From assembly GCF_038452275.1 (NCBI RefSeq), contig NZ_CP141643.1:496001-560000 (forward strand): 64,000 nt of DNA. Direction: 5' to 3'. The stretch comes from Corynebacterium sp. BD556 (GTDB lineage Bacteria; Actinomycetota; Actinomycetes; Mycobacteriales; Mycobacteriaceae). Below the pieces are notes generated by a model. It saw nothing but the letters and a program-made list of their open reading frames with translations. It was not told the origin of the DNA and did no database searches. A program made the position numbers and the translations under genes. Positions 1-64,000 of this stretch are shown in pieces. Every line of letters begins with the position of its first letter. Positions within the stretch are counted from its first letter, which is position 1.

Positions 1-244
1 TGAAAGCCCTCCGAATGTTGATCTCCAGAAGTGACCCGATGTGGGCCAACTCGGTTTTGCTGAGTTCAGATGGACGAAACCGTCCGGTGTGCTGCCCATC
101 GTAGGCTTGGTCAAAAGTTTGCCTAAAGACCCTTCCCATTTCTTCGCCAGCGGGAATTCGGTAACGGAAATGTTCAGCCAAGGCTTTCGCAACCGTATCA
201 TCTGGTAGTTGGCCCAGGACCAACTCTGCTTTGCTATCAGGCAC
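1..244 (-). CDS. NaeI-family type II restriction endonuclease (N-terminal part, cut by window edge)
   Basis: The reverse strand stays open from a GTG at 244 to the window edge, giving about 81 residues. The stretch RQTFDQAYDGQHTGRF followed by SELSKTELAHIGSLLEINI closely matches, from memory, the N-terminal region of NaeI (DQLYDGQRTGR, then KTEKTHMGTLVEINL). NaeI cuts GCCGGC and needs two sites, so the same site is a reasonable inference here. GAGGG lies six bases before the GTG, and the gene overlaps the end of the methyltransferase by eight bases, so the two are translationally coupled. The catalytic region lies outside the window, so intactness cannot be judged. Confidence 0.75.
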   Translation of the reverse strand, partial: MPDSKAELVLGQLPDDTVAKALAEHFRYRIPAGEEMGRVFRQTFDQAYDGQHTGRFRPSELSKTELAHIGSLLEINIRRAF

Positions 245-1292
245 CAGCAACCCTCGGAAGATCGGATTCCACTAGGAGGCGGGATTGTTCCGTTTTTGAA
301 CGTGAAAGCGCCTCGCGGATTTTAACCCCAATTGCTTCCGCGACTGGCGGTGGGAACGCGTTCCCCACCTGCCTCCACTGTGCGGTTTTCCCTCCAGCCC
401 ATAGCCAATTCTCCGGGAATCCTTGAATAACGCCTCCCATCTTCACCGTCAAACGTGGCAGATTCTCCGGATCATTAACGGGAAACTCTGGTCCCGGTGC
501 TTCCTCTGCAATCGACGTGCCTTTCACGCCCAGTTTCTTCCACGCTGCTTTGGCCCGCGTCGGACCGACGTCAGGACCACCATGCTTCTTTGAACCACCA
601 ACCAGAGTCGGTGCAACTGTTCGTGCATTCTCTGCCCATGCGTCTGCTCCCGGCCAACCACGCTCCTCCATCAGGTGGTGCAGCGCTTCTCCCACTGAAA
701 GCTGACGATGTATTGGTTCCGGCCAGCGAAAATGCGGGGAAACCTCCGGTTTCAGGGCGATAAGAATAAATCGTGGCCTTAACTGCGGAACACCGAAGTC
801 CGCGGCTTGAAAGATCTTCCACTGCGTTTCATAGCCCAAATCGCTGAAAGCTTTGAGAAGTTGCCCCCGGTAAGAATCGAAACGCTTTTGGGCTAACCCC
901 TTTACGTTTTCGATCATTACAGCCCGAGGATCAATTTCTTCGACTAGACGCAGTGCTTGAGGGAAGAGATCGCGCTCATCTTCTGCGCCTAATTGTTTAC
1001 CGGCGATAGAGAATGGGGGGCAGGGCACTCCACCGGCAAAAAGATCGACCTGATCTTTCCATTGAGTGCCGTCCAAATCATGCACGTCCATTTCCAAGAC
1101 ATTCCAATTGACGTCGCATTCCGAACCGCGATTGAGGCGCAGTGTCTCGGCTGCCCAACCATCAAGCTCAACTACAGCATTGTGCCTAAAACCAGCCCTC
1201 TCAAGGCCGAGCGCCTGCCCTCCAGCTCCTGCGCAGATTTCAAGCGACGTAAATTCCTCGGTGCGGGATATAGACAACTCTTTGGAAATCAC
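237..1292 (-). CDS. DNA (cytosine-5-)-methyltransferase of the NaeI-type R-M system
   Basis: This is a C5-cytosine DNA methyltransferase that should protect host DNA from the adjoining NaeI-like nuclease. Motif I (EICAGAGGQALGLE, about residues 18-31), the catalytic PC motif (GGVPCPPFS, Cys near 91), motif VI (ENVKG, about 128), motif VIII (QLRPRF, about 170) and motif X (RQVGNAFPPPVAEAIG near the C-terminus) are all visible in order. At about 351 residues it has the usual single-domain length. A TTG at 1298 is also in frame, but AAAAGGG sits at the right distance for the GTG at 1292. Composition is less GC-rich than the downstream genes, which suits horizontal acquisition. GCCGGC specificity is inferred only from the partner. 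Confidence 0.9.
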   Translation of the reverse strand: MISKELSISRTEEFTSLEICAGAGGQALGLERAGFRHNAVVELDGWAAETLRLNRGSECDVNWNVLEMDVHDLDGTQWKDQVDLFAGGVPCPPFSIAGKQLGAEDERDLFPQALRLVEEIDPRAVMIENVKGLAQKRFDSYRGQLLKAFSDLGYETQWKIFQAADFGVPQLRPRFILIALKPEVSPHFRWPEPIHRQLSVGEALHHLMEERGWPGADAWAENARTVAPTLVGGSKKHGGPDVGPTRAKAAWKKLGVKGTSIAEEAPGPEFPVNDPENLPRLTVKMGGVIQGFPENWLWAGGKTAQWRQVGNAFPPPVAEAIGVKIREALSRSKTEQSRLLVESDLPRVAGA

Positions 1293-1669
1293 AGCCAACC
1301 CTTTTGCTCAATGTACTCAATGCTGACGATACTAAAGGCGCTACCGACACTGGGAATCTAATATAGTACATATGTTTGCATTCCTGTGCTAACTGGAAAT
1401 GATAATGATTATGGTGAACCCGATGCGACTTCTCTTTCATCCTCACCTTTTTTAGTCGCCGCTACCCGTTAATCAGGGTGACGAAGCAGAGATAAATTAG
1501 AGCATTTTCCTAGAGCGGGGTTCCGGACTAGAATGCCTCAGCCTTCCCCTCTAGATGATCGCAAGCAAGAGTTAGATAGCGGGAATTCTCACATCGAACC
1601 AGGCCGGCGTCGTCAAGCGAAAAGGCCTCAAATAGTATTCTTGCCGCTGCTGGCGTAGGGTGAGGGGCA
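1293..1669. other. Intergenic region between divergent methyltransferase and deaD genes
   Basis: This gap holds no convincing gene. It is AT-richer than its surroundings. Reading left, a TATATT box near 1360 could serve the methyltransferase. Reading right, TAGAAT at 1529-1534 is a candidate -10 for deaD, which would give an untranslated leader of about 130 nt, and a second TAGGGT lies at 1656-1661. A fur/zur-like palindrome at 1397-1415 is listed separately. No terminator hairpin was recognised. Confidence 0.4.
1397..1415. promoter_or_regulatory. Fur/Zur-like palindromic operator candidate
   Basis: The core TAATGATTA is a perfect palindrome around a central G, inside the AT-rich run AATGATAATGATTATGG. 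It resembles boxes bound by Fur-family metal regulators (Fur, Zur). No metal-uptake gene adjoins it; it lies between the methyltransferase and deaD. Similarity is by eye and AT-rich palindromes arise by chance, so confidence is low. Confidence 0.25.
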
Positions 1670-3724
1670 ATGAGCAATTCCGAAAACGCTACCGGCAGCG
1701 AGTTTGAGCCGGATATGAACTTGTCGGAAACTCAGGAAAACCCGCAGGATGTCGCAGTGTTTAGCGCTGCAGATAACGACACCAGGGAAGCGGGCACTTC
1801 TGAGGAAACCGGCGCTTCGGAGAATACCGAGGCCACTGTTGAAACTGATAACTCTGACGCAGACTTCACCTCAGAAGATGCCGCTGACCTGAGCCACGGG
1901 TTTGATCACCTTGGCCTGCCGTCCCGCGTCGTCGACGCGGTGAAGAAGGTTGGTTTTGAAAAACCGTCTGCCATCCAGGAAGAAACCATCCCGCTGCTGA
2001 TGGAAGGCCGCGACGTTGTCGGCCTTGCGCAGACGGGTACCGGCAAGACGGCGGCGTTCGCGTTGCCGATTTTGTCGCAGATCGATGTTGATGAGCGTTA
2101 CCCGCAGGCGCTGATTCTTGCGCCGACACGTGAGCTGGCGCTGCAGGTGTCGGACTCCTTCCAGTCCTTTGCCGATCATCTGGGCAAGATTTCGGTGCTG
2201 CCGATCTACGGCGGCCAAGCCTATGGCATCCAATTATCTGGTCTGCGCCGTGGAGCCCAGATCATCGTGGGTACGCCGGGTCGTGTCATCGACCATTTGG
2301 AGAAAGGCTCCCTGGACATCTCCAGTTTGCGTTTCCTCGTGCTCGATGAGGCAGATGAGATGCTCAATATGGGTTTTCAGGAGGATGTTGAACGCATCCT
2401 GGAAGACACCCCTGAGGCGAAGCAGGTTGCGCTTTTTTCGGCGACAATGCCCAACGGTATCCGCCGGATTTCCAAGCAGTATTTGAACAATCCTGCCGAG
2501 GTCACGGTTAAGTCCGAGACTCGCACTAACACGAATATCACGCAGCGTTACTTGTTTACGGCGCACCGCAACAAGCTGGACGCTATCACCCGTATTCTTG
2601 AGGTGACTGAGTTCGAGGCCATGATTGTGTTTGTGCGTACCAAGCAGGCGACCGAGGAGGTCGCCGAGAAGTTACGCGCTCGCGGTTTTTCTGCCGCGGC
2701 CATCAACGGTGATATTGCGCAGCAGCAACGTGAGCGCACTGTGGATCAGCTTCGCGACGGGCGCCTCGACATCTTGGTTGCTACCGATGTTGCGGCCCGT
2801 GGTTTGGATGTTGAGCGCATCAGCCACGTGCTCAACTATGACATTCCGAACGACACGGAAAGCTACGTTCACCGCATCGGTCGTACTGGGCGTGCCGGTC
2901 GCACGGGTGAGGCGATCTTGTTTGTCACTCCGCGTGAGCGTCGCATGCTGCGCTCCATTGAGCGGGTGACCAATGCGCGGATAGATGAAATGGACTTGCC
3001 TACTGTTGACGAGGTCAACGAGAGCCGCAAGGTGAGCTTTATGGATTCGATCACCGAGTCTTTGGAGTCGAGCCAGTTGCAGACCTTCAAGCAGATGGTG
3101 CGTGAGTATTCCTCGACCAATGATGTGCCGATGGATGACATTGCGGCTGCCCTTGCCGCTCAGGCGCATGCCGGTGAGGAGTTCCTGATGAAGGAGCCGC
3201 CAAAGGAGAAGCGGGGCCGGGACCGTGACCGTTTCGACCGCGATGAGCGCGGCGGGCGATTCGGCCGGGATCGTAGGGATCGCTTTGACCGCGATGATCG
3301 TGGCGATCGTGGGGACCGTTTTGACCGTGGTGGGCGTCGTAGCCGTTTTGAGGGCGACAATGAAAACTTTGATACTTACCGTCTTGATGTTGGTAAGCGT
3401 CAACACGTCCGCCCAGGTGCGATCGTCGGTGCTTTAGCTAACGAAGGTGGGCTGAACTCTCGTGACTTTGGCCGCATCACCATCGGTGGAGACTTCTCTT
3501 TGGTGGAGCTGCCGAAGAACCTGGACCGTGGCGTGCTTGATCGCCTGAGTGATACGCGCATCTCAGGCCAGTTGATCAATATTCAACCGGATAAGGGTTC
3601 CCCGCATCGTGGTGGTCGCGGCGGTGGATACCGCGGTGGTGGATACCGCGGCGGACGCGGGGGCCGTGACTTCGATGACCGCGGCGGACGCCGCGGCCGC
3701 GGGGGCCGCGAGTGGCGCGATTAA
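1670..3724 (+). CDS. deaD: DEAD-box ATP-dependent RNA helicase (DeaD/CsdA type)
   Basis: A 684-residue RNA helicase expected to unwind structured RNA in ribosome assembly and mRNA turnover, often in the cold. The order is an acidic N-terminal extension (residues 1-75), the Q motif, Walker A AQTGTGKT (120-127), DEAD (226-229), SAT (257-259), HRIGRTGR (401-408), a D/R-rich spacer (about 515-565), a DbpA-like RNA-binding domain and a Gly/Arg-rich tail from about 640. GAGGGG precedes the ATG. The RGG-like tail and acidic head are typical of actinobacterial DeaD and probably tune RNA binding. A strong hairpin follows the stop, so it is probably a single-gene unit. Confidence 0.95.
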   Translation: MSNSENATGSEFEPDMNLSETQENPQDVAVFSAADNDTREAGTSEETGASENTEATVETDNSDADFTSEDAADLSHGFDHLGLPSRVVDAVKKVGFEKPSAIQEETIPLLMEGRDVVGLAQTGTGKTAAFALPILSQIDVDERYPQALILAPTRELALQVSDSFQSFADHLGKISVLPIYGGQAYGIQLSGLRRGAQIIVGTPGRVIDHLEKGSLDISSLRFLVLDEADEMLNMGFQEDVERILEDTPEAKQVALFSATMPNGIRRISKQYLNNPAEVTVKSETRTNTNITQRYLFTAHRNKLDAITRILEVTEFEAMIVFVRTKQATEEVAEKLRARGFSAAAINGDIAQQQRERTVDQLRDGRLDILVATDVAARGLDVERISHVLNYDIPNDTESYVHRIGRTGRAGRTGEAILFVTPRERRMLRSIERVTNARIDEMDLPTVDEVNESRKVSFMDSITESLESSQLQTFKQMVREYSSTNDVPMDDIAAALAAQAHAGEEFLMKEPPKEKRGRDRDRFDRDERGGRFGRDRRDRFDRDDRGDRGDRFDRGGRRSRFEGDNENFDTYRLDVGKRQHVRPGAIVGALANEGGLNSRDFGRITIGGDFSLVELPKNLDRGVLDRLSDTRISGQLINIQPDKGSPHRGGRGGGYRGGGYRGGRGGRDFDDRGGRRGRGGREWRD

Positions 3725-3736
3725 CCACCAGCTCAC

Positions 3737-3803
3737 AACCCCCGACTACTGAAGTGCATTGATGCTTAACTGAAGGCGAGATGCAGTTCAGTAGTCGGGG
3801 GTT
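3737..3803. terminator. Very long inverted repeat, terminator of deaD
   Basis: Two 23-base arms (3737-3759 and 3781-3803) pair at 22 of 23 positions around a 21-base loop. The second arm ends GGGGGTTT in the deaD direction, so it can act as a rho-independent terminator. The stem is much longer than most terminators. Confidence 0.8.
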
Positions 3804-3925
3804 TCGGCTTGCCACTAGAATCATCAACGCATCGCGTGTGCAAGATTGGTTGGGTGGAAGGCGCAGTTAAGCGTCGTCCCTGCGCGCGAGATATTTTGCG
3901 CCACCGAGAAAGAAGGAAGATGGAG

Positions 3926-4756
3926 ATGAAGGCATTTCGCCCCGTCGCTGCGTTTGCGGCTGCAATTCTTGTCACCCTAGGGGCGGGAGGTCTCGCGCCG
4001 GTGCAAGTCCAGGCGCAGTCCGTCTCGGAAGCTCGCCAGGGTGGTGCCATCTATGTTGAAGGCACCGGTTTTTGCACGATCGGCTTCAACGAGGCTGGTA
4101 GGCAACGCAGCTTCACCGCCGCCCACTGCGGAGAAGAGGGGGCGCGTGTTCACCTGCTCGATTTAAACACGGGTACCCAGTCCGGGGCAGTGGGCACCTT
4201 CTTCCGCTCCAAGGTTTATGACGAACATCTGGGCAATGACTGGGCCGCCATCCAATGGGATAACGGTGTACGTATCGCCCCAAATTATTTCTCCGGCGAC
4301 GCCTGGGTCAACCCAGGCAGCATTCGGCCCGGCGAGAGGGTTTGCTATTACGGGCAAATCACCAACCGCCGCACTAGCGAACCGACCTGTGGAACTTTTG
4401 AAGGTGCTGTGGGCAACACTTATTTCGTCGACGCGCGTTTGACTCAGCCGGGTGATTCTGGTGGGCCCATGTGGGTGCCCGGCCGCGGCTTCGTCGGCGT
4501 GGTTTCTAGCATGTGGACTGCAGCTCCCTTGCCTTTGATTGGCAAGCGTGACTTCATCATCGGTGTGCATCCGGTTGACGGCCCTGGCGTGTCAGAGACG
4601 AATCTTTTCGCCCTGTACGTGCAGAATCTGCTGCTTGTTGCCACTGGCTCATCTCGGGGCCCAGGAGCCGATCTGATTCGTGGGGCTTTCGCTCAGTTCA
4701 TGAGCATCTTCAATAGCCTTGGGCTGCGTATCCCCGGCCTTATCAACTATTCCTAG
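3926..4756 (+). CDS. Secreted trypsin-like serine protease (S1 family)
   Basis: A 276-residue exported chymotrypsin-fold protease. A Sec signal peptide (basic MKAFR, hydrophobic core, end near AQA at residue 30) is followed by the triad: His in FTAAHCG (about 67), Asp in GNDWAA (about 105) and Ser in QPGDSGGP (about 178). It lacks a clear propeptide or C-terminal anchor, so it is probably released. The frame runs open to 3809, and ATGs occur at 3920 and 3926. AAGGA is eight bases before 3926, which supports that start. The substrate is unknown. Confidence 0.85.
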   Translation: MKAFRPVAAFAAAILVTLGAGGLAPVQVQAQSVSEARQGGAIYVEGTGFCTIGFNEAGRQRSFTAAHCGEEGARVHLLDLNTGTQSGAVGTFFRSKVYDEHLGNDWAAIQWDNGVRIAPNYFSGDAWVNPGSIRPGERVCYYGQITNRRTSEPTCGTFEGAVGNTYFVDARLTQPGDSGGPMWVPGRGFVGVVSSMWTAAPLPLIGKRDFIIGVHPVDGPGVSETNLFALYVQNLLLVATGSSRGPGADLIRGAFAQFMSIFNSLGLRIPGLINYS

Positions 4757-4847
4757 GCGCAGGCTGGGCTGTGGGGCCTTTGCTTTCCTCGCGGCGCAAA
4801 GAAACCGCAGCCACGCTGCGTGCCCACGTCACTCTTGAACTCCACAC

Positions 4848-4896
4848 AAAGAGGGTGTCACCGCGCAACCTGGTGCGTGCGGGTGACACCCTCTTT
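4848..4896. terminator. Bidirectional terminator between protease and membrane-protein genes
   Basis: The arms AAAGAGGGTGTCACC and GGTGACACCCTCTTT are perfectly complementary 15-mers around a loop of about 19 bases. The arm ends are A-rich on one side and T-rich on the other, so the hairpin can stop transcription from both converging genes. Confidence 0.85.
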
Positions 4897-4914
4897 ATGC
4901 GTGTGGGGGAGTGT

Positions 4915-5400
4915 TTACATTCCTGGGGCTGGCAGGAACATGAGAATGAGGGCCAAAAACCACATCAGGTTGAAGATGCCCGCGCCGGCGGCAGCCTTAG
5001 CCTTGGCGCCTTCGAAGTTGGATGTGCGGTCGGCGGGGTCTGCTTCGGCGGCGTCGAGTGCCCCGAGGTTGCCCATGATTTTGCGCTGCTGCGGGATGAC
5101 CATGAAAAACAGGATGGCCCACGCAATCGCGGTCAGGATGATCGCGGTGTGCAGCAGGAAGTTGCTCTTGTAGTTTACCCAGCCGGAGATCAGCACAGCG
5201 GCGCCGAGTAGTGGCACCAGCAGGGACAAAACGCCGTAGCGGTTGGTAAGGCTGTGGAGGATGGAGGCGCGGCCGATGGCCTCCTCATTGCCTGTGGTGG
5301 CTTTGACGGCCACACCCGGGAACATGGAGGTCGCAACCATGACCGGGCCGAGCAGCAGGATTGCTGCTGCAACGTGGGCGAAGATAAGAATTTGAGTCAT
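4915..5400 (-). CDS. Small integral membrane protein (DUF2269-like)
   Basis: A 161-residue protein with about four hydrophobic segments: residues 1-30 from MTQILIFAHVAAAILLL, around 60-80, around 85-105 with an FFMVIPQQRK edge, and a C-terminal helix ending FLPAPGM. It resembles DUF2269-type membrane proteins of unknown function, by recall only. The longer frame to 5538 is rejected because GGTGGAG sits just before the ATG at 5400 and the extension is low-complexity. It lies ten bases after the HNH nuclease gene and is probably co-transcribed with it and putP. Confidence 0.7.
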   Translation of the reverse strand: MTQILIFAHVAAAILLLGPVMVATSMFPGVAVKATTGNEEAIGRASILHSLTNRYGVLSLLVPLLGAAVLISGWVNYKSNFLLHTAIILTAIAWAILFFMVIPQQRKIMGNLGALDAAEADPADRTSNFEGAKAKAAAGAGIFNLMWFLALILMFLPAPGM

Positions 5401-5410
5401 GAGCTCCACC

Positions 5411-6067
5411 TTACGGCACGCCGCTGAGTTTGCCAGTCTCCGGGACGCGCACAGGTGCAAGGTGTTCGCGGCCGAGGATTCCGGCGGTGCCGGCGCAGGC
5501 GCGTTTCGCGGCGCGGAGGTCGGGTTGAGGCAAAACAAGATCGTAGGCGTAGGCTACGGCGGTGAGCTGTCGGGCGTAGGCGCACCGTGCTCGCCAATTT
5601 GACGGCATCCATTCGCTAGGAAGTTGGTCCGATTTTTCCCGGTTTACGGCCGCCGCAACGACGATAAGGTTGCGTGGATCGTTGGCGAAGGCTTCGCGGC
5701 GTTTTCTCGGCCAAGCGTGCGCTCCCATATCCCACGCCGCCGAGAGCGGCACCAGGTGGTCGACCTCCACATCGGTCGGCGCGATTTGCTCGCCGGTGTA
5801 GGGATCCGAAATGGAATCCACTGGCCAGTCGGGGTAGGCGGTGGAACATTCGGTGGCTGCGAAGGCTTTAGCCATGACAAAAGTGCGGGTGGTGCAGCCT
5901 TCACTTAGGTGTGCCCAGCCTGGTCCGAAGGCCTCGCGGTCGTAGCCGGTGACGGTTACGCGCAGCGGCGGCGCGTGGTCGGCCGCCGGTATGGAGCGTG
6001 ACAGCCCAGTGGGAAACGGGGAGAAAGCGATTGTCAGGACCGTCAAAAGGGCGAGGTAGTAGCGCAC
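5411..6067 (-). CDS. Secreted HNH-type endonuclease (DUF1524/GmrSD C-terminal-like)
   Basis: A 218-residue exported nuclease-fold protein. A signal-peptide-like N-terminus (MRYYLALLTVLTIAF) is followed by the HNH core: VEVDHLVPLSAAWDMGA (Asp-His about 103-104), NDPRNLIVV (about 130) and AAVNREKSDQLPSEW (about 140-152). This arrangement is typical of secreted actinobacterial HNH proteins with a DUF1524-like domain. The substrate is presumably extracellular DNA, for nutrition or competition, but this is inferred. It starts seven bases after the putP stop and probably shares its transcript. Confidence 0.85.
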   Translation of the reverse strand: MRYYLALLTVLTIAFSPFPTGLSRSIPAADHAPPLRVTVTGYDREAFGPGWAHLSEGCTTRTFVMAKAFAATECSTAYPDWPVDSISDPYTGEQIAPTDVEVDHLVPLSAAWDMGAHAWPRKRREAFANDPRNLIVVAAAVNREKSDQLPSEWMPSNWRARCAYARQLTAVAYAYDLVLPQPDLRAAKRACAGTAGILGREHLAPVRVPETGKLSGVP

Positions 6068-6074
6068 ACCCTTG

Positions 6075-7736
6075 TTAGACGCCGGCGGGCCCTTTCCGGT
6101 TCCCCTTCGGTTTGCCGCTGGAATCGTAGCGCTGCGGTTGAGCGTGAAAAGCTGCAGCGGTGGCGGCGGTGGCTTTTTCCGGGGCGATTTTTTGTATCAC
6201 CTCGTTGAAGGAGGTTTTCGGGTTGTCCATGGCGTATTCGTTGACAGCGATGGCGGTGTCGAAGTCCTTTTCCACCTCAGACGGGTTCGTGGTGAAAAGG
6301 GAGACGATGACCATGGCGGCGGTGGCGAAAATGACACCGGGGACGATCTCATAAATGATGCCGGACAGGGCGTCAACGGAGCCCCAGACGAACACGGTGA
6401 CTGCGCCAACAACCATGCCTACCAATGCACCCGTGGAAGTCAGGCGACGCCAGTAAAGCGACGCGATAACGACGGGGCCGAAGGCCGCGCCGAAGCCTGC
6501 CCATGCGAAGCCAACGAGCCCGAGGATCGTGTCGGAGGGGTTGATGGCCATGAGCATGGACACAACCGCGACTAGGACGACCATGGCGCGCGACAGGAGG
6601 ATTAAGGTTGCGTGCGTTGGTTTCTTCTTGGACACGATGCGGTAGAGGTCTTCAACTAAGGCGGTGGAGGCAATGAGAAGTTGTGAGGACATCGTGGACA
6701 TGATCGCCGCGAGTACAGCCGTCAGGATGATGCCGGCTATCAGCGGGTGGAACATGATCCGGGTGAGGTCCAAAAATATCGTTTCGTAGTTCGTTTGGTC
6801 GGTCACGTTCGCCGATTTCTGCGCGAAGTAGACGGTGGAGACTAAGGCGGTGAGGATCGAGCCGAGGAAGCAGAAGAAGACCCAGATGGTGGCGGAGCGG
6901 CGGGCGGCTTTTGCTTGAGCTGGGGTGCGCAGCGCCATGAAGCGGGTCACGATGTGTGGCTGGCCGAAGTAGCCCAGGCCCCACGCCAAGTTGCCCACGA
7001 TGGTGGCCATAGACACACCAGCGACCAAGTTGAAGTAGGTCGGGTTGCCGTCCGGGTGCGGGCCGTAGGCGTTGTTGGTGGGGAAGGAGAAGATGTCGCT
7101 GGGGTGAGAAAGGGTCACCATTGCTATTACCGGCACAGTCAGGAGGGCTAAAAACATCAAGGTGCCCTGCACCACGTCGGTGTAGGACACAGCAAGGAAC
7201 CCGCCGATGAACACGTAAAGTACGGTCACCGCACCGATGATTAGCATGCCGGTGGTGTAGCTGCCGTCGAAGGTTGATTCGAAGTAGCGCCCGCCGGTAA
7301 CCATGCCCGAGGAGACGTAGAAGGTAAAAAAGACGATGATGATCAAGGCGGCGACGATGCGCAGCAGGCGCGAGGTATCGTGGGTGCGGTTTTCAAAGAA
7401 GGACGGCAAAGTGATGGAGTTGTTGTCCACCTGGCTGAAGGAACGCAGCCGAGGCGCAATCCACTTCCAGTTCGCCCAGGTGCCGAGGAACAAGCCGATG
7501 ACGATCCACACTTCGCTCATTCCGGCGAGGTAAATGGCACCTGGCAGGCCCATGAGCAACCAGCCGGACATGTCGGAGGCGCCGGCGGACAGCGCCGCGA
7601 CGAAGGGGTGCAGACCGCGGTCACCCAAAACATAATCGTCGTATTTGCTGGTGTGGCGCCACGAATAGACCCCGATGGCGAGCATGACACCGAAGTACAA
7701 GACGATGGCTAGAATTAGCCAAGCACTTTCAGACAT
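6075..7736 (-). CDS. putP: Sodium/proline symporter PutP
   Basis: A 553-residue sodium:solute symporter (SSS family) importing proline with Na+. The protein has the expected 12-13 hydrophobic segments, beginning SAWLILAIVLYFGVMLAIG. The family-typical segment LSAGASDMSGWLLMGLPGAIY, within TM2, carries residues used for Na+ and proline binding. The C-terminal 60 residues are hydrophilic. Length is somewhat more than E. coli PutP. Three genes follow one another on this strand down to 4915, so putP is probably the first gene of that unit. Confidence 0.92.
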   Translation of the reverse strand: MSESAWLILAIVLYFGVMLAIGVYSWRHTSKYDDYVLGDRGLHPFVAALSAGASDMSGWLLMGLPGAIYLAGMSEVWIVIGLFLGTWANWKWIAPRLRSFSQVDNNSITLPSFFENRTHDTSRLLRIVAALIIIVFFTFYVSSGMVTGGRYFESTFDGSYTTGMLIIGAVTVLYVFIGGFLAVSYTDVVQGTLMFLALLTVPVIAMVTLSHPSDIFSFPTNNAYGPHPDGNPTYFNLVAGVSMATIVGNLAWGLGYFGQPHIVTRFMALRTPAQAKAARRSATIWVFFCFLGSILTALVSTVYFAQKSANVTDQTNYETIFLDLTRIMFHPLIAGIILTAVLAAIMSTMSSQLLIASTALVEDLYRIVSKKKPTHATLILLSRAMVVLVAVVSMLMAINPSDTILGLVGFAWAGFGAAFGPVVIASLYWRRLTSTGALVGMVVGAVTVFVWGSVDALSGIIYEIVPGVIFATAAMVIVSLFTTNPSEVEKDFDTAIAVNEYAMDNPKTSFNEVIQKIAPEKATAATAAAFHAQPQRYDSSGKPKGNRKGPAGV

Positions 7737-7866
7737 AAACTGGATGACTCCTTTTGAGAAAACTTGGAAACACGAAAAAGCGCCACGAGCCTAACGCGTT
7801 GCTTAGGTATTTACAGCTTGCGGCACGCGGCTTTGTTCATCGTATAAGGATGGTATAAGGGAAGTT

Positions 7867-10857
7867 ATGCCTGAATTCCTCCTGCACGGCCTTTGGTTGC
7901 CGGATTCCGGGCTCAATTTGTGGGTTGAGCAGGTGGAAGGGCACAGGATCGTGGTGCCCTCGCAGGTGCCGGCGGGCACTTTTCCTCCGTCGGTGGAGGC
8001 CATGCTCAAAGATGTTGACTTTCGCCCACGTGCCCGGATCCGTTTGCAAACGCCACGTGGCCGCCATGTGGATCTCAACGTGCCCACTGCCGCTTTCGGC
8101 CCGGAGCAGGCTGTGGAGTGCCTGGCGGCGATGGCTTTTCTCGACGGTTCCTCCCCGGCCGTTTCGGCGCAGCACAAGGCATCGATCGCCCCGGATATGT
8201 ATTGGCTTCTCCGCGCGTACAACGGAGTGACCCGGTTCATCCGGGCGGGACGGGTGAGTATTCATGTGCCGTACCGTGATGGACAGTGGTTCGCGGAGTG
8301 GCAGTTGGGCACTGGGGTCGATGAGCGGGGTTGGCTGGCGGAGATGGTTGCGGCAGCGCCTGGGGTGCTTAGCGTCAACAACCCGAATCTTAGTGAGAGC
8401 ATTGCGCAGACTTTCGTACATTGGGTGTGCTCGGCACATTTGCGGGAGGTGCAGGAAAACGCCCGCCCGTATCCCTGGCATGACTTTGTCAATTCGCTTT
8501 TGCATTCGACGCCGCTGCGCCGTGGTGGTGCGCAGTTGTCACAGCGTATTAGCCAGTGGAATGGTTCGATTACGGCGGTCAATCTGCAGTTGGTGTTCAT
8601 TGTGGAGCAGCCTCACGAGTTAGCCGGGGTTGGGGAGGGCAGTGAGGCGCAAGACGAGGATGCGGTGCAGTGGCCTGTGCGTGTGCAGGTGCGCTCCGGT
8701 ACGGACGCGCCGCGGCCGATTTATCTCAATGATTATGATGCGCAGACGATCCAGACTTTGCGTCGTGAATTGTCGCGCGCCCAGGAAGTTACCGACCTGT
8801 TGGATCCTGGGGTGTACACGCGTCGGCCCTGGACGGATGTGAGCGGCACCGAGGGGGAGTGGGATGTGTATTTGTCCACTGATGAAATTGTCCGCTTCGT
8901 CACCGTTGATGCGCTTCGTTTGAGGGCCCGCCATTTCGCGGTCATGTTGCCGAAGGCTTGGTCGAACGCTGAGACTTCCGCGAGCATTAAGGTCTCAAGG
9001 CTTGATGATCCTTATGATTCTTCGACGGCGACCAATTTCAGCTTCGACACGTTGGTCAATTATGACTGGCGCATTTCTGTCGGCGGCCAGGAACTTACCG
9101 ACGCAGAGATGAACGCCTTGGTCAATTCCAAGTCGGGCTTGGTAAAGCTGCGTGGGCAATGGGTGCTGGCGGATAATGCATCGTTGGCCAAGACCAAAAA
9201 GTACATGGCGCAGCTCACCGAGCGTGCCGAGGACTCGGCCAAAGACCTTTCTTCCGGCACTGTGACCGCCGCTGAGTTGCGGCGTTTGGCGGTGGAAGCC
9301 AGTGTGGATGAGCCGGTCGAGTTCACCGGATCGAAGTGGTTTACTGCGCTGGTCGGTGGTATGGATCGTCCCGCTCCCGAGCGTGTGGAGATCCCGGATG
9401 CGGTCGTGGCCGAGTTGCGCGAGTATCAGCGTCGTGGAGTGGACTGGCTGTATTACATGTCCCGCAATCAGTTGGGCGCGGTGCTTGCCGACGACATGGG
9501 GCTCGGCAAGACGCTCCAGTTGCTCACCTTGCTTGCGGTGGAGCACGCCGAGGGCCGCGTGACGGGTCCTACTCTTGTGGTGGCGCCGACATCGGTGGTG
9601 GGTAATTGGGCGCGGGAGGTGGCGCGTTTCGTGCCGGGGCTGAAGGCGGTGGTTCACCATGGTGCGCAGCGGCGCAAAGGTGAAGATTTAGAACAGTTGA
9701 TCGCCGGGACGGATCTCGTCATCACCTCTTACGGGGTGGTGGCGCGCGATGCTCGCGAGTTGGGCGCAATCACGTGGGACCATGTCGTGCTGGATGAGGC
9801 GCAGGCGATTAAGAACACGGGCACGTTGGCGTCGAAAAGCGTGCGCACGATACCGGCACGCCACCGCATTGCGCTTACTGGCACGCCGATTGAAAATAAG
9901 CTCAGCGAGCTGCGCAGCATCCTCGACTTCGTCAACCCTGGCATGCTTGGCTCGCAGAGTTTCTTCCGCAACCATTTCGCGAAAGTCATCGAAACTCGTC
10001 GTGACACAGAACTTGCCGAAGTTATGGGCGAGCGCCTCCAACGCTTGACCGCTCCGTTTATTTTGCGGCGGCTCAAGACAGACCCGACGATCATTGATGA
10101 TCTGCCGGAAAAACAGGAGACGGTGCGCATCGTTGAGATGACCGCGGAGCAGGCCGCGTTATACAAGGCGCTTGTCGACGACCTCACAGCCGAACTGGAA
10201 AGGCGCAAAGGCATTGCCCGGAAAGGCCTCGTGTTGGCGTCGATCACGCGCATCAAGCAGATTTGCAACCACCCGGCGCATTTCCTTGGTGATGGCTCCT
10301 CGGTGATGATCAACGGCAAACACCGCTCGGGCAAGGTCGCACTGCTCATGGAGCTTGTCGAGGAAGCCGTAGCTGCAGATAAACGCATGCTGATCTTCAC
10401 CCAGTACAAGGCTTTTGGCGACATCTTGCAGCCCTTTTTAAGTCAGCGCCTCGGTGAGAAGGTGCCCTTCCTTCACGGCGGGGTAGGCAAATCAGCCCGC
10501 GATAGCATGGTGGAGCAATTCCAGGCCCCCGACGGGCCGCGCGCGATGATTCTTTCGCTCAAGGCGGGCGGCACGGGGCTGAACCTAACCGCGGCCTCTG
10601 TGGTTGTCCACATGGATCGCTGGTGGAACCCGGCAGTGGAAAACCAGGCGACGGATAGGGCGTTTCGCATCGGGCAACGCAAGGATGTCTCGGTGTACAA
10701 AATGGTGACCCGTGGCACCTTGGAAGAATCTATCCAGGATGTGCTTGAAGGCAAGATGCACTTGGCCGGTACGGTCGTCGGTGAGGGAGAAGGATGGATC
10801 ACGGAGCTTGACGCTGATGATCTGGCGCAGCTTTTGAGCTACAAGGGGCAAGAGTAA
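7867..10857 (+). CDS. SNF2-family DEAD/DEAH helicase (HelZ-like)
   Basis: A 996-residue Swi2/Snf2 ATPase. The N-terminal half (1-500) is the poorly characterised SNF2-associated domain of bacterial members. The motor follows: LADDMGLGKTLQLLTLL (Walker A about 541-551), DEAQAIKN (about 643), TGTPIENKL, and the C-terminal RecA lobe with GGTGLNLT (about 903) and QATDRAFRIGQ (about 930). It should translocate on duplex DNA or remodel protein-DNA complexes. The next ATG is directly after its stop, and that gene encodes the SWIM domain usually found in such proteins. TATAAG at 7854-7859 and AAGGGAAG both lie just before the ATG. Confidence 0.92.
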   Translation: MPEFLLHGLWLPDSGLNLWVEQVEGHRIVVPSQVPAGTFPPSVEAMLKDVDFRPRARIRLQTPRGRHVDLNVPTAAFGPEQAVECLAAMAFLDGSSPAVSAQHKASIAPDMYWLLRAYNGVTRFIRAGRVSIHVPYRDGQWFAEWQLGTGVDERGWLAEMVAAAPGVLSVNNPNLSESIAQTFVHWVCSAHLREVQENARPYPWHDFVNSLLHSTPLRRGGAQLSQRISQWNGSITAVNLQLVFIVEQPHELAGVGEGSEAQDEDAVQWPVRVQVRSGTDAPRPIYLNDYDAQTIQTLRRELSRAQEVTDLLDPGVYTRRPWTDVSGTEGEWDVYLSTDEIVRFVTVDALRLRARHFAVMLPKAWSNAETSASIKVSRLDDPYDSSTATNFSFDTLVNYDWRISVGGQELTDAEMNALVNSKSGLVKLRGQWVLADNASLAKTKKYMAQLTERAEDSAKDLSSGTVTAAELRRLAVEASVDEPVEFTGSKWFTALVGGMDRPAPERVEIPDAVVAELREYQRRGVDWLYYMSRNQLGAVLADDMGLGKTLQLLTLLAVEHAEGRVTGPTLVVAPTSVVGNWAREVARFVPGLKAVVHHGAQRRKGEDLEQLIAGTDLVITSYGVVARDARELGAITWDHVVLDEAQAIKNTGTLASKSVRTIPARHRIALTGTPIENKLSELRSILDFVNPGMLGSQSFFRNHFAKVIETRRDTELAEVMGERLQRLTAPFILRRLKTDPTIIDDLPEKQETVRIVEMTAEQAALYKALVDDLTAELERRKGIARKGLVLASITRIKQICNHPAHFLGDGSSVMINGKHRSGKVALLMELVEEAVAADKRMLIFTQYKAFGDILQPFLSQRLGEKVPFLHGGVGKSARDSMVEQFQAPDGPRAMILSLKAGGTGLNLTAASVVVHMDRWWNPAVENQATDRAFRIGQRKDVSVYKMVTRGTLEESIQDVLEGKMHLAGTVVGEGEGWITELDADDLAQLLSYKGQE

Positions 10858-11706
10858 ATGAGTGGCACACAGCGCCCACGCAAAGACAACGTCATTTATG
10901 CGAACTTCGGGGCGCGGCGGCGTGAAGCCCCGCCGAAGGAACAGACGGGTTCACCTGTGGCGCGTTTTCCCACGGCGCGCGCTCGAGTGGAAACGCCGAC
11001 CAGCCAGGGCCCTGCCGCGCGTCGCTTGTTGGCGGCCGCGTTGAACAACGCCGACGAAGGTCGGATCGCGCGTGGGAAGAAATACGCCGAACAGGGCCAT
11101 GTTATTGAGCTTCTGGCGCGCCAGGCGGGTTTCGATGCGTTGGTGGCTGGCAGCCAAAACGACCCGTTTACTGTGGTAGTGCAGTTGCCCAGGCGCAGCG
11201 CGGGCGACATTCAGGAAATGCTGACGTTTTTGGCCAGCCAGGCGGGGGCGGTGGATAAAGCCAGGCGTGGAGAGCTCAGCCCCCGGGTGCTCTCTGCGCT
11301 CCTTGCGCCTGATTCAGACAGCATTCGCTTCTTCTGCGACTGCCCTGACGACGCGCGGGTGTGCAAACATGCCGTGGCGGTAGCGGTCAAGGCCGCCGAG
11401 CTTGTCGACGCCCACCCGGCCACCGTTTTCTCCCTGCGCTCCCTGACCCTCGACATGGTTGAAAAAGGGGTGCAGCGCCAGGCGAGCGAGGTGGCGAAGG
11501 AAAACGCCAAGGAAGGTTCTGACTTCTTCTGGGCGGGCCGGGAGTTGCCCAAGTTGCCGAAACCGAAGGTGGCCCCGATGATCGACGACTCCGATCTCGA
11601 GCTTTTGCACCGGGCGGTGGCGTCGGTGTCTTTCACAAACATTGACCAGATGCGGGCGGTGGCCGACGTCGAGGACCTTTACGACGAGTTGATTCGCGAG
11701 GACTAA
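10858..11706 (+). CDS. Stand-alone SWIM zinc-finger protein
   Basis: A 282-residue protein with a SWIM finger, CxCx(n)CxH, visible as CDCPDDARVCKH at about residues 160-171. SWIM domains bind zinc and serve DNA or protein interactions, commonly with SNF2 ATPases. The N-terminal 40 residues are basic and disordered-looking. Starting on the base after the SNF2 stop, it almost certainly acts as that enzyme's partner. The C-terminal region has no recognised domain. Confidence 0.85.
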   Translation: MSGTQRPRKDNVIYANFGARRREAPPKEQTGSPVARFPTARARVETPTSQGPAARRLLAAALNNADEGRIARGKKYAEQGHVIELLARQAGFDALVAGSQNDPFTVVVQLPRRSAGDIQEMLTFLASQAGAVDKARRGELSPRVLSALLAPDSDSIRFFCDCPDDARVCKHAVAVAVKAAELVDAHPATVFSLRSLTLDMVEKGVQRQASEVAKENAKEGSDFFWAGRELPKLPKPKVAPMIDDSDLELLHRAVASVSFTNIDQMRAVADVEDLYDELIRED

Positions 11707-11784
11707 CCAAGGTGGCCAGGTCGGTGAGCTGGTCTTTTTCTGTGGGAGTAGTCGTGTCGCAGGAGCGTGCTAAACATTGTGTTC

Positions 11785-12915
11785 ATGAGCGCCGTGACTT
11801 TTATCCACACCTCAGATTTGCAGTTGGGCATGACCCGGAAGTTCCTGTCGGCGGAAGCGCAGTCGCGCTTCGACGATGCCCGCCTGGCCGCCGTGGCTGC
11901 CCTGGGCCGTCTTGCGACATCGCGTGGCGCTGAGTTCATCGTCGTCGCGGGAGATGTCTTTGAGCATAACTCTTTGGAAAAACAAACCCGCGGGCGCGCA
12001 TTGGAGGCGCTCAAGGCGCTGCCGGTGCCGGTCTATCTTTTGCCCGGCAACCATGATCCGCTTGTGGCGGATTCGATGTTTATGGACACCCAGGTTGTTG
12101 ACTCCGTTCACGTGCTGGATAGTTTCGAGCCGGTCACAGTCCGCGAGGGAGTCGAGATCGTCGGCGCGCCGCTGACCGCGAAGTTCGCCTCGGAGGATCT
12201 GGTGGCCAAAGCGCTTCGCCCACTCGGGCCAACGGAGGCGGTGCGCATCGCAGTGGGCCACGGGCAGGTCGAAACCCGCATGGGAGAGCCCGCGGTTGAC
12301 ACCATCGACTTAACCAACGTGGAGGCCAAACTTGCCGACGCGACAATCGACTATCTAGCTTTGGGTGATACCCATTCCACCCGGCAGCTCGGCGCAAGCG
12401 GCAAGGTGTGGTTTTCCGGTTCCCCGGAAACTACCGATTTCCACGACCGGCGCCTCGGAGCGGCCGGCAATGAGACAGATTCTGGCAACGCGCTTGTGGT
12501 GACTCTGGACAAAGGTCAGGTCGAGGTGGAGAAGGTTCACGTGGGCACGTGGGTTTTCGACGCGTTGCACTGGGAGGTCACAGAGGATGCGGACGTGGAT
12601 CGGATTCTTGAGCAGCTTCAGGCTTACCCCGACAAGGCGCGCACCGTGGTGAAGTATTCCATCGACGGAACCTTGGGTTTGGCAGCGACGCAACGCCTTG
12701 AACAGGGAATTGCCGATGTGGAACCGGTTTTTGCCGCCCTTTACGAGCGGGATCGTTTGATGAACTTACATCTGGAACCTAGCGAGGAGGAACTGGCTGA
12801 TTTACCGCTTTCCGGCTTCGCCCGCGCCACCTTGGACGAGCTTTTATCCACCGCGGATTCCCAACCCTCCCGTGACGCCATTAACCTGCTGTTTCGCCTC
12901 TCTAAGGAGGACTAA
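11785..12915 (+). CDS. SbcD/Mre11-like metallophosphoesterase nuclease
   Basis: A 376-residue calcineurin-like phosphoesterase. FIHTSDLQLGM (about 6-16), VVAGDVFEHN (about 57), LPGNHDPL (about 92), VGHGQ and LGDTHS carry the five metal-binding signatures. The role is a Mn-dependent exonuclease/endonuclease paired with the ATPase encoded five bases downstream. The start is uncertain: GTG 11767 lies one base after AGGAG, GTG 11779 is 13 bases after it, and ATG 11785 opens the domain in the usual way. It parallels Rv1277 of M. tuberculosis in position (from memory). Confidence 0.85.
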   Translation: MSAVTFIHTSDLQLGMTRKFLSAEAQSRFDDARLAAVAALGRLATSRGAEFIVVAGDVFEHNSLEKQTRGRALEALKALPVPVYLLPGNHDPLVADSMFMDTQVVDSVHVLDSFEPVTVREGVEIVGAPLTAKFASEDLVAKALRPLGPTEAVRIAVGHGQVETRMGEPAVDTIDLTNVEAKLADATIDYLALGDTHSTRQLGASGKVWFSGSPETTDFHDRRLGAAGNETDSGNALVVTLDKGQVEVEKVHVGTWVFDALHWEVTEDADVDRILEQLQAYPDKARTVVKYSIDGTLGLAATQRLEQGIADVEPVFAALYERDRLMNLHLEPSEEELADLPLSGFARATLDELLSTADSQPSRDAINLLFRLSKED

Positions 12916-12919
12916 TCCA

Positions 12920-15547
12920 ATGCAGATCCACGACCTGATCCTCGACAATGTGCGCGGCATTGAGCACCTTGAACTGCGCGATCTTCCCGCCACGGGAGTC
13001 ATCATCATCGACGGCGACAACGAGACAGGAAAATCCACCATTTTGGACGCACTTGACGCGGTGCTGTACGAAAAATCAAGTTTTGGCAACGCCAAGGTGA
13101 AGTCACTGCAGCCCATCGGACGCGATGTGGGCCCCGCCATCACCCTGACGGCCTCGGTGGGGCCCTACCGTTTCACCATCTTCAAAAAGTTCCTGCGCTC
13201 TAAGCGCAGTGAGTTAAATATCACCGCCCCCGAGGCGCAGCAGCTTTCTGGCCGCGAGGCAGACGACAAACTGTTGGCGATTGTAGGGGAGCACTTGGAG
13301 CAGGAACTGGCCCAAACCCTGTTCTTGCGTCAGGGTGCGATCGATCCTGGCATTGCCGCGGTGGGAATCCCCTCGATTACCCGCGCGCTTGATTCCAGCA
13401 GCGGCGAGGCCGAGGCGGGGTTGGAGGACACGGAGTTGACCACGCGCGTTGCCAAAGAGTACCACCGCTACTTCGACGCCAACGGCAAGGAAAAAATCAC
13501 CCTGAAAAGGCTCCGCGACCAGGTAGACAAGCTGGCGCAGGTGGAAAAGGACAAACGCGCCGAAGTGGCGGAGCTTGCCGCGGCGGTGGAGGAAGTCCAC
13601 CGCAGAAGCGCCGAGATCGCCGGCATTGACAAGGAGCTACCCGCAGCACGCGATGAGCTTGCGCAAAAAGAAGCGGAGGCCGCCGCGGCGTTGGCTGTGC
13701 GCGCCGAGGCGGCTGCTGCCCTGGAGCAGGTGCAGCGCGCCGAGGTTGATGTGAACCGGGCGAGAGAAGATGTGGCGGCACGCGACGAACAGGAACACCG
13801 CCTTTCCCATCTGCGTGAGGACGCTGCGGCACTGGCGGAAAAGATTGCGGCTGCGCGCCTGAAAGCCACTGAGGAGGCCGAAGCCGTGGATGATCTTGTT
13901 GCGGCTCGTGATGATGCGCGGCGAGTTTTCGACTCCGCACGCAAGGCCGCTGCCGCAGCGCGCGCCGGACGAGAGGTCGCTTTGGCTGCCCAGCGATTCC
14001 GGGAGTTGACACAGCAGCTAGCCAGGATCGACACGGCGGAAGCCGCGCTGTCCGCGCTGCTGCGGGACACACCCGCGCGCCCCGTTACCCCCGAGGACGT
14101 GCGCCGGGTGGAAAACGCAGCCAACCAGGTCGCGCTTTACCGGAAGTTGGCGGAGGCCACAGCCGCCAAATTGGATGTCACCCCCGGTGAGGACACCTCG
14201 ATCACCATCGACGGTGTCCGCCGCGACCTCACCGCCGGAACAACCACACCGCTGACGCTTCGTGAGGGCACCGAGATCACCTTAGAAGGCATCACTGCTG
14301 TCTACCGCGCGGGCGGGGCTGATTCTTGCACCGAGGAAGATTTGCTCGCCGCTGAGCAGGAGTTAAACAAGGTCCTGGAGGAAACCGGTTGCGCCAATGT
14401 GGACGAGGCGCGCGCGACGCGCGATAACCACGCCAGGCACACCGCCGAAGTTGCCGCAGCGCGCGCCAAGTTGGACGAGCTGACCGAGGGACACGATGTC
14501 CACGCGCTGCGTGCCGAGCACGACCTGCTGGCCAAAGATGAAACTCTTGCTGCAGCAGGCGAACTCGACGCCGCCGAAGCAGCGGTGGAGGAGGCAGAAA
14601 ACGCACGTGAAGAAGCCGAGGCGAAGCAGGCCCAAGCTGAAGCGGCACTCAAGCCGTGGGAGGAGAGGAAAGCCGCGACAGCCCTGGTGCGCTTGGAGAC
14701 AGAAAAAGAGCTTAAGGACGCGGAGATTGACCATTCCGCGGCAGTGTTGGCAGCGGCGGGAGAAAAAGCCACCAGTGAGCAACTGCGCACAAACCTTATG
14801 AAGGCTGAGGTTGACCAGCGGGAAGCAAAGAAAGTTTCCGTTGAGCTGGAGGACAAGCTAGCGCAGGCAAACCCGGAGCTTGCCGAGGAACTTTTGCGCG
14901 GCGCGGAAACTAGGCTGACGAGCCTGAAACAGCGCCGCGAAGCCGCCGAGCGCCGCATCCTGGAGCTAGGCAGCTACATTAACGTCGCTACTGGCGTGGC
15001 TGAGCAAGCTGACCGCGCCGAAGCTGAATTGGACACCGCTCGTGCGCGGCTGCAGCGCACCCTGCGTCGCGCCGACGCGGCCCGCCTTTTGTGGGACACC
15101 ATGCGCCGCCACCGCGACGAAGCCAGGGCCCGCTACGCCCAACCTTTTGCCAAGGCGCTCGCCGGACACGCCTCCGTAGTCTTTGGCCACGGGGTGGAGT
15201 TCAACCTGGATGAGGAATTGCGGGTCACCGGGCGCACCATCAACGGCACCACGGTCCCTCTTGAGGAACTTTCGGGCGGCGCGAAGGAACAAATGGCCAT
15301 CTTAACTAGGTTCGCCATCGCGGAATTAGCTGGGCAGACGCAAAAAGGACACACTCCTGCGCCGGTGGTCGTCGACGATGCACTAGGCGCCACCGACCCG
15401 CGGCGGATAGCCTTGATGAACTCCCTGTTCACCCGGGCAGGCAAGACAGCGCAGGTTTTCGTGTTCACCTGTGACCCGCAGCGTTTCGACCGGGTGGACG
15501 CGGTGCGCAGGGCGTCGATAAGCGAGCTGAAAAGCGAAGTTATTTAG
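12920..15547 (+). CDS. SbcC/Rad50-like AAA ATPase (hookless, with beta-rich insert)
   Basis: An 875-residue ABC-type SMC-like ATPase, partner of the SbcD-like protein. Walker A GDNETGKST is at residues 32-40, and the signature ELSGGAKEQMA at about 782 and Walker B VVVDDALGATD at about 815 close the head. Between them are long Ala/Glu/Arg heptad-rich coiled coils, interrupted at about 410-460 by a short beta-rich segment ([16 protein letters not shown]). No CxxC zinc-hook motif is present in the coil; only isolated cysteines occur. AAGGAGG nine bases before the ATG fixes the start, rather than an in-frame start at 12872. Confidence 0.88.
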   Translation: MQIHDLILDNVRGIEHLELRDLPATGVIIIDGDNETGKSTILDALDAVLYEKSSFGNAKVKSLQPIGRDVGPAITLTASVGPYRFTIFKKFLRSKRSELNITAPEAQQLSGREADDKLLAIVGEHLEQELAQTLFLRQGAIDPGIAAVGIPSITRALDSSSGEAEAGLEDTELTTRVAKEYHRYFDANGKEKITLKRLRDQVDKLAQVEKDKRAEVAELAAAVEEVHRRSAEIAGIDKELPAARDELAQKEAEAAAALAVRAEAAAALEQVQRAEVDVNRAREDVAARDEQEHRLSHLREDAAALAEKIAAARLKATEEAEAVDDLVAARDDARRVFDSARKAAAAARAGREVALAAQRFRELTQQLARIDTAEAALSALLRDTPARPVTPEDVRRVENAANQVALYRKLAEATAAKLDVTPGEDTSITIDGVRRDLTAGTTTPLTLREGTEITLEGITAVYRAGGADSCTEEDLLAAEQELNKVLEETGCANVDEARATRDNHARHTAEVAAARAKLDELTEGHDVHALRAEHDLLAKDETLAAAGELDAAEAAVEEAENAREEAEAKQAQAEAALKPWEERKAATALVRLETEKELKDAEIDHSAAVLAAAGEKATSEQLRTNLMKAEVDQREAKKVSVELEDKLAQANPELAEELLRGAETRLTSLKQRREAAERRILELGSYINVATGVAEQADRAEAELDTARARLQRTLRRADAARLLWDTMRRHRDEARARYAQPFAKALAGHASVVFGHGVEFNLDEELRVTGRTINGTTVPLEELSGGAKEQMAILTRFAIAELAGQTQKGHTPAPVVVDDALGATDPRRIALMNSLFTRAGKTAQVFVFTCDPQRFDRVDAVRRASISELKSEVI

Positions 15548-15579
15548 GTATCGCTTAACAACGTAGTAACGTGCGTTTT

Positions 15580-16089
15580 ATGAGCACTGGACCACGCTGG
15601 CTTAACGACGAAGAACAAGCGCTGTGGCGGGCGCTGCTGGCCGCATCCCGTAAAGTCAACCGTGTGGTCGACGAGACCCTGCAAAGAGGATGCGCCCTGT
15701 CGGCTTCTGAGTTCTCCGTGCTCGTCGCCCTGAGCGAAGCGCAAGACCACCAACTGCGCCTGCGCGATCTGTGTGCGAACCTCGATTGGGACCGCTCCCG
15801 CACCTCGCACCAAGTTACTCGCATGCAGCGCCGAGGCCTGGTCAGCAAATGCAAAAGCCCAGGTGATGCCCGCGGCGTGCTCGTGATCCTCACAGACGAA
15901 GGTCAAGCGCGTCTGCGCCAGGCTGCCCCCGACCACGTCGAAAGCGTACGGCGCGTCATCTTTGACCACCTCAGCATGGAAGACGCCGAGGCGCTCAAGC
16001 GCTTCGCCCAGGGCATCGCGGAAGTCGACAACGTGCCAGGGGTTCCGGGGTTCAACAGCACGCTCACGGCGGAGCCACCCGAACACTAG
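15580..16089 (+). CDS. MarR-family transcriptional regulator
   Basis: A 169-residue winged-helix repressor. LSASEFSVLVALSEAQDHQLRLRDL followed by DWDRSRTSHQVTRMQRRGLV is the helix-turn-helix, and CKSPGDARGVLVILTDEG is the wing. Such proteins dimerise and usually respond to phenolic ligands or oxidants, controlling their own gene or a neighbour. The ATG at 15580 is preferred over GTG 15571. There is no Shine-Dalgarno, and TAGTAA at 15564 would give a leaderless or near-leaderless transcript. No obvious efflux partner lies beside it. Confidence 0.85.
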   Translation: MSTGPRWLNDEEQALWRALLAASRKVNRVVDETLQRGCALSASEFSVLVALSEAQDHQLRLRDLCANLDWDRSRTSHQVTRMQRRGLVSKCKSPGDARGVLVILTDEGQARLRQAAPDHVESVRRVIFDHLSMEDAEALKRFAQGIAEVDNVPGVPGFNSTLTAEPPEH

Positions 16090-16111
16090 GACCCTTGCTG
16101 GCACTGCGGCG

Positions 16112-16141
16112 TCAGGGTTATATCAGGGTAGAAATCAGGGT
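16112..16141 (+). repeat. Three phased TCAGGGT direct repeats upstream of pspC-like gene
   Basis: TCAGGGT occurs at 16112-16118, 16123-16129 and 16135-16141, with starts spaced 11 and 12 bases, about one helical turn. They lie 75-104 bases before the PspC-domain gene. Helically phased direct repeats are typical of response-regulator binding. The regulator is unknown. Confidence 0.45.
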
Positions 16142-16215
16142 TGTCCCCGTTGCCACACAACCACTCTGGCGGGTTGGATTGAACTAGTCGGAAAAAACGA
16201 GGAAAGGACCCCGAA

Positions 16216-16422
16216 ATGACCTATCAACCCAATCCCCACAAGCGCCTGACGCGGTCGTTGACGCAGCGGTGGATCGCAGGTGTGTGCGGCGGCATCGCCG
16301 AGCGTTTCAACTTAGATCCCACGATCGTGCGCCTCGGCTTTGTCGCTTTGTCGCTGACCGGGTTTTTCCCCGGCATCATCGCCTACATCATTGCGTGGGT
16401 AATTATGCCCGAGGGCCTTTAG
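16216..16422 (+). CDS. PspC-domain small membrane protein
   Basis: A 68-residue protein that is essentially one PspC domain. The motif QRWIAGVCGGIAERFNLDPT is followed by IVRLGFVALSLTG and a transmembrane helix ending AYIIAWVIMPEGL. PspC proteins sense or stabilise the membrane under envelope stress. AGGAAAGG precedes the ATG. The 3' end overlaps the convergent esterase gene by 20 bases. The upstream phased repeats suggest control by a stress-responsive regulator. Confidence 0.85.
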   Translation: MTYQPNPHKRLTRSLTQRWIAGVCGGIAERFNLDPTIVRLGFVALSLTGFFPGIIAYIIAWVIMPEGL

Positions 16423-17482
16423 CCCACTTGCCGCCTGCAGCTTGGACGCCGAGACCGAAGCGAAGCGCCCCCACCGCCTGCCACATCGCCTCATTGGCTT
16501 CTTGCCAAACGTAAAAGGCGTTGACAAACGGGTGTACCAACCCTTGGTGTACCACCAAGGTGGTGTGGGTGCCGGCTGCAGAGAGAGCTTCGGCGTAGGC
16601 AATGCCTTCGTCGCGGAGCGGATCGAAACCCGCCACCGCAATGTATGCTGGCGCAACCTTGGCGAGTAGTTCCCGCGGGGCGAAAAGGGGAGAGACGCGC
16701 CATTCGCGCCTGTTTCGCTCAGTGCCGAGGTAATGGTCGTAGTACCAGTCGAGTTGCTTCCGGGTCAAATAGTGCCCGCTAGCGAATTCGCGGTGAGAGG
16801 CCGTAGATATCTCCGCAAGGTTTGTCGCCGGGACGAACAACATCTGCATCGCCGGTTGGGTTTCGTTGCGAGCAGCCCGCTCGAGGCAGGCAACGGCCGA
16901 CAAGGTGGCCCCGGCGGAATCGCCAGCAACCGCTACGCGATGCTTGTCGACGCCCCCAACCCCGCCGCCCAGCACCTCGTCGACAACCGCACCCACCGCG
17001 TTGTGGGCGTGGGGGAACGGGTATTCGGGCGCGAGCGGGTAATCCACCTGGATGACTTGCACCTGCGCGCCCCGGCACAAAAAGCGGGCAGTGTTGTCGT
17101 GGGTGTCAGGTGAGCCGGTCACCCACCCACCGCCGTGCATGTAGAGCACCGTGGGAAGATCCTGTGCGCGATCGGTATATCCGGCGGGGCGGTAGAAACG
17201 CACCGGTATGTCCGCGATCGTGTCCTCCCACACCGCACCGACGTCGATTCTGGGGCCCGCGCCCATGCGGGCGTCGGCTTCGATGATCTCGCGGGCCCTG
17301 ACGGGGGATAACCCGGCGAAATCCTCGCTGAGTAAGTTGACGGCGACTTCGGAGACGCGCACATCCGCCGCCAAGGTCCACCCATCGGCGCAACGGGTAG
17401 TGCCGAATAACGCCAGGACCTTGTTTGGGGTGGCCTTGAGCGCGGCCGCCGCCGCGGAGGTAAGGGCTTCATGCAGGTTCAT
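16403..17482 (-). CDS. Alpha/beta hydrolase, hormone-sensitive-lipase-type esterase
   Basis: A 359-residue cytoplasmic serine hydrolase. The oxyanion-hole HGGGW (116-120) and nucleophile elbow GDSAG (187-191, Ser189) define the HSL/bacterial family IV group. AGFDPLRDEG and LVHPFVNAF supply the likely Asp and His. No signal peptide is seen. The substrate is an unknown short-chain ester. It converges on the PspC gene with overlapping 3' ends. Confidence 0.85.
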   Translation of the reverse strand: MNLHEALTSAAAAALKATPNKVLALFGTTRCADGWTLAADVRVSEVAVNLLSEDFAGLSPVRAREIIEADARMGAGPRIDVGAVWEDTIADIPVRFYRPAGYTDRAQDLPTVLYMHGGGWVTGSPDTHDNTARFLCRGAQVQVIQVDYPLAPEYPFPHAHNAVGAVVDEVLGGGVGGVDKHRVAVAGDSAGATLSAVACLERAARNETQPAMQMLFVPATNLAEISTASHREFASGHYLTRKQLDWYYDHYLGTERNRREWRVSPLFAPRELLAKVAPAYIAVAGFDPLRDEGIAYAEALSAAGTHTTLVVHQGLVHPFVNAFYVWQEANEAMWQAVGALRFGLGVQAAGGKWAKGPRA

Positions 17483-17755
17483 GGAGCAATCGTAGGGTGT
17501 TCACGTGCCGCGGTGTGCGGGAATTTAGAAAGAAATGTGCGGTGCCACATGTTGAGCGCAAGCGACGGTGGTGCGGGAAGTTCATGGGCTGGCTGTAACG
17601 CGCGAGACGAAAAAGCAGTCGGCCTCAACGCGCTGTGTCTTGCGTTTTGATCCAGGGCAGGCAATCGCGCCGCTAAAGGGGGCCGAGTTGTCAACAAGAA
17701 CCCTAGTTTTCCCGCAGCTTATCGATGTTGAATCGGTATGGCGGGTGAAAGCACA
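17483..17755. other. Intergenic region without a recognised gene
   Basis: Between the esterase start and the tRNA terminator I see no supported gene. Short frames here carry no family signature. It presumably holds the esterase promoter, but no clear -10/-35 pair was identified. Confidence 0.4.
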
Positions 17756-17791
17756 AAACCGGCGCCTGAAGAAAACCCGAAGCGCCGGTTT
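17756..17791 (-). terminator. Terminator downstream of tRNA-Arg
   Basis: AAACCGGCGC (17756-17765) pairs perfectly with GCGCCGGTTT (17782-17791). On the minus strand the second arm ends in GGTTTTG, suiting rho-independent termination of the tRNA transcript. Confidence 0.75.
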
Positions 17792-17818
17792 GTCCATCAT
17801 GTCGCGACTGATGGCACA

Positions 17819-17895
17819 TGGTGTCCCCGACAGGATTCGAACCTGCGACCTTCGGTACCGGAAACCGATGCTCTAATCCACTGAGCTACGGAGAC
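17819..17895 (-). tRNA. tRNA-Arg (anticodon CCG)
   Basis: On the minus strand a 77-nt cloverleaf reads. The acceptor GTCTCCG pairs with CGGGGAC (one G-U), the D arm is GCTC/GAGC, the anticodon stem TCGGT/ACCGA encloses loop TTCCGGT, and the T arm is GCAGG-TTCGAAT-CCTGT. The discriminator A and an encoded CCA follow. The central triplet CCG decodes CGG arginine codons. A GC-rich terminator follows. Confidence 0.96.
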
Positions 17896-17976
17896 AATCT
17901 GTTGCCCTAGTTGCAGGGCAACGAGTAATAACCCTAGCACCCCTTGCGAGCGTGGCGAAAAAGCCTGATTGTGCGC

Positions 17977-19611
17977 TTAGTAGCTGAGTGCTTCGAAGTA
18001 GCCGGGGGCGTGTGCGGAGGTGACCTTTCCGGTGCGCAGGTAGTCAACGACCATGCGGTCAACGACCTTGTTGCCCAGCGCGACATGACCGTGTCCTGGG
18101 CCGTGGACGGTGACGAGCTGGGAGTTCATGGCGTTGGCGATGGTGCCGTGTCCGGCGTAGATGGTCTGTGGGTCGTTGATGGCGTTGATTTGCATCGGGC
18201 GGGTTTTCAACCCCGCTGCGCTCAGGGCCACCTTGCCGGTGACGGGAGCGGCACCATTGCAGTACGCGCCCGAGCCGATCATCGCGTTGGGTGCGGTGAA
18301 GATGTCGCCGGTGACGAAGTTCGACCACACATAGGCGGGGATGAGAAGGGGGTTGGCGGGGGAGACGTTCTCGTTGCACAGTTGCGCGCCTTGGAGTTGC
18401 ACGAGAGCGATCTGCTGTGCCTGAAACTCCTCAAGAACCTCCTTCGAGGGGTCCGGAATCGGCTCGCCGGCGAGCGGGGTTTGAAGGGTTCCGTTGGTCA
18501 ACCGCGCCAGGGTGTCCCAATTCATTGCTTGGGGCAGCATGAAACGAGTGGCTGAGAGAAGCTTCGAGTTGACTTGGTTAGCGCCGGGGTTGAGCAGGCG
18601 GGAGACGATACCTTCGCTTTCGACACGTGCTTTGCCGGTGGCGGTCATCGCGTCAGCTCCGGCTTGGCCGACGAAGGCCAGTCCCGGCGGCAGGTCGCCG
18701 ACTCGGGCAGGCGGCGGGGTCACAGTCGGGTTGGTGCCGGTTTCCGCGACGATTTTGTTTGACCAGTACTGGTATGCCTTCAGTGGGGTGTTACCCATCT
18801 GGTAGCGCTCGTCATTGCGTGCCACGTAGTCGAAGTATTCGTTGAGGACCCGTTCGTATCCTGCTTGCTGGTCGGACATGAGCTTTTGCCACTGGGCGTT
18901 GGGGTCCATGGCGGAGTCAAGAACGACTTTGTCCGTCGTGTTGGGGAACAAGGTGGCGTAAGCGGAGCCGAGGTAGGTGCCGTAGGACAACCCCATGATG
19001 GAGATGGTGTCGTAGCCCAAAGCTTTGCGTGCGGCTTCCCAATCTCGCGCGTTGTTTTCGGTGGTTAGGGTTTGTGCGTAGCCGGGGATGGGGCCTTGGC
19101 ATAGCTGGCGGGTGGCCGCGCCGGTGTTCAGCAACATGTCTGCCTGCAATTTGGCCGCGGAGGACAGGTCGCCGGATTCCGGGAAGGAACATTCAAGTGG
19201 TGTGGAGTGCAGCAGGCCCCGCGGTTGGACGGCGATGAGGTCCCATTCGTCGCGGATTTCCTGCGGCCATTGAAAACCGGCTTGTGATGTGCCGAAGTAG
19301 GTGTAGGCGTCGCCGCCAGGGCCACCAGGGTTGCCGTAGAGGGCGCCGCGGCGTGCCGCGGGGTTGGCAGCCGGAATCTTCATTACGCCGATGGATATCT
19401 TCGCGCCTGCTGGATTGGAGTAATCCATCGGGGTGGCGAAACGTCCGCACTGCGCGGTCGGGGCGTCGACGTGTACCGGGCACGGTTCCCACTGGATTTC
19501 AGGGGTAGCTTGCGCGTTTGCCGTCGGCATCATGGCGAGGACACCACCGAGCGTCATCGCGGCAGCGCCAACAAGTGAAGCAAAGCGGTTTTTCGGGGAC
19601 TTCCGTGCCAA
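17977..19611 (-). CDS. Secreted TAP-like alpha/beta hydrolase (tripeptidyl aminopeptidase family)
   Basis: A 544-residue exported hydrolase. The signal peptide ends near TANA/QA (residue 33). GNPGGPGG (93-100) is the oxyanion region, GLSYGTYLG contains the nucleophile Ser (about 209), and the C-terminal VHGPGHGH supplies the His and belongs to the TAP-like C-terminal domain. Family members cleave N-terminal tripeptides or act as mycolate-envelope esterases; the substrate here is unknown. The usual DPRG motif reads VQPRG. Six cysteines suggest extracellular disulfides. In C. glutamicum a similar secreted hydrolase also sits just before argS (from memory). Confidence 0.85.
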   Translation of the reverse strand: MARKSPKNRFASLVGAAAMTLGGVLAMMPTANAQATPEIQWEPCPVHVDAPTAQCGRFATPMDYSNPAGAKISIGVMKIPAANPAARRGALYGNPGGPGGDAYTYFGTSQAGFQWPQEIRDEWDLIAVQPRGLLHSTPLECSFPESGDLSSAAKLQADMLLNTGAATRQLCQGPIPGYAQTLTTENNARDWEAARKALGYDTISIMGLSYGTYLGSAYATLFPNTTDKVVLDSAMDPNAQWQKLMSDQQAGYERVLNEYFDYVARNDERYQMGNTPLKAYQYWSNKIVAETGTNPTVTPPPARVGDLPPGLAFVGQAGADAMTATGKARVESEGIVSRLLNPGANQVNSKLLSATRFMLPQAMNWDTLARLTNGTLQTPLAGEPIPDPSKEVLEEFQAQQIALVQLQGAQLCNENVSPANPLLIPAYVWSNFVTGDIFTAPNAMIGSGAYCNGAAPVTGKVALSAAGLKTRPMQINAINDPQTIYAGHGTIANAMNSQLVTVHGPGHGHVALGNKVVDRMVVDYLRTGKVTSAHAPGYFEALSY

Positions 19612-19711
19612 AATATCGGTCCTTTCCAGGATTGATTCATGGATTTTTATAGTGTTTGCCTCATACTATGTCATGCGCGCGATGGAAAGCGTTGCACGGG
19701 AAACAATGACA

Positions 19712-19760
19712 GCAATTTGGCCGGTCGCTCCAATGGTCTAGGGGCGACCGGCCAAATTGC
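19712..19760. terminator. Terminator downstream of lutABC
   Basis: A 20-base arm beginning GCAATTTGGCCGGTCGC (19712-19731) pairs with 19741-19760 with a single G-U, around a 9-base loop. On the minus strand the hairpin follows the lutC stop and ends in AAATTGC, so termination is plausible in either direction. Confidence 0.75.
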
Positions 19761-19774
19761 GTGCTGAAGTGCAG

Positions 19775-20437
19775 CTATGGTTGTGGGTCCGCTGAACTGA
19801 CAAGGAACACGATGAGGTCGCGCGGGCCGTGGACGCCCTCGACGCGCACCAGTTCGATGTCGGAGGTGGCGGACGGCCCCGAGATCATGGTGGCGGGTGT
19901 GTCGGGGTTGAGCCGGGCGATCATCTCGGGCACCCCGTAGACGACGGTTTTATCACGCACGATCACGACGTGGCGATCAGGCACCAGGCTGAGGGCCCGC
20001 CGCCCGCACTGCGGCCCAGATTCGAGGGTGATGGTGCCGGTCAGTGCGCAGGTGACGTGCGAGTCGGTGACAACTGCGTCGACCTCCCCGAGCATGCGGG
20101 GATCGTCAGAAGTATTGTCGGGGCGCGCGTTGCCAGTGAAGTCAGCAAACAAGGATGTGGGCAGCCCCGGGGCATACACCACGTGGGAACAATCGCGTTC
20201 GTGCAGCACCGCCGCAATTCTGGCTGACAGTTCGTCCTCGGTGGTTTCGACGACCGTTGCCTTGTAATCCTCCAGCCTGTCGACGAGCAACGCCCGCAGC
20301 TCGGCGGAACCACGCTCGACGGTGCTGCGGCGGGCCTGCGCGTGCTCGACGCTGGCGGGAGCACCTGACAGCGTCAAGGCGTTGTGTACCCGTTGGAGGA
20401 TTTCCTTTTTTGCTGCTTCGTTTCGGGTCGTGGACAT
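19775..20437 (-). CDS. lutC: Lactate utilisation protein C (LutC/YkgG)
   Basis: A 220-residue LUD-domain protein, third subunit of the LutABC L-lactate oxidase system that converts L-lactate to pyruvate. VDAVVTDSHVTCALTGTITLES and the C-terminal GVHGPRDLIVFLV are typical of the family. The start is placed at the ATG one base downstream of the lutB stop (TGACATG), giving tight coupling; a longer frame to 20620 runs into lutB. A terminator follows. Confidence 0.9.
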   Translation of the reverse strand: MSTTRNEAAKKEILQRVHNALTLSGAPASVEHAQARRSTVERGSAELRALLVDRLEDYKATVVETTEDELSARIAAVLHERDCSHVVYAPGLPTSLFADFTGNARPDNTSDDPRMLGEVDAVVTDSHVTCALTGTITLESGPQCGRRALSLVPDRHVVIVRDKTVVYGVPEMIARLNPDTPATMISGPSATSDIELVRVEGVHGPRDLIVFLVSSADPQP

Positions 20438-20438
20438 G

Positions 20439-21965
20439 TCAGTTGTCCTCACTGTTTTTGTTCTGGGCGTTGCTATAGGCCTCGGCAAGCAAGCTTTGTG
20501 CTTCCTCAGATTCCCACCACTGCCGAAAAGACTTCTTCGGCGGGATGGCAACGTCGCGGTAGTTCGTCCACGTCGACATGGGTGCGGGAAGTGTTGTGAT
20601 CTGTTTGTTGACGCCGCCAAAAAGGCGCCCCAACGCTAGCGTGCGCACTACCTTGTCCCACAGGCCAGGTTTGCCCCACAGCAGACTGATCGCGCCGAAG
20701 GCAAAAGATTCCAAGCGGGCAGTGTGGTCTTCTACCTTGCGGTGGCGCAACTCAAGGAGGATGTCCGTGATGGGGATTTTAACCGGGCATACCTCGTCGC
20801 AGCGCCCGCACAGGGAAGAAGCGTAAGGCAAAGAGGAGTTCGGGTCATCAGCCGAGTCCATGCCGGTCAATTGCGGGGTGAGGATCGCGCCGATGGGGCC
20901 GGGATAGGTCGAGCCGTAGGAGTGCCCGCCGGCACGCTCGTAGACTGGGCAGACGTTCAAGCAGGCGGAGCAACGGATACATTTGAGGGCTTCGCGCCCA
21001 ATTTCGTCTGCGAGCGCGGCGGTGCGGCCGTTGTCTAACAACACGATGTGAAAGTTTTGCGGGCCGTCGCCTTCGGTCACGCCCGACCACAAGGAAGTAT
21101 AAGGGTTCATCCGCTCACCGGTAGATGAGCGCGGCAGAAGCTGCAGGAACACGCCGAGGTCGTCGAAAGAGGGAAGGAGCTTTTCCACCCCCATCACGCT
21201 GATGAGAGTTTCCGGAAGTGTCAGACACATCCGGCCATTGCCCTCAGATTCGACGATGGAGACAGTACCTGTTTCTGCAATGCCGAAATTCGCGCCCGAG
21301 ATGGCCACCTTCGCCTTCATAAACTGCTCGCGCAGGTGTGCGCGGGCCGCTTCCGCCAAGTCCGCCGGTTCGGCGGACAAAGAAGCATCCACGTTTGGCA
21401 TGGTGCGGGTGAAAATATCGCGGATCTCCGCGCGGTTGCGGTGGATGGCCGGCACCAAGATATGCGAGGGGAAGTCCTCCCCAAGCTGGACTATCAGCTC
21501 CGCCAGGTCGGTTTCCTGCGCGTGGATACCTGCCTTTTCAAGCTCCTCGTTGAGGGCGATTTCCTGGGTGGCCATGGATTTGATCTTGACTACCTCTGTC
21601 TCTCCGGTGGCCTGGATCAAATCGCGGATAATGTCGTTGGCCTCGCGGGAATCGCGCGCCCAATGGACATGCCCGCCGCGGGCGGTAACGGCGGCCTCGA
21701 ACTGCTCGAGCAGTTCCGGCAGGCGCGCCAGCACATCGCGTTTAATGGTCGAGCCAGCTTCGCGCAGCGCCTCCCAGTCGTCGAGTTCATCAACGACGCC
21801 CTGGCGCTTGGTGCGGATGGTGGTGGTTGCGTAGTGCAGGTTGCGGCGCTTTGTGGCGTCGTCAAGCTCGATGTGCGCACGTTTTTGAAACTTCACGTCA
21901 CCGCGCAGGTGGCTGGGGCCGTGCGCGTGAGGGGGCATGGGGGGTGTGCCGAGGGAAACCTTCAC
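20439..21965 (-). CDS. lutB: Lactate utilisation iron-sulfur protein B (LutB/YkgF)
   Basis: A 508-residue iron-sulfur subunit of LutABC. It holds the LUD domain in the first 300 residues and two 4Fe-4S clusters: CIRCSACLNVCPVY and later CGRCDEVCPVKIP. The GTG at 21965 overlaps the lutA stop (GTGA), and AAGGAG is eight bases upstream, so this start is preferred over the longer frame to 22103. It should relay electrons from lactate to the quinone pool, together with LutA. Confidence 0.92.
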   Translation of the reverse strand: MKVSLGTPPMPPHAHGPSHLRGDVKFQKRAHIELDDATKRRNLHYATTTIRTKRQGVVDELDDWEALREAGSTIKRDVLARLPELLEQFEAAVTARGGHVHWARDSREANDIIRDLIQATGETEVVKIKSMATQEIALNEELEKAGIHAQETDLAELIVQLGEDFPSHILVPAIHRNRAEIRDIFTRTMPNVDASLSAEPADLAEAARAHLREQFMKAKVAISGANFGIAETGTVSIVESEGNGRMCLTLPETLISVMGVEKLLPSFDDLGVFLQLLPRSSTGERMNPYTSLWSGVTEGDGPQNFHIVLLDNGRTAALADEIGREALKCIRCSACLNVCPVYERAGGHSYGSTYPGPIGAILTPQLTGMDSADDPNSSLPYASSLCGRCDEVCPVKIPITDILLELRHRKVEDHTARLESFAFGAISLLWGKPGLWDKVVRTLALGRLFGGVNKQITTLPAPMSTWTNYRDVAIPPKKSFRQWWESEEAQSLLAEAYSNAQNKNSEDN

Positions 21966-22747
21966 AGCATTGACTCCTTCGAGTAAGCGGCCGATCTCGG
22001 CGTCCACGGGTGTTCCTTGGTGGAAGCGAGGATCTCGGCGATGTGCAAGGCGCGGATGCCCAGGTGCTGGCGGCTTAAGGCCCCCGCAATGTTCATCAAA
22101 CATGAGGAGTCACCAGCGGTGACGTACTCGGCCTGGGTGTCTTTGATGTGGCGGGTTTTGTCCGCGACCATCGCGGCGGAGACTTCGCTCATCTTTACAG
22201 CGAAGGTGCCTCCGAATCCGCAACACTCCTCCTTGTTGGGCAGATCGACTAAGTCCAGGCCCTCGACATTGCGCAACAAGTCGTAGGGTCGCTCGCCCAC
22301 CCCCAGCACCCGCTTCGAGTGGCAAGACTCGTGGTAGGTCACCCGGTGCGGGAAAAACGCCCCGAGGTTGTGAGTGCCTGCCACGTCGGTGATGAACTCA
22401 GTGAGCTCATAGGTTTTTGCAGCGGTGTGTCGCGCTTCTTGGGCCAGCGAGGCTGAGCCGTAGCGCTCGGCGAGGGTGGCGTGCTGGTGGCGCACGGCTC
22501 CGGCGCAGGAGCCGGAGGGGGCGACCACGTAGTCGATGGAAGGATCGGAAAAGGCCTCGACATAGCTTTCAATGATCGGCACCGCCTGACGCTGGTAGCC
22601 GGTGTTGACGTGCATTTGCCCGCAGCACGTCTGCCCTTGCGGGAACACAACCTCGTAACCGAGGCGCGAGAGCACCAGGGCTGAGGCCTTGTGGGCGTCT
22701 GGGAAAAGTGCGTCGCCGATACAGGTGGAAAACAAAGCGACCCGCAT
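21962..22747 (-). CDS. lutA: Lactate utilisation protein A (LutA/YkgE)
   Basis: A 261-residue cysteine-rich (CCG-domain) protein, first gene of lutABC. The two CCG motifs are visible as TCCGQM near residue 41 and ECCGFGGTF near 192, with ESCHSKR between. These ligate a non-cubane iron-sulfur cluster in heterodisulfide-reductase-like proteins. A GGAG stands 12 bases before the ATG. It diverges from argS; no lut regulator or lactate permease adjoins. Confidence 0.92.
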   Translation of the reverse strand: MRVALFSTCIGDALFPDAHKASALVLSRLGYEVVFPQGQTCCGQMHVNTGYQRQAVPIIESYVEAFSDPSIDYVVAPSGSCAGAVRHQHATLAERYGSASLAQEARHTAAKTYELTEFITDVAGTHNLGAFFPHRVTYHESCHSKRVLGVGERPYDLLRNVEGLDLVDLPNKEECCGFGGTFAVKMSEVSAAMVADKTRHIKDTQAEYVTAGDSSCLMNIAGALSRQHLGIRALHIAEILASTKEHPWTPRSAAYSKESML

Positions 22748-22844
22748 ACTTGTTTACGTCTCCTTCGCGCAGTGGAGGGGTAGTGTCGACTCCGATGCTA
22801 CGCCTGGAGCTCACCTGAAACTTATGGATGTCCGGGTACTGAAT

Positions 22845-22850
22845 TAGACT
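22845..22850 (+). promoter_or_regulatory. -10 box for leaderless argS transcript
   Basis: TAGACT ends eight bases before the argS ATG, so the transcript should begin at or next to the start codon. No Shine-Dalgarno precedes the ATG, consistent with leaderless translation common in corynebacteria. Confidence 0.5.
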
Positions 22851-22858
22851 TGGGCCCC

Positions 22859-24511
22859 ATGACTCCAGCAGACCTTGCCGCCGCGATCCAGGCGGCCACC
22901 CGCGCTGTACTTTCTGCCCACGAGCTGGACGCATCCGTCGTCCCGGACACCGTCACCGTGGAACGACCCCGCAACCCCGAGCACGGCGACTACGCCACCA
23001 ACATTGCTCTCCAGGTGGCCAAGAAAGCGGGCACCAACCCGCGTGAGCTCGCCGGTTGGCTGGTCGAGGCCCTGGCAGACAACGGCGCCTTCGCCAGCGC
23101 TGAGGTGGCCGGCCCGGGCTTTATTAACCTGCGCCTGGCCGCCGATGCTCAGGGCAAGATCGTCACCGACATCCTCGCCGCGGCTGACACCTACGGCGGG
23201 TCGAATATCTATGCTGGCCAGAAAATCAACTTGGAGTTCGTCTCCGCGAACCCGACCGGCCCCGTCCACCTGGGCGGCACACGCTGGGCGGCGGTGGGCG
23301 ACTCGCTTGGCCGTGTCTTGGAGGCGGTGGGCGCGGAAGTAACCCGTGAATACTATTTCAACGACCACGGCGGGCAAATCGACAGGTTCGCGCGCTCCCT
23401 GGTGGCAGCGGCCAAGGGAGAGCCGGCCCCGGAGGACGGCTATGGTGGCGCCTATATCTCCGAGATCGCTGAAAAGGTCGTAGTCATACGCCCGGACGCT
23501 CTCGACGGCACCGACGCTGAGGTGCAGGAGAATTTTCGCGCCGCAGGTGTGGAGATGATGTTCGCTCACATCAAGGACTCCCTGGAGCAGTTCGGTGTGA
23601 ACTTCGATGTGTTCTTCCACGAAAACTCTCTGTTTGAATCCGGTGCGGTGGACCAAGCTATCGCCACCTTGAAAGACAACGGCAATCTGTACGAGCAGGA
23701 CGGCGCGTGGTGGTTGCGTTCGAGCGACTTCGGCGATGACAAAGACCGCGTTGTGATCAAATCCGACGGCAACGCCGCCTACATCGCCGGCGACATCGCC
23801 TATGTGGCCGACAAATTCAGCCGCGGACACACACTTGCCATCTACATGCTGGGGGCCGACCACCACGGCTATATTGCACGCTTGCGTGCCGCCGCGGCCG
23901 CACTGGGGTACAACCCGGAGGCGGTGGAGGTGCTCATCGGGCAAATGGTTAACCTGGTGCGCGAAGGCACACCGGTGAAGATGTCGAAGCGGGCCGGCAC
24001 CATCATCACCCTCGACGACCTGGTTGAGGCGATCGGCGTCGATGGGGCGCGCTACGCGCTGGTGCGCTCGTCGGTGGACCAAAGCCTCGATATCGACCTG
24101 GATCTGTGGACAAAAGCATCTTCCGATAATCCTGTCTACTACGTGCAGTATGGGCACGCGCGGCTGTGCTCCATCGCGCGACGGGCCGATGAGGCGGCAG
24201 TGGCCATCGGAGATCCGGACGTTTCCTTGCTCGTGCACGACAAGGAGGGTGATTTGATCCGCACCCTTGGCGAGTTTCCAGCCGTGGTCACAGCCGCCGC
24301 CGAGCTGCGCGAGCCGCACCGCATCGCCCGCTACGCCGAGGAACTGGCCAGCTCTTTCCACAAGTTCTACGACTCGTGCCAGATCCTGCCGAAGGCGGGG
24401 GAGGACCCGGCTGCGATCCACTCCGCGCGTCTTGCTCTCGCTATGGCGACCCGCCAGGTGCTGTCTAACGCCCTCAACCTGGTGGGCGTGAGCGCGCCGG
24501 AGAGGATGTAA
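22859..24511 (+). CDS. argS: Arginyl-tRNA synthetase
   Basis: A 550-residue class I synthetase charging tRNA-Arg; it needs tRNA to activate arginine. The HIGH-equivalent [11 protein letters not shown] (about 132) and KMSKRAGT (about 374) are intact, as are the N-terminal additional domain and C-terminal anticodon-binding domain ending in [14 protein letters not shown] 22859 is chosen over TTG 22850. lysA begins six bases after the stop, and hom and thrB follow, as in other corynebacteria. A tRNA-Arg lies about 5 kb upstream. Confidence 0.96.
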
Positions 24512-24516
24512 GTCCT

Positions 24517-25866
24517 GTGAGCCCGGCCCAGCATTATTCGGAGCACTTCAACGACCTGCCGGGGCATGTGTGGCCGCGCGGCGCCGCCCGACAAGACGAC
24601 GGCGTGGTCACCATCGCTGGGGTGCCCTTGCCAGAAATTGTCGAGGAATACGACACGCCCGTCATGGTGGTGGACGAGGACGATTTCCGTTCCCGCTGCC
24701 GCGATATGGCGCGCGCCTTTGAGGGGGCGGAAAACGTCCACTACGCCTCGAAGGCTTTTTTGACCCGGCGCATCGCGCGCTGGGTGGATGAGGAGGGCCT
24801 CGCCCTTGACGTTGCCAGTGAAAACGAGCTGCGTATCGCGCTGGCCGCGGGTTTTCCGGCGGAGCGAATTACCGTCCACGGCAACAACAAGTCTGTTTCT
24901 TTTCTGCGTTTGTGTGTTGAGTCGCAGGTGGGCCACGTGGTCATCGACTCCCACCAGGAACTCGCCTCGCTTAACGCGGTGGCAGGTGAGCTAGGGGCAA
25001 TCCAGGACGTTTTCGTGCGCGTCAAGCCCGGCGTGGATGCGCACACCCACGAGTTCGTCGCCACCAGCCACGAAGACCAAAAGTTTGGGCTTTCGCTTGC
25101 CTCGGGGTCTGCTTTCGCCGCGGCTGTGGACGCGATCGAAGCGGCACACCTGAGGCTGACGGGCCTGCATTGCCACGTCGGATCGCAGGTTTTCGACGCG
25201 GAAGGCTTCAAGTTGGCTGCCGAGCGTGTTCTCCAGCTCTACCGCCAGATCCACGAGGAGCGTTCAGTGGCGTTGGACTACCTTGATTTAGGCGGCGGCT
25301 ATGGCATCGCCTACCTGCCGCAGGAAGAACCCCTCGATGTCACTGCGGTGGCGCAGGATTTGTTGCGTGCGGTTCGGCAGGTCGCTGCGGAGGTGGGGAT
25401 CGCCGCGCCGACGGTGGTGGTGGAGCCGGGCCGGGCGATTGCTGGTCCTTCGACGGTGACTGTCTACACTGCGGGCACTATCAAAGACGTCCACACCTCC
25501 TACACGCACACTCGACGCTACATCGCCGTCGACGGCGGCATGAGCGATAACATTCGCCCTGCCCTCTACCAGTCGGAGTACGACGCGCGTGTGGTTAACC
25601 GTTTCGTTGAGGGCAAGGAAATCGACACTCGGCTGGTGGGCTCGCACTGCGAGTCCGGCGACATTTTGATCCAGGATGCGGTGTGGCCAGAGGGAATCGA
25701 AAGCGGCGACCTTATAGCGCTGGCGGCCACGGGCGCCTACTGCTACTCCATGGCGTCGAATTACAACGCTTTCGCCCGTCCTGCTGTGGTGTCTGTCCGT
25801 GCGGGCCGCACCACTTTGATGATCCGCCGCGAAACGCTCGAGGACCTGCTTGCACGGGAGGTTTGA
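24517..25866 (+). CDS. lysA: Diaminopimelate decarboxylase
   Basis: A 449-residue PLP-dependent fold-type III enzyme making L-lysine from meso-diaminopimelate. The PLP lysine is in [10 protein letters not shown] (about 78), with [15 protein letters not shown], the glycine loop [10 protein letters not shown], and the CESGD motif of the partner active site. The GTG start lies six bases after argS, so the two form an operon. Confidence 0.96.
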
Positions 25867-25963
25867 GCCATTGGTTAAGGTCGAACTAAACTTCCGGCTA
25901 ATTTAGACTAATCGGTACACTCGCCCCAGAAAGTAACACCCAAGACAGGAGCTTTCGAGCACT

Positions 25964-27316
25964 ATGACGGCAGCACATGTGGAAAATCGCAACGGTAACT
26001 TCCCTGGTAAAGGAATCGGCGAGGCGGTCGGTGTGGCCATTTTGGGCAAAGGCACCGTTGGCTCCGAAGTGCTGCGCTTAATCGGTGAATTTAGCGACAA
26101 CCTCGAGCACCGCATCGGCGGACGCATCGAAGTCCGTGGCGTGGCGGTCAGCGATGTGACCAAGCATGCCGGCGCGCCAGGTCTGGAAGGCATCGAGCTT
26201 ACCGACGACGCCCGCTCGCTCATTTCCCGCGACGATATTGACATTGTTGTCGAGCTTATCGGCGGTATCGATTACCCGCGCGAGCTGGTTCTGCAGGCGT
26301 TGAAGAACGGCAAATCAGTCGTCACCGCCAACAAAGCTCTTGTGGCGGCGCACGCCGACGAGCTGTCCACGGCGGCTAATGAGGCCGGGGTGGACTTGTA
26401 TTATGAGGCGGCCGTGGCCGCAGCCATCCCCGTCGTGGGCATGTTGCGCCGCTCCTTGGCCGGTGACCAGGTGCAGCGCATCTCCGGCATCGTCAACGGC
26501 ACTACTAACTTCATCCTCGACGCCATGACCACCACCGGCATGGGCTACGACGAGGCTTTGGCCGAGGCGACTCGTTTAGGCTACGCCGAGGCGGATCCGA
26601 CGGCTGATGTCGAGGGCCACGACGCTGCTTCCAAGGCCGCGATTCTTGCTTCCATGGGTTTTCACACCCGCGTGAACTTCGCGGACGTCTACTGCGAGGG
26701 CATCACCAAGATCACCGCGGACGATATCAACGCGGCCACGGAATCCGGCCACACGATCAAATTGCTTGCCATCTGCGAAAGGCTTGTCGACGCCGCCGGC
26801 AACACCACGGGCGTCAACGCGCGTGTCCACCCGACTTTGGTGCCGAATGAGCACCCGTTGGCCAGCGTGGACAAGTCCTACAACGCGATCTTTGTGGAGG
26901 CCGAGGCCGCCGGGCGTCTCATGTTCTACGGCAACGGTGCTGGTGGTGCCCCCACTGCCTCCGCGGTACTGGGGGACTTAGTCGGTGCTGCGCGCAACAA
27001 GGTCCACGGCGGTCGCGCCCCAGCCGACAACCCTTATGCCGACTACCCAGTGGTGGACTTCGGTGAGGTCACCAGCCGCTACCACATCAATATGACGGTC
27101 AATGATCGCGTTGGGGTGCTCTCTGACTTGGCGCGTACCTTTGCGGAGGCAGGGGTGTCCCTGTCCGCGGTGCGCCAGGAGGAATCCGGTAAAGAGGCCC
27201 ACCTAATTGTGGTGACCCACTCGGCGAGTGAGAAGAACCTGCGCGGCATCGTCGACAAGCTCAGCGAGCACGAGGACGTGCGCGCGGTCAACTCCGTCAT
27301 CCGCCTCGACGCGTAA
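25964..27316 (+). CDS. hom: Homoserine dehydrogenase with C-terminal ACT domain
   Basis: A 450-residue NAD(P)-dependent enzyme reducing aspartate semialdehyde to homoserine at the threonine/methionine branch. It shows the nucleotide-binding [14 protein letters not shown] (about 25), [12 protein letters not shown], and [15 protein letters not shown]. The C-terminal 80 residues are an ACT domain ([19 protein letters not shown]), the site of threonine feedback inhibition in C. glutamicum. The 97-base gap before it contains TANNNT-type boxes and AGGAG, so it may have its own promoter. Confidence 0.96.
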
Positions 27317-27327
27317 AGGCCGGCGCT

Positions 27328-28257
27328 ATGGCGAACGAGCTTCCCCTCGGCCTGAAGGCCACCGTCACCGTCCCGGGCTCCTCGGCGAACCTCGGGCCCG
27401 GCTTCGACACCCTCGGCTTGGCCTTGGGCATCTACGACACCGTCGAGGTGGAGGTCACCGCCTCCGGCCTCGAGATCGACATCTTCGGTGAGGGCGCCGA
27501 CGAGCTGCCCCGCGACTCGTCCCACCTCGTGGTCAAAGCGATCCGCTCCACGCTGAAAGCCGCCGACGTCTTAGCGCCCGGGCTGAAAGTCACCTGCACC
27601 AACGCTATTCCGCAGTCGCGCGGGCTGGGATCTTCCGCCTCCGCTGCCGTCGCCGGCGTCGTGGCCGCGAACACCCTGGCGGGGTCCCCGCTTGATACCG
27701 AGACGGTGGTGCAACTGGCGTCGGCCTTCGAGGGCCACCCCGACAACGCCGCCGCCTCCGTGCTCGGCGGGGCCGTGGTGTCCTGGACCGATGTGCCTGT
27801 CGACGGCGTTTCCCACCCCTCCTACCGGGCGGTGGGCATCGACGTGCACCCCTCGATCCGCGCGACCGCCCTCGTGCCCGACTTCCACGCCTCCACCAAC
27901 GCGGTGCGCAAGGTGCTGCCCAGCCACGTCACGCATACCGACGCCCGCTTCAACGTTTCGCGCACGGCCGTGATGACGGTGGCTATCCAGCACCACCCGG
28001 AGCTGCTGTGGGAAGGCACGCGCGACCGGCTGCACCAGCCGTACCGCGCCGACGTGCTGCCGGTGACCTCGGAGTGGGTCAACCATCTGCGCAACCGCGG
28101 TTACGCCGCTTTCCTGTCGGGCGCGGGCCCGACCGCGCTGGTGCTGAGTACCGAGCCGGTGCCGGGGAAGATCCTCGACGCCGCCCGCGAGGCCGGGCTG
28201 CGCGTGATCGACTTGGACATCGCCGGGCCTGCCACGGCTGAATTAACCCGGGGCTGA
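27328..28257 (+). CDS. thrB: Homoserine kinase
   Basis: A 309-residue GHMP kinase phosphorylating homoserine. [18 protein letters not shown] (motif 1), [16 protein letters not shown] (ATP-binding motif 2) and [10 protein letters not shown] (motif 3) are present. It lies 11 bases after hom, forming hom-thrB; thrC is not adjacent, as in corynebacteria. Its 3' end overlaps the convergent moeB gene by 15 bases. From here to about 35.2 kb the sequence is visibly more GC-rich. Confidence 0.95.
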
Positions 28258-29268
28258 GTCGCTTCGGTAGCGCTGCAGCCCGCCGCGCAGGCTGGCGAGG
28301 CCGCGCACGCCGCGCGCCTCGAGCGCGGCGACGGCCTGCGCCGAACGCGCCCCGCGCGCGCAGACGACCACCGCGCCGTTCTCCGCCTCCGCTGGGGTGC
28401 GCCCGGCGAGAATCTCGTCGAGGGGGACGTTGACGGCGCCTTCGAGGTGGGAGCGGGCGAACTCCTCCGGGGTGCGCACGTCGATGACTGTGGCGCCGGG
28501 GGCGGGGGCGTCGACTTCGGCCGGGCCGTGGGGTGGGGCGTCGACAAGCACGCGGCGCGTGACTTCGGCGTCGGCGAGGACGGGGACGAACTCCCAGTTC
28601 ATGGTGAGCGAATCGAGGTAGGCAAGGCGACCGAAAAGCGGCTCGCCGAGGCCCGTGATGATTTTGACGGCCTCCATCGCCATTGCGGAGCCGACCATGC
28701 CGACCAGCGGGCCGAGCACCCCGGCCTGGGCGCAGGAGGGCACGCTGCCCGGCGGGGGCGGGGCGGGAAAGAGGTCCTCGTAGACCGGGCCGCGGCCGGC
28801 CCAGAAAACGGAGAGCTGCGCCTCGTGGCCGAGGATCGAGGCCCAGACGTGCGGGATGTCCAGGCGCGCGGCGGCGTGGCTAGCTACGTGGCGGGCGTCG
28901 AAATTGTCGGAACCGTCGAGCACCACGTCCGCGCCGCGGAGCAGATCGAGCGCGTTTTCCCAGGTGAGGCGCTGCGCAACAGCGTTGACGCGAACCTGCG
29001 GGTTGAGCTGCGTCATCCGTTGCTTTGCTGAGCCCGCCTTGGATTTTCCAAGCGTGGACGTGGAGTGGATGACCTGGCGGTGCAGGTTTGTCACATCGAC
29101 GGTGTCGTCGTCGATGACGGTGATGGTGCCGACGCCCGCGGCGGCGAGGTAGAGCAGGGCAGGCGAACCCAGACCCCCGGCCCCGAGCACCGCCACATGC
29201 GCCGCGGCCAGCTTTTCCTGTGCGGCGGGGCCGATGAGCGCGACCTGGCGCTCGTAGCGGCTACTCAA
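28243..29268 (-). CDS. moeB: MoeB/ThiF-type adenylyltransferase with C-terminal rhodanese domain
   Basis: A 341-residue E1-like enzyme that adenylates the C-terminal glycine of MoaD; its rhodanese domain could supply the sulfur. [21 protein letters not shown] binds ATP, and [15 protein letters not shown] and [11 protein letters not shown] are family motifs. The rhodanese part (about 245-335) has the active-site loop CARGARS. The CxxC zinc pairs of E. coli MoeB are not seen. The TTG at 29268 overlaps the moaE stop; the longer frame upstream is shadow sequence within moaE. Confidence 0.88.
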
Positions 29269-29725
29269 TGCCCACCCACTGCGTGGTGCCGTCCGCGAGG
29301 TTCTGCTCCTTCCAGATGGGCACCTCGGCCTTGACGCGGTCGGCGATTTCCGCGCACGCCGTGAACGCTTCACGACGGTGCGCCCCGGCCACCAACACCA
29401 CAAACGCCATCTCACCGATCGGCACTAGCCCGGTGCGGTGGGCGGCGAAAACGCGCACGGGGTGGGCACCCGCGACCTCGCCCGCGACGCGCTCGAGCTC
29501 GGCGGCAGCGCTCGGGTGGGCCTCGTAGCTTAAGGCGGCGACTACCGCGCCGCCGTCGTGGTTGCGCACCACCCCCTCGAAGCGCACGAGGGCGCCCATC
29601 GCCTCGGTCATGGTGGCGGCCGCGGCGGCGTCGAGAAGCTGCTCAAGGGGCTGCTCCGTGATGGCTGTTCCCGTGACCTGCGAGGTTTGGGCGGCGACAA
29701 AGTCGGGGTCGTTAGGTGTGGTCAC
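29261..29725 (-). CDS. moaE: Molybdopterin synthase catalytic subunit
   Basis: A 154-residue large subunit of molybdopterin synthase, which converts cPMP to molybdopterin using thiocarboxylated MoaD. GALVRFEGVVRNHDGG, LSYEAHPSA, VFAAHRTG, and the C-terminal VPIWKEQNLADGTTQWV hold the catalytic lysines. GTG 29725 is preferred because GGAGG is six bases before it; the gene overlaps the moaB stop by 14 bases. Confidence 0.93.
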   Translation of the reverse strand: MTTPNDPDFVAAQTSQVTGTAITEQPLEQLLDAAAAATMTEAMGALVRFEGVVRNHDGGAVVAALSYEAHPSAAAELERVAGEVAGAHPVRVFAAHRTGLVPIGEMAFVVLVAGAHRREAFTACAEIADRVKAEVPIWKEQNLADGTTQWVGIE

Positions 29726-30185
29726 GGCTGCCCTCCGTGAGCTCAAGGATGTGGTCGATAAGCGGGTCGAGCACCGCGCAGCCGTCCTTGACGCCGCCGC
29801 GGGAGCCGGGCAGCGTCATCACGAAGGTGCGCCCGGTGATACCCGCGACCGCGCGGGAGAGCACGGCGGTCGGGGTGGTCTCCAGGCCCCTCGCCCAGAA
29901 GGCGGAGACGATGCCGGGCAACTGCTTGTCCAGCAGTGGCTCGACAATCTCGACGGTGAGGTCGTCTGCCGTGATGCCCGTGCCCCCGGAGGTCAGCAGG
30001 ACCGCAGGCTGCGCGGCCAAGGCCTCGTGTACGGCCTGGGCGATGCCCGCGTCGGGCACGATCACCGCGTCCGGGGTGTCAAATCCCCGGGAGCGCAGGA
30101 ACTCGACGGCGTACGCGCCCGAGGTGTCCTCGTAGGTGCCCGCGGCGGCGCGGGTGGAGGCGACGATCACTGAAGCTTTTCGCAT
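29712..30185 (-). CDS. Molybdopterin adenylyltransferase (MoaB/Mog family)
   Basis: A 157-residue MoCF-domain protein that adenylates molybdopterin before molybdate insertion. TSGGTGITADDLT (about 70-82) and the TLPGSRGGVKDG segment (about 126-137) are the characteristic substrate-binding loops. ATG 30185 opens the domain (MRKASVIVAST); no strong Shine-Dalgarno is seen. It lies between moeA and moaE in one operon. Confidence 0.9.
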   Translation of the reverse strand: MRKASVIVASTRAAAGTYEDTSGAYAVEFLRSRGFDTPDAVIVPDAGIAQAVHEALAAQPAVLLTSGGTGITADDLTVEIVEPLLDKQLPGIVSAFWARGLETTPTAVLSRAVAGITGRTFVMTLPGSRGGVKDGCAVLDPLIDHILELTEGSRDHT

Positions 30186-30198
30186 AGCGGTGACCACT

Positions 30199-31368
30199 CT
30201 ACAGCGGGTAGACGCGCGCGAGGTCCCCGGCTGACAGCGTCGCACCCGCGGGCACCCGGATCAGGCACTGCGCCGGCGCCGCCTGGGCCAGCAGGTGGGA
30301 CCCGGCTCCGCCGACGGGGGTGGCGCGGCCGTTGTCGAAGCGGCCCCTGAAAAACTGCGCGCGCCCCTCGATGCCGGTGACGGACTCAGCGAGCGGCACG
30401 AGGACAGGCTCGGGGGCATGGCCGAGCACGGGCGCGACATAGAGACGGAAGCTGACCAGCGTGGACACCGGGTTGCCGGGCAGGCTGATCACGGGCACGC
30501 CGCGGAAGGTGGACAGCCCCTGCGGCCCGCCGGGCTGCTGGTCCACGTGGCCGTACCAGCCGTCGGTGAACACCTGGCGTACCACCTCGAACTTCCCGTG
30601 GCTGATGCCGCCCGAGGTGACCACGGCGTCCGGGGCGAAGCGCTCAACCGCCTCCTCCACGGCACGGTTGAGCGCCGCCGGGTCGTCGTCGGTGCTGATT
30701 CGTCCCGCCACCGCGATGCCGTGGCGCTGGGCGAGCAGCTCGATGAGCGGACCGTTGGTGTCGCGCACGGACGCCGCGCCCACCCTTGACCCCGGCGCGC
30801 CGACCTCCGCGCCGCCGGTGATGATGAGGATGCGCGCCTGGCGGACCACCTCGACGGCCTCGATGCCCTGGGCGACGAGCGCCCCGTAGAGCGCCGCGGT
30901 GACCTCGGCGCCGGCGCGAGCGAGCACCTCGCCCGCACCGATGTCCGAGCCCGCCCGGCGGCAGAACTGGCCCGCCGACGCCTGCGGCAGCCCGACCTGC
31001 TCGCCCTCGGCCACGAACTCGGCGGGAGAGCAGCGCTCGACGGGAACCACGGCGAGCGTACCCGCGGGCAGCCGCGCGCCTGTCATGATCGGGGCGGCGA
31101 GCGCGCCCAAGCCAACGGGGTAGAGGGAGGCAGGGTCGGTGCCCGCCGGGATGGTGGGGCCGGACGTCGCTAAGCGGGGCTCGAGCGAGGCGACCGCGTA
31201 GCCGTCCATCTGCGAATTGTCGAAGCCGGGCTGATCCTCGCGCGCGTGAACATCGGCGGCGAGCCGCGCCCGCAGGCGCGCTGCCTCCGCTACATTCATC
31301 GGCGCGGCGGGGCGCAGCGGGAACAGAGCGCGGATGGCCGCAGCGTGCTGCTCGGGCGTTCTACTCAT
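30199..31368 (-). CDS. moeA: Molybdopterin molybdenumtransferase MoeA (copy 1)
   Basis: A 389-residue enzyme inserting molybdate into adenylated molybdopterin. FDNSQMDGYAV (about 49-59), VTSGGISHGKFEVV and SLPGNPVSTLVSF are the conserved motifs, and the C-terminal domain IV follows. It heads the minus-strand unit moeA-moaB-moaE-moeB and diverges from moaD. A second, less GC-rich moeA lies at 35688-36926. The two differ clearly in sequence, so this is not a recent tandem duplication. Confidence 0.93.
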   Translation of the reverse strand: MSRTPEQHAAAIRALFPLRPAAPMNVAEAARLRARLAADVHAREDQPGFDNSQMDGYAVASLEPRLATSGPTIPAGTDPASLYPVGLGALAAPIMTGARLPAGTLAVVPVERCSPAEFVAEGEQVGLPQASAGQFCRRAGSDIGAGEVLARAGAEVTAALYGALVAQGIEAVEVVRQARILIITGGAEVGAPGSRVGAASVRDTNGPLIELLAQRHGIAVAGRISTDDDPAALNRAVEEAVERFAPDAVVTSGGISHGKFEVVRQVFTDGWYGHVDQQPGGPQGLSTFRGVPVISLPGNPVSTLVSFRLYVAPVLGHAPEPVLVPLAESVTGIEGRAQFFRGRFDNGRATPVGGAGSHLLAQAAPAQCLIRVPAGATLSAGDLARVYPL

Positions 31369-31392
31369 GGCTTAAGCGTAAACATGCTGCCC

Positions 31393-31398
31393 TAGGAT
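31393..31398 (+). promoter_or_regulatory. -10 box for leaderless moaD transcript
   Basis: TAGGAT ends six bases before the moaD ATG, with no Shine-Dalgarno between, so transcription should start at the ATG. The same TAGGATGGG string occurs before atpI. Confidence 0.5.
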
Positions 31399-31404
31399 GG
31401 GCCC

Positions 31405-31659
31405 ATGCGTATCCACTACTTCGCCGCCGCCCGCGCCGCCGCCGGGGTCCGCGAGGAGGAGGTCGGGCAGTTCCCCACCCTCGGGCACCTGCTTGACGAC
31501 GCCACCTCCCGCCACACCGGCACCACCGATTCGGGCCTGAGCCTGGCGGATATTGTGCAGCGCTGCACTTTCCTCGTCGACGGCGCCCGCGCCGGGCGGG
31601 ACCGGTCGCTGGAGGGCGCCACGCGAGTCGATGTGCTGCCACCGTTTGCGGGGGGTTAG
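31405..31659 (+). CDS. moaD: Molybdopterin synthase sulfur-carrier subunit
   Basis: An 84-residue ubiquitin-like protein ending in the required Gly-Gly (PPFAGG), which is adenylated by MoeB and thiocarboxylated. MRIHYFAAARAAAGV is the typical start. It is the only Moco gene here on the plus strand, divergent from moeA and convergent with modBC. Confidence 0.9.
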   Translation: MRIHYFAAARAAAGVREEEVGQFPTLGHLLDDATSRHTGTTDSGLSLADIVQRCTFLVDGARAGRDRSLEGATRVDVLPPFAGG

Positions 31660-31747
31660 GTGGGAGAAGCAAACGAGGTAGACCCGCGCGTTGACATGCG
31701 GCTTCTTCCTGGGGCAGCGCGATTCGCGCGGTGAAAAACTCAAGGCT

Positions 31748-31784
31748 AAGAATCCCCCGATTCGGCCTCCGCGGGCGGATTCTT
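31748..31784. terminator. Weak hairpin between convergent moaD and modBC
   Basis: AAGAATCC (31748-31755) pairs with GGATTCTT (31777-31784), followed by a C/T-rich run. It could terminate moaD. The stem is only eight pairs and the loop is long. The rest of 31660-31933 shows no recognisable gene. Confidence 0.35.
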
Positions 31785-31933
31785 CCCCTTTGATTCCATG
31801 TCCTGTGCACGCCAGATGTGCAGGAAGTGGCGTAAGCGTGTTCTGTTGATGCGCTGGCGTCAAACGTGTGAACTGTCCTAGATTCCTTCTTCCACGGAAG
31901 CGCAACGATACATGGGTTGGTCCGGCACCGACC

Positions 31934-33826
31934 TCAACGCCGGAGCGTGCGAACAGGGAAAATCAGGACCGCGGCGGCTGGCACGTGGACGCCGACCCAC
32001 GCCCCCGGTTCGAGCGCGTGAGCTTCGTTACGCCCTGTGGGGCACACGAGAACTCCGTCTCCGGCGTCGAGTTCGACGTCCACTCCGCCCGAGGCCGTCG
32101 GGGTCAGAGAGACCACCCGTGCCCGCAAATCGCTGCTGGCCGGGTCCGTCAGGCGCACGTCGGTAGGGGAGAAGACGGCCACCACCGCCCCGCCGTCTTC
32201 GCTAACTGGCGCGGCCGTCGCCCGCAGGGGGCCACACGGCGTGTGCGCGACGACCGGCTGTCCGGGACCGGCACCGCTTATCAGGGTGACGGGCAGGAGG
32301 TTGCGCCCAGCCAGGCGCGCGGAAAACGCGGTGCTCGGGGCGCGCAGCTCCTCGTCCGTGGGTCGCAGCGCAACGACGTCTCCCCGCTCCATCACCGCGG
32401 TGTGCTGGGAAAGCGCGGCGATGTCGAGGGGGTTGTGCGTGACCACGATGGCGGTGCGGCCGGAAGCGGTTGCGCGCAGGATGTGGTGCCAGCGGCGGGC
32501 GGAGTGGACGTCGATGGCGGCGAGGGGCTCGTCGAGAAGCAGGACGCGGGGGCGCGCAGCTAGTGCCCGGACGAGGGCCACCTGGGCAGCCTGGCCGCCA
32601 GAAAGGGCGCGCACGGGGACGTCGGCAAGCTCGGCAAGCCCGGCGGCGTCAAGCAGCGAACGCGCCGCGCTTACCTCGCCGATCACCATCGCCACCGCCT
32701 TCAGCGGGGTGGAGGTGGGCGGCAGTCCGGGGGTTTGGGTGAGCATGACCACCCCGCGCCGGTGGGCGGGCAGGCCGTCGACGCGGCGCCCAGCGATGTG
32801 GACCTCCGGGCCCGTGAGCCGCCCGGCGATCTGGCCCAGCAAGGTTGTCTTGCCCGAGCCGTTCGGGCCGATTAGCGCCGTGGTCGTCCCGGCCGGGAAG
32901 GTGGCGCCGCCGACCGAGACCTCCGGCCCGTCGCCCGCAGGGCGGCAAAGGGGCTCCAGTGCGGCGGCGTCGATCGAGCCCGTCACTCGCGGGCGCGGCG
33001 CAGGCCCGCGGCCCGACAGAGCAGACGGAACGAGGGCGAGGGCGAGCGTGGCAACCGCCAGGCCTGTCAGCACCGCGGCCAGCGCGTATGCGAGCGGCTG
33101 GTCGATCTCTCGGGCGATGTAGATACCCAGCGGCATCGTGCGCGTCACCCCCGGCAGGGAGCCGGCGAAGGTCAGCGTGGTACCGAACTCGCCCAGCGAG
33201 CGCGCGCACGCCAGCCCCGCGGCGGAGACGAGCGCCGGGGCGACGGCGGGCAGGATGATGCGCAGCATCGCCCGGGACGGGGAGATGCCCACCCCGGCGG
33301 CGGAATCGAGGACCTCACCGTCGAGCTGGCGCAGCGCGGAGTCAAGGGTGATCACCACGAAAGGCAGCGCCACGAAGACGTGCGAGGCCACCACCCCGGA
33401 AAACGCGAAGGCGAACTGGACCCCGAGCAGGTCAAGGACTGGGGCGGCGAGGCCGCGGCGCCCAATGAGGGCTGTCAGCGCCAGGCCCGCGACCACCGGG
33501 GGCAGGGCGAGCGGGACCAGGACGAGCAGGCGCGCAACCTGCGCCCCGCGGCGCAGGTTGCGCATCCACAGAGCCAGCGGCGTGCCGATGAGCACTGTGA
33601 TCAAGCAGGAAAGCAAAGAGGAGGCCACGGTAACGCGCAAAAGTTGTGCCGTCTCCTCCGCGGCGAGGACGGTGCCGATCCGGCCCCACGGCACCCGCGT
33701 GCCCAGTGCGGCAACCGGTGCGAGGATGGTGGCCAGGGCAACCACACCCAGCACGCGCACGGCCGCGGGGGTGGGGCGCGGGGCCGGGTACGGCGGTCTT
33801 GCGGTTGCCTGGGGCGGGCCGGTCAC
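31934..33826 (-). CDS. Fused molybdate ABC transporter permease-ATPase (ModB-ModC)
   Basis: A 630-residue fusion. Residues 25-270 are a ModB-like permease with about six membrane helices and the EAA-type loop DGEVLDSAAGVGISPSRAMLRIILP. From about 310 an ABC ATPase follows: Walker A IGPNGSGKTTLL, signature ALSGGQAAQVAL, Walker B RVLLLDEPLAAID. The last 130 residues resemble MopI/TOBE oxyanion-binding modules. It imports molybdate (or tungstate) delivered by ModA. The fused layout replaces separate modB and modC; the reading frame is continuous without a stop. Confidence 0.9.
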   Translation of the reverse strand: MTGPPQATARPPYPAPRPTPAAVRVLGVVALATILAPVAALGTRVPWGRIGTVLAAEETAQLLRVTVASSLLSCLITVLIGTPLALWMRNLRRGAQVARLLVLVPLALPPVVAGLALTALIGRRGLAAPVLDLLGVQFAFAFSGVVASHVFVALPFVVITLDSALRQLDGEVLDSAAGVGISPSRAMLRIILPAVAPALVSAAGLACARSLGEFGTTLTFAGSLPGVTRTMPLGIYIAREIDQPLAYALAAVLTGLAVATLALALVPSALSGRGPAPRPRVTGSIDAAALEPLCRPAGDGPEVSVGGATFPAGTTTALIGPNGSGKTTLLGQIAGRLTGPEVHIAGRRVDGLPAHRRGVVMLTQTPGLPPTSTPLKAVAMVIGEVSAARSLLDAAGLAELADVPVRALSGGQAAQVALVRALAARPRVLLLDEPLAAIDVHSARRWHHILRATASGRTAIVVTHNPLDIAALSQHTAVMERGDVVALRPTDEELRAPSTAFSARLAGRNLLPVTLISGAGPGQPVVAHTPCGPLRATAAPVSEDGGAVVAVFSPTDVRLTDPASSDLRARVVSLTPTASGGVDVELDAGDGVLVCPTGRNEAHALEPGAWVGVHVPAAAVLIFPVRTLRR

Positions 33827-33832
33827 TGGTGC

Positions 33833-34579
33833 CTACTCCGCCGGGGTGAAGCCGTGGCGGGCCCAGACCTTTGCCATCTCCTCGCCGCTGAGCGTATCCA
33901 GCAGCCGCTCGGCCTCGTCTCGTTGTTGCGTACCTGTGGTCACGGCGGCGACCAGCGAGTTCGGGTATTCCTCGGCGTGGGGGATTTCGATGACCTCGAC
34001 GGCGTCGCCTGCGGCCGCGGCGTCGGTGCGGTAGACGAAGCCTGCGTCTGCCTCCCCCGAAACGACCTTGCCCAGCGTGTCCGCCACGTTGTGCTCGAGC
34101 GACACTGGGGCCAGGGCCAGCCCGTTGGCCTCCGCGAGCTGGCCGGTCACCGCGCCGCAGGGCACCTGGGCATCGCAGGTGACTAGGTGGACGTCCTCGC
34201 GCTGCACGTCCTCGACCCGGGTGATGCCGGCGGGGTTGCCCCGGGGCACGACGAGAACCATCGAGTTGGTGGCCAGCACGCGGGGATTGTCGGCCACGCC
34301 GTCGGCGACGGCGGTGTCCATGGTTTTCTGGTCGGCGGTGATGAGGAGATCGCCGGGGGAGCCGTCGCGAAGCTGCTGGACCAGGTCGGAGGAGCCCGCG
34401 TTGACGAAGGTCAGTGTGTTGGGGGAGAGGCGCTGGATGTCCTCGTTGAGCACGCGTGTCGACGCCGCCCCGAGGACCACCAGCCCGTCGGGCTCGCCCT
34501 GCCCGGTCGGGCCGGACGGTGAGCAGCCGGCAAGCGCGGCGGCGGCGAGCAGCGCGGCGGCAGCACGGATCACACGCAT
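33833..34579 (-). CDS. modA: Molybdate ABC transporter substrate-binding lipoprotein
   Basis: A 248-residue lipoprotein; lipobox LAAAALAGC places the lipidated Cys near 18. GLVVLGAASTRVLNEDI, NAGSSDLVQQLRDGSPGDLLITADQ and the C-terminal VAAVTTGTQQRDEAERLLDTL fit ModA. It captures molybdate outside and hands it to the fused permease seven bases downstream. Confidence 0.92.
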   Translation of the reverse strand: MRVIRAAAALLAAAALAGCSPSGPTGQGEPDGLVVLGAASTRVLNEDIQRLSPNTLTFVNAGSSDLVQQLRDGSPGDLLITADQKTMDTAVADGVADNPRVLATNSMVLVVPRGNPAGITRVEDVQREDVHLVTCDAQVPCGAVTGQLAEANGLALAPVSLEHNVADTLGKVVSGEADAGFVYRTDAAAAGDAVEVIEIPHAEEYPNSLVAAVTTGTQQRDEAERLLDTLSGEEMAKVWARHGFTPAE

Positions 34580-34642
34580 GGTTTCCTCCTGTGGGTCGGT
34601 TCTGTGGTGAACGTTACCTGGTGCAGACGGCGGTCACGGCTT

Positions 34643-35209
34643 TCAGTCCCCGAGGTCGACCTCACCGAGTTCCAACAGATCGTCGGGGGTGTCGAAGTCG
34701 CGCTCCCGGCCGTCGCCGTCGACGAGCGCGACGCAGCCCGCGGCGCGCAGCAGCTTCATTGCCGGCGCGTTGCGCGCGCTGACGGACTCCAGCGCGACGA
34801 GCAGGCTGCTGCGCCGCCACAGGGCACACAGTGGCTGCACGGTGCCGTCGGCGGAGACGATCGCGGCGCAGTCGCGGCAGCCCAGGGCCGCAGATAGCGC
34901 GGGAAGCAGGCCGGGCGAGTGCGGGGCGTCCACCGCCACGACGGCCACAAACGGGGTGTCCAGGGCGCGCGCCCCGGCCGCGATGCCCGCCACCGGGCCG
35001 CCGTAGGGCGGGTCCTCGCTGACCGTCGGCACCCCCAGGTCCTCCGGGGAGACGACGATGACGGGGTGAGCGGCGGGGAGGGCGTCGAGAAGCTTGTCGA
35101 CGAGCCGCCTGCCCCCCACCCTGACCTGGGCCTTGTCCGTGCCCATGCGCGTCGAGCGGCCCCCGGCGAGGACGATCACCCCGATCTCTGCGGGGCTAGG
35201 GCAGCTCAC
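34643..35209 (-). CDS. mobA: Molybdenum cofactor guanylyltransferase MobA-like
   Basis: A 188-residue nucleotidyltransferase. The signature VLAGGRSTRMGTDKA, EDPPYGGPVAGI and VVAVDAPHSPGLL (in place of the usual D-x-P) are typical. It should add GMP (or CMP) to Moco. GTG 35209 lies within the end of moaC, giving translational coupling; the extra upstream residues in the frame are shadow. Confidence 0.85.
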   Translation of the reverse strand: MSCPSPAEIGVIVLAGGRSTRMGTDKAQVRVGGRRLVDKLLDALPAAHPVIVVSPEDLGVPTVSEDPPYGGPVAGIAAGARALDTPFVAVVAVDAPHSPGLLPALSAALGCRDCAAIVSADGTVQPLCALWRRSSLLVALESVSARNAPAMKLLRAAGCVALVDGDGRERDFDTPDDLLELGEVDLGD

Positions 35210-35669
35210 GCGACCAGTCCCCAGAGCGCCCACCCGATTTTGCGGTAATGCCCATCCTCCGAATGTAGGCGCTGCGGTCGACGCCTTTGACCATGTCCAC
35301 CACGCTCAGCGCGGCGACGCTGACGGCGGTAAGCGCCTCCATCTCCACACCAGTGCGATCCGCGGTACGCACAGTGGCTGAAATGAAAAGGTGGTCCTCG
35401 CGCAACTCCAGGTCAACCGAGCACCCATGGACGCCGATCGTGTGTGCCAAAGGCAACAGCTCCGGAACCCGCTTCGCTGCACTAATCCCCGCGACCCGGG
35501 CCACAGCGAAAACGTCGCCTTTGGGCACAGTGCCCTCACGAAGCGCCGAGATTACCTCAGGCGAACAGGCGACCTCGCCCTGGGCGCTAGCCTCACGCAC
35601 CGTCGGCTGCTTCGCTGTGACATCGACCATGTAGGCCTCGCCGGAGGAGTTCAGGTGGGTAAATTGCAT
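35196..35669 (-). CDS. moaC: Cyclic pyranopterin monophosphate synthase
   Basis: A 157-residue MoaC that, after MoaA, forms cPMP. MVDVTAKQPTVREASA, KGDVFAVARVAGISAAKRVPELLPLAHTI and GVEMEALTAVSVAALSVVDMVK (Lys active-site region) are intact. It overlaps the mobA start by 14 bases and lies 18 bases after moeA2. The sequence is less GC-rich than mobA. Confidence 0.95.
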   Translation of the reverse strand: MQFTHLNSSGEAYMVDVTAKQPTVREASAQGEVACSPEVISALREGTVPKGDVFAVARVAGISAAKRVPELLPLAHTIGVHGCSVDLELREDHLFISATVRTADRTGVEMEALTAVSVAALSVVDMVKGVDRSAYIRRMGITAKSGGRSGDWSRELP

Positions 35670-35687
35670 TGCGTTTCCTCTAAGTAT

Positions 35688-36926
35688 TCAACTACGGGTC
35701 AGGTAGACCTTAAGGCTTTCAGGCACCGCGTTGGAAGCCATCGCCTCCGGGTCTAAAACAACATAGCCATCTATATTGCCCAAAGCCCCGACATCGCTTG
35801 CCGAGTGCACATTGGCCGAAAAAGGGGTCGCGGTGGGTTGCTCTCCGGAAAAGTCCAAGCGCACGGGCACGACCCGAGGCACAGCGCTTCGCGAAGGCCG
35901 AAAACCCTCGCCGGTGCGCGCGGTGATCACGGGGAAAGGAGCCGATAGGCCCCGGAAAGAAGCGAGCAGGGGCACGATATAGAGGTGGAAAGACACGTAG
36001 GCGGCAACCGGGTTGCCCGGCAAACACACCACGGGAGTCCCACCCCACAGCGCCACTCCCTGCGGACCGCCGGGGCGCTGCGCCACCTCGCCGAACCAGG
36101 CGCCGTCAGTGGGCTCCAACACCTCGCGCACTACATCAAAAGCCCCGGCGCTGATACCGCCGGTAGTTAGGACCAGATCACACTCGCGCGCGGCGTGATC
36201 AAGAAGCGAAGCGAAAAAGGCAGGGTTATCGCCAGAGCGCAACCGCTCAACTGAAGCCGCACCGTTTTGTTCACAAAGCGCGGCAATCATCGGCTGATTC
36301 GAATCACTGAGCTGGCCTTCTGCCGGCACCAATGGCCAGGCCACCAACTCATCACCAGTGGAGACCACAGCCACTCGGGGCCGCGCCCACACATCAACAT
36401 GGCGCACACCAGCGGAGATCAAGGCGGCAAGCAGTCCCGCGTCGACAAGCGAGCCGGCTGGGGCAGCAACAGAACCGACAGCGAGGGAACTGCCCGCCTG
36501 GCGCACGTGGCTGCGCGCCGGGTCAACACGGATAATCCTCACCGTCGCTGGCAGCGGCTGCGGGCCGCGCGCAACATTGGTCTGCTCGACCGGCACCACC
36601 ACGATATCTTCGCCCTCAGGCACGGGCGCACCCGTCATCACCCGCACCGCAGCGCCGACAGGGCACGCGAGCGCAGCCGCACCCGCCGCAACATCACCGA
36701 CAACCGGAAAAGTCCACGGGCCGGGACCGACCAGCGACGCCGCATGCACCGCAAAGCCATCCATCGCAGAATTGGCAAAAGGCGGCACAGGCCGGGCAGT
36801 CACAGCATCGGCAGCAAGCACTAAGCCGCGAGCCGTTTCCACCGCCACCTTTTCAACTTCAACCCGGCGCGACGCGGCGAGTCCCTGCACCCTTTCAAGG
36901 TGTTGCCCGATGGTGGGCCGTGACAT
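35688..36926 (-). CDS. moeA: Molybdopterin molybdenumtransferase MoeA (copy 2)
   Basis: A 412-residue MoeA with FANSAMDGFAV, VLTTGGISAGAFDVV and CLPGNPVAAYVSF. It begins three bases after moaA and is followed by moaC, so it belongs to moaA-moeA-moaC-mobA. Codon use is less GC-extreme than copy 1 at 30199. One copy may act on a different cofactor form, or on tungsten; this is inference. Confidence 0.93.
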   Translation of the reverse strand: MSRPTIGQHLERVQGLAASRRVEVEKVAVETARGLVLAADAVTARPVPPFANSAMDGFAVHAASLVGPGPWTFPVVGDVAAGAAALACPVGAAVRVMTGAPVPEGEDIVVVPVEQTNVARGPQPLPATVRIIRVDPARSHVRQAGSSLAVGSVAAPAGSLVDAGLLAALISAGVRHVDVWARPRVAVVSTGDELVAWPLVPAEGQLSDSNQPMIAALCEQNGAASVERLRSGDNPAFFASLLDHAARECDLVLTTGGISAGAFDVVREVLEPTDGAWFGEVAQRPGGPQGVALWGGTPVVCLPGNPVAAYVSFHLYIVPLLASFRGLSAPFPVITARTGEGFRPSRSAVPRVVPVRLDFSGEQPTATPFSANVHSASDVGALGNIDGYVVLDPEAMASNAVPESLKVYLTRS

Positions 36927-36929
36927 CTT

Positions 36930-37961
36930 TTAGCCCCCGATCTCACTCATCGTACGCTCCGGCTGAAGGAAACCTTCATCATCAATGCCGTGGCCCGGTT
37001 TCTTCAACCACATCGCCTCAGCCCACGCACGGGCAAGCTCCTCATCAGTGGCGCCGTCGCGCATCATGTCGCGCAGCGAAACTTCATCGGCCGCAGCAGA
37101 GAACAGACACGACCTAATAGCCCCATCCGTGGTCAAACGGGTGCGATCACACGCACCACAGAAGGGGTGGGTCACACTGGCAATGATGCCAACTTGGCCC
37201 TCCAGGGTGCCATCGGTTACATCCCACAGCGCCGCAGGCGCAGAGCCACGAGGCTCAGCAGCCGGACGAAGACTAAACTCCTGACGCAACCGCTCCACCA
37301 GCATTTCTGCAGTGACCATACCTGTACGCGTCCATTGGCCCTTCGGGCCCAGAGGCATCTGCTCAATGAAACGTAGCTGCAGCCCGCGGCTCAAACTAAA
37401 ACGCAAGAGGTCACACACCCCGTCAAAGTTCACCCCAGGCATAACCACCGAATTGACCTTAATGGGGCTCAGACCCGCTTCAAGGGCAGCATCGATACCA
37501 CGCAAAACGTCGCCCAACCTGTCGCGGCGGGTTAAGGCGGCAAAAGAGTTACGGTCCACAGAATCTAGCGAAATGTTGATGCGCTCCAAACCAGCTTCGG
37601 CCAACGCCGCGGCACGCTTATCTAAGCCCAAAGCATTCGTGGTGATCGCAGTGCGCGGGGCGCGCCCCTCGTCGGTTCGCAGCGTCATGGTTTCGGCGAT
37701 GATGTCCTCCAAGGACTTGCGCATCAGCGGCTCGCCGCCCGTAAAACGAACCGCCCGGATACCGAGCCTTTCCACACCAATACCAATCAAGCGGAGCACC
37801 TCAGTGCGGTTTAGGGTGTGCTCGGTCGGCAACCACTCCAGACCATCAGGAGGCATGCAGTACGTGCAGCGCAAATTGCAGCGGTCCGTCAGGCTAACGC
37901 GCAGGTCGCGCGCGATGCGCCCGTACTGGTCGACGAGTTGAAGAGGTGCAAAGGTGGACAT
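36930..37961 (-). CDS. moaA: GTP 3',8-cyclase (radical SAM)
   Basis: A 343-residue radical SAM enzyme starting Moco synthesis from GTP. The SAM cluster motif is CNLRCTYC (Cys 28, 32, 35). The second cluster Cys set is in FCGACDRTR and SCLF near the C-terminus, and the protein ends in Gly-Gly, needed to complete the GTP site. TACAAT nine bases before the ATG suggests a leaderless transcript. Confidence 0.96.
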   Translation of the reverse strand: MSTFAPLQLVDQYGRIARDLRVSLTDRCNLRCTYCMPPDGLEWLPTEHTLNRTEVLRLIGIGVERLGIRAVRFTGGEPLMRKSLEDIIAETMTLRTDEGRAPRTAITTNALGLDKRAAALAEAGLERINISLDSVDRNSFAALTRRDRLGDVLRGIDAALEAGLSPIKVNSVVMPGVNFDGVCDLLRFSLSRGLQLRFIEQMPLGPKGQWTRTGMVTAEMLVERLRQEFSLRPAAEPRGSAPAALWDVTDGTLEGQVGIIASVTHPFCGACDRTRLTTDGAIRSCLFSAAADEVSLRDMMRDGATDEELARAWAEAMWLKKPGHGIDDEGFLQPERTMSEIGG

Positions 37962-37970
37962 AATGCGCCC

Positions 37971-37976
37971 ATTGTA
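37971..37976 (-). promoter_or_regulatory. -10 box for moaA
   Basis: On the minus strand TACAAT is followed nine bases later by the moaA ATG, with no Shine-Dalgarno, so a leaderless transcript is likely. Confidence 0.5.
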
Positions 37977-38012
37977 CGAGTGGGGCCAAATCAGCCCCTT
38001 CCGGCAACGGAT

Positions 38013-39800
38013 TTAAGGGCTATGGGAAAAACCGCTGTCCCGGCGCGCGGCTGCCTCATCACCTCCGTGTGACGTCGGATTGCCGCGTGAGCGGTTGCCC
38101 GGCCCGGGCAGCGCGATGATGTCGAACTCGTCGTTGGCCAGGTGCTTGCGCAAGTCCTTTTTGTCGAACTTACCCACCGAAGTCTTGTCGATCGAAGTGA
38201 CAAACGTCCAGTATTCCGGCGCCATCCACGTCGGTAAAGCGCCGGACAAGCCTTCGCGCAGCCGGGCGGCAGTATCTGCAGTGGGCTCGATACCGCCGTG
38301 CAAAACCGTCACCGCCAAAGGCCGCTCGCCCCACTTTTTGTCCGGGTAGCCAATTACTGCACATTCAACGACATCTGGGGCTTCCATAATTAGGTTTTCC
38401 ACCTGGGCAGAGTAGATCCACTCCCCGCCGGAGCGGATAACGTCGCGGGCACGGTCATAGAGCGTCATGAAACCGTCGTTGGTCACCGTGCCCACATCAC
38501 CGGTGCGCAGCCAACCATCCGCCGTGAAAAACTCGCGCACATCCGTGACTTCCTCACCCCGGAAAGAACTGGCAATCTCGCCTGGCTCCTGAGTGGGTGA
38601 GTGGTAATAAGACGCCGCAACCATGTTGCCGCGCACTTGAATTTCGCCTTCCGTGCGGTCTGTCGAAGCCATCACTTCGCCTTCGTGAACAACGCGGTAC
38701 TCCAACCAGGGGGCGAAACGACCTTGGGAAATTCGGTAGGCCCAGCGCGCTTCACCGGAAACCCCCGAGGGGGGCCGGGCGATGGAGCCTACTGTCGACG
38801 TCTCCGTCATCCCCCAAACGTGAACCACGTCCACGCCGTAGCGTTCCTCCCACACCTTGATCAGCGCAGGCGGGGCAGGGGAACCTCCCACATAAATCTC
38901 CGTCAGGCTCATGCGCTCCGGCGGATTATTCAGGTAGTGCACCATCAGTTGGATCCACAACGTGGGCACACCGTGGGCAACGCGGGGGTGCGTTGCGGCG
39001 ATCAGCCGCGCCAAAGTAGGCGCAGACATATCTGAATCTGGCAGCACCAACGGGGCGCCGACGAGGAAAGCTGCGAAAGGCACACCCCAGCTCAACACGT
39101 GATAGACGGGAATACAGCACAGGAAGGACTCACCGTGAGACACCGCCAGCGAGTCCGTGGAGCGCAAACTCATCGCCTCAAGCCAAATAGAGCGGTGAGA
39201 ATAGGCCACACCTTTCGGCGCGCCCGTGGTGGCGGTGGAATACACCAGCGCGGCAGCGGTATTTTCGGGCAGCTCCGGCCAGTTGTAGGTGGTGGAGCGG
39301 CCGTCGAGAAGCATCTCGTAGCGCTTGATCTCCACCCCGGGAGGGAACGTGGCGTCGGCAGGCACAGGCTGCAAACCTGTAAAAACAACGGCGCGCACCG
39401 CGGGGCACCGCGCAACAATCGCGCTTAAGCGCACCGCCAGGCGCGGATCGGCCACGATCACCTCAGCTTCTGAATGGTTGATCACGTAGGCCACTTGATC
39501 CTCCATGAGCTGCACATTCAGCGGGGTAAACACTGCGCCTTTCGACGCCACCGCGAACATCACCTCAAGGTGCTCTGCGCAGTTATACATGAAGGTGGCT
39601 ACCCGCTGATCCGAGTCGATCCCCAAATCGTCGTGGAGAGCATGGGCAAGCGCAGCGGCGCGCGCACCGATAGCCGCGAAGTTTGACTCCTCCGCCTCAC
39701 CCGCGCGCCACGTCGTCACCTTCGTCGTCGCATGAACGGACTCGCCGTGAGAGAGAATGCGGCCGACGGAAAAAGGCACTTCCTGCATGGTCGAGAGCAT
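38013..39800 (-). CDS. Acyl-CoA synthetase / AMP-dependent ligase (FadD-like)
   Basis: A 595-residue ANL-superfamily enzyme that activates a fatty or related acid with ATP. YSTATTGAPKGVAYSHRS (P-loop-like; the usual SGTTG reads TATTG), VWGMTETSTVGS, GWLRTGDVG, and DRARDVIRSGGEWI (hinge) are visible, with the catalytic Lys in SVGKFDKKDL near the C-terminus. ATG 39800 is favoured: TAGAGT lies seven bases upstream, again leaderless, whereas GTG 39809 overlaps that box. The acyl substrate cannot be told. Confidence 0.88.
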   Translation of the reverse strand: MLSTMQEVPFSVGRILSHGESVHATTKVTTWRAGEAEESNFAAIGARAAALAHALHDDLGIDSDQRVATFMYNCAEHLEVMFAVASKGAVFTPLNVQLMEDQVAYVINHSEAEVIVADPRLAVRLSAIVARCPAVRAVVFTGLQPVPADATFPPGVEIKRYEMLLDGRSTTYNWPELPENTAAALVYSTATTGAPKGVAYSHRSIWLEAMSLRSTDSLAVSHGESFLCCIPVYHVLSWGVPFAAFLVGAPLVLPDSDMSAPTLARLIAATHPRVAHGVPTLWIQLMVHYLNNPPERMSLTEIYVGGSPAPPALIKVWEERYGVDVVHVWGMTETSTVGSIARPPSGVSGEARWAYRISQGRFAPWLEYRVVHEGEVMASTDRTEGEIQVRGNMVAASYYHSPTQEPGEIASSFRGEEVTDVREFFTADGWLRTGDVGTVTNDGFMTLYDRARDVIRSGGEWIYSAQVENLIMEAPDVVECAVIGYPDKKWGERPLAVTVLHGGIEPTADTAARLREGLSGALPTWMAPEYWTFVTSIDKTSVGKFDKKDLRKHLANDEFDIIALPGPGNRSRGNPTSHGGDEAAARRDSGFSHSP

Positions 39801-39807
39801 GCGTTCC

Positions 39808-39813
39808 ACTCTA
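39808..39813 (-). promoter_or_regulatory. -10 box for the acyl-CoA ligase gene
   Basis: Minus-strand TAGAGT ends seven bases before ATG 39800. No Shine-Dalgarno is present. Confidence 0.4.
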
Positions 39814-39862
39814 GCGCGACGCGCGAGGCAGTCCCGACAACTACAAAATTTTAAACATGGGT

Positions 39863-39868
39863 TACAAT
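39863..39868 (+). promoter_or_regulatory. -10 box of a promoter giving a long rho leader
   Basis: TACAAT within GGTTACAATAG lies in an AT-rich stretch about 395 bases before the rho start, so it would produce a leader of about 390 nt. No clear -35 is seen. The leader contains a CTCCCCGAAGGGG hairpin (near 40120) and a possible small reading frame. Confidence 0.45.
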
Positions 39869-39887
39869 AGCGCGCGGGAGTCCAAAC

Positions 39888-40148
39888 GTGTCAGGTTCGC
39901 ATGACGTCGGCATGGCGCCGCGACAGCACGACAGGTCTCTTTTTGGACAACCCGCACCACAGCCCGGAGGGGACAAATCCCACCGAAGGGCCCGCGGGCA
40001 GGTGTTTCACCCCACGATCGGCTCTACACCGCACTCCACGCCCCTTGCGTTCTCAGCAGAAGCCGCAAAACGGGATCGTGCGACGGTGGGTTCCGCAGCA
40101 GGGGAGGCAGACGCAAGCGCTCCCCGAAGGGGTAACACTGACACATAA
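39888..40148 (+). CDS. Possible 86-codon leader ORF upstream of rho
   Basis: A GTG at 39888 is preceded at seven bases by GGGAG and by the TACAAT promoter box about 20 bases further up, so it would be the first translatable frame of the rho transcript. The product (86 residues, rich in Pro, Arg, Gly and His) resembles no family and may be noise in GC-rich DNA. Its translation could influence rho-dependent attenuation of rho. This is the only candidate gene in 39801-40263. Confidence 0.25.
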   Translation: MSGSHDVGMAPRQHDRSLFGQPAPQPGGDKSHRRARGQVFHPTIGSTPHSTPLAFSAEAAKRDRATVGSAAGEADASAPRRGNTDT

Positions 40149-40263
40149 ATTGCACACGAACGCTTCCGGCACGGTTTCGCACTGAGACAAAATCACAGTG
40201 CCCCGAACCCCAACCAGGGAAGAAGCCGCCACGCACCGCCGGTAAAGCGACGAAAGGACATCC

Positions 40264-42255
40264 GTGACCGAATCGGGCACCAACGCGCAGGGGCAAAACC
40301 TCGCTGCGCTCAAGATCCCAGAACTGCGTAAAATCGCCGCGGAGAAAGGCATCAAAGGCCTGTCTGGACTCCGCAAAGGCGAATTGATCGAAGCGATCAA
40401 CACCGGGGTCGCACCGCGCCGAGGTGCGGCCACCCCCACCGGCCGCACCTCCTCCCACGAGGCCGCGGCCGATCCCGCCACCAGCACAGGCGAGTCGGGG
40501 CGACAAGCCGAGGCCCCAGCGGGCGAGCAGCCCCGCCGCCGCGCCACCCGCCGCCGCGGGGCACCCGCCGCCGATTACGCACCTGCCGCACATGCACGCG
40601 ATGAGGCGAACCGCGGCGATAACGCCGATAACGCCGATAACGGCACCCCCGCCGGCAAGGCAGATAATGTTGAGCACTCCGGAGTGGAGGATCAGCAACG
40701 CTACGAATCGCGCTCTGCTGCCCGCCGCGCGCGCCGAAACCGCGCTCGCCAAAACCACGACGACAACGACCAGCGCGACAACGACCAGCGCGACAACGAC
40801 CAGCGCGATAACGACCAGCGCGATAACAAAGACAACCCCGAGGACACCGGCGGCTTCGATAAGGACGCTCACCGCAGCAACCGCAGTCAGCGTGACAACC
40901 GGGAAGATCGTGACAACCGTGGGGGCAAGGGCGGGCGCAACAACCGCGACGAGCTAGACGGCGGTGGCCGCCGCGGACGTCGGGGGCGGCGCAACCGCAA
41001 CCGCAATCGTGGTGACAACAGCACCAGCACCGGCACAGATAACGGTGGAAACGCTGGAAATAACCAGGACTTCGACCCGTCTGAACTGCAGGAAGTCGCC
41101 GGCATCATTGATGTGGTGGACAATAACTCCGCGTTTATCCGCACAACCGGCTACCGCCAAAACCAAGCGGACGTTTTTGTTAACAACAAGTTGGTTCGCC
41201 ACAATGGCCTGCGCTCCGGCGACGCCGTGATTGGTCAGGTTCGCGCCAACGGCCAGGGCCACTCCCACGGCAACGGCCGCAACCGCCAGCGCTACAACCA
41301 GCTAGTGCGCGTCGATACGGTCAACGGGATGAGCCCGGAGGAGGCGAAGCAGCGCAAGGAGTTCCACAAACTCACTCCGCTGTATCCGAACAAGCGCTTG
41401 CGCCTGGAGACGGAGCCGAACATCTTGACCACCCGTGTCATCGATCTGGTGATGCCGATTGGCAAGGGGCAGCGCGCCCTCATCGTCTCTCCTCCGAAGG
41501 CCGGTAAGACAACGATCTTGCAAAACATCGCTAATGCGATTGCGACGAATAATCCGGAGTGCTACCTCATGGTCGTGCTTGTCGACGAGCGTCCCGAGGA
41601 AGTCACCGACATGCAGCGCAGCGTCAAAGGTGAGGTCATCGCTTCGACCTTCGACCGCCCGCCGAGTGAGCACACCGCTGTGGCGGAGCTGGCCATTGAA
41701 CGAGCGAAGCGTCTTGTGGAGATGGGCCAAGACGTGGTGGTCTTGCTCGATTCCATTACCCGATTGGGCCGCGCCTACAACAACTCCTCGCCGGCTTCCG
41801 GCCGTATCCTCTCCGGCGGTGTGGACTCTAATGCGCTGTACCCACCGAAGCGTTTCTTGGGTGCGGCCCGCAACATCGAGGAGGGCGGTTCGTTGACGAT
41901 CATCGCGACCGCCATGGTGGAGACTGGTTCTGCCGGTGACACTGTCATTTTCGAGGAGTTCAAGGGCACGGGCAACGCTGAGCTCAAACTGGACCGGAAG
42001 ATCGCCGAGCGTCGTGTGTTCCCGGCGGTCGATGTTAACCCTTCCGGCACGCGCAAGGATGAGCTTTTGATGAGCCCGGAGGAAGCCCGCGTGATGCATA
42101 AGCTGCGCCGTATCCTCTCGGCGCTTGACCCGCAGCAGTCGATTGACATGCTGATCAAGCAGTTGAAGAAGACGAAGAGCAACGGGGAATTCCTCATGGG
42201 CGTGGCTAACTCCGCCCCGATGGCGGCGGCTGAGAACGAAGAGGAGTACAGCTAA
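40264..42255 (+). CDS. rho: Transcription termination factor Rho
   Basis: A 663-residue hexameric RNA translocase. The first 55 residues hold a Rho N-terminal motif ([15 protein letters not shown]). A long disordered Arg/Asp/Asn/Gly-rich insert (about 60-265) contains DNDQR tandem repeats, typical in form of actinobacterial Rho. The cold-shock RNA-binding domain begins near 275. Walker A PPKAGKTT (about 409), Walker [17 protein letters not shown] and the arginine finger region follow. GTG 40264 is preceded by AAAGGA. prfA starts on the last base of its stop. Confidence 0.95.
40762..40821 (+). repeat. Four 15-bp tandem repeats within rho
   Basis: GACAACGACCAGCGC occurs three times in succession, then once with GATAAC. 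The array encodes DNDQR repeats in the disordered insert of Rho. The copy number is likely to vary between strains by slippage in frame. Confidence 0.85.
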
Positions 42256-43346
42256 TGGCCACACCTTCTCAGTCGGGCTCGCATGTCTCGCTTGTCGACG
42301 ACTACGTGTCCGAATACCAGGGCATCCAGGCGCAGATGGGTGATCCGGAAATCGCCGGCGACCAGGAGCAGTTCCGCAAGTTGTCGAAGCGCTACGCGCA
42401 GTTGCAGCCGATCATCAAAGTCAACGACGCGCTTGTCCAGGCCCGGGAGGACTACGAGGCCGCGTCTGAGATGGCCAGCGAGGATAAGGAGTTCGCGGAA
42501 GAAGCGACCCGCCTCGAAGGTGAGATTGTGCGCCTGGAGGAGGAGCTGGCTGATCTGCTTGCGCCGCGCGACGAGCACGACGGTGATGACATCATCATGG
42601 AAATCAAGGCTGGTGCTGGTGGTGAAGAAGCCGCACTTTTCGCCGCCGATTTGGCTCGCATGTACCAGAAGTATTGTGAAAAACACGATCTTGTTTGGGG
42701 CGTGTTGGATCTCGCGGAGTCCGATCTTGGCGGGGCAAAGGACATGACTGTGTCTGTCAAGTCGAAGAACCCTTCGCGTGATGGTGCGTGGAGCAAGCTG
42801 AAGTTTGAAGGAGGCGTTCACCGCGTCCAGCGCGTCCCCGTCACGGAGTCCCAGGGACGCATCCAGACCTCCGCGGCTGGTGTATTGGTCTACCCGGAAC
42901 CTGAGGAGATTGGGTCTGTAAACATCGACGAGAAGGATCTGCGAGTCGACGTCTACCGATCCTCCGGCAAGGGCGGGCAGGGCGTCAACACCACGGATTC
43001 GGCCGTGCGTATCACCCACCTGCCCACAAATATCGTCGTGACTTGCCAAAACGAGCGTTCCCAGATTCAGAACCGAGCGCGTGCTATGCAGGTGCTGCAG
43101 GCCCGCCTGGATCAGTTGGAAAGGGACAAGGCGGATGCCGAGGCGGCGGAGGGCCGCGCCTCCCAGGTGCGCACAATGGACCGCTCCGAGCGCATCCGTA
43201 CCTATAACTGGCCGGAGAACCGCATTTCCGACCACCGCATCAACTACAAGGCGAACAACCTTGATTCGGTACTCGACGGCAACATGGACGAGTTGATCGC
43301 AGCTCTCCAAGACCACGAGCGCCAGGAACGCCTTGAAGCGGAATAA
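42255..43346 (+). CDS. prfA: Peptide chain release factor 1
   Basis: A 363-residue class I release factor reading UAG and UAA. The GGQ loop ([16 protein letters not shown], about 238) hydrolyses peptidyl-tRNA and should be methylated by the downstream PrmC. The ATG uses the final A of the rho TAA, and the end overlaps prmC by 14 bases, indicating a coupled operon. rpmE does not lie between rho and prfA, unlike M. tuberculosis. Confidence 0.95.
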
Positions 43347-44184
43347 TCTGCGCGAAATGATCGCCCGCGCCGCCGAGGAATTGGCTGGTGCGGGCGTTGC
43401 CACGCCTGAGGTCGACGCCCGTCTCATCGCCGCGTGGCTTCTCGACGTCCCCCCGACCCAGCTCATCTTCGCTAAGCCCTCCCCAACTTTTGCAGATGAC
43501 TACGTTTCAGCAATTGCCCGGCGGGCGCAGCGCGAACCGTTGCAACACATCACGGGTCGAGCTGCGTTCGGCCCCTTGGAGCTGCGAGTCGGGCCCGGGG
43601 TGTTTATCCCGCGGCCTGAAACGGAGGTGTTGGGGCAGTGGGCGGTTGAGGCTATAGAAGATGTGGCTGAACCTGTGGTCGTGGACTTGGGCACGGGCAC
43701 GGGGGCATTGGCGTTGTTTATTGCGCACCATCGTCCTGACGCGCACGTTACCGCTGTGGAACTTTCAGCTAAGGCGCGCGCCTACGCGGAGGACAACGTC
43801 CGCGCCCACGGTGCGCGGCTGACTGTGGTGGCGGGGGACATGACGGATCCGGGGCTGTTGGCTCAGTTGCGCGGAACAGTAGATCTGGTTGTTTCTAACC
43901 CGCCGTATGTGCCCGAAGACCCCAATTTGTCCGCAGAGGTGTATTTCGACCCGAGTGAGGCTGTTTTTTCTGGAGGCGACGGAATGGATGCTATCCGTGG
44001 GCTCGTACCGGTGGCGGCTGGCCTTTTAAAACCTGGCGGCGCGATCGGCATTGAGCATGATGACACCACGTCGGGGGCAGTTCGTGAGGTGCTTCTAGCC
44101 GACGCCCGCTTTACCGCCGTGCAGGCTGTCAAGGACTTAGCCGACCGGGATCGGTTTGTCACCGCGAGTAAAGTGGAAGGCTGA
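43333..44184 (+). CDS. prmC: Release factor glutamine methyltransferase PrmC
   Basis: A 283-residue SAM-dependent enzyme methylating the Gln of GGQ in RF1/RF2. [15 protein letters not shown] binds SAM, and NPPYVPED (about 188) is the catalytic motif. TTG 43333 gives the family-like N-terminus ([17 protein letters not shown]); ATG 43357 is an alternative that would trim it. It overlaps prfA, its substrate gene. Confidence 0.93.
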
Positions 44185-44214
44185 TCGTAGTGTGCCGCCA
44201 ACTGAAGGAGAGCT

Positions 44215-44880
44215 ATGTCGAGGCCGAGCCAGATTTACAACTGTCTGGATCCTGAGGGGCGTCAAGCCGGCCTGTCTGCGGCAGTCGAGGCTGTGCGCGC
44301 CGGGCAATGCGTGGTCATGCCCACCGATACTGTTTACGGCATTGGTGCTGATGCCTTCAACAATGACGCCATCGCGAGGCTTTTGGCCACCAAAAGGCGT
44401 GGCCCCGATATGCCCGTGCCGGTCCTTGTTGGTTCCTGGCTCACAGTGCAAGGACTCGTGCGTGAAATGACCGACACCGCTCAGACCCTCATCGAGGCGT
44501 TCTGGCCGGGGGGATTGTCTATTATCATGCCGGAGGCTCCGAGTTTGCCGTGGAACCTGGGAGATACGCGGGGCACGGTGCTGCTGCGGATGCCTAATCA
44601 GCCCCTTGCCCTTGAGCTTTTGCGTGAGGTGGGCCCGATGGGTGTCTCTAGCGCGAACCTGACCGGCCACGAGCCGCCGACTACCGCCATTGGGGCGAAG
44701 CAGCAGTTCGGTGATGCCATTTCCGTCTACCTCGATGGGGGAGTCTCGGAGGTGGGCGAACCCTCAACCATCATCGACATCTCGCGGCCCACGCCGGTCA
44801 TTTTGCGGCACGGCGCCACCAGCGCCGAACACATCGGTGAAGTTCTCAACCTTGACCCTGAGGCACTGCGGAGGAAGTAG
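44215..44880 (+). CDS. Threonylcarbamoyl-AMP synthase (TsaC/Sua5/YrdC family)
   Basis: A 221-residue YrdC-domain protein making threonylcarbamoyl-AMP for t6A modification of ANN-decoding tRNAs. VVMPTDTVYGIGADAF, LLATKRRGPDMPVPVLV, PGGLSIIM and VSSANLTGHEPPT are the family motifs. AAGGAG precedes the ATG by four bases. Positioned between prmC and wecA as Rv1301 is in M. tuberculosis. Confidence 0.93.
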   Translation: MSRPSQIYNCLDPEGRQAGLSAAVEAVRAGQCVVMPTDTVYGIGADAFNNDAIARLLATKRRGPDMPVPVLVGSWLTVQGLVREMTDTAQTLIEAFWPGGLSIIMPEAPSLPWNLGDTRGTVLLRMPNQPLALELLREVGPMGVSSANLTGHEPPTTAIGAKQQFGDAISVYLDGGVSEVGEPSTIIDISRPTPVILRHGATSAEHIGEVLNLDPEALRRK

Positions 44881-46050
44881 ATGTCGGGCGCTGGAGTCCC
44901 GCTGCGCGAATTAGGCCTTGTTCTGCTCGTCGCCGCCGCTATTACATACATCGCTACAGGTGTCGTGCGCTCCCTCTTGGTGCGTACGGGCCGTGTAGCG
45001 GAGATCCGCCAGCGCGATGTGCATACCCAGCCCACGCCCTCGGTGGGTGGGTTGGCAATGTTTAGCGGTTTTGCCTCCGCTTACTTTCTTGCCCAACAGT
45101 TGCCTGCGCTGACCCGCGGTTTCGCTCCGGTCACCCCAGAGATGGATGCCGTGCTCGCCGGGGCTTTTGCCATCGTTGTCATTGGTGTGATGGATGATCT
45201 CTACGAGCTGGGGGCGGTGACAAAACTCATTGGGCAATTTGTCGCTGCGGTGTTGATGAGCCTGCTGGGCTTGGTGTTCACCGTTTTCTACGTCCCCGTT
45301 GACGGGGGCACTACGCTTATTTTGGACCATATCCAAGGGGTTACTGCGAGCGCGATTTTCACGGTGATGCTCATTAACGCCATCAATTTTGTCGACGGCA
45401 TTGATGGGCTCGCTGCTGGACTCGGCATGATTGCGGGCACCGCCATCTTGGTTTTCTCGCTCACGGTACTCCATGATCAGGGCGGGGCAGTCTCGGCGTA
45501 CCCCCCGGCGATCATCTGCGCAGCATTGGTGGGCATTTGTGCTGGGTTTTTACCGCACAACTTTGAGCCGGCGCGGATTTTCATGGGGGATTCCGGGGCG
45601 ATGCTTATTGGCCTTTTGCTGGCGGCGGCGTCGGTGTCTGCCTCCGGAAAGATTAACCTCGCGCTTTATGGGGCTGCCGACTTCGTGGCTTTAATGAGCC
45701 CGATTGTCGTCGTAGCCGCCGCCATTTCCTTTCCGATTGTGGATCTGGTGTGGGCCGTTGTGCGCCGCACGGCCAGGGGGCAAAGCCCCTTTGTTGCCGA
45801 CGCCGGCCACATCCATCACCGTTTGTTGCGCCTAGGACACACGCACCGGCGAACGGTGTTGGTGTTGTATATGTGGGTGTGCGCAGTCGCTTTCGGGGCT
45901 GTGAGCTTTTCTGTCGTTCCCCTTGAGTGGGCGGTGGGATTGACGGCTGCAGCGGTGTGCGGTGCTGTGGTTTTGACGGCTGTGCCGCTCATCCGGGGTA
46001 AAATTGGTCCCCGCGGTCTACACCCTGACGGTGCCGCTATCGGAGAGTAA
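44881..46050 (+). CDS. wecA: Polyprenyl-phosphate N-acetylglucosaminyl-1-phosphate transferase (WecA/Rfe)
   Basis: A 389-residue membrane protein with about 11 hydrophobic helices. DVHTQPTPSVGGLAMF, GVMDDLYEL, NFVDGIDGLAAGLG, FMGDSGAMLIG and the HIHHRLLRLGHTHR loop are the MraY/WecA-family catalytic motifs. In Actinobacteria WecA starts the arabinogalactan linker unit on decaprenyl phosphate. GGAGGAAG precedes the ATG, which abuts the previous stop. Confidence 0.93.
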   Translation: MSGAGVPLRELGLVLLVAAAITYIATGVVRSLLVRTGRVAEIRQRDVHTQPTPSVGGLAMFSGFASAYFLAQQLPALTRGFAPVTPEMDAVLAGAFAIVVIGVMDDLYELGAVTKLIGQFVAAVLMSLLGLVFTVFYVPVDGGTTLILDHIQGVTASAIFTVMLINAINFVDGIDGLAAGLGMIAGTAILVFSLTVLHDQGGAVSAYPPAIICAALVGICAGFLPHNFEPARIFMGDSGAMLIGLLLAAASVSASGKINLALYGAADFVALMSPIVVVAAAISFPIVDLVWAVVRRTARGQSPFVADAGHIHHRLLRLGHTHRRTVLVLYMWVCAVAFGAVSFSVVPLEWAVGLTAAAVCGAVVLTAVPLIRGKIGPRGLHPDGAAIGE

Positions 46051-46070
46051 TCGTGAGCGGAGGAGACGAC

Positions 46071-47171
46071 ATGCCGGCCGATGGTGAGGCGTTTTCGGAC
46101 GTTGTGGTAATTGGTGCCGGGCAGGCTGGATTGTCGGCTGCTTACCATTTACGCCACCGCGGTTTCGTGCCCTTTGCTCAGGCCCGCAATGGTGAGCGCA
46201 GCTTCCTCATCGTGGATAAAAACCCTGCCCCTGGCGGGGCCTGGCAGCACCGCTGGGACAGTCTGACCATGGAAACGGTTAACGGCATTTTCGACCTGCC
46301 GGGCATGAAGTTAGAAGCGCCAGCTCCGACGGAGCGTTCAAACGTGGCGGTGCCAGATTACTTCGCCCGCTTTGAGGAAAAATTTGATCTGCACGTTCAA
46401 CGGCCTGTGACGGTGCGTGAGGTCACGCGAGATTCTTCTGAGCCCTCCTTGCGTGAGGATGGCCGCTTGCACGTCCATCTTGACGACGGACGCCGGTTCA
46501 CCGCCGACTTTGTCATCAACGCCACCGGCACCTGGGACCAACCCCATTGGCCGATGTACCCCGGCCAGCACAGCTTCAAAGGCAAGCAGCTCCACACCCG
46601 CGATTACGTCAGGGCGGAGGATTTCGCCGGGCAGCGGGTGGTGGTAGTCGGTGGCGGAATTTCAGCCACGCAACTGCTCAACGAGATTTCTAAGGTCACC
46701 GAGACGTTCTGGGTCAGCCGGACCGAACCGGTCTGGGAGGAGCTGGGCAGTGATCGCCTTGCGCGGGGAGTGGAGGAAGTCGCAAAGAGAACCCGTCTGG
46801 GGCTGGCACCGAAAAGCGTCGTCAGCGCTACGGGGATGGGGCGCCAGCAGTGGGTTATCGAGGCTGAAAAGCGCGGCGTACTGAAGTGGCACCCGATGTT
46901 TAGTGCTGTGGTTCCCGAGGGAGTGAAAATGCCCGACGGGTCAGTGGAGTTAGCCGACGTGATTTTGTGGGCGACAGGTTTCCGCCCGTCGATTCGCCAC
47001 CTTTCTGCGCTGCGCCTGCGCACTAAACATGGAGGCATGCGCGTGGACCAGTCGCGCAGCCTGGATGAGCCACGCTTGTTCATGATCGGCTACGGGCCCT
47101 CGCAGTCCACCGTCGGCGCGAACCGGGCGGGCCGAGAGGCCGTGGTGGCGATTACGCAAACACCTTTGTAA
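46071..47171 (+). CDS. FAD-dependent oxidoreductase (flavin monooxygenase / YpdA-like)
   Basis: A 366-residue flavoprotein. DVVVIGAGQAGLSAAYHL is the FAD Rossmann motif, PGGAWQHRWDSLTMETVNGI resembles the NAD(P)H-binding flavin-monooxygenase/YpdA group, VVVVGGGISATQLL is the second dinucleotide motif, and ILWATGFRPS the ATG motif. The substrate is unknown. GGAGGAGACGAC precedes ATG 46071; GTG 46053 directly after the wecA stop is an alternative. Confidence 0.83.
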   Translation: MPADGEAFSDVVVIGAGQAGLSAAYHLRHRGFVPFAQARNGERSFLIVDKNPAPGGAWQHRWDSLTMETVNGIFDLPGMKLEAPAPTERSNVAVPDYFARFEEKFDLHVQRPVTVREVTRDSSEPSLREDGRLHVHLDDGRRFTADFVINATGTWDQPHWPMYPGQHSFKGKQLHTRDYVRAEDFAGQRVVVVGGGISATQLLNEISKVTETFWVSRTEPVWEELGSDRLARGVEEVAKRTRLGLAPKSVVSATGMGRQQWVIEAEKRGVLKWHPMFSAVVPEGVKMPDGSVELADVILWATGFRPSIRHLSALRLRTKHGGMRVDQSRSLDEPRLFMIGYGPSQSTVGANRAGREAVVAITQTPL

Positions 47172-47492
47172 GTGGGGTGCTGCCGTTGATGAACCCGACT
47201 AGGCGACGCATCTGCACCCCGGCGCTTTTACAGCAGGCGTGACATTGTTTGAATTAGCTGTGGGATGCTGCACTCGGGGATCGGTTGGCCTCGAAGTAAG
47301 CGGTGTTGGGTGAAGGTATCGCACTCGTGAGTCCTTGCAGTCGATAGCACAGGGCGCGACTTCGCCATGTGTGCCGGTTTTTGCCACTGTGAGAGCCCTC
47401 GTCCTTGGCGGGCGTGCTGCAATCTGGTATGGAGATGGCGAGGTCTCAAGCGATTGTGGTGGGTGGAGACCAGGGCGCGTGAAAAAAATTTA
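47172..47492. other. Intergenic region without a recognised gene
   Basis: No gene is supported here on either strand. A loose pairing of GGGGTGC (47174) with GCACCCC (47214) may end the upstream transcript. The region closes with an A/T tract (GAAAAAAATTTATTG) that could serve as an UP-like element for the promoter at 47493. Confidence 0.35.
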
Positions 47493-47521
47493 TTGACGAA
47501 TCACCAACAAAGGCGTACAAA
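47493..47521 (+). promoter_or_regulatory. Near-consensus promoter for the exported-peptide gene
   Basis: TTGACG, exactly 17 bases, then TACAAA, directly after an AT-rich tract. It is among the best -35/-10 pairs in the window. Start of transcription is expected near 47528, giving a leader of about 85 nt before ATG 47614. Confidence 0.65.
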
Positions 47522-47540
47522 GGGGAACACGGGAGCGTTG

Positions 47541-47651
47541 ATGCACAACCCAAGCGAAAACGCCCCGGTGGATACACGAGAAATAAGAAGCGAGAGTGAT
47601 GAGGAGAATGAAGATGAAGAGTATCGCACACACCGTCGTTCGTACCGCTAG
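47541..47651 (+). CDS. Possible 36-codon leader ORF overlapping the exported-peptide gene
   Basis: ATG 47541 follows GGGAG at five bases and is the first start after the promoter at 47493. The frame encodes 36 residues with a strongly acidic middle (EIRSESDEENEDEE) and an Arg-rich end, and overlaps the peptide gene out of frame by 38 bases. It could be a regulatory leader peptide or chance. Confidence 0.2.
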   Translation: MHNPSENAPVDTREIRSESDEENEDEEYRTHRRSYR

Positions 47652-47778
47652 CGCCGTCGCCGTTGCCGGAGGGTTGACCTTCGCCGGTGCTGGCCTCGCA
47701 AACGCCGAAGACGAGCCGACCAACGCAGAGCTGCGCGAGCAGTACTCCGACGTGCTCTACCAGTACTACGGCGTCTAA
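47614..47778 (+). CDS. Tiny exported peptide (54 residues with signal peptide)
   Basis: An N-terminal signal sequence (MKSIAHTVVRTASAVAV ... LANA) is predicted to be cleaved after residue 31, leaving a 23-residue acidic mature peptide that starts EDEPTNAEL and ends in YQYYGV, with four Tyr. AGGAG lies seven bases before ATG 47614; the in-frame ATG 47608 is too close. There is no cysteine, lipobox or anchor. A strong promoter precedes it and a stop is followed by about 100 bases before atpI. I do not recognise a family. Confidence 0.6.
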   Translation: MKSIAHTVVRTASAVAVAGGLTFAGAGLANAEDEPTNAELREQYSDVLYQYYGV

Positions 47779-47861
47779 GACACAGACCAGAGATTTTCTT
47801 GAAGGCCCCATCCCACGCGCGGAAAGCCTGCCGGCGTTAGAGGAAACGCTGGTTCCGCAGC

Positions 47862-47867
47862 TAGGAT
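47862..47867 (+). promoter_or_regulatory. -10 box for leaderless atpI transcript
   Basis: TAGGAT ends eight bases before GTG 47876 with no Shine-Dalgarno, so a leaderless start is likely. Confidence 0.5.
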
Positions 47868-47875
47868 GGGGCCTT

Positions 47876-48388
47876 GTGAACTCTCAGTCATCTCAGCCCG
47901 AGTCAGCCCGTATGTCAGATTCGACGGGAGGTGGCAAGGCAGCGTCGGCAAGCAATAGCGATCTCGTGGTCGCGGATGCGACCAACTTCGATGACCCGCG
48001 GCGCCCCCTTGTGCGGGCCCTTCAACTCGGCGGATGGATCCTTGTTGCCTTCACGATTGTGTCGCTGATTGTGTGGGGCAAAGTTGGCGGATTGCCTGGA
48101 CTGTGGGCTGTTGTGATGGGGGCACTGATCGGCGGGGGTTTTGTTTTGTTGACCGCAGCAAGCGTTCTCGCAACCTCGGGATCAACACCAGCGACAACAA
48201 TGGCGATCGTGCTCGGCGGTTGGCTCATCAAAATGGTGGTCCTTATTATCATCCTTTTATTCATCCGCAACCGCGATTTCTATGACCACACCGCCTTCGC
48301 GGTGACTACCATCGTGGCTTTGATTGTGGTGCTCTCTGCCGAAGCCTGGGGAATTTTGACCTCGCGTGTGTCCTACGTCGGAAGCTGA
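47876..48388 (+). CDS. atpI: ATP synthase-associated membrane protein AtpI-like
   Basis: A 170-residue protein: a hydrophilic N-terminal 50 residues, then about four membrane helices (GGWILVAFTIVSLIVWG, PGLWAVVMGALIGGGFVLL, MAIVLGGWLIKMVVLIIILLF, AFAVTTIVALIVVLS). Its place before the atp genes and the TM pattern fit AtpI/subunit I, proposed to assist c-ring assembly or Mg uptake. ATG 47912 is an alternative start. A yceI gene on the other strand separates it from atpB. Confidence 0.8.
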   Translation: MNSQSSQPESARMSDSTGGGKAASASNSDLVVADATNFDDPRRPLVRALQLGGWILVAFTIVSLIVWGKVGGLPGLWAVVMGALIGGGFVLLTAASVLATSGSTPATTMAIVLGGWLIKMVVLIIILLFIRNRDFYDHTAFAVTTIVALIVVLSAEAWGILTSRVSYVGS

Positions 48389-48548
48389 AAATGCGGGCTC
48401 AGGGGGCCGCGGGCTAAGGGGGCCAAGGTGTGACAAAGCCCATTCGTTCAATCGGTTTGCCCAGGTTGGTTTGCTCGGCAGCTAGCTAAGAGCTGCTGCA
48501 ACGGGTGAAAAATCGGCTATCAAGCGGCGCTTAAGCGTACACAGGCAA

Positions 48549-48583
48549 GAAAAAATGGCCCCCTTTTCAGGGAGCCATTTTTA
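48549..48583. terminator. Bidirectional terminator between atpI and yceI
   Basis: AAAAATGGC (48551-48559) pairs with GCCATTTTT (48574-48582), with further CCC/GGG pairing inside. A-tract and T-tract flank it, so it can stop both converging genes. Confidence 0.8.
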
Positions 48584-48598
48584 AGTACGCGGCGCGAT

Positions 48599-49132
48599 TT
48601 ACTGCTTGATGCCGGAGCCGTCGATCGAAATCACGATTTGCTCGGAGATCAGCACGCCGCCGGATCCCATCGGAGCCTGGAAATCGATGCCGAAGTCCTT
48701 ACGGTTGATCTTGGTGGAAGCCTCGAAACCGATACGGGTTGCACCGAAGGGGTCCTCGTCCACGCCGAAGATTTCGACGTCCAAGGTAACCGGCTTGGTG
48801 ACACCCTTGATGGTCAGATCGCCGCTGACGGTGCCGGATGTGCCTTCGACGCTGAAGCCGGTCGATTCAAAGGTCATCTCGGGGAACTCGTCGACAGCAA
48901 AGAAATCGGCGCCGCGGACGTGACCGTCACGGTCAGCGTTGTTGGTGTTAACCGAGCCAGTCTTGATGACGGCGGAGGCGTGGGACTTGCTGGGGTCTTC
49001 CGCGTCGACGATTACCTTTGCGTCGAACTCCTCGAACTTACCGCGAACTTTGGTGACCATAGCGTGGCGCGCGGTGAAGCCGATGTTGGTGTGAGCCGGA
49101 TCGATAACCCAGGTACCTGCGAATTCCTGCAT
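48599..49132 (-). CDS. YceI-family lipid-binding-like protein
   Basis: A 177-residue YceI beta-barrel (lipocalin-like) protein. WVIDPAHTNIGFTARHAMVTKVRGKFEEFDA is the family opening; KINRKDFGIDF and the C-terminal SEQIVISIDGSGI are typical. Family members bind isoprenoid or amide ligands. There is no signal peptide, so it is cytoplasmic. AAAAGGA precedes the ATG, and a good promoter lies at 49175-49202. It interrupts the usual atpI-atpB adjacency. Confidence 0.92.
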   Translation of the reverse strand: MQEFAGTWVIDPAHTNIGFTARHAMVTKVRGKFEEFDAKVIVDAEDPSKSHASAVIKTGSVNTNNADRDGHVRGADFFAVDEFPEMTFESTGFSVEGTSGTVSGDLTIKGVTKPVTLDVEIFGVDEDPFGATRIGFEASTKINRKDFGIDFQAPMGSGGVLISEQIVISIDGSGIKQ

Positions 49133-49174
49133 GATGAAAGTCCTTTTCTAATTGGCTGATTCAGTGCAATGTCA

Positions 49175-49202
49175 ACAATACACCATCTTGATGACTTGTC
49201 AA
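49175..49202 (-). promoter_or_regulatory. Promoter of the yceI gene
   Basis: On the minus strand TTGACA, 16 bases, TATTGT, with transcription expected about 35 bases before the ATG. TGTCAACAA is repeated 27 bases apart (49170 and 49197), so the second copy overlaps the -10 region and could be an operator half. Confidence 0.6.
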
Positions 49203-49622
49203 CAAGGTCAGTGGGCTCTAGTTTGACACACCTTTCGACACCGAAAGGAAAATCCGAGCTAAAGGCCCGCCCCCAAGCCTAATGTGACACGTTTAATACC
49301 GCCCTGCGGCACCGCAAAACCCCAGTACAGCGGCGCTTTGGGGGGAAACGGGCCGCCCCCACGCGGACGAATGTGCCGCGAAAGCCCCCTAAAGCCCCCA
49401 AGATGCCACAGACCTGTTAGGCTATCCGCTGGGTTTGCTTGAGGTAGATATAGGCCTGCTTGAAGGTTGGCGTTGAACTGCCTGAAGAAACATCCCCTGC
49501 TTCGCGGTCGCTGATGTGCGACGGAGTCCGCCGCGGATGCAGTGTTTTGAAGACGTCCATCGCACCGCGTCCGCCTTGCGGGTGCGGCCCGAGAACGGGA
49601 GAGAACGCTGAGCGTTACAACT
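49203..49622 (+). other. Upstream region of the atp operon
   Basis: No gene is supported in this stretch. A TTGACA at about 49222 lacks a matching -10. TAGGCT at 49418-49423 is the best -10 for atpB and would give a leader of about 195 nt. GGGAGAG at about 49598 lies before a CTG in frame with atpB. Confidence 0.4.
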
Positions 49623-50429
49623 TTGGCCGAGGGCATGAAGGGTACCTTCCACGCGCCCGCACTTGGTCCAGAATTTTTCCCGGGGCATACGTATGGCCAG
49701 ATCGTTGGTGAAGACTTCGCTAACGGGTGGTTCGCACTGGACCGCATCATGATTGTCCGGCTTTTTGTGGCGGCGATTTTGGTGCTCCTTTTTGCTATAG
49801 CGTTTAGGAAACCGCAGTTGGTCCCTAAAGGCATGCAAAACCTGGCGGAGATGGGTGTGGACTTTGTCCGCATTCACATCGCAGAAGACACGTTGGGAAA
49901 GAAGGACGGCAAGCGATTCCTGCCGGTAATCGCGACAATCTTCTTCACGATCTTGTTTATGAACGCCGCAACGATCATTCCGGGGCTTAACATCTCACCA
50001 AGTTCGCGCATCGGCCTGCCGATCGTGCTTGCAGGTGTTGCCTACATCGCGATGATCTACGCCGGTGTTCAGCGCTACGGCGCGAGCTATTTCAAGCACT
50101 CGGTCGTGATTCCTGGGCTGCCGCCCCTCCTTCACCTTTTGGTGATCCCGATCGAGATCTTCTCGACGTTCATTCTCCGCCCGGTCACGCTGGCGCTTCG
50201 TCTCATGGCGAACTTCCTGGCTGGCCACATCATTCTTGTCCTGCTGTACTCTGCCACGAACTTCTTCTTCTGGCAGCTCAACGCCTGGACCGGATTGAGT
50301 GGTCTGACCCTCGTCGCAGCGCTGCTGTTCACCCTGTACGAGTTGATTATCATCTTCCTGCAGGCGTACATCTTCGCCCTTCTAACGGCGGTGTACATCG
50401 AGCTGTCGCTACACGCTGATGCGCACTAG
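49623..50429 (+). CDS. atpB: F0F1 ATP synthase subunit a
   Basis: A 268-residue membrane subunit forming the proton half-channels against the c-ring. FRPVTLALRLMANFLAGHIIL-type sequence near residues 185-205 holds the essential Arg (LALRLMAN). HAPALGPEFFPGHTYGQ begins the mature domain. The start is uncertain: TTG 49623, ATG 49635 (poorly spaced from GAGGG) or CTG 49608. First gene of atpBEFHAGDC. Confidence 0.93.
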   Translation: MAEGMKGTFHAPALGPEFFPGHTYGQIVGEDFANGWFALDRIMIVRLFVAAILVLLFAIAFRKPQLVPKGMQNLAEMGVDFVRIHIAEDTLGKKDGKRFLPVIATIFFTILFMNAATIIPGLNISPSSRIGLPIVLAGVAYIAMIYAGVQRYGASYFKHSVVIPGLPPLLHLLVIPIEIFSTFILRPVTLALRLMANFLAGHIILVLLYSATNFFFWQLNAWTGLSGLTLVAALLFTLYELIIIFLQAYIFALLTAVYIELSLHADAH

Positions 50430-50780
<351 letters not shown>

Positions 50781-50824
50781 AAAACCAGCGCACACACGTA
50801 AACCTTTTAGATCAGGAGCAACCC

Positions 50825-51394
50825 ATGACAAGCGTCACTAATTTTGTTGTGGCGGCAGAAGGAGAGACCCTGCCCCTCGAGGGCGAGCCCTCCATCCTTT
50901 TGCCTCCCATGTACGACGTGGTTTGGTCGTTGGTCGTCTTCATCGTCATCTTCCTCCTCTTTTGGAAGTTCGTTCTTCCGAAGTTCCAGGAAGTGCTCGC
51001 GGAGCGCGAAGACCGAATCAAGGGCGGCATCGAGCGTGCTCAGGTCGCCCAGGCTGAAGCCAAGGCTGCTCTGGAGAAGAACAACGCTGAACTGGCTGAG
51101 GCCCGTGCTGAAGCCGCCGAGATCCGTGAAGCTGCGCGCGAGCGTGGCAAGGAGATCGAGGCGCAGGCCCGCGCCAACGCCGAGGTTGAGGCTGCCCGAA
51201 TCCTCGAGGCTGGCGAGAAGCAACTGCAAGCATCGCGCGAGCAGGTTGTCTCGGAGCTGCGCAACGAGATGGGACAGAACTCGATCAACCTGGCTGAGCG
51301 TTTGCTCGGTACCGAGCTGTCGGACTCTACCCGCCGCTCGAACACGATCGACGACTTCCTGGCCGAGCTGGACCACGTCTCGACAAGGAAGTAG
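50825..51394 (+). CDS. atpF: F0F1 ATP synthase subunit b
   Basis: A 189-residue peripheral-stalk subunit: membrane helix [23 protein letters not shown] (about 28-50), then a long Ala/Glu/Arg coiled coil. AGGAGCAACCC precedes the ATG. It contacts the delta subunit encoded next. Confidence 0.96.
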
Positions 51395-51399
51395 GCGAG

Positions 51400-52242
51400 A
51401 TGAAGGCAACAAGTCGAGAAGCACTGGCGCGAGTTGAAAAAGAGCTCGGTGAGATCATCCGTTCCTCCGGGGAGGGTGAATCCTCCGTCGCGGCTGCGGC
51501 CCAAATTGGCACCGAGCTTCTCCTCATCGCCGATGAACTCGATCGGGAGCGAGCCCTGCGAGTCGCCCTGACTGATCCCTCCCTTGAGGTCGCCGCCCGA
51601 GAGGGCATCCTCAATGAAGTTTTTAGTGGGAAAGTCGCCGAGCCGACCCTTGCTGTTTTGCGTTCGATCGCAAACCAAGAGTGGTCGTCGTCGCGTGAGA
51701 TGCGCACCGGGGTTGTCAACCTGGGTCGTTTCGCGCTCATGCTTGCAGCGAAGGCCAATGGCCAGTTGGAGCAAATTGAAAGTGAGCTTTTTCAGCTTTC
51801 CGTACTCCTCGAGAACAATGCGGAACTGACCCAGCTCCTTTCGGACCGCAAGGCACCAGCCAAGCAGAGGCGCAGCCTTTTGGCCAACGTCATCTACGGC
51901 AAGGTGAGCATGTTCACCGAAGCCATCGCACTTCAGGTCATCGGCCGCCCTGTACGCAACCCGATCGACGATCTTGCGGCAGTGTCCGAAGAAGTCGCGC
52001 AGATGCGGGGCAAGACAGTGGCTCGCATTTCTGCCGCTGAGGAGCTTAGCTCCGGGCAACGCGAGGCACTATCCGCAAAGCTGGAATCCATTTACGGCCG
52101 CGAGATAGCTATTCACACCGAGGTAGACCCCAGCCTCCTCGGCGGAATGGTGATCCGAGTAGGCGACGAGGAAATCGACGGTTCGACCCGAGGTAAACTC
52201 TCGCGTCTGCGCGCCGACCTAGCCGCAAACACGGCCTATTAA
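51400..52242 (+). CDS. atpH: F0F1 ATP synthase subunit delta
   Basis: A 280-residue delta subunit; the length, about 100 residues over the E. coli protein, matches actinobacterial AtpH. The C-terminal [27 protein letters not shown] is the family signature. GGAAGTAGGCGAG precedes the ATG. It clamps stalk b to the F1 crown. Confidence 0.95.
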
Positions 52243-52285
52243 TACTGAATACATGCTGGAACAAACAACCGAGAGCAGGAAGAAC

Positions 52286-53920
<1,635 letters not shown>

Positions 53921-53968
53921 TGAAAACTCTTGGATTACCACTACGAAAGGAAGGGAGGAGAGTAAACC

Positions 53969-54943
53969 ATGGCAACACTTCGCGAACTGCGTGACCGCAT
54001 CCGGTCCGTGAACTCCACGAAGAAGATCACCAAAGCACAGGAATTGATCGCGACCTCGCAGATCACCAAGGCGCAGCAGCGTGTTCAAGCCGCTAAGCCT
54101 TACGCTGATGAGATTCAAGACGTCATGGAGCGCCTCGCGGCCGCGACTACCCTCGACCACCCCATGCTCCGTGAGCGTGCAAACGGTCGTGTCGCGGCAA
54201 TCCTTGTGGTCACCTCCGACCGCGGTATGGCTGGCGGTTACAACCACAACGTTCTCAAAAAGACGGCTGAGCTTGAGAAGATGCTCATCCAAGCCGGCTA
54301 CGAGGTTGTGCGCTACGTGACTGGTGGCAAGGGCGTCACCCATTTCCGGTTCCGCGAAATGGATGTCGCGGGTGCATGGACCGGCTGGTCCCAGAAGCCG
54401 ACGTGGGAGGCGACGCACGATGTGCGCCACCACCTCATCAATGGCTTCCTTGCCGGCTCTGAAGGCGAAGTTGAATGGCGCGAGGGACTGACCGGCCCGG
54501 AGGGCCAAGCGGTGCGTGGTTTCGACCAGCTCCACGTGGTCTACACCGAGTTCGTCTCGATGCTGAGCCAGGAAGCTCGTGTTCAGCAGGTTTTGCCGAT
54601 CGAGCCCGTCTTGCACGAGATCGAATACAAGCAGGAAGACATGCTGACCACGGACGCTAACGTCCAGCCCGACATGGAGTTCGAGCCGGACCCCGACACG
54701 CTCATGGCGGACCTGCTTCCGGCTTACGTTTCGAGGTACCTGTACTCGCTGTTCATGGAGTCTTCGGCGTCCGAGTCCGCCTCGCGGCGCACGGCTATGA
54801 AGAATGCGACGGATAACGCGACGGACCTGGCTAACAACCTGTCGCGTGAGGCAAACCAAGCCCGTCAGGCTAAAATTACCCAGGAAATCACCGAGATCAT
54901 CGGCGGCGCTGGTGCGCTGTCCGGTAGCGGAGAAAGCGACTAA
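53969..54943 (+). CDS. atpG: F0F1 ATP synthase subunit gamma
   Basis: A 324-residue rotor shaft. MATLRELRDRIRSVNSTKKITKAQELIA and the C-terminal RREANQARQAKITQEITEIIGGA-type helix fit. Residues about 165-180 carry an insertion loop typical of actinobacterial gamma. GGAGGAG precedes the ATG. Confidence 0.96.
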   Translation: MATLRELRDRIRSVNSTKKITKAQELIATSQITKAQQRVQAAKPYADEIQDVMERLAAATTLDHPMLRERANGRVAAILVVTSDRGMAGGYNHNVLKKTAELEKMLIQAGYEVVRYVTGGKGVTHFRFREMDVAGAWTGWSQKPTWEATHDVRHHLINGFLAGSEGEVEWREGLTGPEGQAVRGFDQLHVVYTEFVSMLSQEARVQQVLPIEPVLHEIEYKQEDMLTTDANVQPDMEFEPDPDTLMADLLPAYVSRYLYSLFMESSASESASRRTAMKNATDNATDLANNLSREANQARQAKITQEITEIIGGAGALSGSGESD

Positions 54944-56467
<1,524 letters not shown>

Positions 56468-56477
56468 GAGGGCCGAC

Positions 56478-56852
56478 ATGGCTGAAATCACCGTACAACT
56501 CGTCTCGGTCGACCGCATGCTGTGGTCGGGTCAGGCTAGCATCCTCACAGCCCAGACCACCGAGGGTGAGATCGGTATTCTGCCCGGCCATGAGCCGTTC
56601 CTCGGGCGTCTCAAGGACTACGGCGTTGTGACGATCCGCCCGATCGACGGCGAGCGCATCGTCGCTGCCGTGCAGGGAGGTTTCCTTTCTGTGCAAGGCA
56701 ACAAGGTCACCGTCCTCGCTGACTTTGCTGTTTTCGCTGATGAGGTTAATTCCCGCGACGCTGAAAGCGAGCTTTCCAGTGGCGACGCGGAGCAAAAAGC
56801 TCGCGCCATGGCCGAGCTTGCTGCCGTGCGCCGCAGCGGCGCTAATAGCTAG
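56478..56852 (+). CDS. atpC: F0F1 ATP synthase subunit epsilon
   Basis: A 124-residue subunit linking the rotor and inhibiting ATP hydrolysis. [19 protein letters not shown] and [23 protein letters not shown] are the N-terminal barrel, and the C-terminal helical part is short as usual in actinobacteria. AGGAGGGCCGAC precedes the ATG. It ends the operon. Confidence 0.96.
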
Positions 56853-56870
56853 TCCGGCAGAGTACTCTGA

Positions 56871-56898
56871 CGAAAACCCCGCTTCGGCGGGGTTTTCG
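56871..56898 (+). terminator. Terminator of the atp operon
   Basis: CGAAAACCCCGC and GCGGGGTTTTCG form a perfect 12-bp stem closed by a TTCG tetraloop, followed by CTTTT. Confidence 0.92.
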
Positions 56899-57015
56899 CT
56901 TTTCTGCGTGAAGGTATTTGAACGGCAAAAACAGTGGGATTGGTGCGCTGTGGCTGTGCGGGGCTAGACTTAACCCATTATTTATCTCCCTTCTCGCAGT
57001 GACTAGGAGTGGTTG

Positions 57016-57483
57016 ATGGAGGTCGTGGTCTACGCCGTCGTTCTGCTCGTTGTTTTTGCTTCGTTTGTGGCGGCGTGGCGGTTCATGCGGTTTCGCAATG
57101 CTGGCGCACAGGGAATGTTTCGCCGCTTGCCTGCTCGGGGTGTGCACGGGTGGCGTCATGGAATTTTGCATTATAAGGGTGAGGTGCTGCAGTTTTATAA
57201 GCTGAGGTCGTTGTCTTTGACGAATGATTTGAGTTTGGAACGACGCAGTATCACCATCGATGGGGTAAGGCAATTAAGCGCTGATGAGCGTGAGTTCATG
57301 CCGCAGGTGGCAGAGATCCTCCAGTTGAGTAGCCCATTTGGCGCTTTGGAGTTTGCGGCCCCGCTGCACGCTCAGATGGCGTTGGTGTCCTGGATCGAGG
57401 CAGCCCCGGATCAAAGGCAGCAACGCCGCGATTTGAATTTTTTGGCGCACCAGCGCCACAACGGCAACCGCAAGGGCGCCTAA
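57016..57483 (+). CDS. DUF2550 family membrane-anchored protein
   Basis: A 155-residue protein with one N-terminal hydrophobic helix ([21 protein letters not shown]), then a cytoplasmic basic domain ([24 protein letters not shown]). This gene follows atpC in actinobacteria (Rv1312c position, from memory) and is DUF2550. The function is unknown. AGGAGTGGTTG precedes ATG 57016. Confidence 0.85.
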
Positions 57484-57525
57484 GGCCTGTGCGCATGCGG
57501 GGCTCTGTTGTCAGTCCACGCCCTG

Positions 57526-57531
57526 TAATCT
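57526..57531 (+). promoter_or_regulatory. -10 box for leaderless nucS transcript
   Basis: TAATCT ends seven bases before ATG 57539; no Shine-Dalgarno precedes it. Confidence 0.45.
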
Positions 57532-57538
57532 GTTGCTT

Positions 57539-58231
57539 ATGCGTTTGCTTATTGCCGAGTGCACTGTGGACTATGTGGGCCGTTTGGATGCTCACCTGCC
57601 GTTGGCAAAGCGTCTGATTATGGTGAAGGCCGACGGTTCGGTGTCGATTCATGCGGATGACCGAGCTTACAAGCCTTTGAACTGGATGACTCCGCCGTGC
57701 ACGATCAGGACCGAAGCTGTGGTGGATATCGACGGTGAGGATACTGGTGATGAGCTGTGGATCGTGGAAAACAACAAGGGTGATCAGTTGCGTATCACTA
57801 TTGGGGAGGTGCTCTCCGATAATGAGATCGAGCTGGGGCAAGACCCGGGCTTGGTAAAAGATGGCGTCGAAGCGCACCTGCAGGAGTTGCTGGCCGAGCA
57901 CATCACCGTACTGGGGGAAGGATTTACACTCGTGCGCCGCGAGTATCCGACGGCGATCGGTCCGGTGGATATCCTCGCGCGTAATTCTGAGGGGGCGACT
58001 TTCGCGGTGGAAATTAAACGCCGCGGTGGACTAGATGGGGTGGAGCAGCTTTCACGCTACGTTGAGCTTCTGAACCGTGACACACTGCTGGCCCCTGTTT
58101 ACGGGGTTCTCGCGGCCCAGGAGTTTAAGCCTCAGGCCCGCACGTTGGCCGCTGATCGGGGTTTTCGCTGCTTGACTCTCGACTACGACGAACTGCGCGG
58201 AATCGAGTCCGACGAGCTGCGTTTGTTTTAG
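57539..58231 (+). CDS. nucS: Mismatch-specific endonuclease NucS/EndoMS
   Basis: A 230-residue noncanonical mismatch-repair nuclease found in actinobacteria and archaea lacking Mut[18 protein letters not shown] begins the N-terminal DNA-binding/dimer domain, and the nuclease core follows: [22 protein letters not shown] (Asp about 144, Glu, Lys). It cuts both strands at mismatches, with the sliding clamp. TTG 57533 is an alternative start. Confidence 0.95.
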
Positions 58232-58292
58232 CGGCCGTTGTCGCGCATTTCACAATCCGCATTTCACAAGCTCTGGGAAGGAAAAATTTGCC

Positions 58293-58580
58293 ATGCTGCG
58301 GCGCAACCGGCGCGATCGAATTACTCCCTCTTACCGGCTGCCGCAGGACGGCTCCACCTTTTTGGGAACTAGGCAAGAAGAAGGACCTTCGTGGACTCGC
58401 GGGGAAATTTACATGGTGCGCAGCATGGGTTCGGCGGCGGCGAGTAAGTTCTACGTTTGCCCTGGGTGCAACCAGAACATTCCGCCTGGGGTGGCGCACA
58501 TTGTGGTTTGGCCGAGGGATAGTGGCCGTGGGGTAGATGACCGCAGGCATTGGCACAAGAACTGTTGGCAGCGTCGCTAA
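58293..58580 (+). CDS. Small zinc-ribbon-like protein, conserved in actinobacteria
   Basis: A 95-residue basic protein with YVCPGCNQNIPPGVAHIVVWP and a C-terminal RRHWHKNCW: two CxxC-type cysteines plus His/Cys at the end make a treble-clef or HNH-like zinc site. I recall such proteins (sometimes called ATP/GTP-binding) beside nucS in actinobacteria, but no function. AAGGAAAA precedes the ATG. It ends 10 bases before the thiamine-binding gene interrupted by the IS. Confidence 0.8.
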   Translation: MLRRNRRDRITPSYRLPQDGSTFLGTRQEEGPSWTRGEIYMVRSMGSAAASKFYVCPGCNQNIPPGVAHIVVWPRDSGRGVDDRRHWHKNCWQRR

Positions 58581-58629
58581 GCTGGGACGCATGATTGCAG
58601 CTTTTTCCATTGCTCCGACGGTTACTGAT

Positions 58630-58634
58630 AATGC
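58630..58634. repeat. Left copy of IS target-site duplication (AATGC)
   Basis: AATGC directly precedes the left end TGTCAGC of the IS element. The same five bases follow the right end at 60813. Confidence 0.85.
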
Positions 58635-58684
58635 TGTCAGCGCTCTTTGAAAAGTAGCCCAAAACGCTCCTCGAAAAGTAGCCC
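58635..58684. repeat. Left terminal repeats of the IS21 element
   Basis: Two copies: AGCGCTCTTTGAAAAGTAGC at 58639-58660 and ACGCTCCTCGAAAAGTAGCC at 58664-58684. Confidence 0.9.
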
Positions 58685-58704
58685 ACCCGGAAAAGATTGG
58701 ATGG

Positions 58705-59907
58705 GTGATTTCATTGGAGGAATGGGCGCAGATCCGATACCTGCGTGGGCAGGGTCTGTCATTGAGGAAGATCGCGGCCGAAGTGGGCTGTGCGAAGAAG
58801 ACGGTGGAGAAGGCTTTGGCTTCAGATTCGCCGCCTTGTTACAAGCCACGGGATGCCAAAGGCACGAGTTTCGATCCGTTTGAACCGCAGGTCAGGGAAC
58901 TTCTCACGGAAACACCGCAGCTTAATGCCAAGGTGTTGGCTCAGCGAGTGGGCTGGACAGGCTCGGATTCATGGTTTCGCAAACACGTTGCCAGGATCCG
59001 GACTGAGTATATGCCCGCCGACCCAGTCGATACCCTTACTCACGCCCCGGGGCGTGAGATCCAATGTGATCTCACTTTTGCACCGGGTGGACTACCTGAT
59101 GCTGATGGGGTCTACCGCGCGTTGCCGGTGTTGGTGATGGCAGCCTCGCATTCTCGTTTCGCTGCGGCGTGTGTGCTTCCCTCGCGCACGACTGATGACT
59201 TGATCGCCGGGATGTGGCAGTTGATAACACGTGATTTCCAAGCGGTACCAGATCGGCTCGTGTGGGATCACGAGTCCGGGATTGGCAAGGCGAAGCTGTG
59301 CGAGCCTGTTGCCGCATTCGGCGGGGCGCTGTGCTGCAGAATCGTTCAGACCCCACCGCGGGACCCGGAATCTAAAGGCATCGTCGAGCGCACCAACGGG
59401 TACATGAAGCGTTCCTTCTTCCCCGGGCGCCGGTTCAGCGACCCGGTGGATGTGCAAGCCCAACTTGATGAGTGGTTCACCACAATCGCCAACGCACGCG
59501 TTCACACCACGTTGAAGGCCACACCGGCGGACTTGTTTGCAGCTGATCAGCGGGCGATGCGCCCCTTGCCACCGTATCCGCCGGTGTTCGGTGTCAGGCC
59601 CGCGGTGCGCCTGCCGCGAAACTACTACGTCACCGTTGACACCAACCAGTACAGCGTGGATCCGACATTCATTGACCGACTAGTCACTGTGCGCAGCACG
59701 CTTGATGAAATCGCCGTGACCGGGCCACACGGTGAACCCGCCGCGGTGCACCCGCGCCACTGGGGCCAGCACAAGGTCATCACCGACCCCGCCCACGCCC
59801 AAACTGCCCGCGCCATGCGCCGCGACCTAGCTACGGCGGGCGAGAGATTCCAGCCAGATACCGCTGTTGACATCGCTGACCTATCCATCTACGACCACAT
59901 CGCCTAA
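58705..59907 (+). CDS. istA: IS21-family transposase IstA
   Basis: A 400-residue DDE transposase. An N-terminal helix-turn-helix (SLRKIAAEVGCAKKTVEKAL) is followed by the catalytic residues: Asp in QCDLTF (about 115), Asp in VWDHESG (about 190) and Glu in SKGIVERTNGY (about 227). The C-terminal half carries PNYYVTVDTNQYSVDP-like residues. GTG 58705 is used; an ATG at 58701 is out of frame. Confidence 0.93.
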   Translation: MISLEEWAQIRYLRGQGLSLRKIAAEVGCAKKTVEKALASDSPPCYKPRDAKGTSFDPFEPQVRELLTETPQLNAKVLAQRVGWTGSDSWFRKHVARIRTEYMPADPVDTLTHAPGREIQCDLTFAPGGLPDADGVYRALPVLVMAASHSRFAAACVLPSRTTDDLIAGMWQLITRDFQAVPDRLVWDHESGIGKAKLCEPVAAFGGALCCRIVQTPPRDPESKGIVERTNGYMKRSFFPGRRFSDPVDVQAQLDEWFTTIANARVHTTLKATPADLFAADQRAMRPLPPYPPVFGVRPAVRLPRNYYVTVDTNQYSVDPTFIDRLVTVRSTLDEIAVTGPHGEPAAVHPRHWGQHKVITDPAHAQTARAMRRDLATAGERFQPDTAVDIADLSIYDHIA

Positions 59908-59950
59908 CACGGCCTCAACGCCCCACAAACTTCAAGGAGAGCTCTTTCCT

Positions 59951-60748
59951 ATGACCCGCACCAGCGCCCACGACACCGCGGCGGCAATTAGTCACCTCGC
60001 ACGGGAGTTGAAAGCCCCACGCATCGACAACGTCTACTCAACCATCGCCGATCAAGCACGTAGCCAATCCTGGACATTCGAGGAGTACCTCGCCGCCGTG
60101 CTATCTGTCGAAGCGACCGCCCGCGCAGAATCCGGAGCATCATTACGCGTCAAACGCGCCGGCTTTCCGGCCGTGAAAACCATCGCCGACTTCGACTTCA
60201 CCGCACAACCCAGTATTGACCGCACTGAAATCGCACGCCTTGAAACCGGGGCCTGGGTCGCCACAGCTGAAAACGTCGTCCTGCTCGGCCCACCCGGAAC
60301 CGGCAAAACCCACCTCGCCACCGCACTTGGCATCACAGCAGCGCAGCAAGGCTATCGCGTCCTCTTCGACACCGCCGCCGGGTGGGTAAACACCCTCACT
60401 GAAGCCCACAACACCGGCAAACTCGAAACGCTGCTGAAACGATTAAACCGCTACCACCTGCTCATCATCGACGAACTCGGCTACATTCCCGTCGAAGCTG
60501 ACGCGGCGAACCTGTTTTTTCAACTCGTCTCCAGACGCTACGAACACGGCTCCATCATCGTGACCTCAAACCTAGCGTTTTCCCAATGGGCGCAATGCTT
60601 CGGCGACATCACAGTAGCCACCGCCATGGTCGACCGCATCGTCCACCACGCCAAAATCTTTCAACACCGAGGAGTAAGCCACCGCATCAAAGGACGCGAA
60701 ATACCCGCACCAACAACCCCCTCACCAACCCCACATCAGGCACAATAA
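59951..60748 (+). CDS. istB: IS21-family helper ATPase IstB
   Basis: A 265-residue AAA+ protein that stimulates IstA strand transfer. Walker A LLGPPGTGKTHLA (about 115), Walker B LLIIDELGYIP (about 174), and sensor SIIVTSNLAFSQW are intact. AAGGAGAG precedes ATG 59951. It is 43 bases after istA. Confidence 0.93.
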   Translation: MTRTSAHDTAAAISHLARELKAPRIDNVYSTIADQARSQSWTFEEYLAAVLSVEATARAESGASLRVKRAGFPAVKTIADFDFTAQPSIDRTEIARLETGAWVATAENVVLLGPPGTGKTHLATALGITAAQQGYRVLFDTAAGWVNTLTEAHNTGKLETLLKRLNRYHLLIIDELGYIPVEADAANLFFQLVSRRYEHGSIIVTSNLAFSQWAQCFGDITVATAMVDRIVHHAKIFQHRGVSHRIKGREIPAPTTPSPTPHQAQ

Positions 60749-60761
60749 CAACGACCACACT

Positions 60762-60812
60762 GGGCTACTTTTCAAAGAGCGCCAGTGGGCTACATTTCGA
60801 AGAGCGCTCACA
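60762..60812. repeat. Right terminal repeats of the IS21 element
   Basis: Inverted copies of the left motif: GGGCTACTTTTCAAAGAGCG at 60762-60783 and GGGCTACATTTCGAAGAGCG at 60787-60808. Confidence 0.9.
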
Positions 60813-60817
60813 AATGC
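60813..60817. repeat. Right copy of IS target-site duplication (AATGC)
   Basis: AATGC directly after the right end CTCACA matches the left copy at 58630. Confidence 0.85.
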
Positions 60818-61085
60818 GAACGCGGAGATGTCCGAGGCGGTTGCGCGTGCGGTGCGCATTGTGCGTGCTTCTGGGCTGCCAAACGAAACCACGGCGATGT
60901 TTACCACCATCGAGGGGGAGTGGGACGAGGTGATGGAGGTGATCAAACGGGCCACGGAGGCAGTCGAGGAGGTTTCGCCGCGTGTTTCGCTGGTGATCAA
61001 GGCCGATATTCGCCCCGGCTATACCGATATGCTCCATCAGAAAATGGAGTCTTTGAACAAGCACCTTGAGGGATAAGAGTAAACC

Positions 61086-61988
61086 ATGGCTGATTTCGTT
61101 TCGGGCGCCGTTGACCTGTCGGCGTTGAAAAATAAGGCTGGTGGTGGCGCTGTGCAAGGCGGCAGCACCGCCGCCTTTACTGCTCAGGAGGACGGTTTCG
61201 AGCCTTTCATCACCGCCACCCAGGACAGTTTTGAAGATGAGGTGCTGCGCCGCTCTGCGCAGGTGCCGGTGATTGTGTTGGTTGGCTCGGAGCACTCCGG
61301 TGAATCGGGGGAGCTGAAGACAACTTTTGCACAGCTTGCGGCCGGGCAGCGGGCCTTTAGGGTTGCTTACGTCAACGCTGAAGATTCGCCTTTGCTCGCC
61401 CAGATGCTGGGCGTGCAGGTGGTGCCCACGGTCATTGCGTTGGCTGCGGCGCGGCCAGTGGCGAGTTTTGAAGGCAACCAGCCGCGAGAGGAGTTGAAGG
61501 CGTGGGTTGAGGCCGTTGTTGCGCAGCTTGGGCCTCAGCTTGAGGGCCTGCCCGACGAGAAGAGGCCCCAGGATACGGATTTTGTGCACGACCCTCGCTT
61601 AGCGGATGCCACGGCGTCGCTCAACCGGGGTGATTTCGACGCCGCAAGCACCATCTACGACGCGGTGCTTGCCGACGACCCCTCGAACACCGAGGTCAGA
61701 CAGGCCAAGGCGACCGTGGCGGTACTGAAGCGTTTGGATCTCAAGGGGCGCACCACCGATCCGGTTGCGGAGGCGGAAGCGGATCCGGGCGACGTCGACA
61801 AGCAACTTGCTGCCGCCGATGCCGAAGTTGTCGCTGGTGCGCCGGAGAAGGCCTTTACGCGCCTTGTGGCGCTGGTGAAAACTTCCCCGCGCGCCAAAGA
61901 ACGTCTCCTCGACCTGTTTACGCTGTTTGAGCCTGGGGATCCGCGCGTGATTGAGGCCCGCACAAAGTTGGCTTCGGCGCTGTTTTAG
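61086..61988 (+). CDS. Thioredoxin-fold co-chaperone CnoX/YbbN-like protein
   Basis: A 300-residue protein with an N-terminal thioredoxin fold (SFEDEVLRRSAQVPVIVLVGSEHSGESGELKTTF; PTVIAL cis-Pro region) and TPR-like helices from about 165. The usual CxxC is replaced in the SEHSGES stretch, so it cannot be an ordinary dithiol oxidoreductase; CnoX-like holdase function is inferred. Nine bases after the disrupted thiamine-binding gene, it was probably co-transcribed with it. Confidence 0.85.
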   Translation: MADFVSGAVDLSALKNKAGGGAVQGGSTAAFTAQEDGFEPFITATQDSFEDEVLRRSAQVPVIVLVGSEHSGESGELKTTFAQLAAGQRAFRVAYVNAEDSPLLAQMLGVQVVPTVIALAAARPVASFEGNQPREELKAWVEAVVAQLGPQLEGLPDEKRPQDTDFVHDPRLADATASLNRGDFDAASTIYDAVLADDPSNTEVRQAKATVAVLKRLDLKGRTTDPVAEAEADPGDVDKQLAAADAEVVAGAPEKAFTRLVALVKTSPRAKERLLDLFTLFEPGDPRVIEARTKLASALF

Positions 61989-61998
61989 GTCGCTCCTT

Positions 61999-64000
61999 TT
62001 AGCGCTCCAGCTTGTAGAGCTGGGTGCTCATCGCCGGCAGGTGCAAGGCGAGCGACTGCTCAAAGTGGTCCCACTGCGTCGGCTCGGTCGAGACCGTGCC
62101 GGCGAGGTCGTTTCCGGCGCCGCCGTAGACGGCGTCATCGGTGTTGATCACTAGCTGCCACGTGCCGGCGATGGGCAGCCCGAGCCGGTAGTCAAGGTGG
62201 GATGTTCCCGAGAGGTTAACCACCGCGAGCACTGGGTTGCCGTCGGAGCCCCACCGAAGGTAAGCGAGGACATTTCGCTGTGCGTCGTCGCTTTTGATCC
62301 ATTGGAAGCCCATCGGCGTGTTGTCCTGCGAGAACAGGGCGGGGGTGTCGCGGTAGACCACGTTGAGGTCGCGCACGAGGCGCTGGATGCCGCGGTGGTA
62401 GCCGTGGCTCCAGTTCTCGGAGACATTGTCCCAGTTGATCGAGTGGGCCTCGTCCCATTCGGTGGTTTGACCCCACTCGCAACCCATGAACATGAGCTGT
62501 TTGCCGGGGTGCGAGAACATGTATCCGTAGAGCGAACGAAGCCCAGCGGCTTTGTTCCAGTCGTCGCCGGGCAGACGTTGCCACAGAGATCCTTTGCCGT
62601 GGACCACCTCGTCGTGTGAAAAAGGCAGGACGTACTTTTCTGAAAAGGCGTAGACCAGTGAGAAAGTGATTTCGTTGTGGTGGTGGAAGCGGTGTACGGG
62701 GTCGAGGGAGAAGTACTCGAGGGTGTCATTCATCCAGCCCATGTTCCACTTCAGGCTAAATCCCAGGCCTCCGGAGGATGTTTGGGCGGTCACGCCGGGC
62801 CACGCTGTAGATTCTTCGGCGATGGTGACCACACCAGGGTGGGTGCGGTGGACGGTCGCGTTCATCTCCTGCAGGAACTGCACCGCGTCCCAGTTCTCGC
62901 GCCCGCCGTGTTGGTTGGGCAGCCATTCACCAGGGTTGCGGGAGTAGTCCAGGTAGAGCATGGAGGCTACGGCGTCGACGCGCAGGCCGTCGAGGTGGAA
63001 TTCCTCGCACCAGTACAAGGCGTTGGCGACGAGGAAGTTGCGCACCTCGTTGCGGCCGAAGTCGAAGACGTAGGTGCCCCAGTCTTTTTGTTCGCCGCGT
63101 CGCCAGTCGGGATGTTCGTAAAGGGCGGTGCCGTCGAAGCGTGCTAATGCCCAATCGTCTTTGGGGAAGTGCGCCGGCACCCAGTCGACGAACACCCCGA
63201 TGCCGTGGGCATGAAGCTTGTCGACGAGCTCCCGGAACTCATCCGGGCTGCCCCAGCGCGCGGTAGGGGCGTAGTAGCCGGTGACTTGGTATCCCCATGA
63301 TCCGCCGAAGGGGTGCTCCGCGACCGGGAGGAATTCGACGTGAGTGAAGCCGTTGTCGACGAGATAAGGCACGAGCTCGTCTATGAGTGTGCGGTAGGTC
63401 GCGCCTTGTTTCCAGGACCCGATGTGGCACTCGTAGACGCTCATGGGGGCTTCGGCGGTATCGATTTCTTGGCGTTTGGACAGCCATTTCTCGTCGCTCC
63501 ACTGGAAGCTGGAGGGCCCGGCGACCACCGAAACTGTCTCCGGTGGGGCGAGGGTCTGCTTGGCCATGGGGTCAGCTTTGTCGATGCGTTGGCCCTGCGC
63601 GGTCTGCACCGCGTATTTGTAGGTCGCGCCAGGGAGGATGCCGGGGATGAAAATTTCCCATACGCCGGTCGAGCCGAGGGTGCGCATGGGGTACTGGTTT
63701 GGGTTCCAGCCGCAGAAGTCGCCGACGACGGCAACGCCTTGGGCGTTCGGCGCCCACACGGCGAAGGATGTGCCAGTGACCTCGCCGAGGGTGGTGGAGT
63801 AGGTGCGGACGTTGGCGCCGAGCACCTCCCACAGCCTTTCGTGGCGTCCTTCGCTGATCAGGTGCAGGTCGAGCGCGCCGAGGGTGGGCAGGAAGTGGTA
63901 GGGGTCGGCTTGGATGAGCGGTTCAGCGTCCGGGTAGGTTACGCGGAAGCGGTAGTCGGGGGCGTGTTTGTCTGCGAGGCCGGTAACCCAGATGTCGTCT
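61999..64000 (-). CDS. glgB: 1,4-alpha-glucan branching enzyme GlgB (partial, N-terminus beyond window)
   Basis: About 667 residues of a GH13 branching enzyme; the frame stays open to the window edge. The first readable part ([35 protein letters not shown]) is the actinobacterial N-terminal domain, then the CBM48 ([23 protein letters not shown]). The catalytic nucleophile is in [15 protein letters not shown], the acid/base Glu in [12 protein letters not shown], and [13 protein letters not shown] the conserved His-Asp. It forms alpha-1,6 branches in glycogen. It converges on the cnoX gene. Confidence 0.95.

Follow-up and report, generated by a model that had tools for sequence, protein, structure and literature searches.

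The window analysed here, a stretch of 64,000 nucleotides from Corynebacterium sp. BD556, holds a gene of the PF01910 family (thiamine-binding protein, MTH1187-type; hereafter thiBP) that lies in two pieces on either side of a complete insertion sequence. The features of the locus, in positions of the window, are:

58591–58634, + strand: 5' piece of the PF01910 gene (codons 1–14 and two bases of codon 15)
58630–58634, unstranded: left target duplication AATGC, 5 bp
58635–60812, + strand: complete IS21-family insertion sequence, 2178 bp
58635–58685, unstranded: left end of the element with two ~21-bp repeats of L1/L2 type (58641–58661 and 58665–58685)
58705–59907, + strand: istA, DDE transposase, 400 aa without internal stop
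59951–60748, + strand: istB, AAA+ helper ATPase, 265 aa without internal stop
60761–60812, unstranded: right end of the element with two ~21- to 22-bp repeats of R1/R2 type (60761–60782 and 60785–60806)
60813–60817, unstranded: right target duplication AATGC, 5 bp
60818–61076, + strand: 3' piece of the PF01910 gene, with a possible 82-aa frame from Met19 (60828) that lacks the start of the domain
61086–61988, + strand: cnoX-type gene (thioredoxin and TPR_20), an intact 300-aa frame and the next gene in a tight cluster, so placed that polarity is possible

The inserted element and its other copies

The element opens with TGTCAGCGC and closes with GCGCTCACA; the 27 nt at either extreme pair as an imperfect terminal inverted repeat with 89% complementarity, and its ends read TGT...ACA, with the terminal CA of IS21 elements. 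IstA scored 191.9 bits against the IS21 DDE transposase model NF033546 (cut-off 160), and IstB, in which the Walker A motif GPPGTGKT is intact, scored 286 bits against NF038214 (cut-off 200) and 253 bits against PF01695. Preceded by a ribosome-binding-like AAGGAG, istB lies directly downstream of istA on the same strand, which is the gene order of IS21. With both proteins above curated cut-offs, paired terminal repeats and a 5-bp duplication, the assignment to the IS21 family made in the initial annotation holds, as does its description of both genes, the terminal repeats and the duplication as undecayed: both frames are open, and the AATGC copies at the two borders are perfect and exact to the base.

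Biochemical work on IstA of the IS21 family describes 5-bp direct repeats, two repeats per end, a terminal CA and no strong target sequence (PMC10122671). The present element shares with IS21 and IS5376 the co-directional istA and istB, the two repeats at each end, the terminal CA and the 5-bp duplication, and its five duplications likewise show no evident preference for a target sequence (PMC10122671). A plasmid source was considered and rejected, as plasmid records contained no near match to this IS21/IS5376-type element, the best plasmid IstA (Mycobacterium gordonae) being 49% identical. Our paper search turned up no publication that describes an IS21 element with a target duplication in Corynebacterium.

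As the initial annotation had proposed checking, we looked for the element elsewhere in the genome and found four further complete copies in the chromosome. The five are 3–7 substitutions apart per 2178 bp, istA and istB are open in all of them, and each is flanked by a perfect 5-bp duplication (AATGC, CCATT, GCGTC, GGGAT and GCCAC), where matching flanks would be expected by chance in about 1 in 1024 cases per copy. Copies broken by later events, with duplications still recognisable (CTTGC and CCTTT), occur at two more sites, around 1.56 and 1.61 Mb. Near-identical copies with perfect duplications argue for a recent insertion, in agreement with the earlier reading, and the element is predicted to be active, the 3–7 substitutions between its copies pointing to recent movement. 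Outside this genome, a full-length copy in G020 is 99% identical, although its 5-bp flanks do not match each other, and parts of the element in G021 and G042 are also 99% identical; copies in other species are about 75% identical. The thiBP protein of G020 and the rejoined product described below share only 82% identity. The element is thus far better conserved between the two genomes than the host gene, and appears to have moved recently, also between species.

Several of these sites are complex in their own right. The broken copies (L012, G000:C1 1556000–1570000; L013, 1598000–1612000) are interrupted by other sequences, and two in L013 have the same left flank and the same right flank, which suggests that a segment of this IS-rich zone was duplicated. 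In L010 (G000:C1 8400–21800), IS3-type transposase genes adjoin two complete copies separated by about 8 kb, and the copy at 18039 seems to sit inside such a gene; near them, a HipA_C match and a polysaccharide deacetylase match share one frame, which probably marks a rearrangement junction.

The interrupted gene and its distribution

The insertion point separates the second and third bases of codon 15 of thiBP. The frame of the 5' piece runs into the element and stops after 19 residues, while joining 58591–58634 to 60818–61076, that is, removing 58635–60812 and one AATGC, restores 303 nt, or 100 codons and a stop, exactly the 100 residues that had been claimed. Searched against PF01910, the joined product scored 99 bits (E 1.5e-28; Pfam gathering score 24.9) and covered profile positions 1–91 of 92, which bears out the claim that the element splits an MTH1187-type gene with a piece on each side. 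It also matches the solved relatives MTH1187 (1LXN), MJ1052 (2EKY) and TM0486 (1VK8) over almost its whole length. Against TIGR00106, the MTH1187 family model, it scored 52.3 bits, slightly under the cut-off of 54.7; intact Corynebacterium orthologues lie astride that value (51.5–56.3 bits), three of the five tested falling below it. The Corynebacterium branch of thiBP is a predicted thiamine binder by family membership. For TM0486, a title cited in PMC6393860 names thiamin binding and a response to oxidative conditions.

Comparison of the locus in relatives showed an undivided thiBP at the corresponding position, a single frame of 98–116 codons in the common arrangement DUF2550 – nucS – 95-aa ORF – thiBP – cnoX – glgB, with glgB on the opposite strand. 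In one of these loci (L083, Corynebacterium sp. Marseille-P4321) the gene order is the same and GlgB is 83% identical. Alignments with four of the closest relatives run through the insertion point gap-free, so that these represent the empty site. The case that the initial annotation had named as refuting its reading, two separate conserved genes, was looked for in close relatives and not found.

The gene was also called conserved, and this stands with a qualification. Of 61 genomes of the genus searched for thiBP, 55 have the gene, and the PF01910 model was positive in 207 of 241 genomes, the present one being counted through its 3' piece; 34 of the 240 relatives (about 14%) lack the family. 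Some of them (L141, L143 and L168) are missing both thiBP and cnoX, and others miss thiBP alone. In another species, G025 (L140, G025:C59, 1046–1497), an independent deletion removed thiBP residues 1–48 and fused residue 49 to the tail of the upstream 95-aa ORF. Judged from this distribution, thiBP is dispensable in the genus, and an insertion into it is therefore tolerated. At L141, L143 and L168, glgB follows directly after the nucS region, which suggests a joint loss of thiBP and cnoX.

In the present genome the split gene is the single match to the PF01910 Pfam model, and since there is no second copy, the function of thiBP has probably been lost. The earlier proposal of a loss in this strain agrees with this; relatives were sampled at one genome per species, so that a loss confined to the strain and one shared by the whole species would look alike here. 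ThiC is present in this genome. We considered whether thiBP goes with de novo thiamine synthesis and rejected this, as ThiC occurs in 27 of the 34 genomes without PF01910 and in 144 of the 207 with it (rough test over 241 related genomes; Fisher p 0.31). A widely kept and poorly understood PF01910 gene can thus be lost in Corynebacterium although ThiC is kept, and the split locus provides a natural knock-out for a gene of unclear cellular role.

Origin of the split locus and the position of cnoX

We conclude that an active IS21-family element almost certainly jumped into codon 15 of the sole PF01910 gene, made a 5-bp duplication and inactivated the gene. In this reading, IstA and IstB would have carried out a transposition of the ordinary kind, generating the AATGC duplication and leaving a 5' piece that could yield a 19-residue peptide and a 3' piece that could yield at most 82 residues without the first 18; from these truncated frames we infer the loss of thiBP function. 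The insertion would have been tolerated, the gene being dispensable in the genus, and the downstream cnoX would possibly be affected. No evidence against the insertion was found. The event is an ordinary one: an IS21-family element present in several copies has recently inactivated a gene that the genus can do without, a textbook case of gene loss through a mobile element that is seen soon after it happened.

It is hardly conceivable that the two pieces belong to separate genes or that an assembly error produced the arrangement. Such errors can in principle arise from repeated elements; here, however, the assembly is one contig of 2.35 Mb in which this and every other complete copy has a perfect duplication, and relatives have thiBP in one piece. 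The locus may conceivably be mixed in the population, or the assembly may have fixed a minority state. Continued translation of the 3' piece from Met19, giving an 82-aa protein with some remaining function, is also very unlikely. This frame does match PF01910 at positions 15–91 with 91 bits and has accumulated no stop, but an undecayed frame would be expected anyway after a recent insertion, and a GGAG directly against the ATG is poorly spaced for initiation. The product would moreover lack the first 18 residues, which in this family hold the first beta strand of a small single-domain fold.

The alternative that deserves more weight, which we regard as possible though on balance unlikely, is that the insertion acts mainly by polarity, cutting cnoX off from its promoter and lowering CnoX chaperone and redox function. 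The two genes are tightly packed, with a gap of 9 bp here, most relatives having one of about −4 to 20 bp, and at L039 a minus-strand ORF, by eye glyoxalase/epimerase-like, lies directly upstream of thiBP. The thiBP–cnoX promoter there would accordingly lie just upstream of thiBP, and by analogy the promoter serving cnoX probably has the same position here, in which case the element has put 2.2 kb between them; the suggestion in the initial annotation that cnoX may be parted from its promoter thus stands as a possibility. Against polarity, the cnoX frame is intact at 300 aa, and istA and istB are oriented towards cnoX. A scan of the + strand from istB to cnoX showed no terminator-like site, so that transcripts of the element may carry cnoX. 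An outward promoter at the right end of the element was considered and rejected, as a consensus scan gave hits at chance level only. We think it improbable that the element, read towards cnoX, replaced the native promoter and so altered the control of the CnoX chaperone, rather than merely knocking out thiBP. After the insertion, cnoX may be silenced, read through from the element or unchanged.

Two further observations concern the surroundings. The 95-aa ORF between nucS and thiBP (58293–58580) is found genus-wide, often at 60–77% identity, and carries CPGC and HWHxxC motifs that make it zinc-ribbon-like; it matched no Pfam or NCBIfam model. Rfam detected no riboswitch at the locus, and elsewhere in the window an atpB cis-regulatory RNA (RF02916) lies at 49497–49621, with a score of 118.6 bits.
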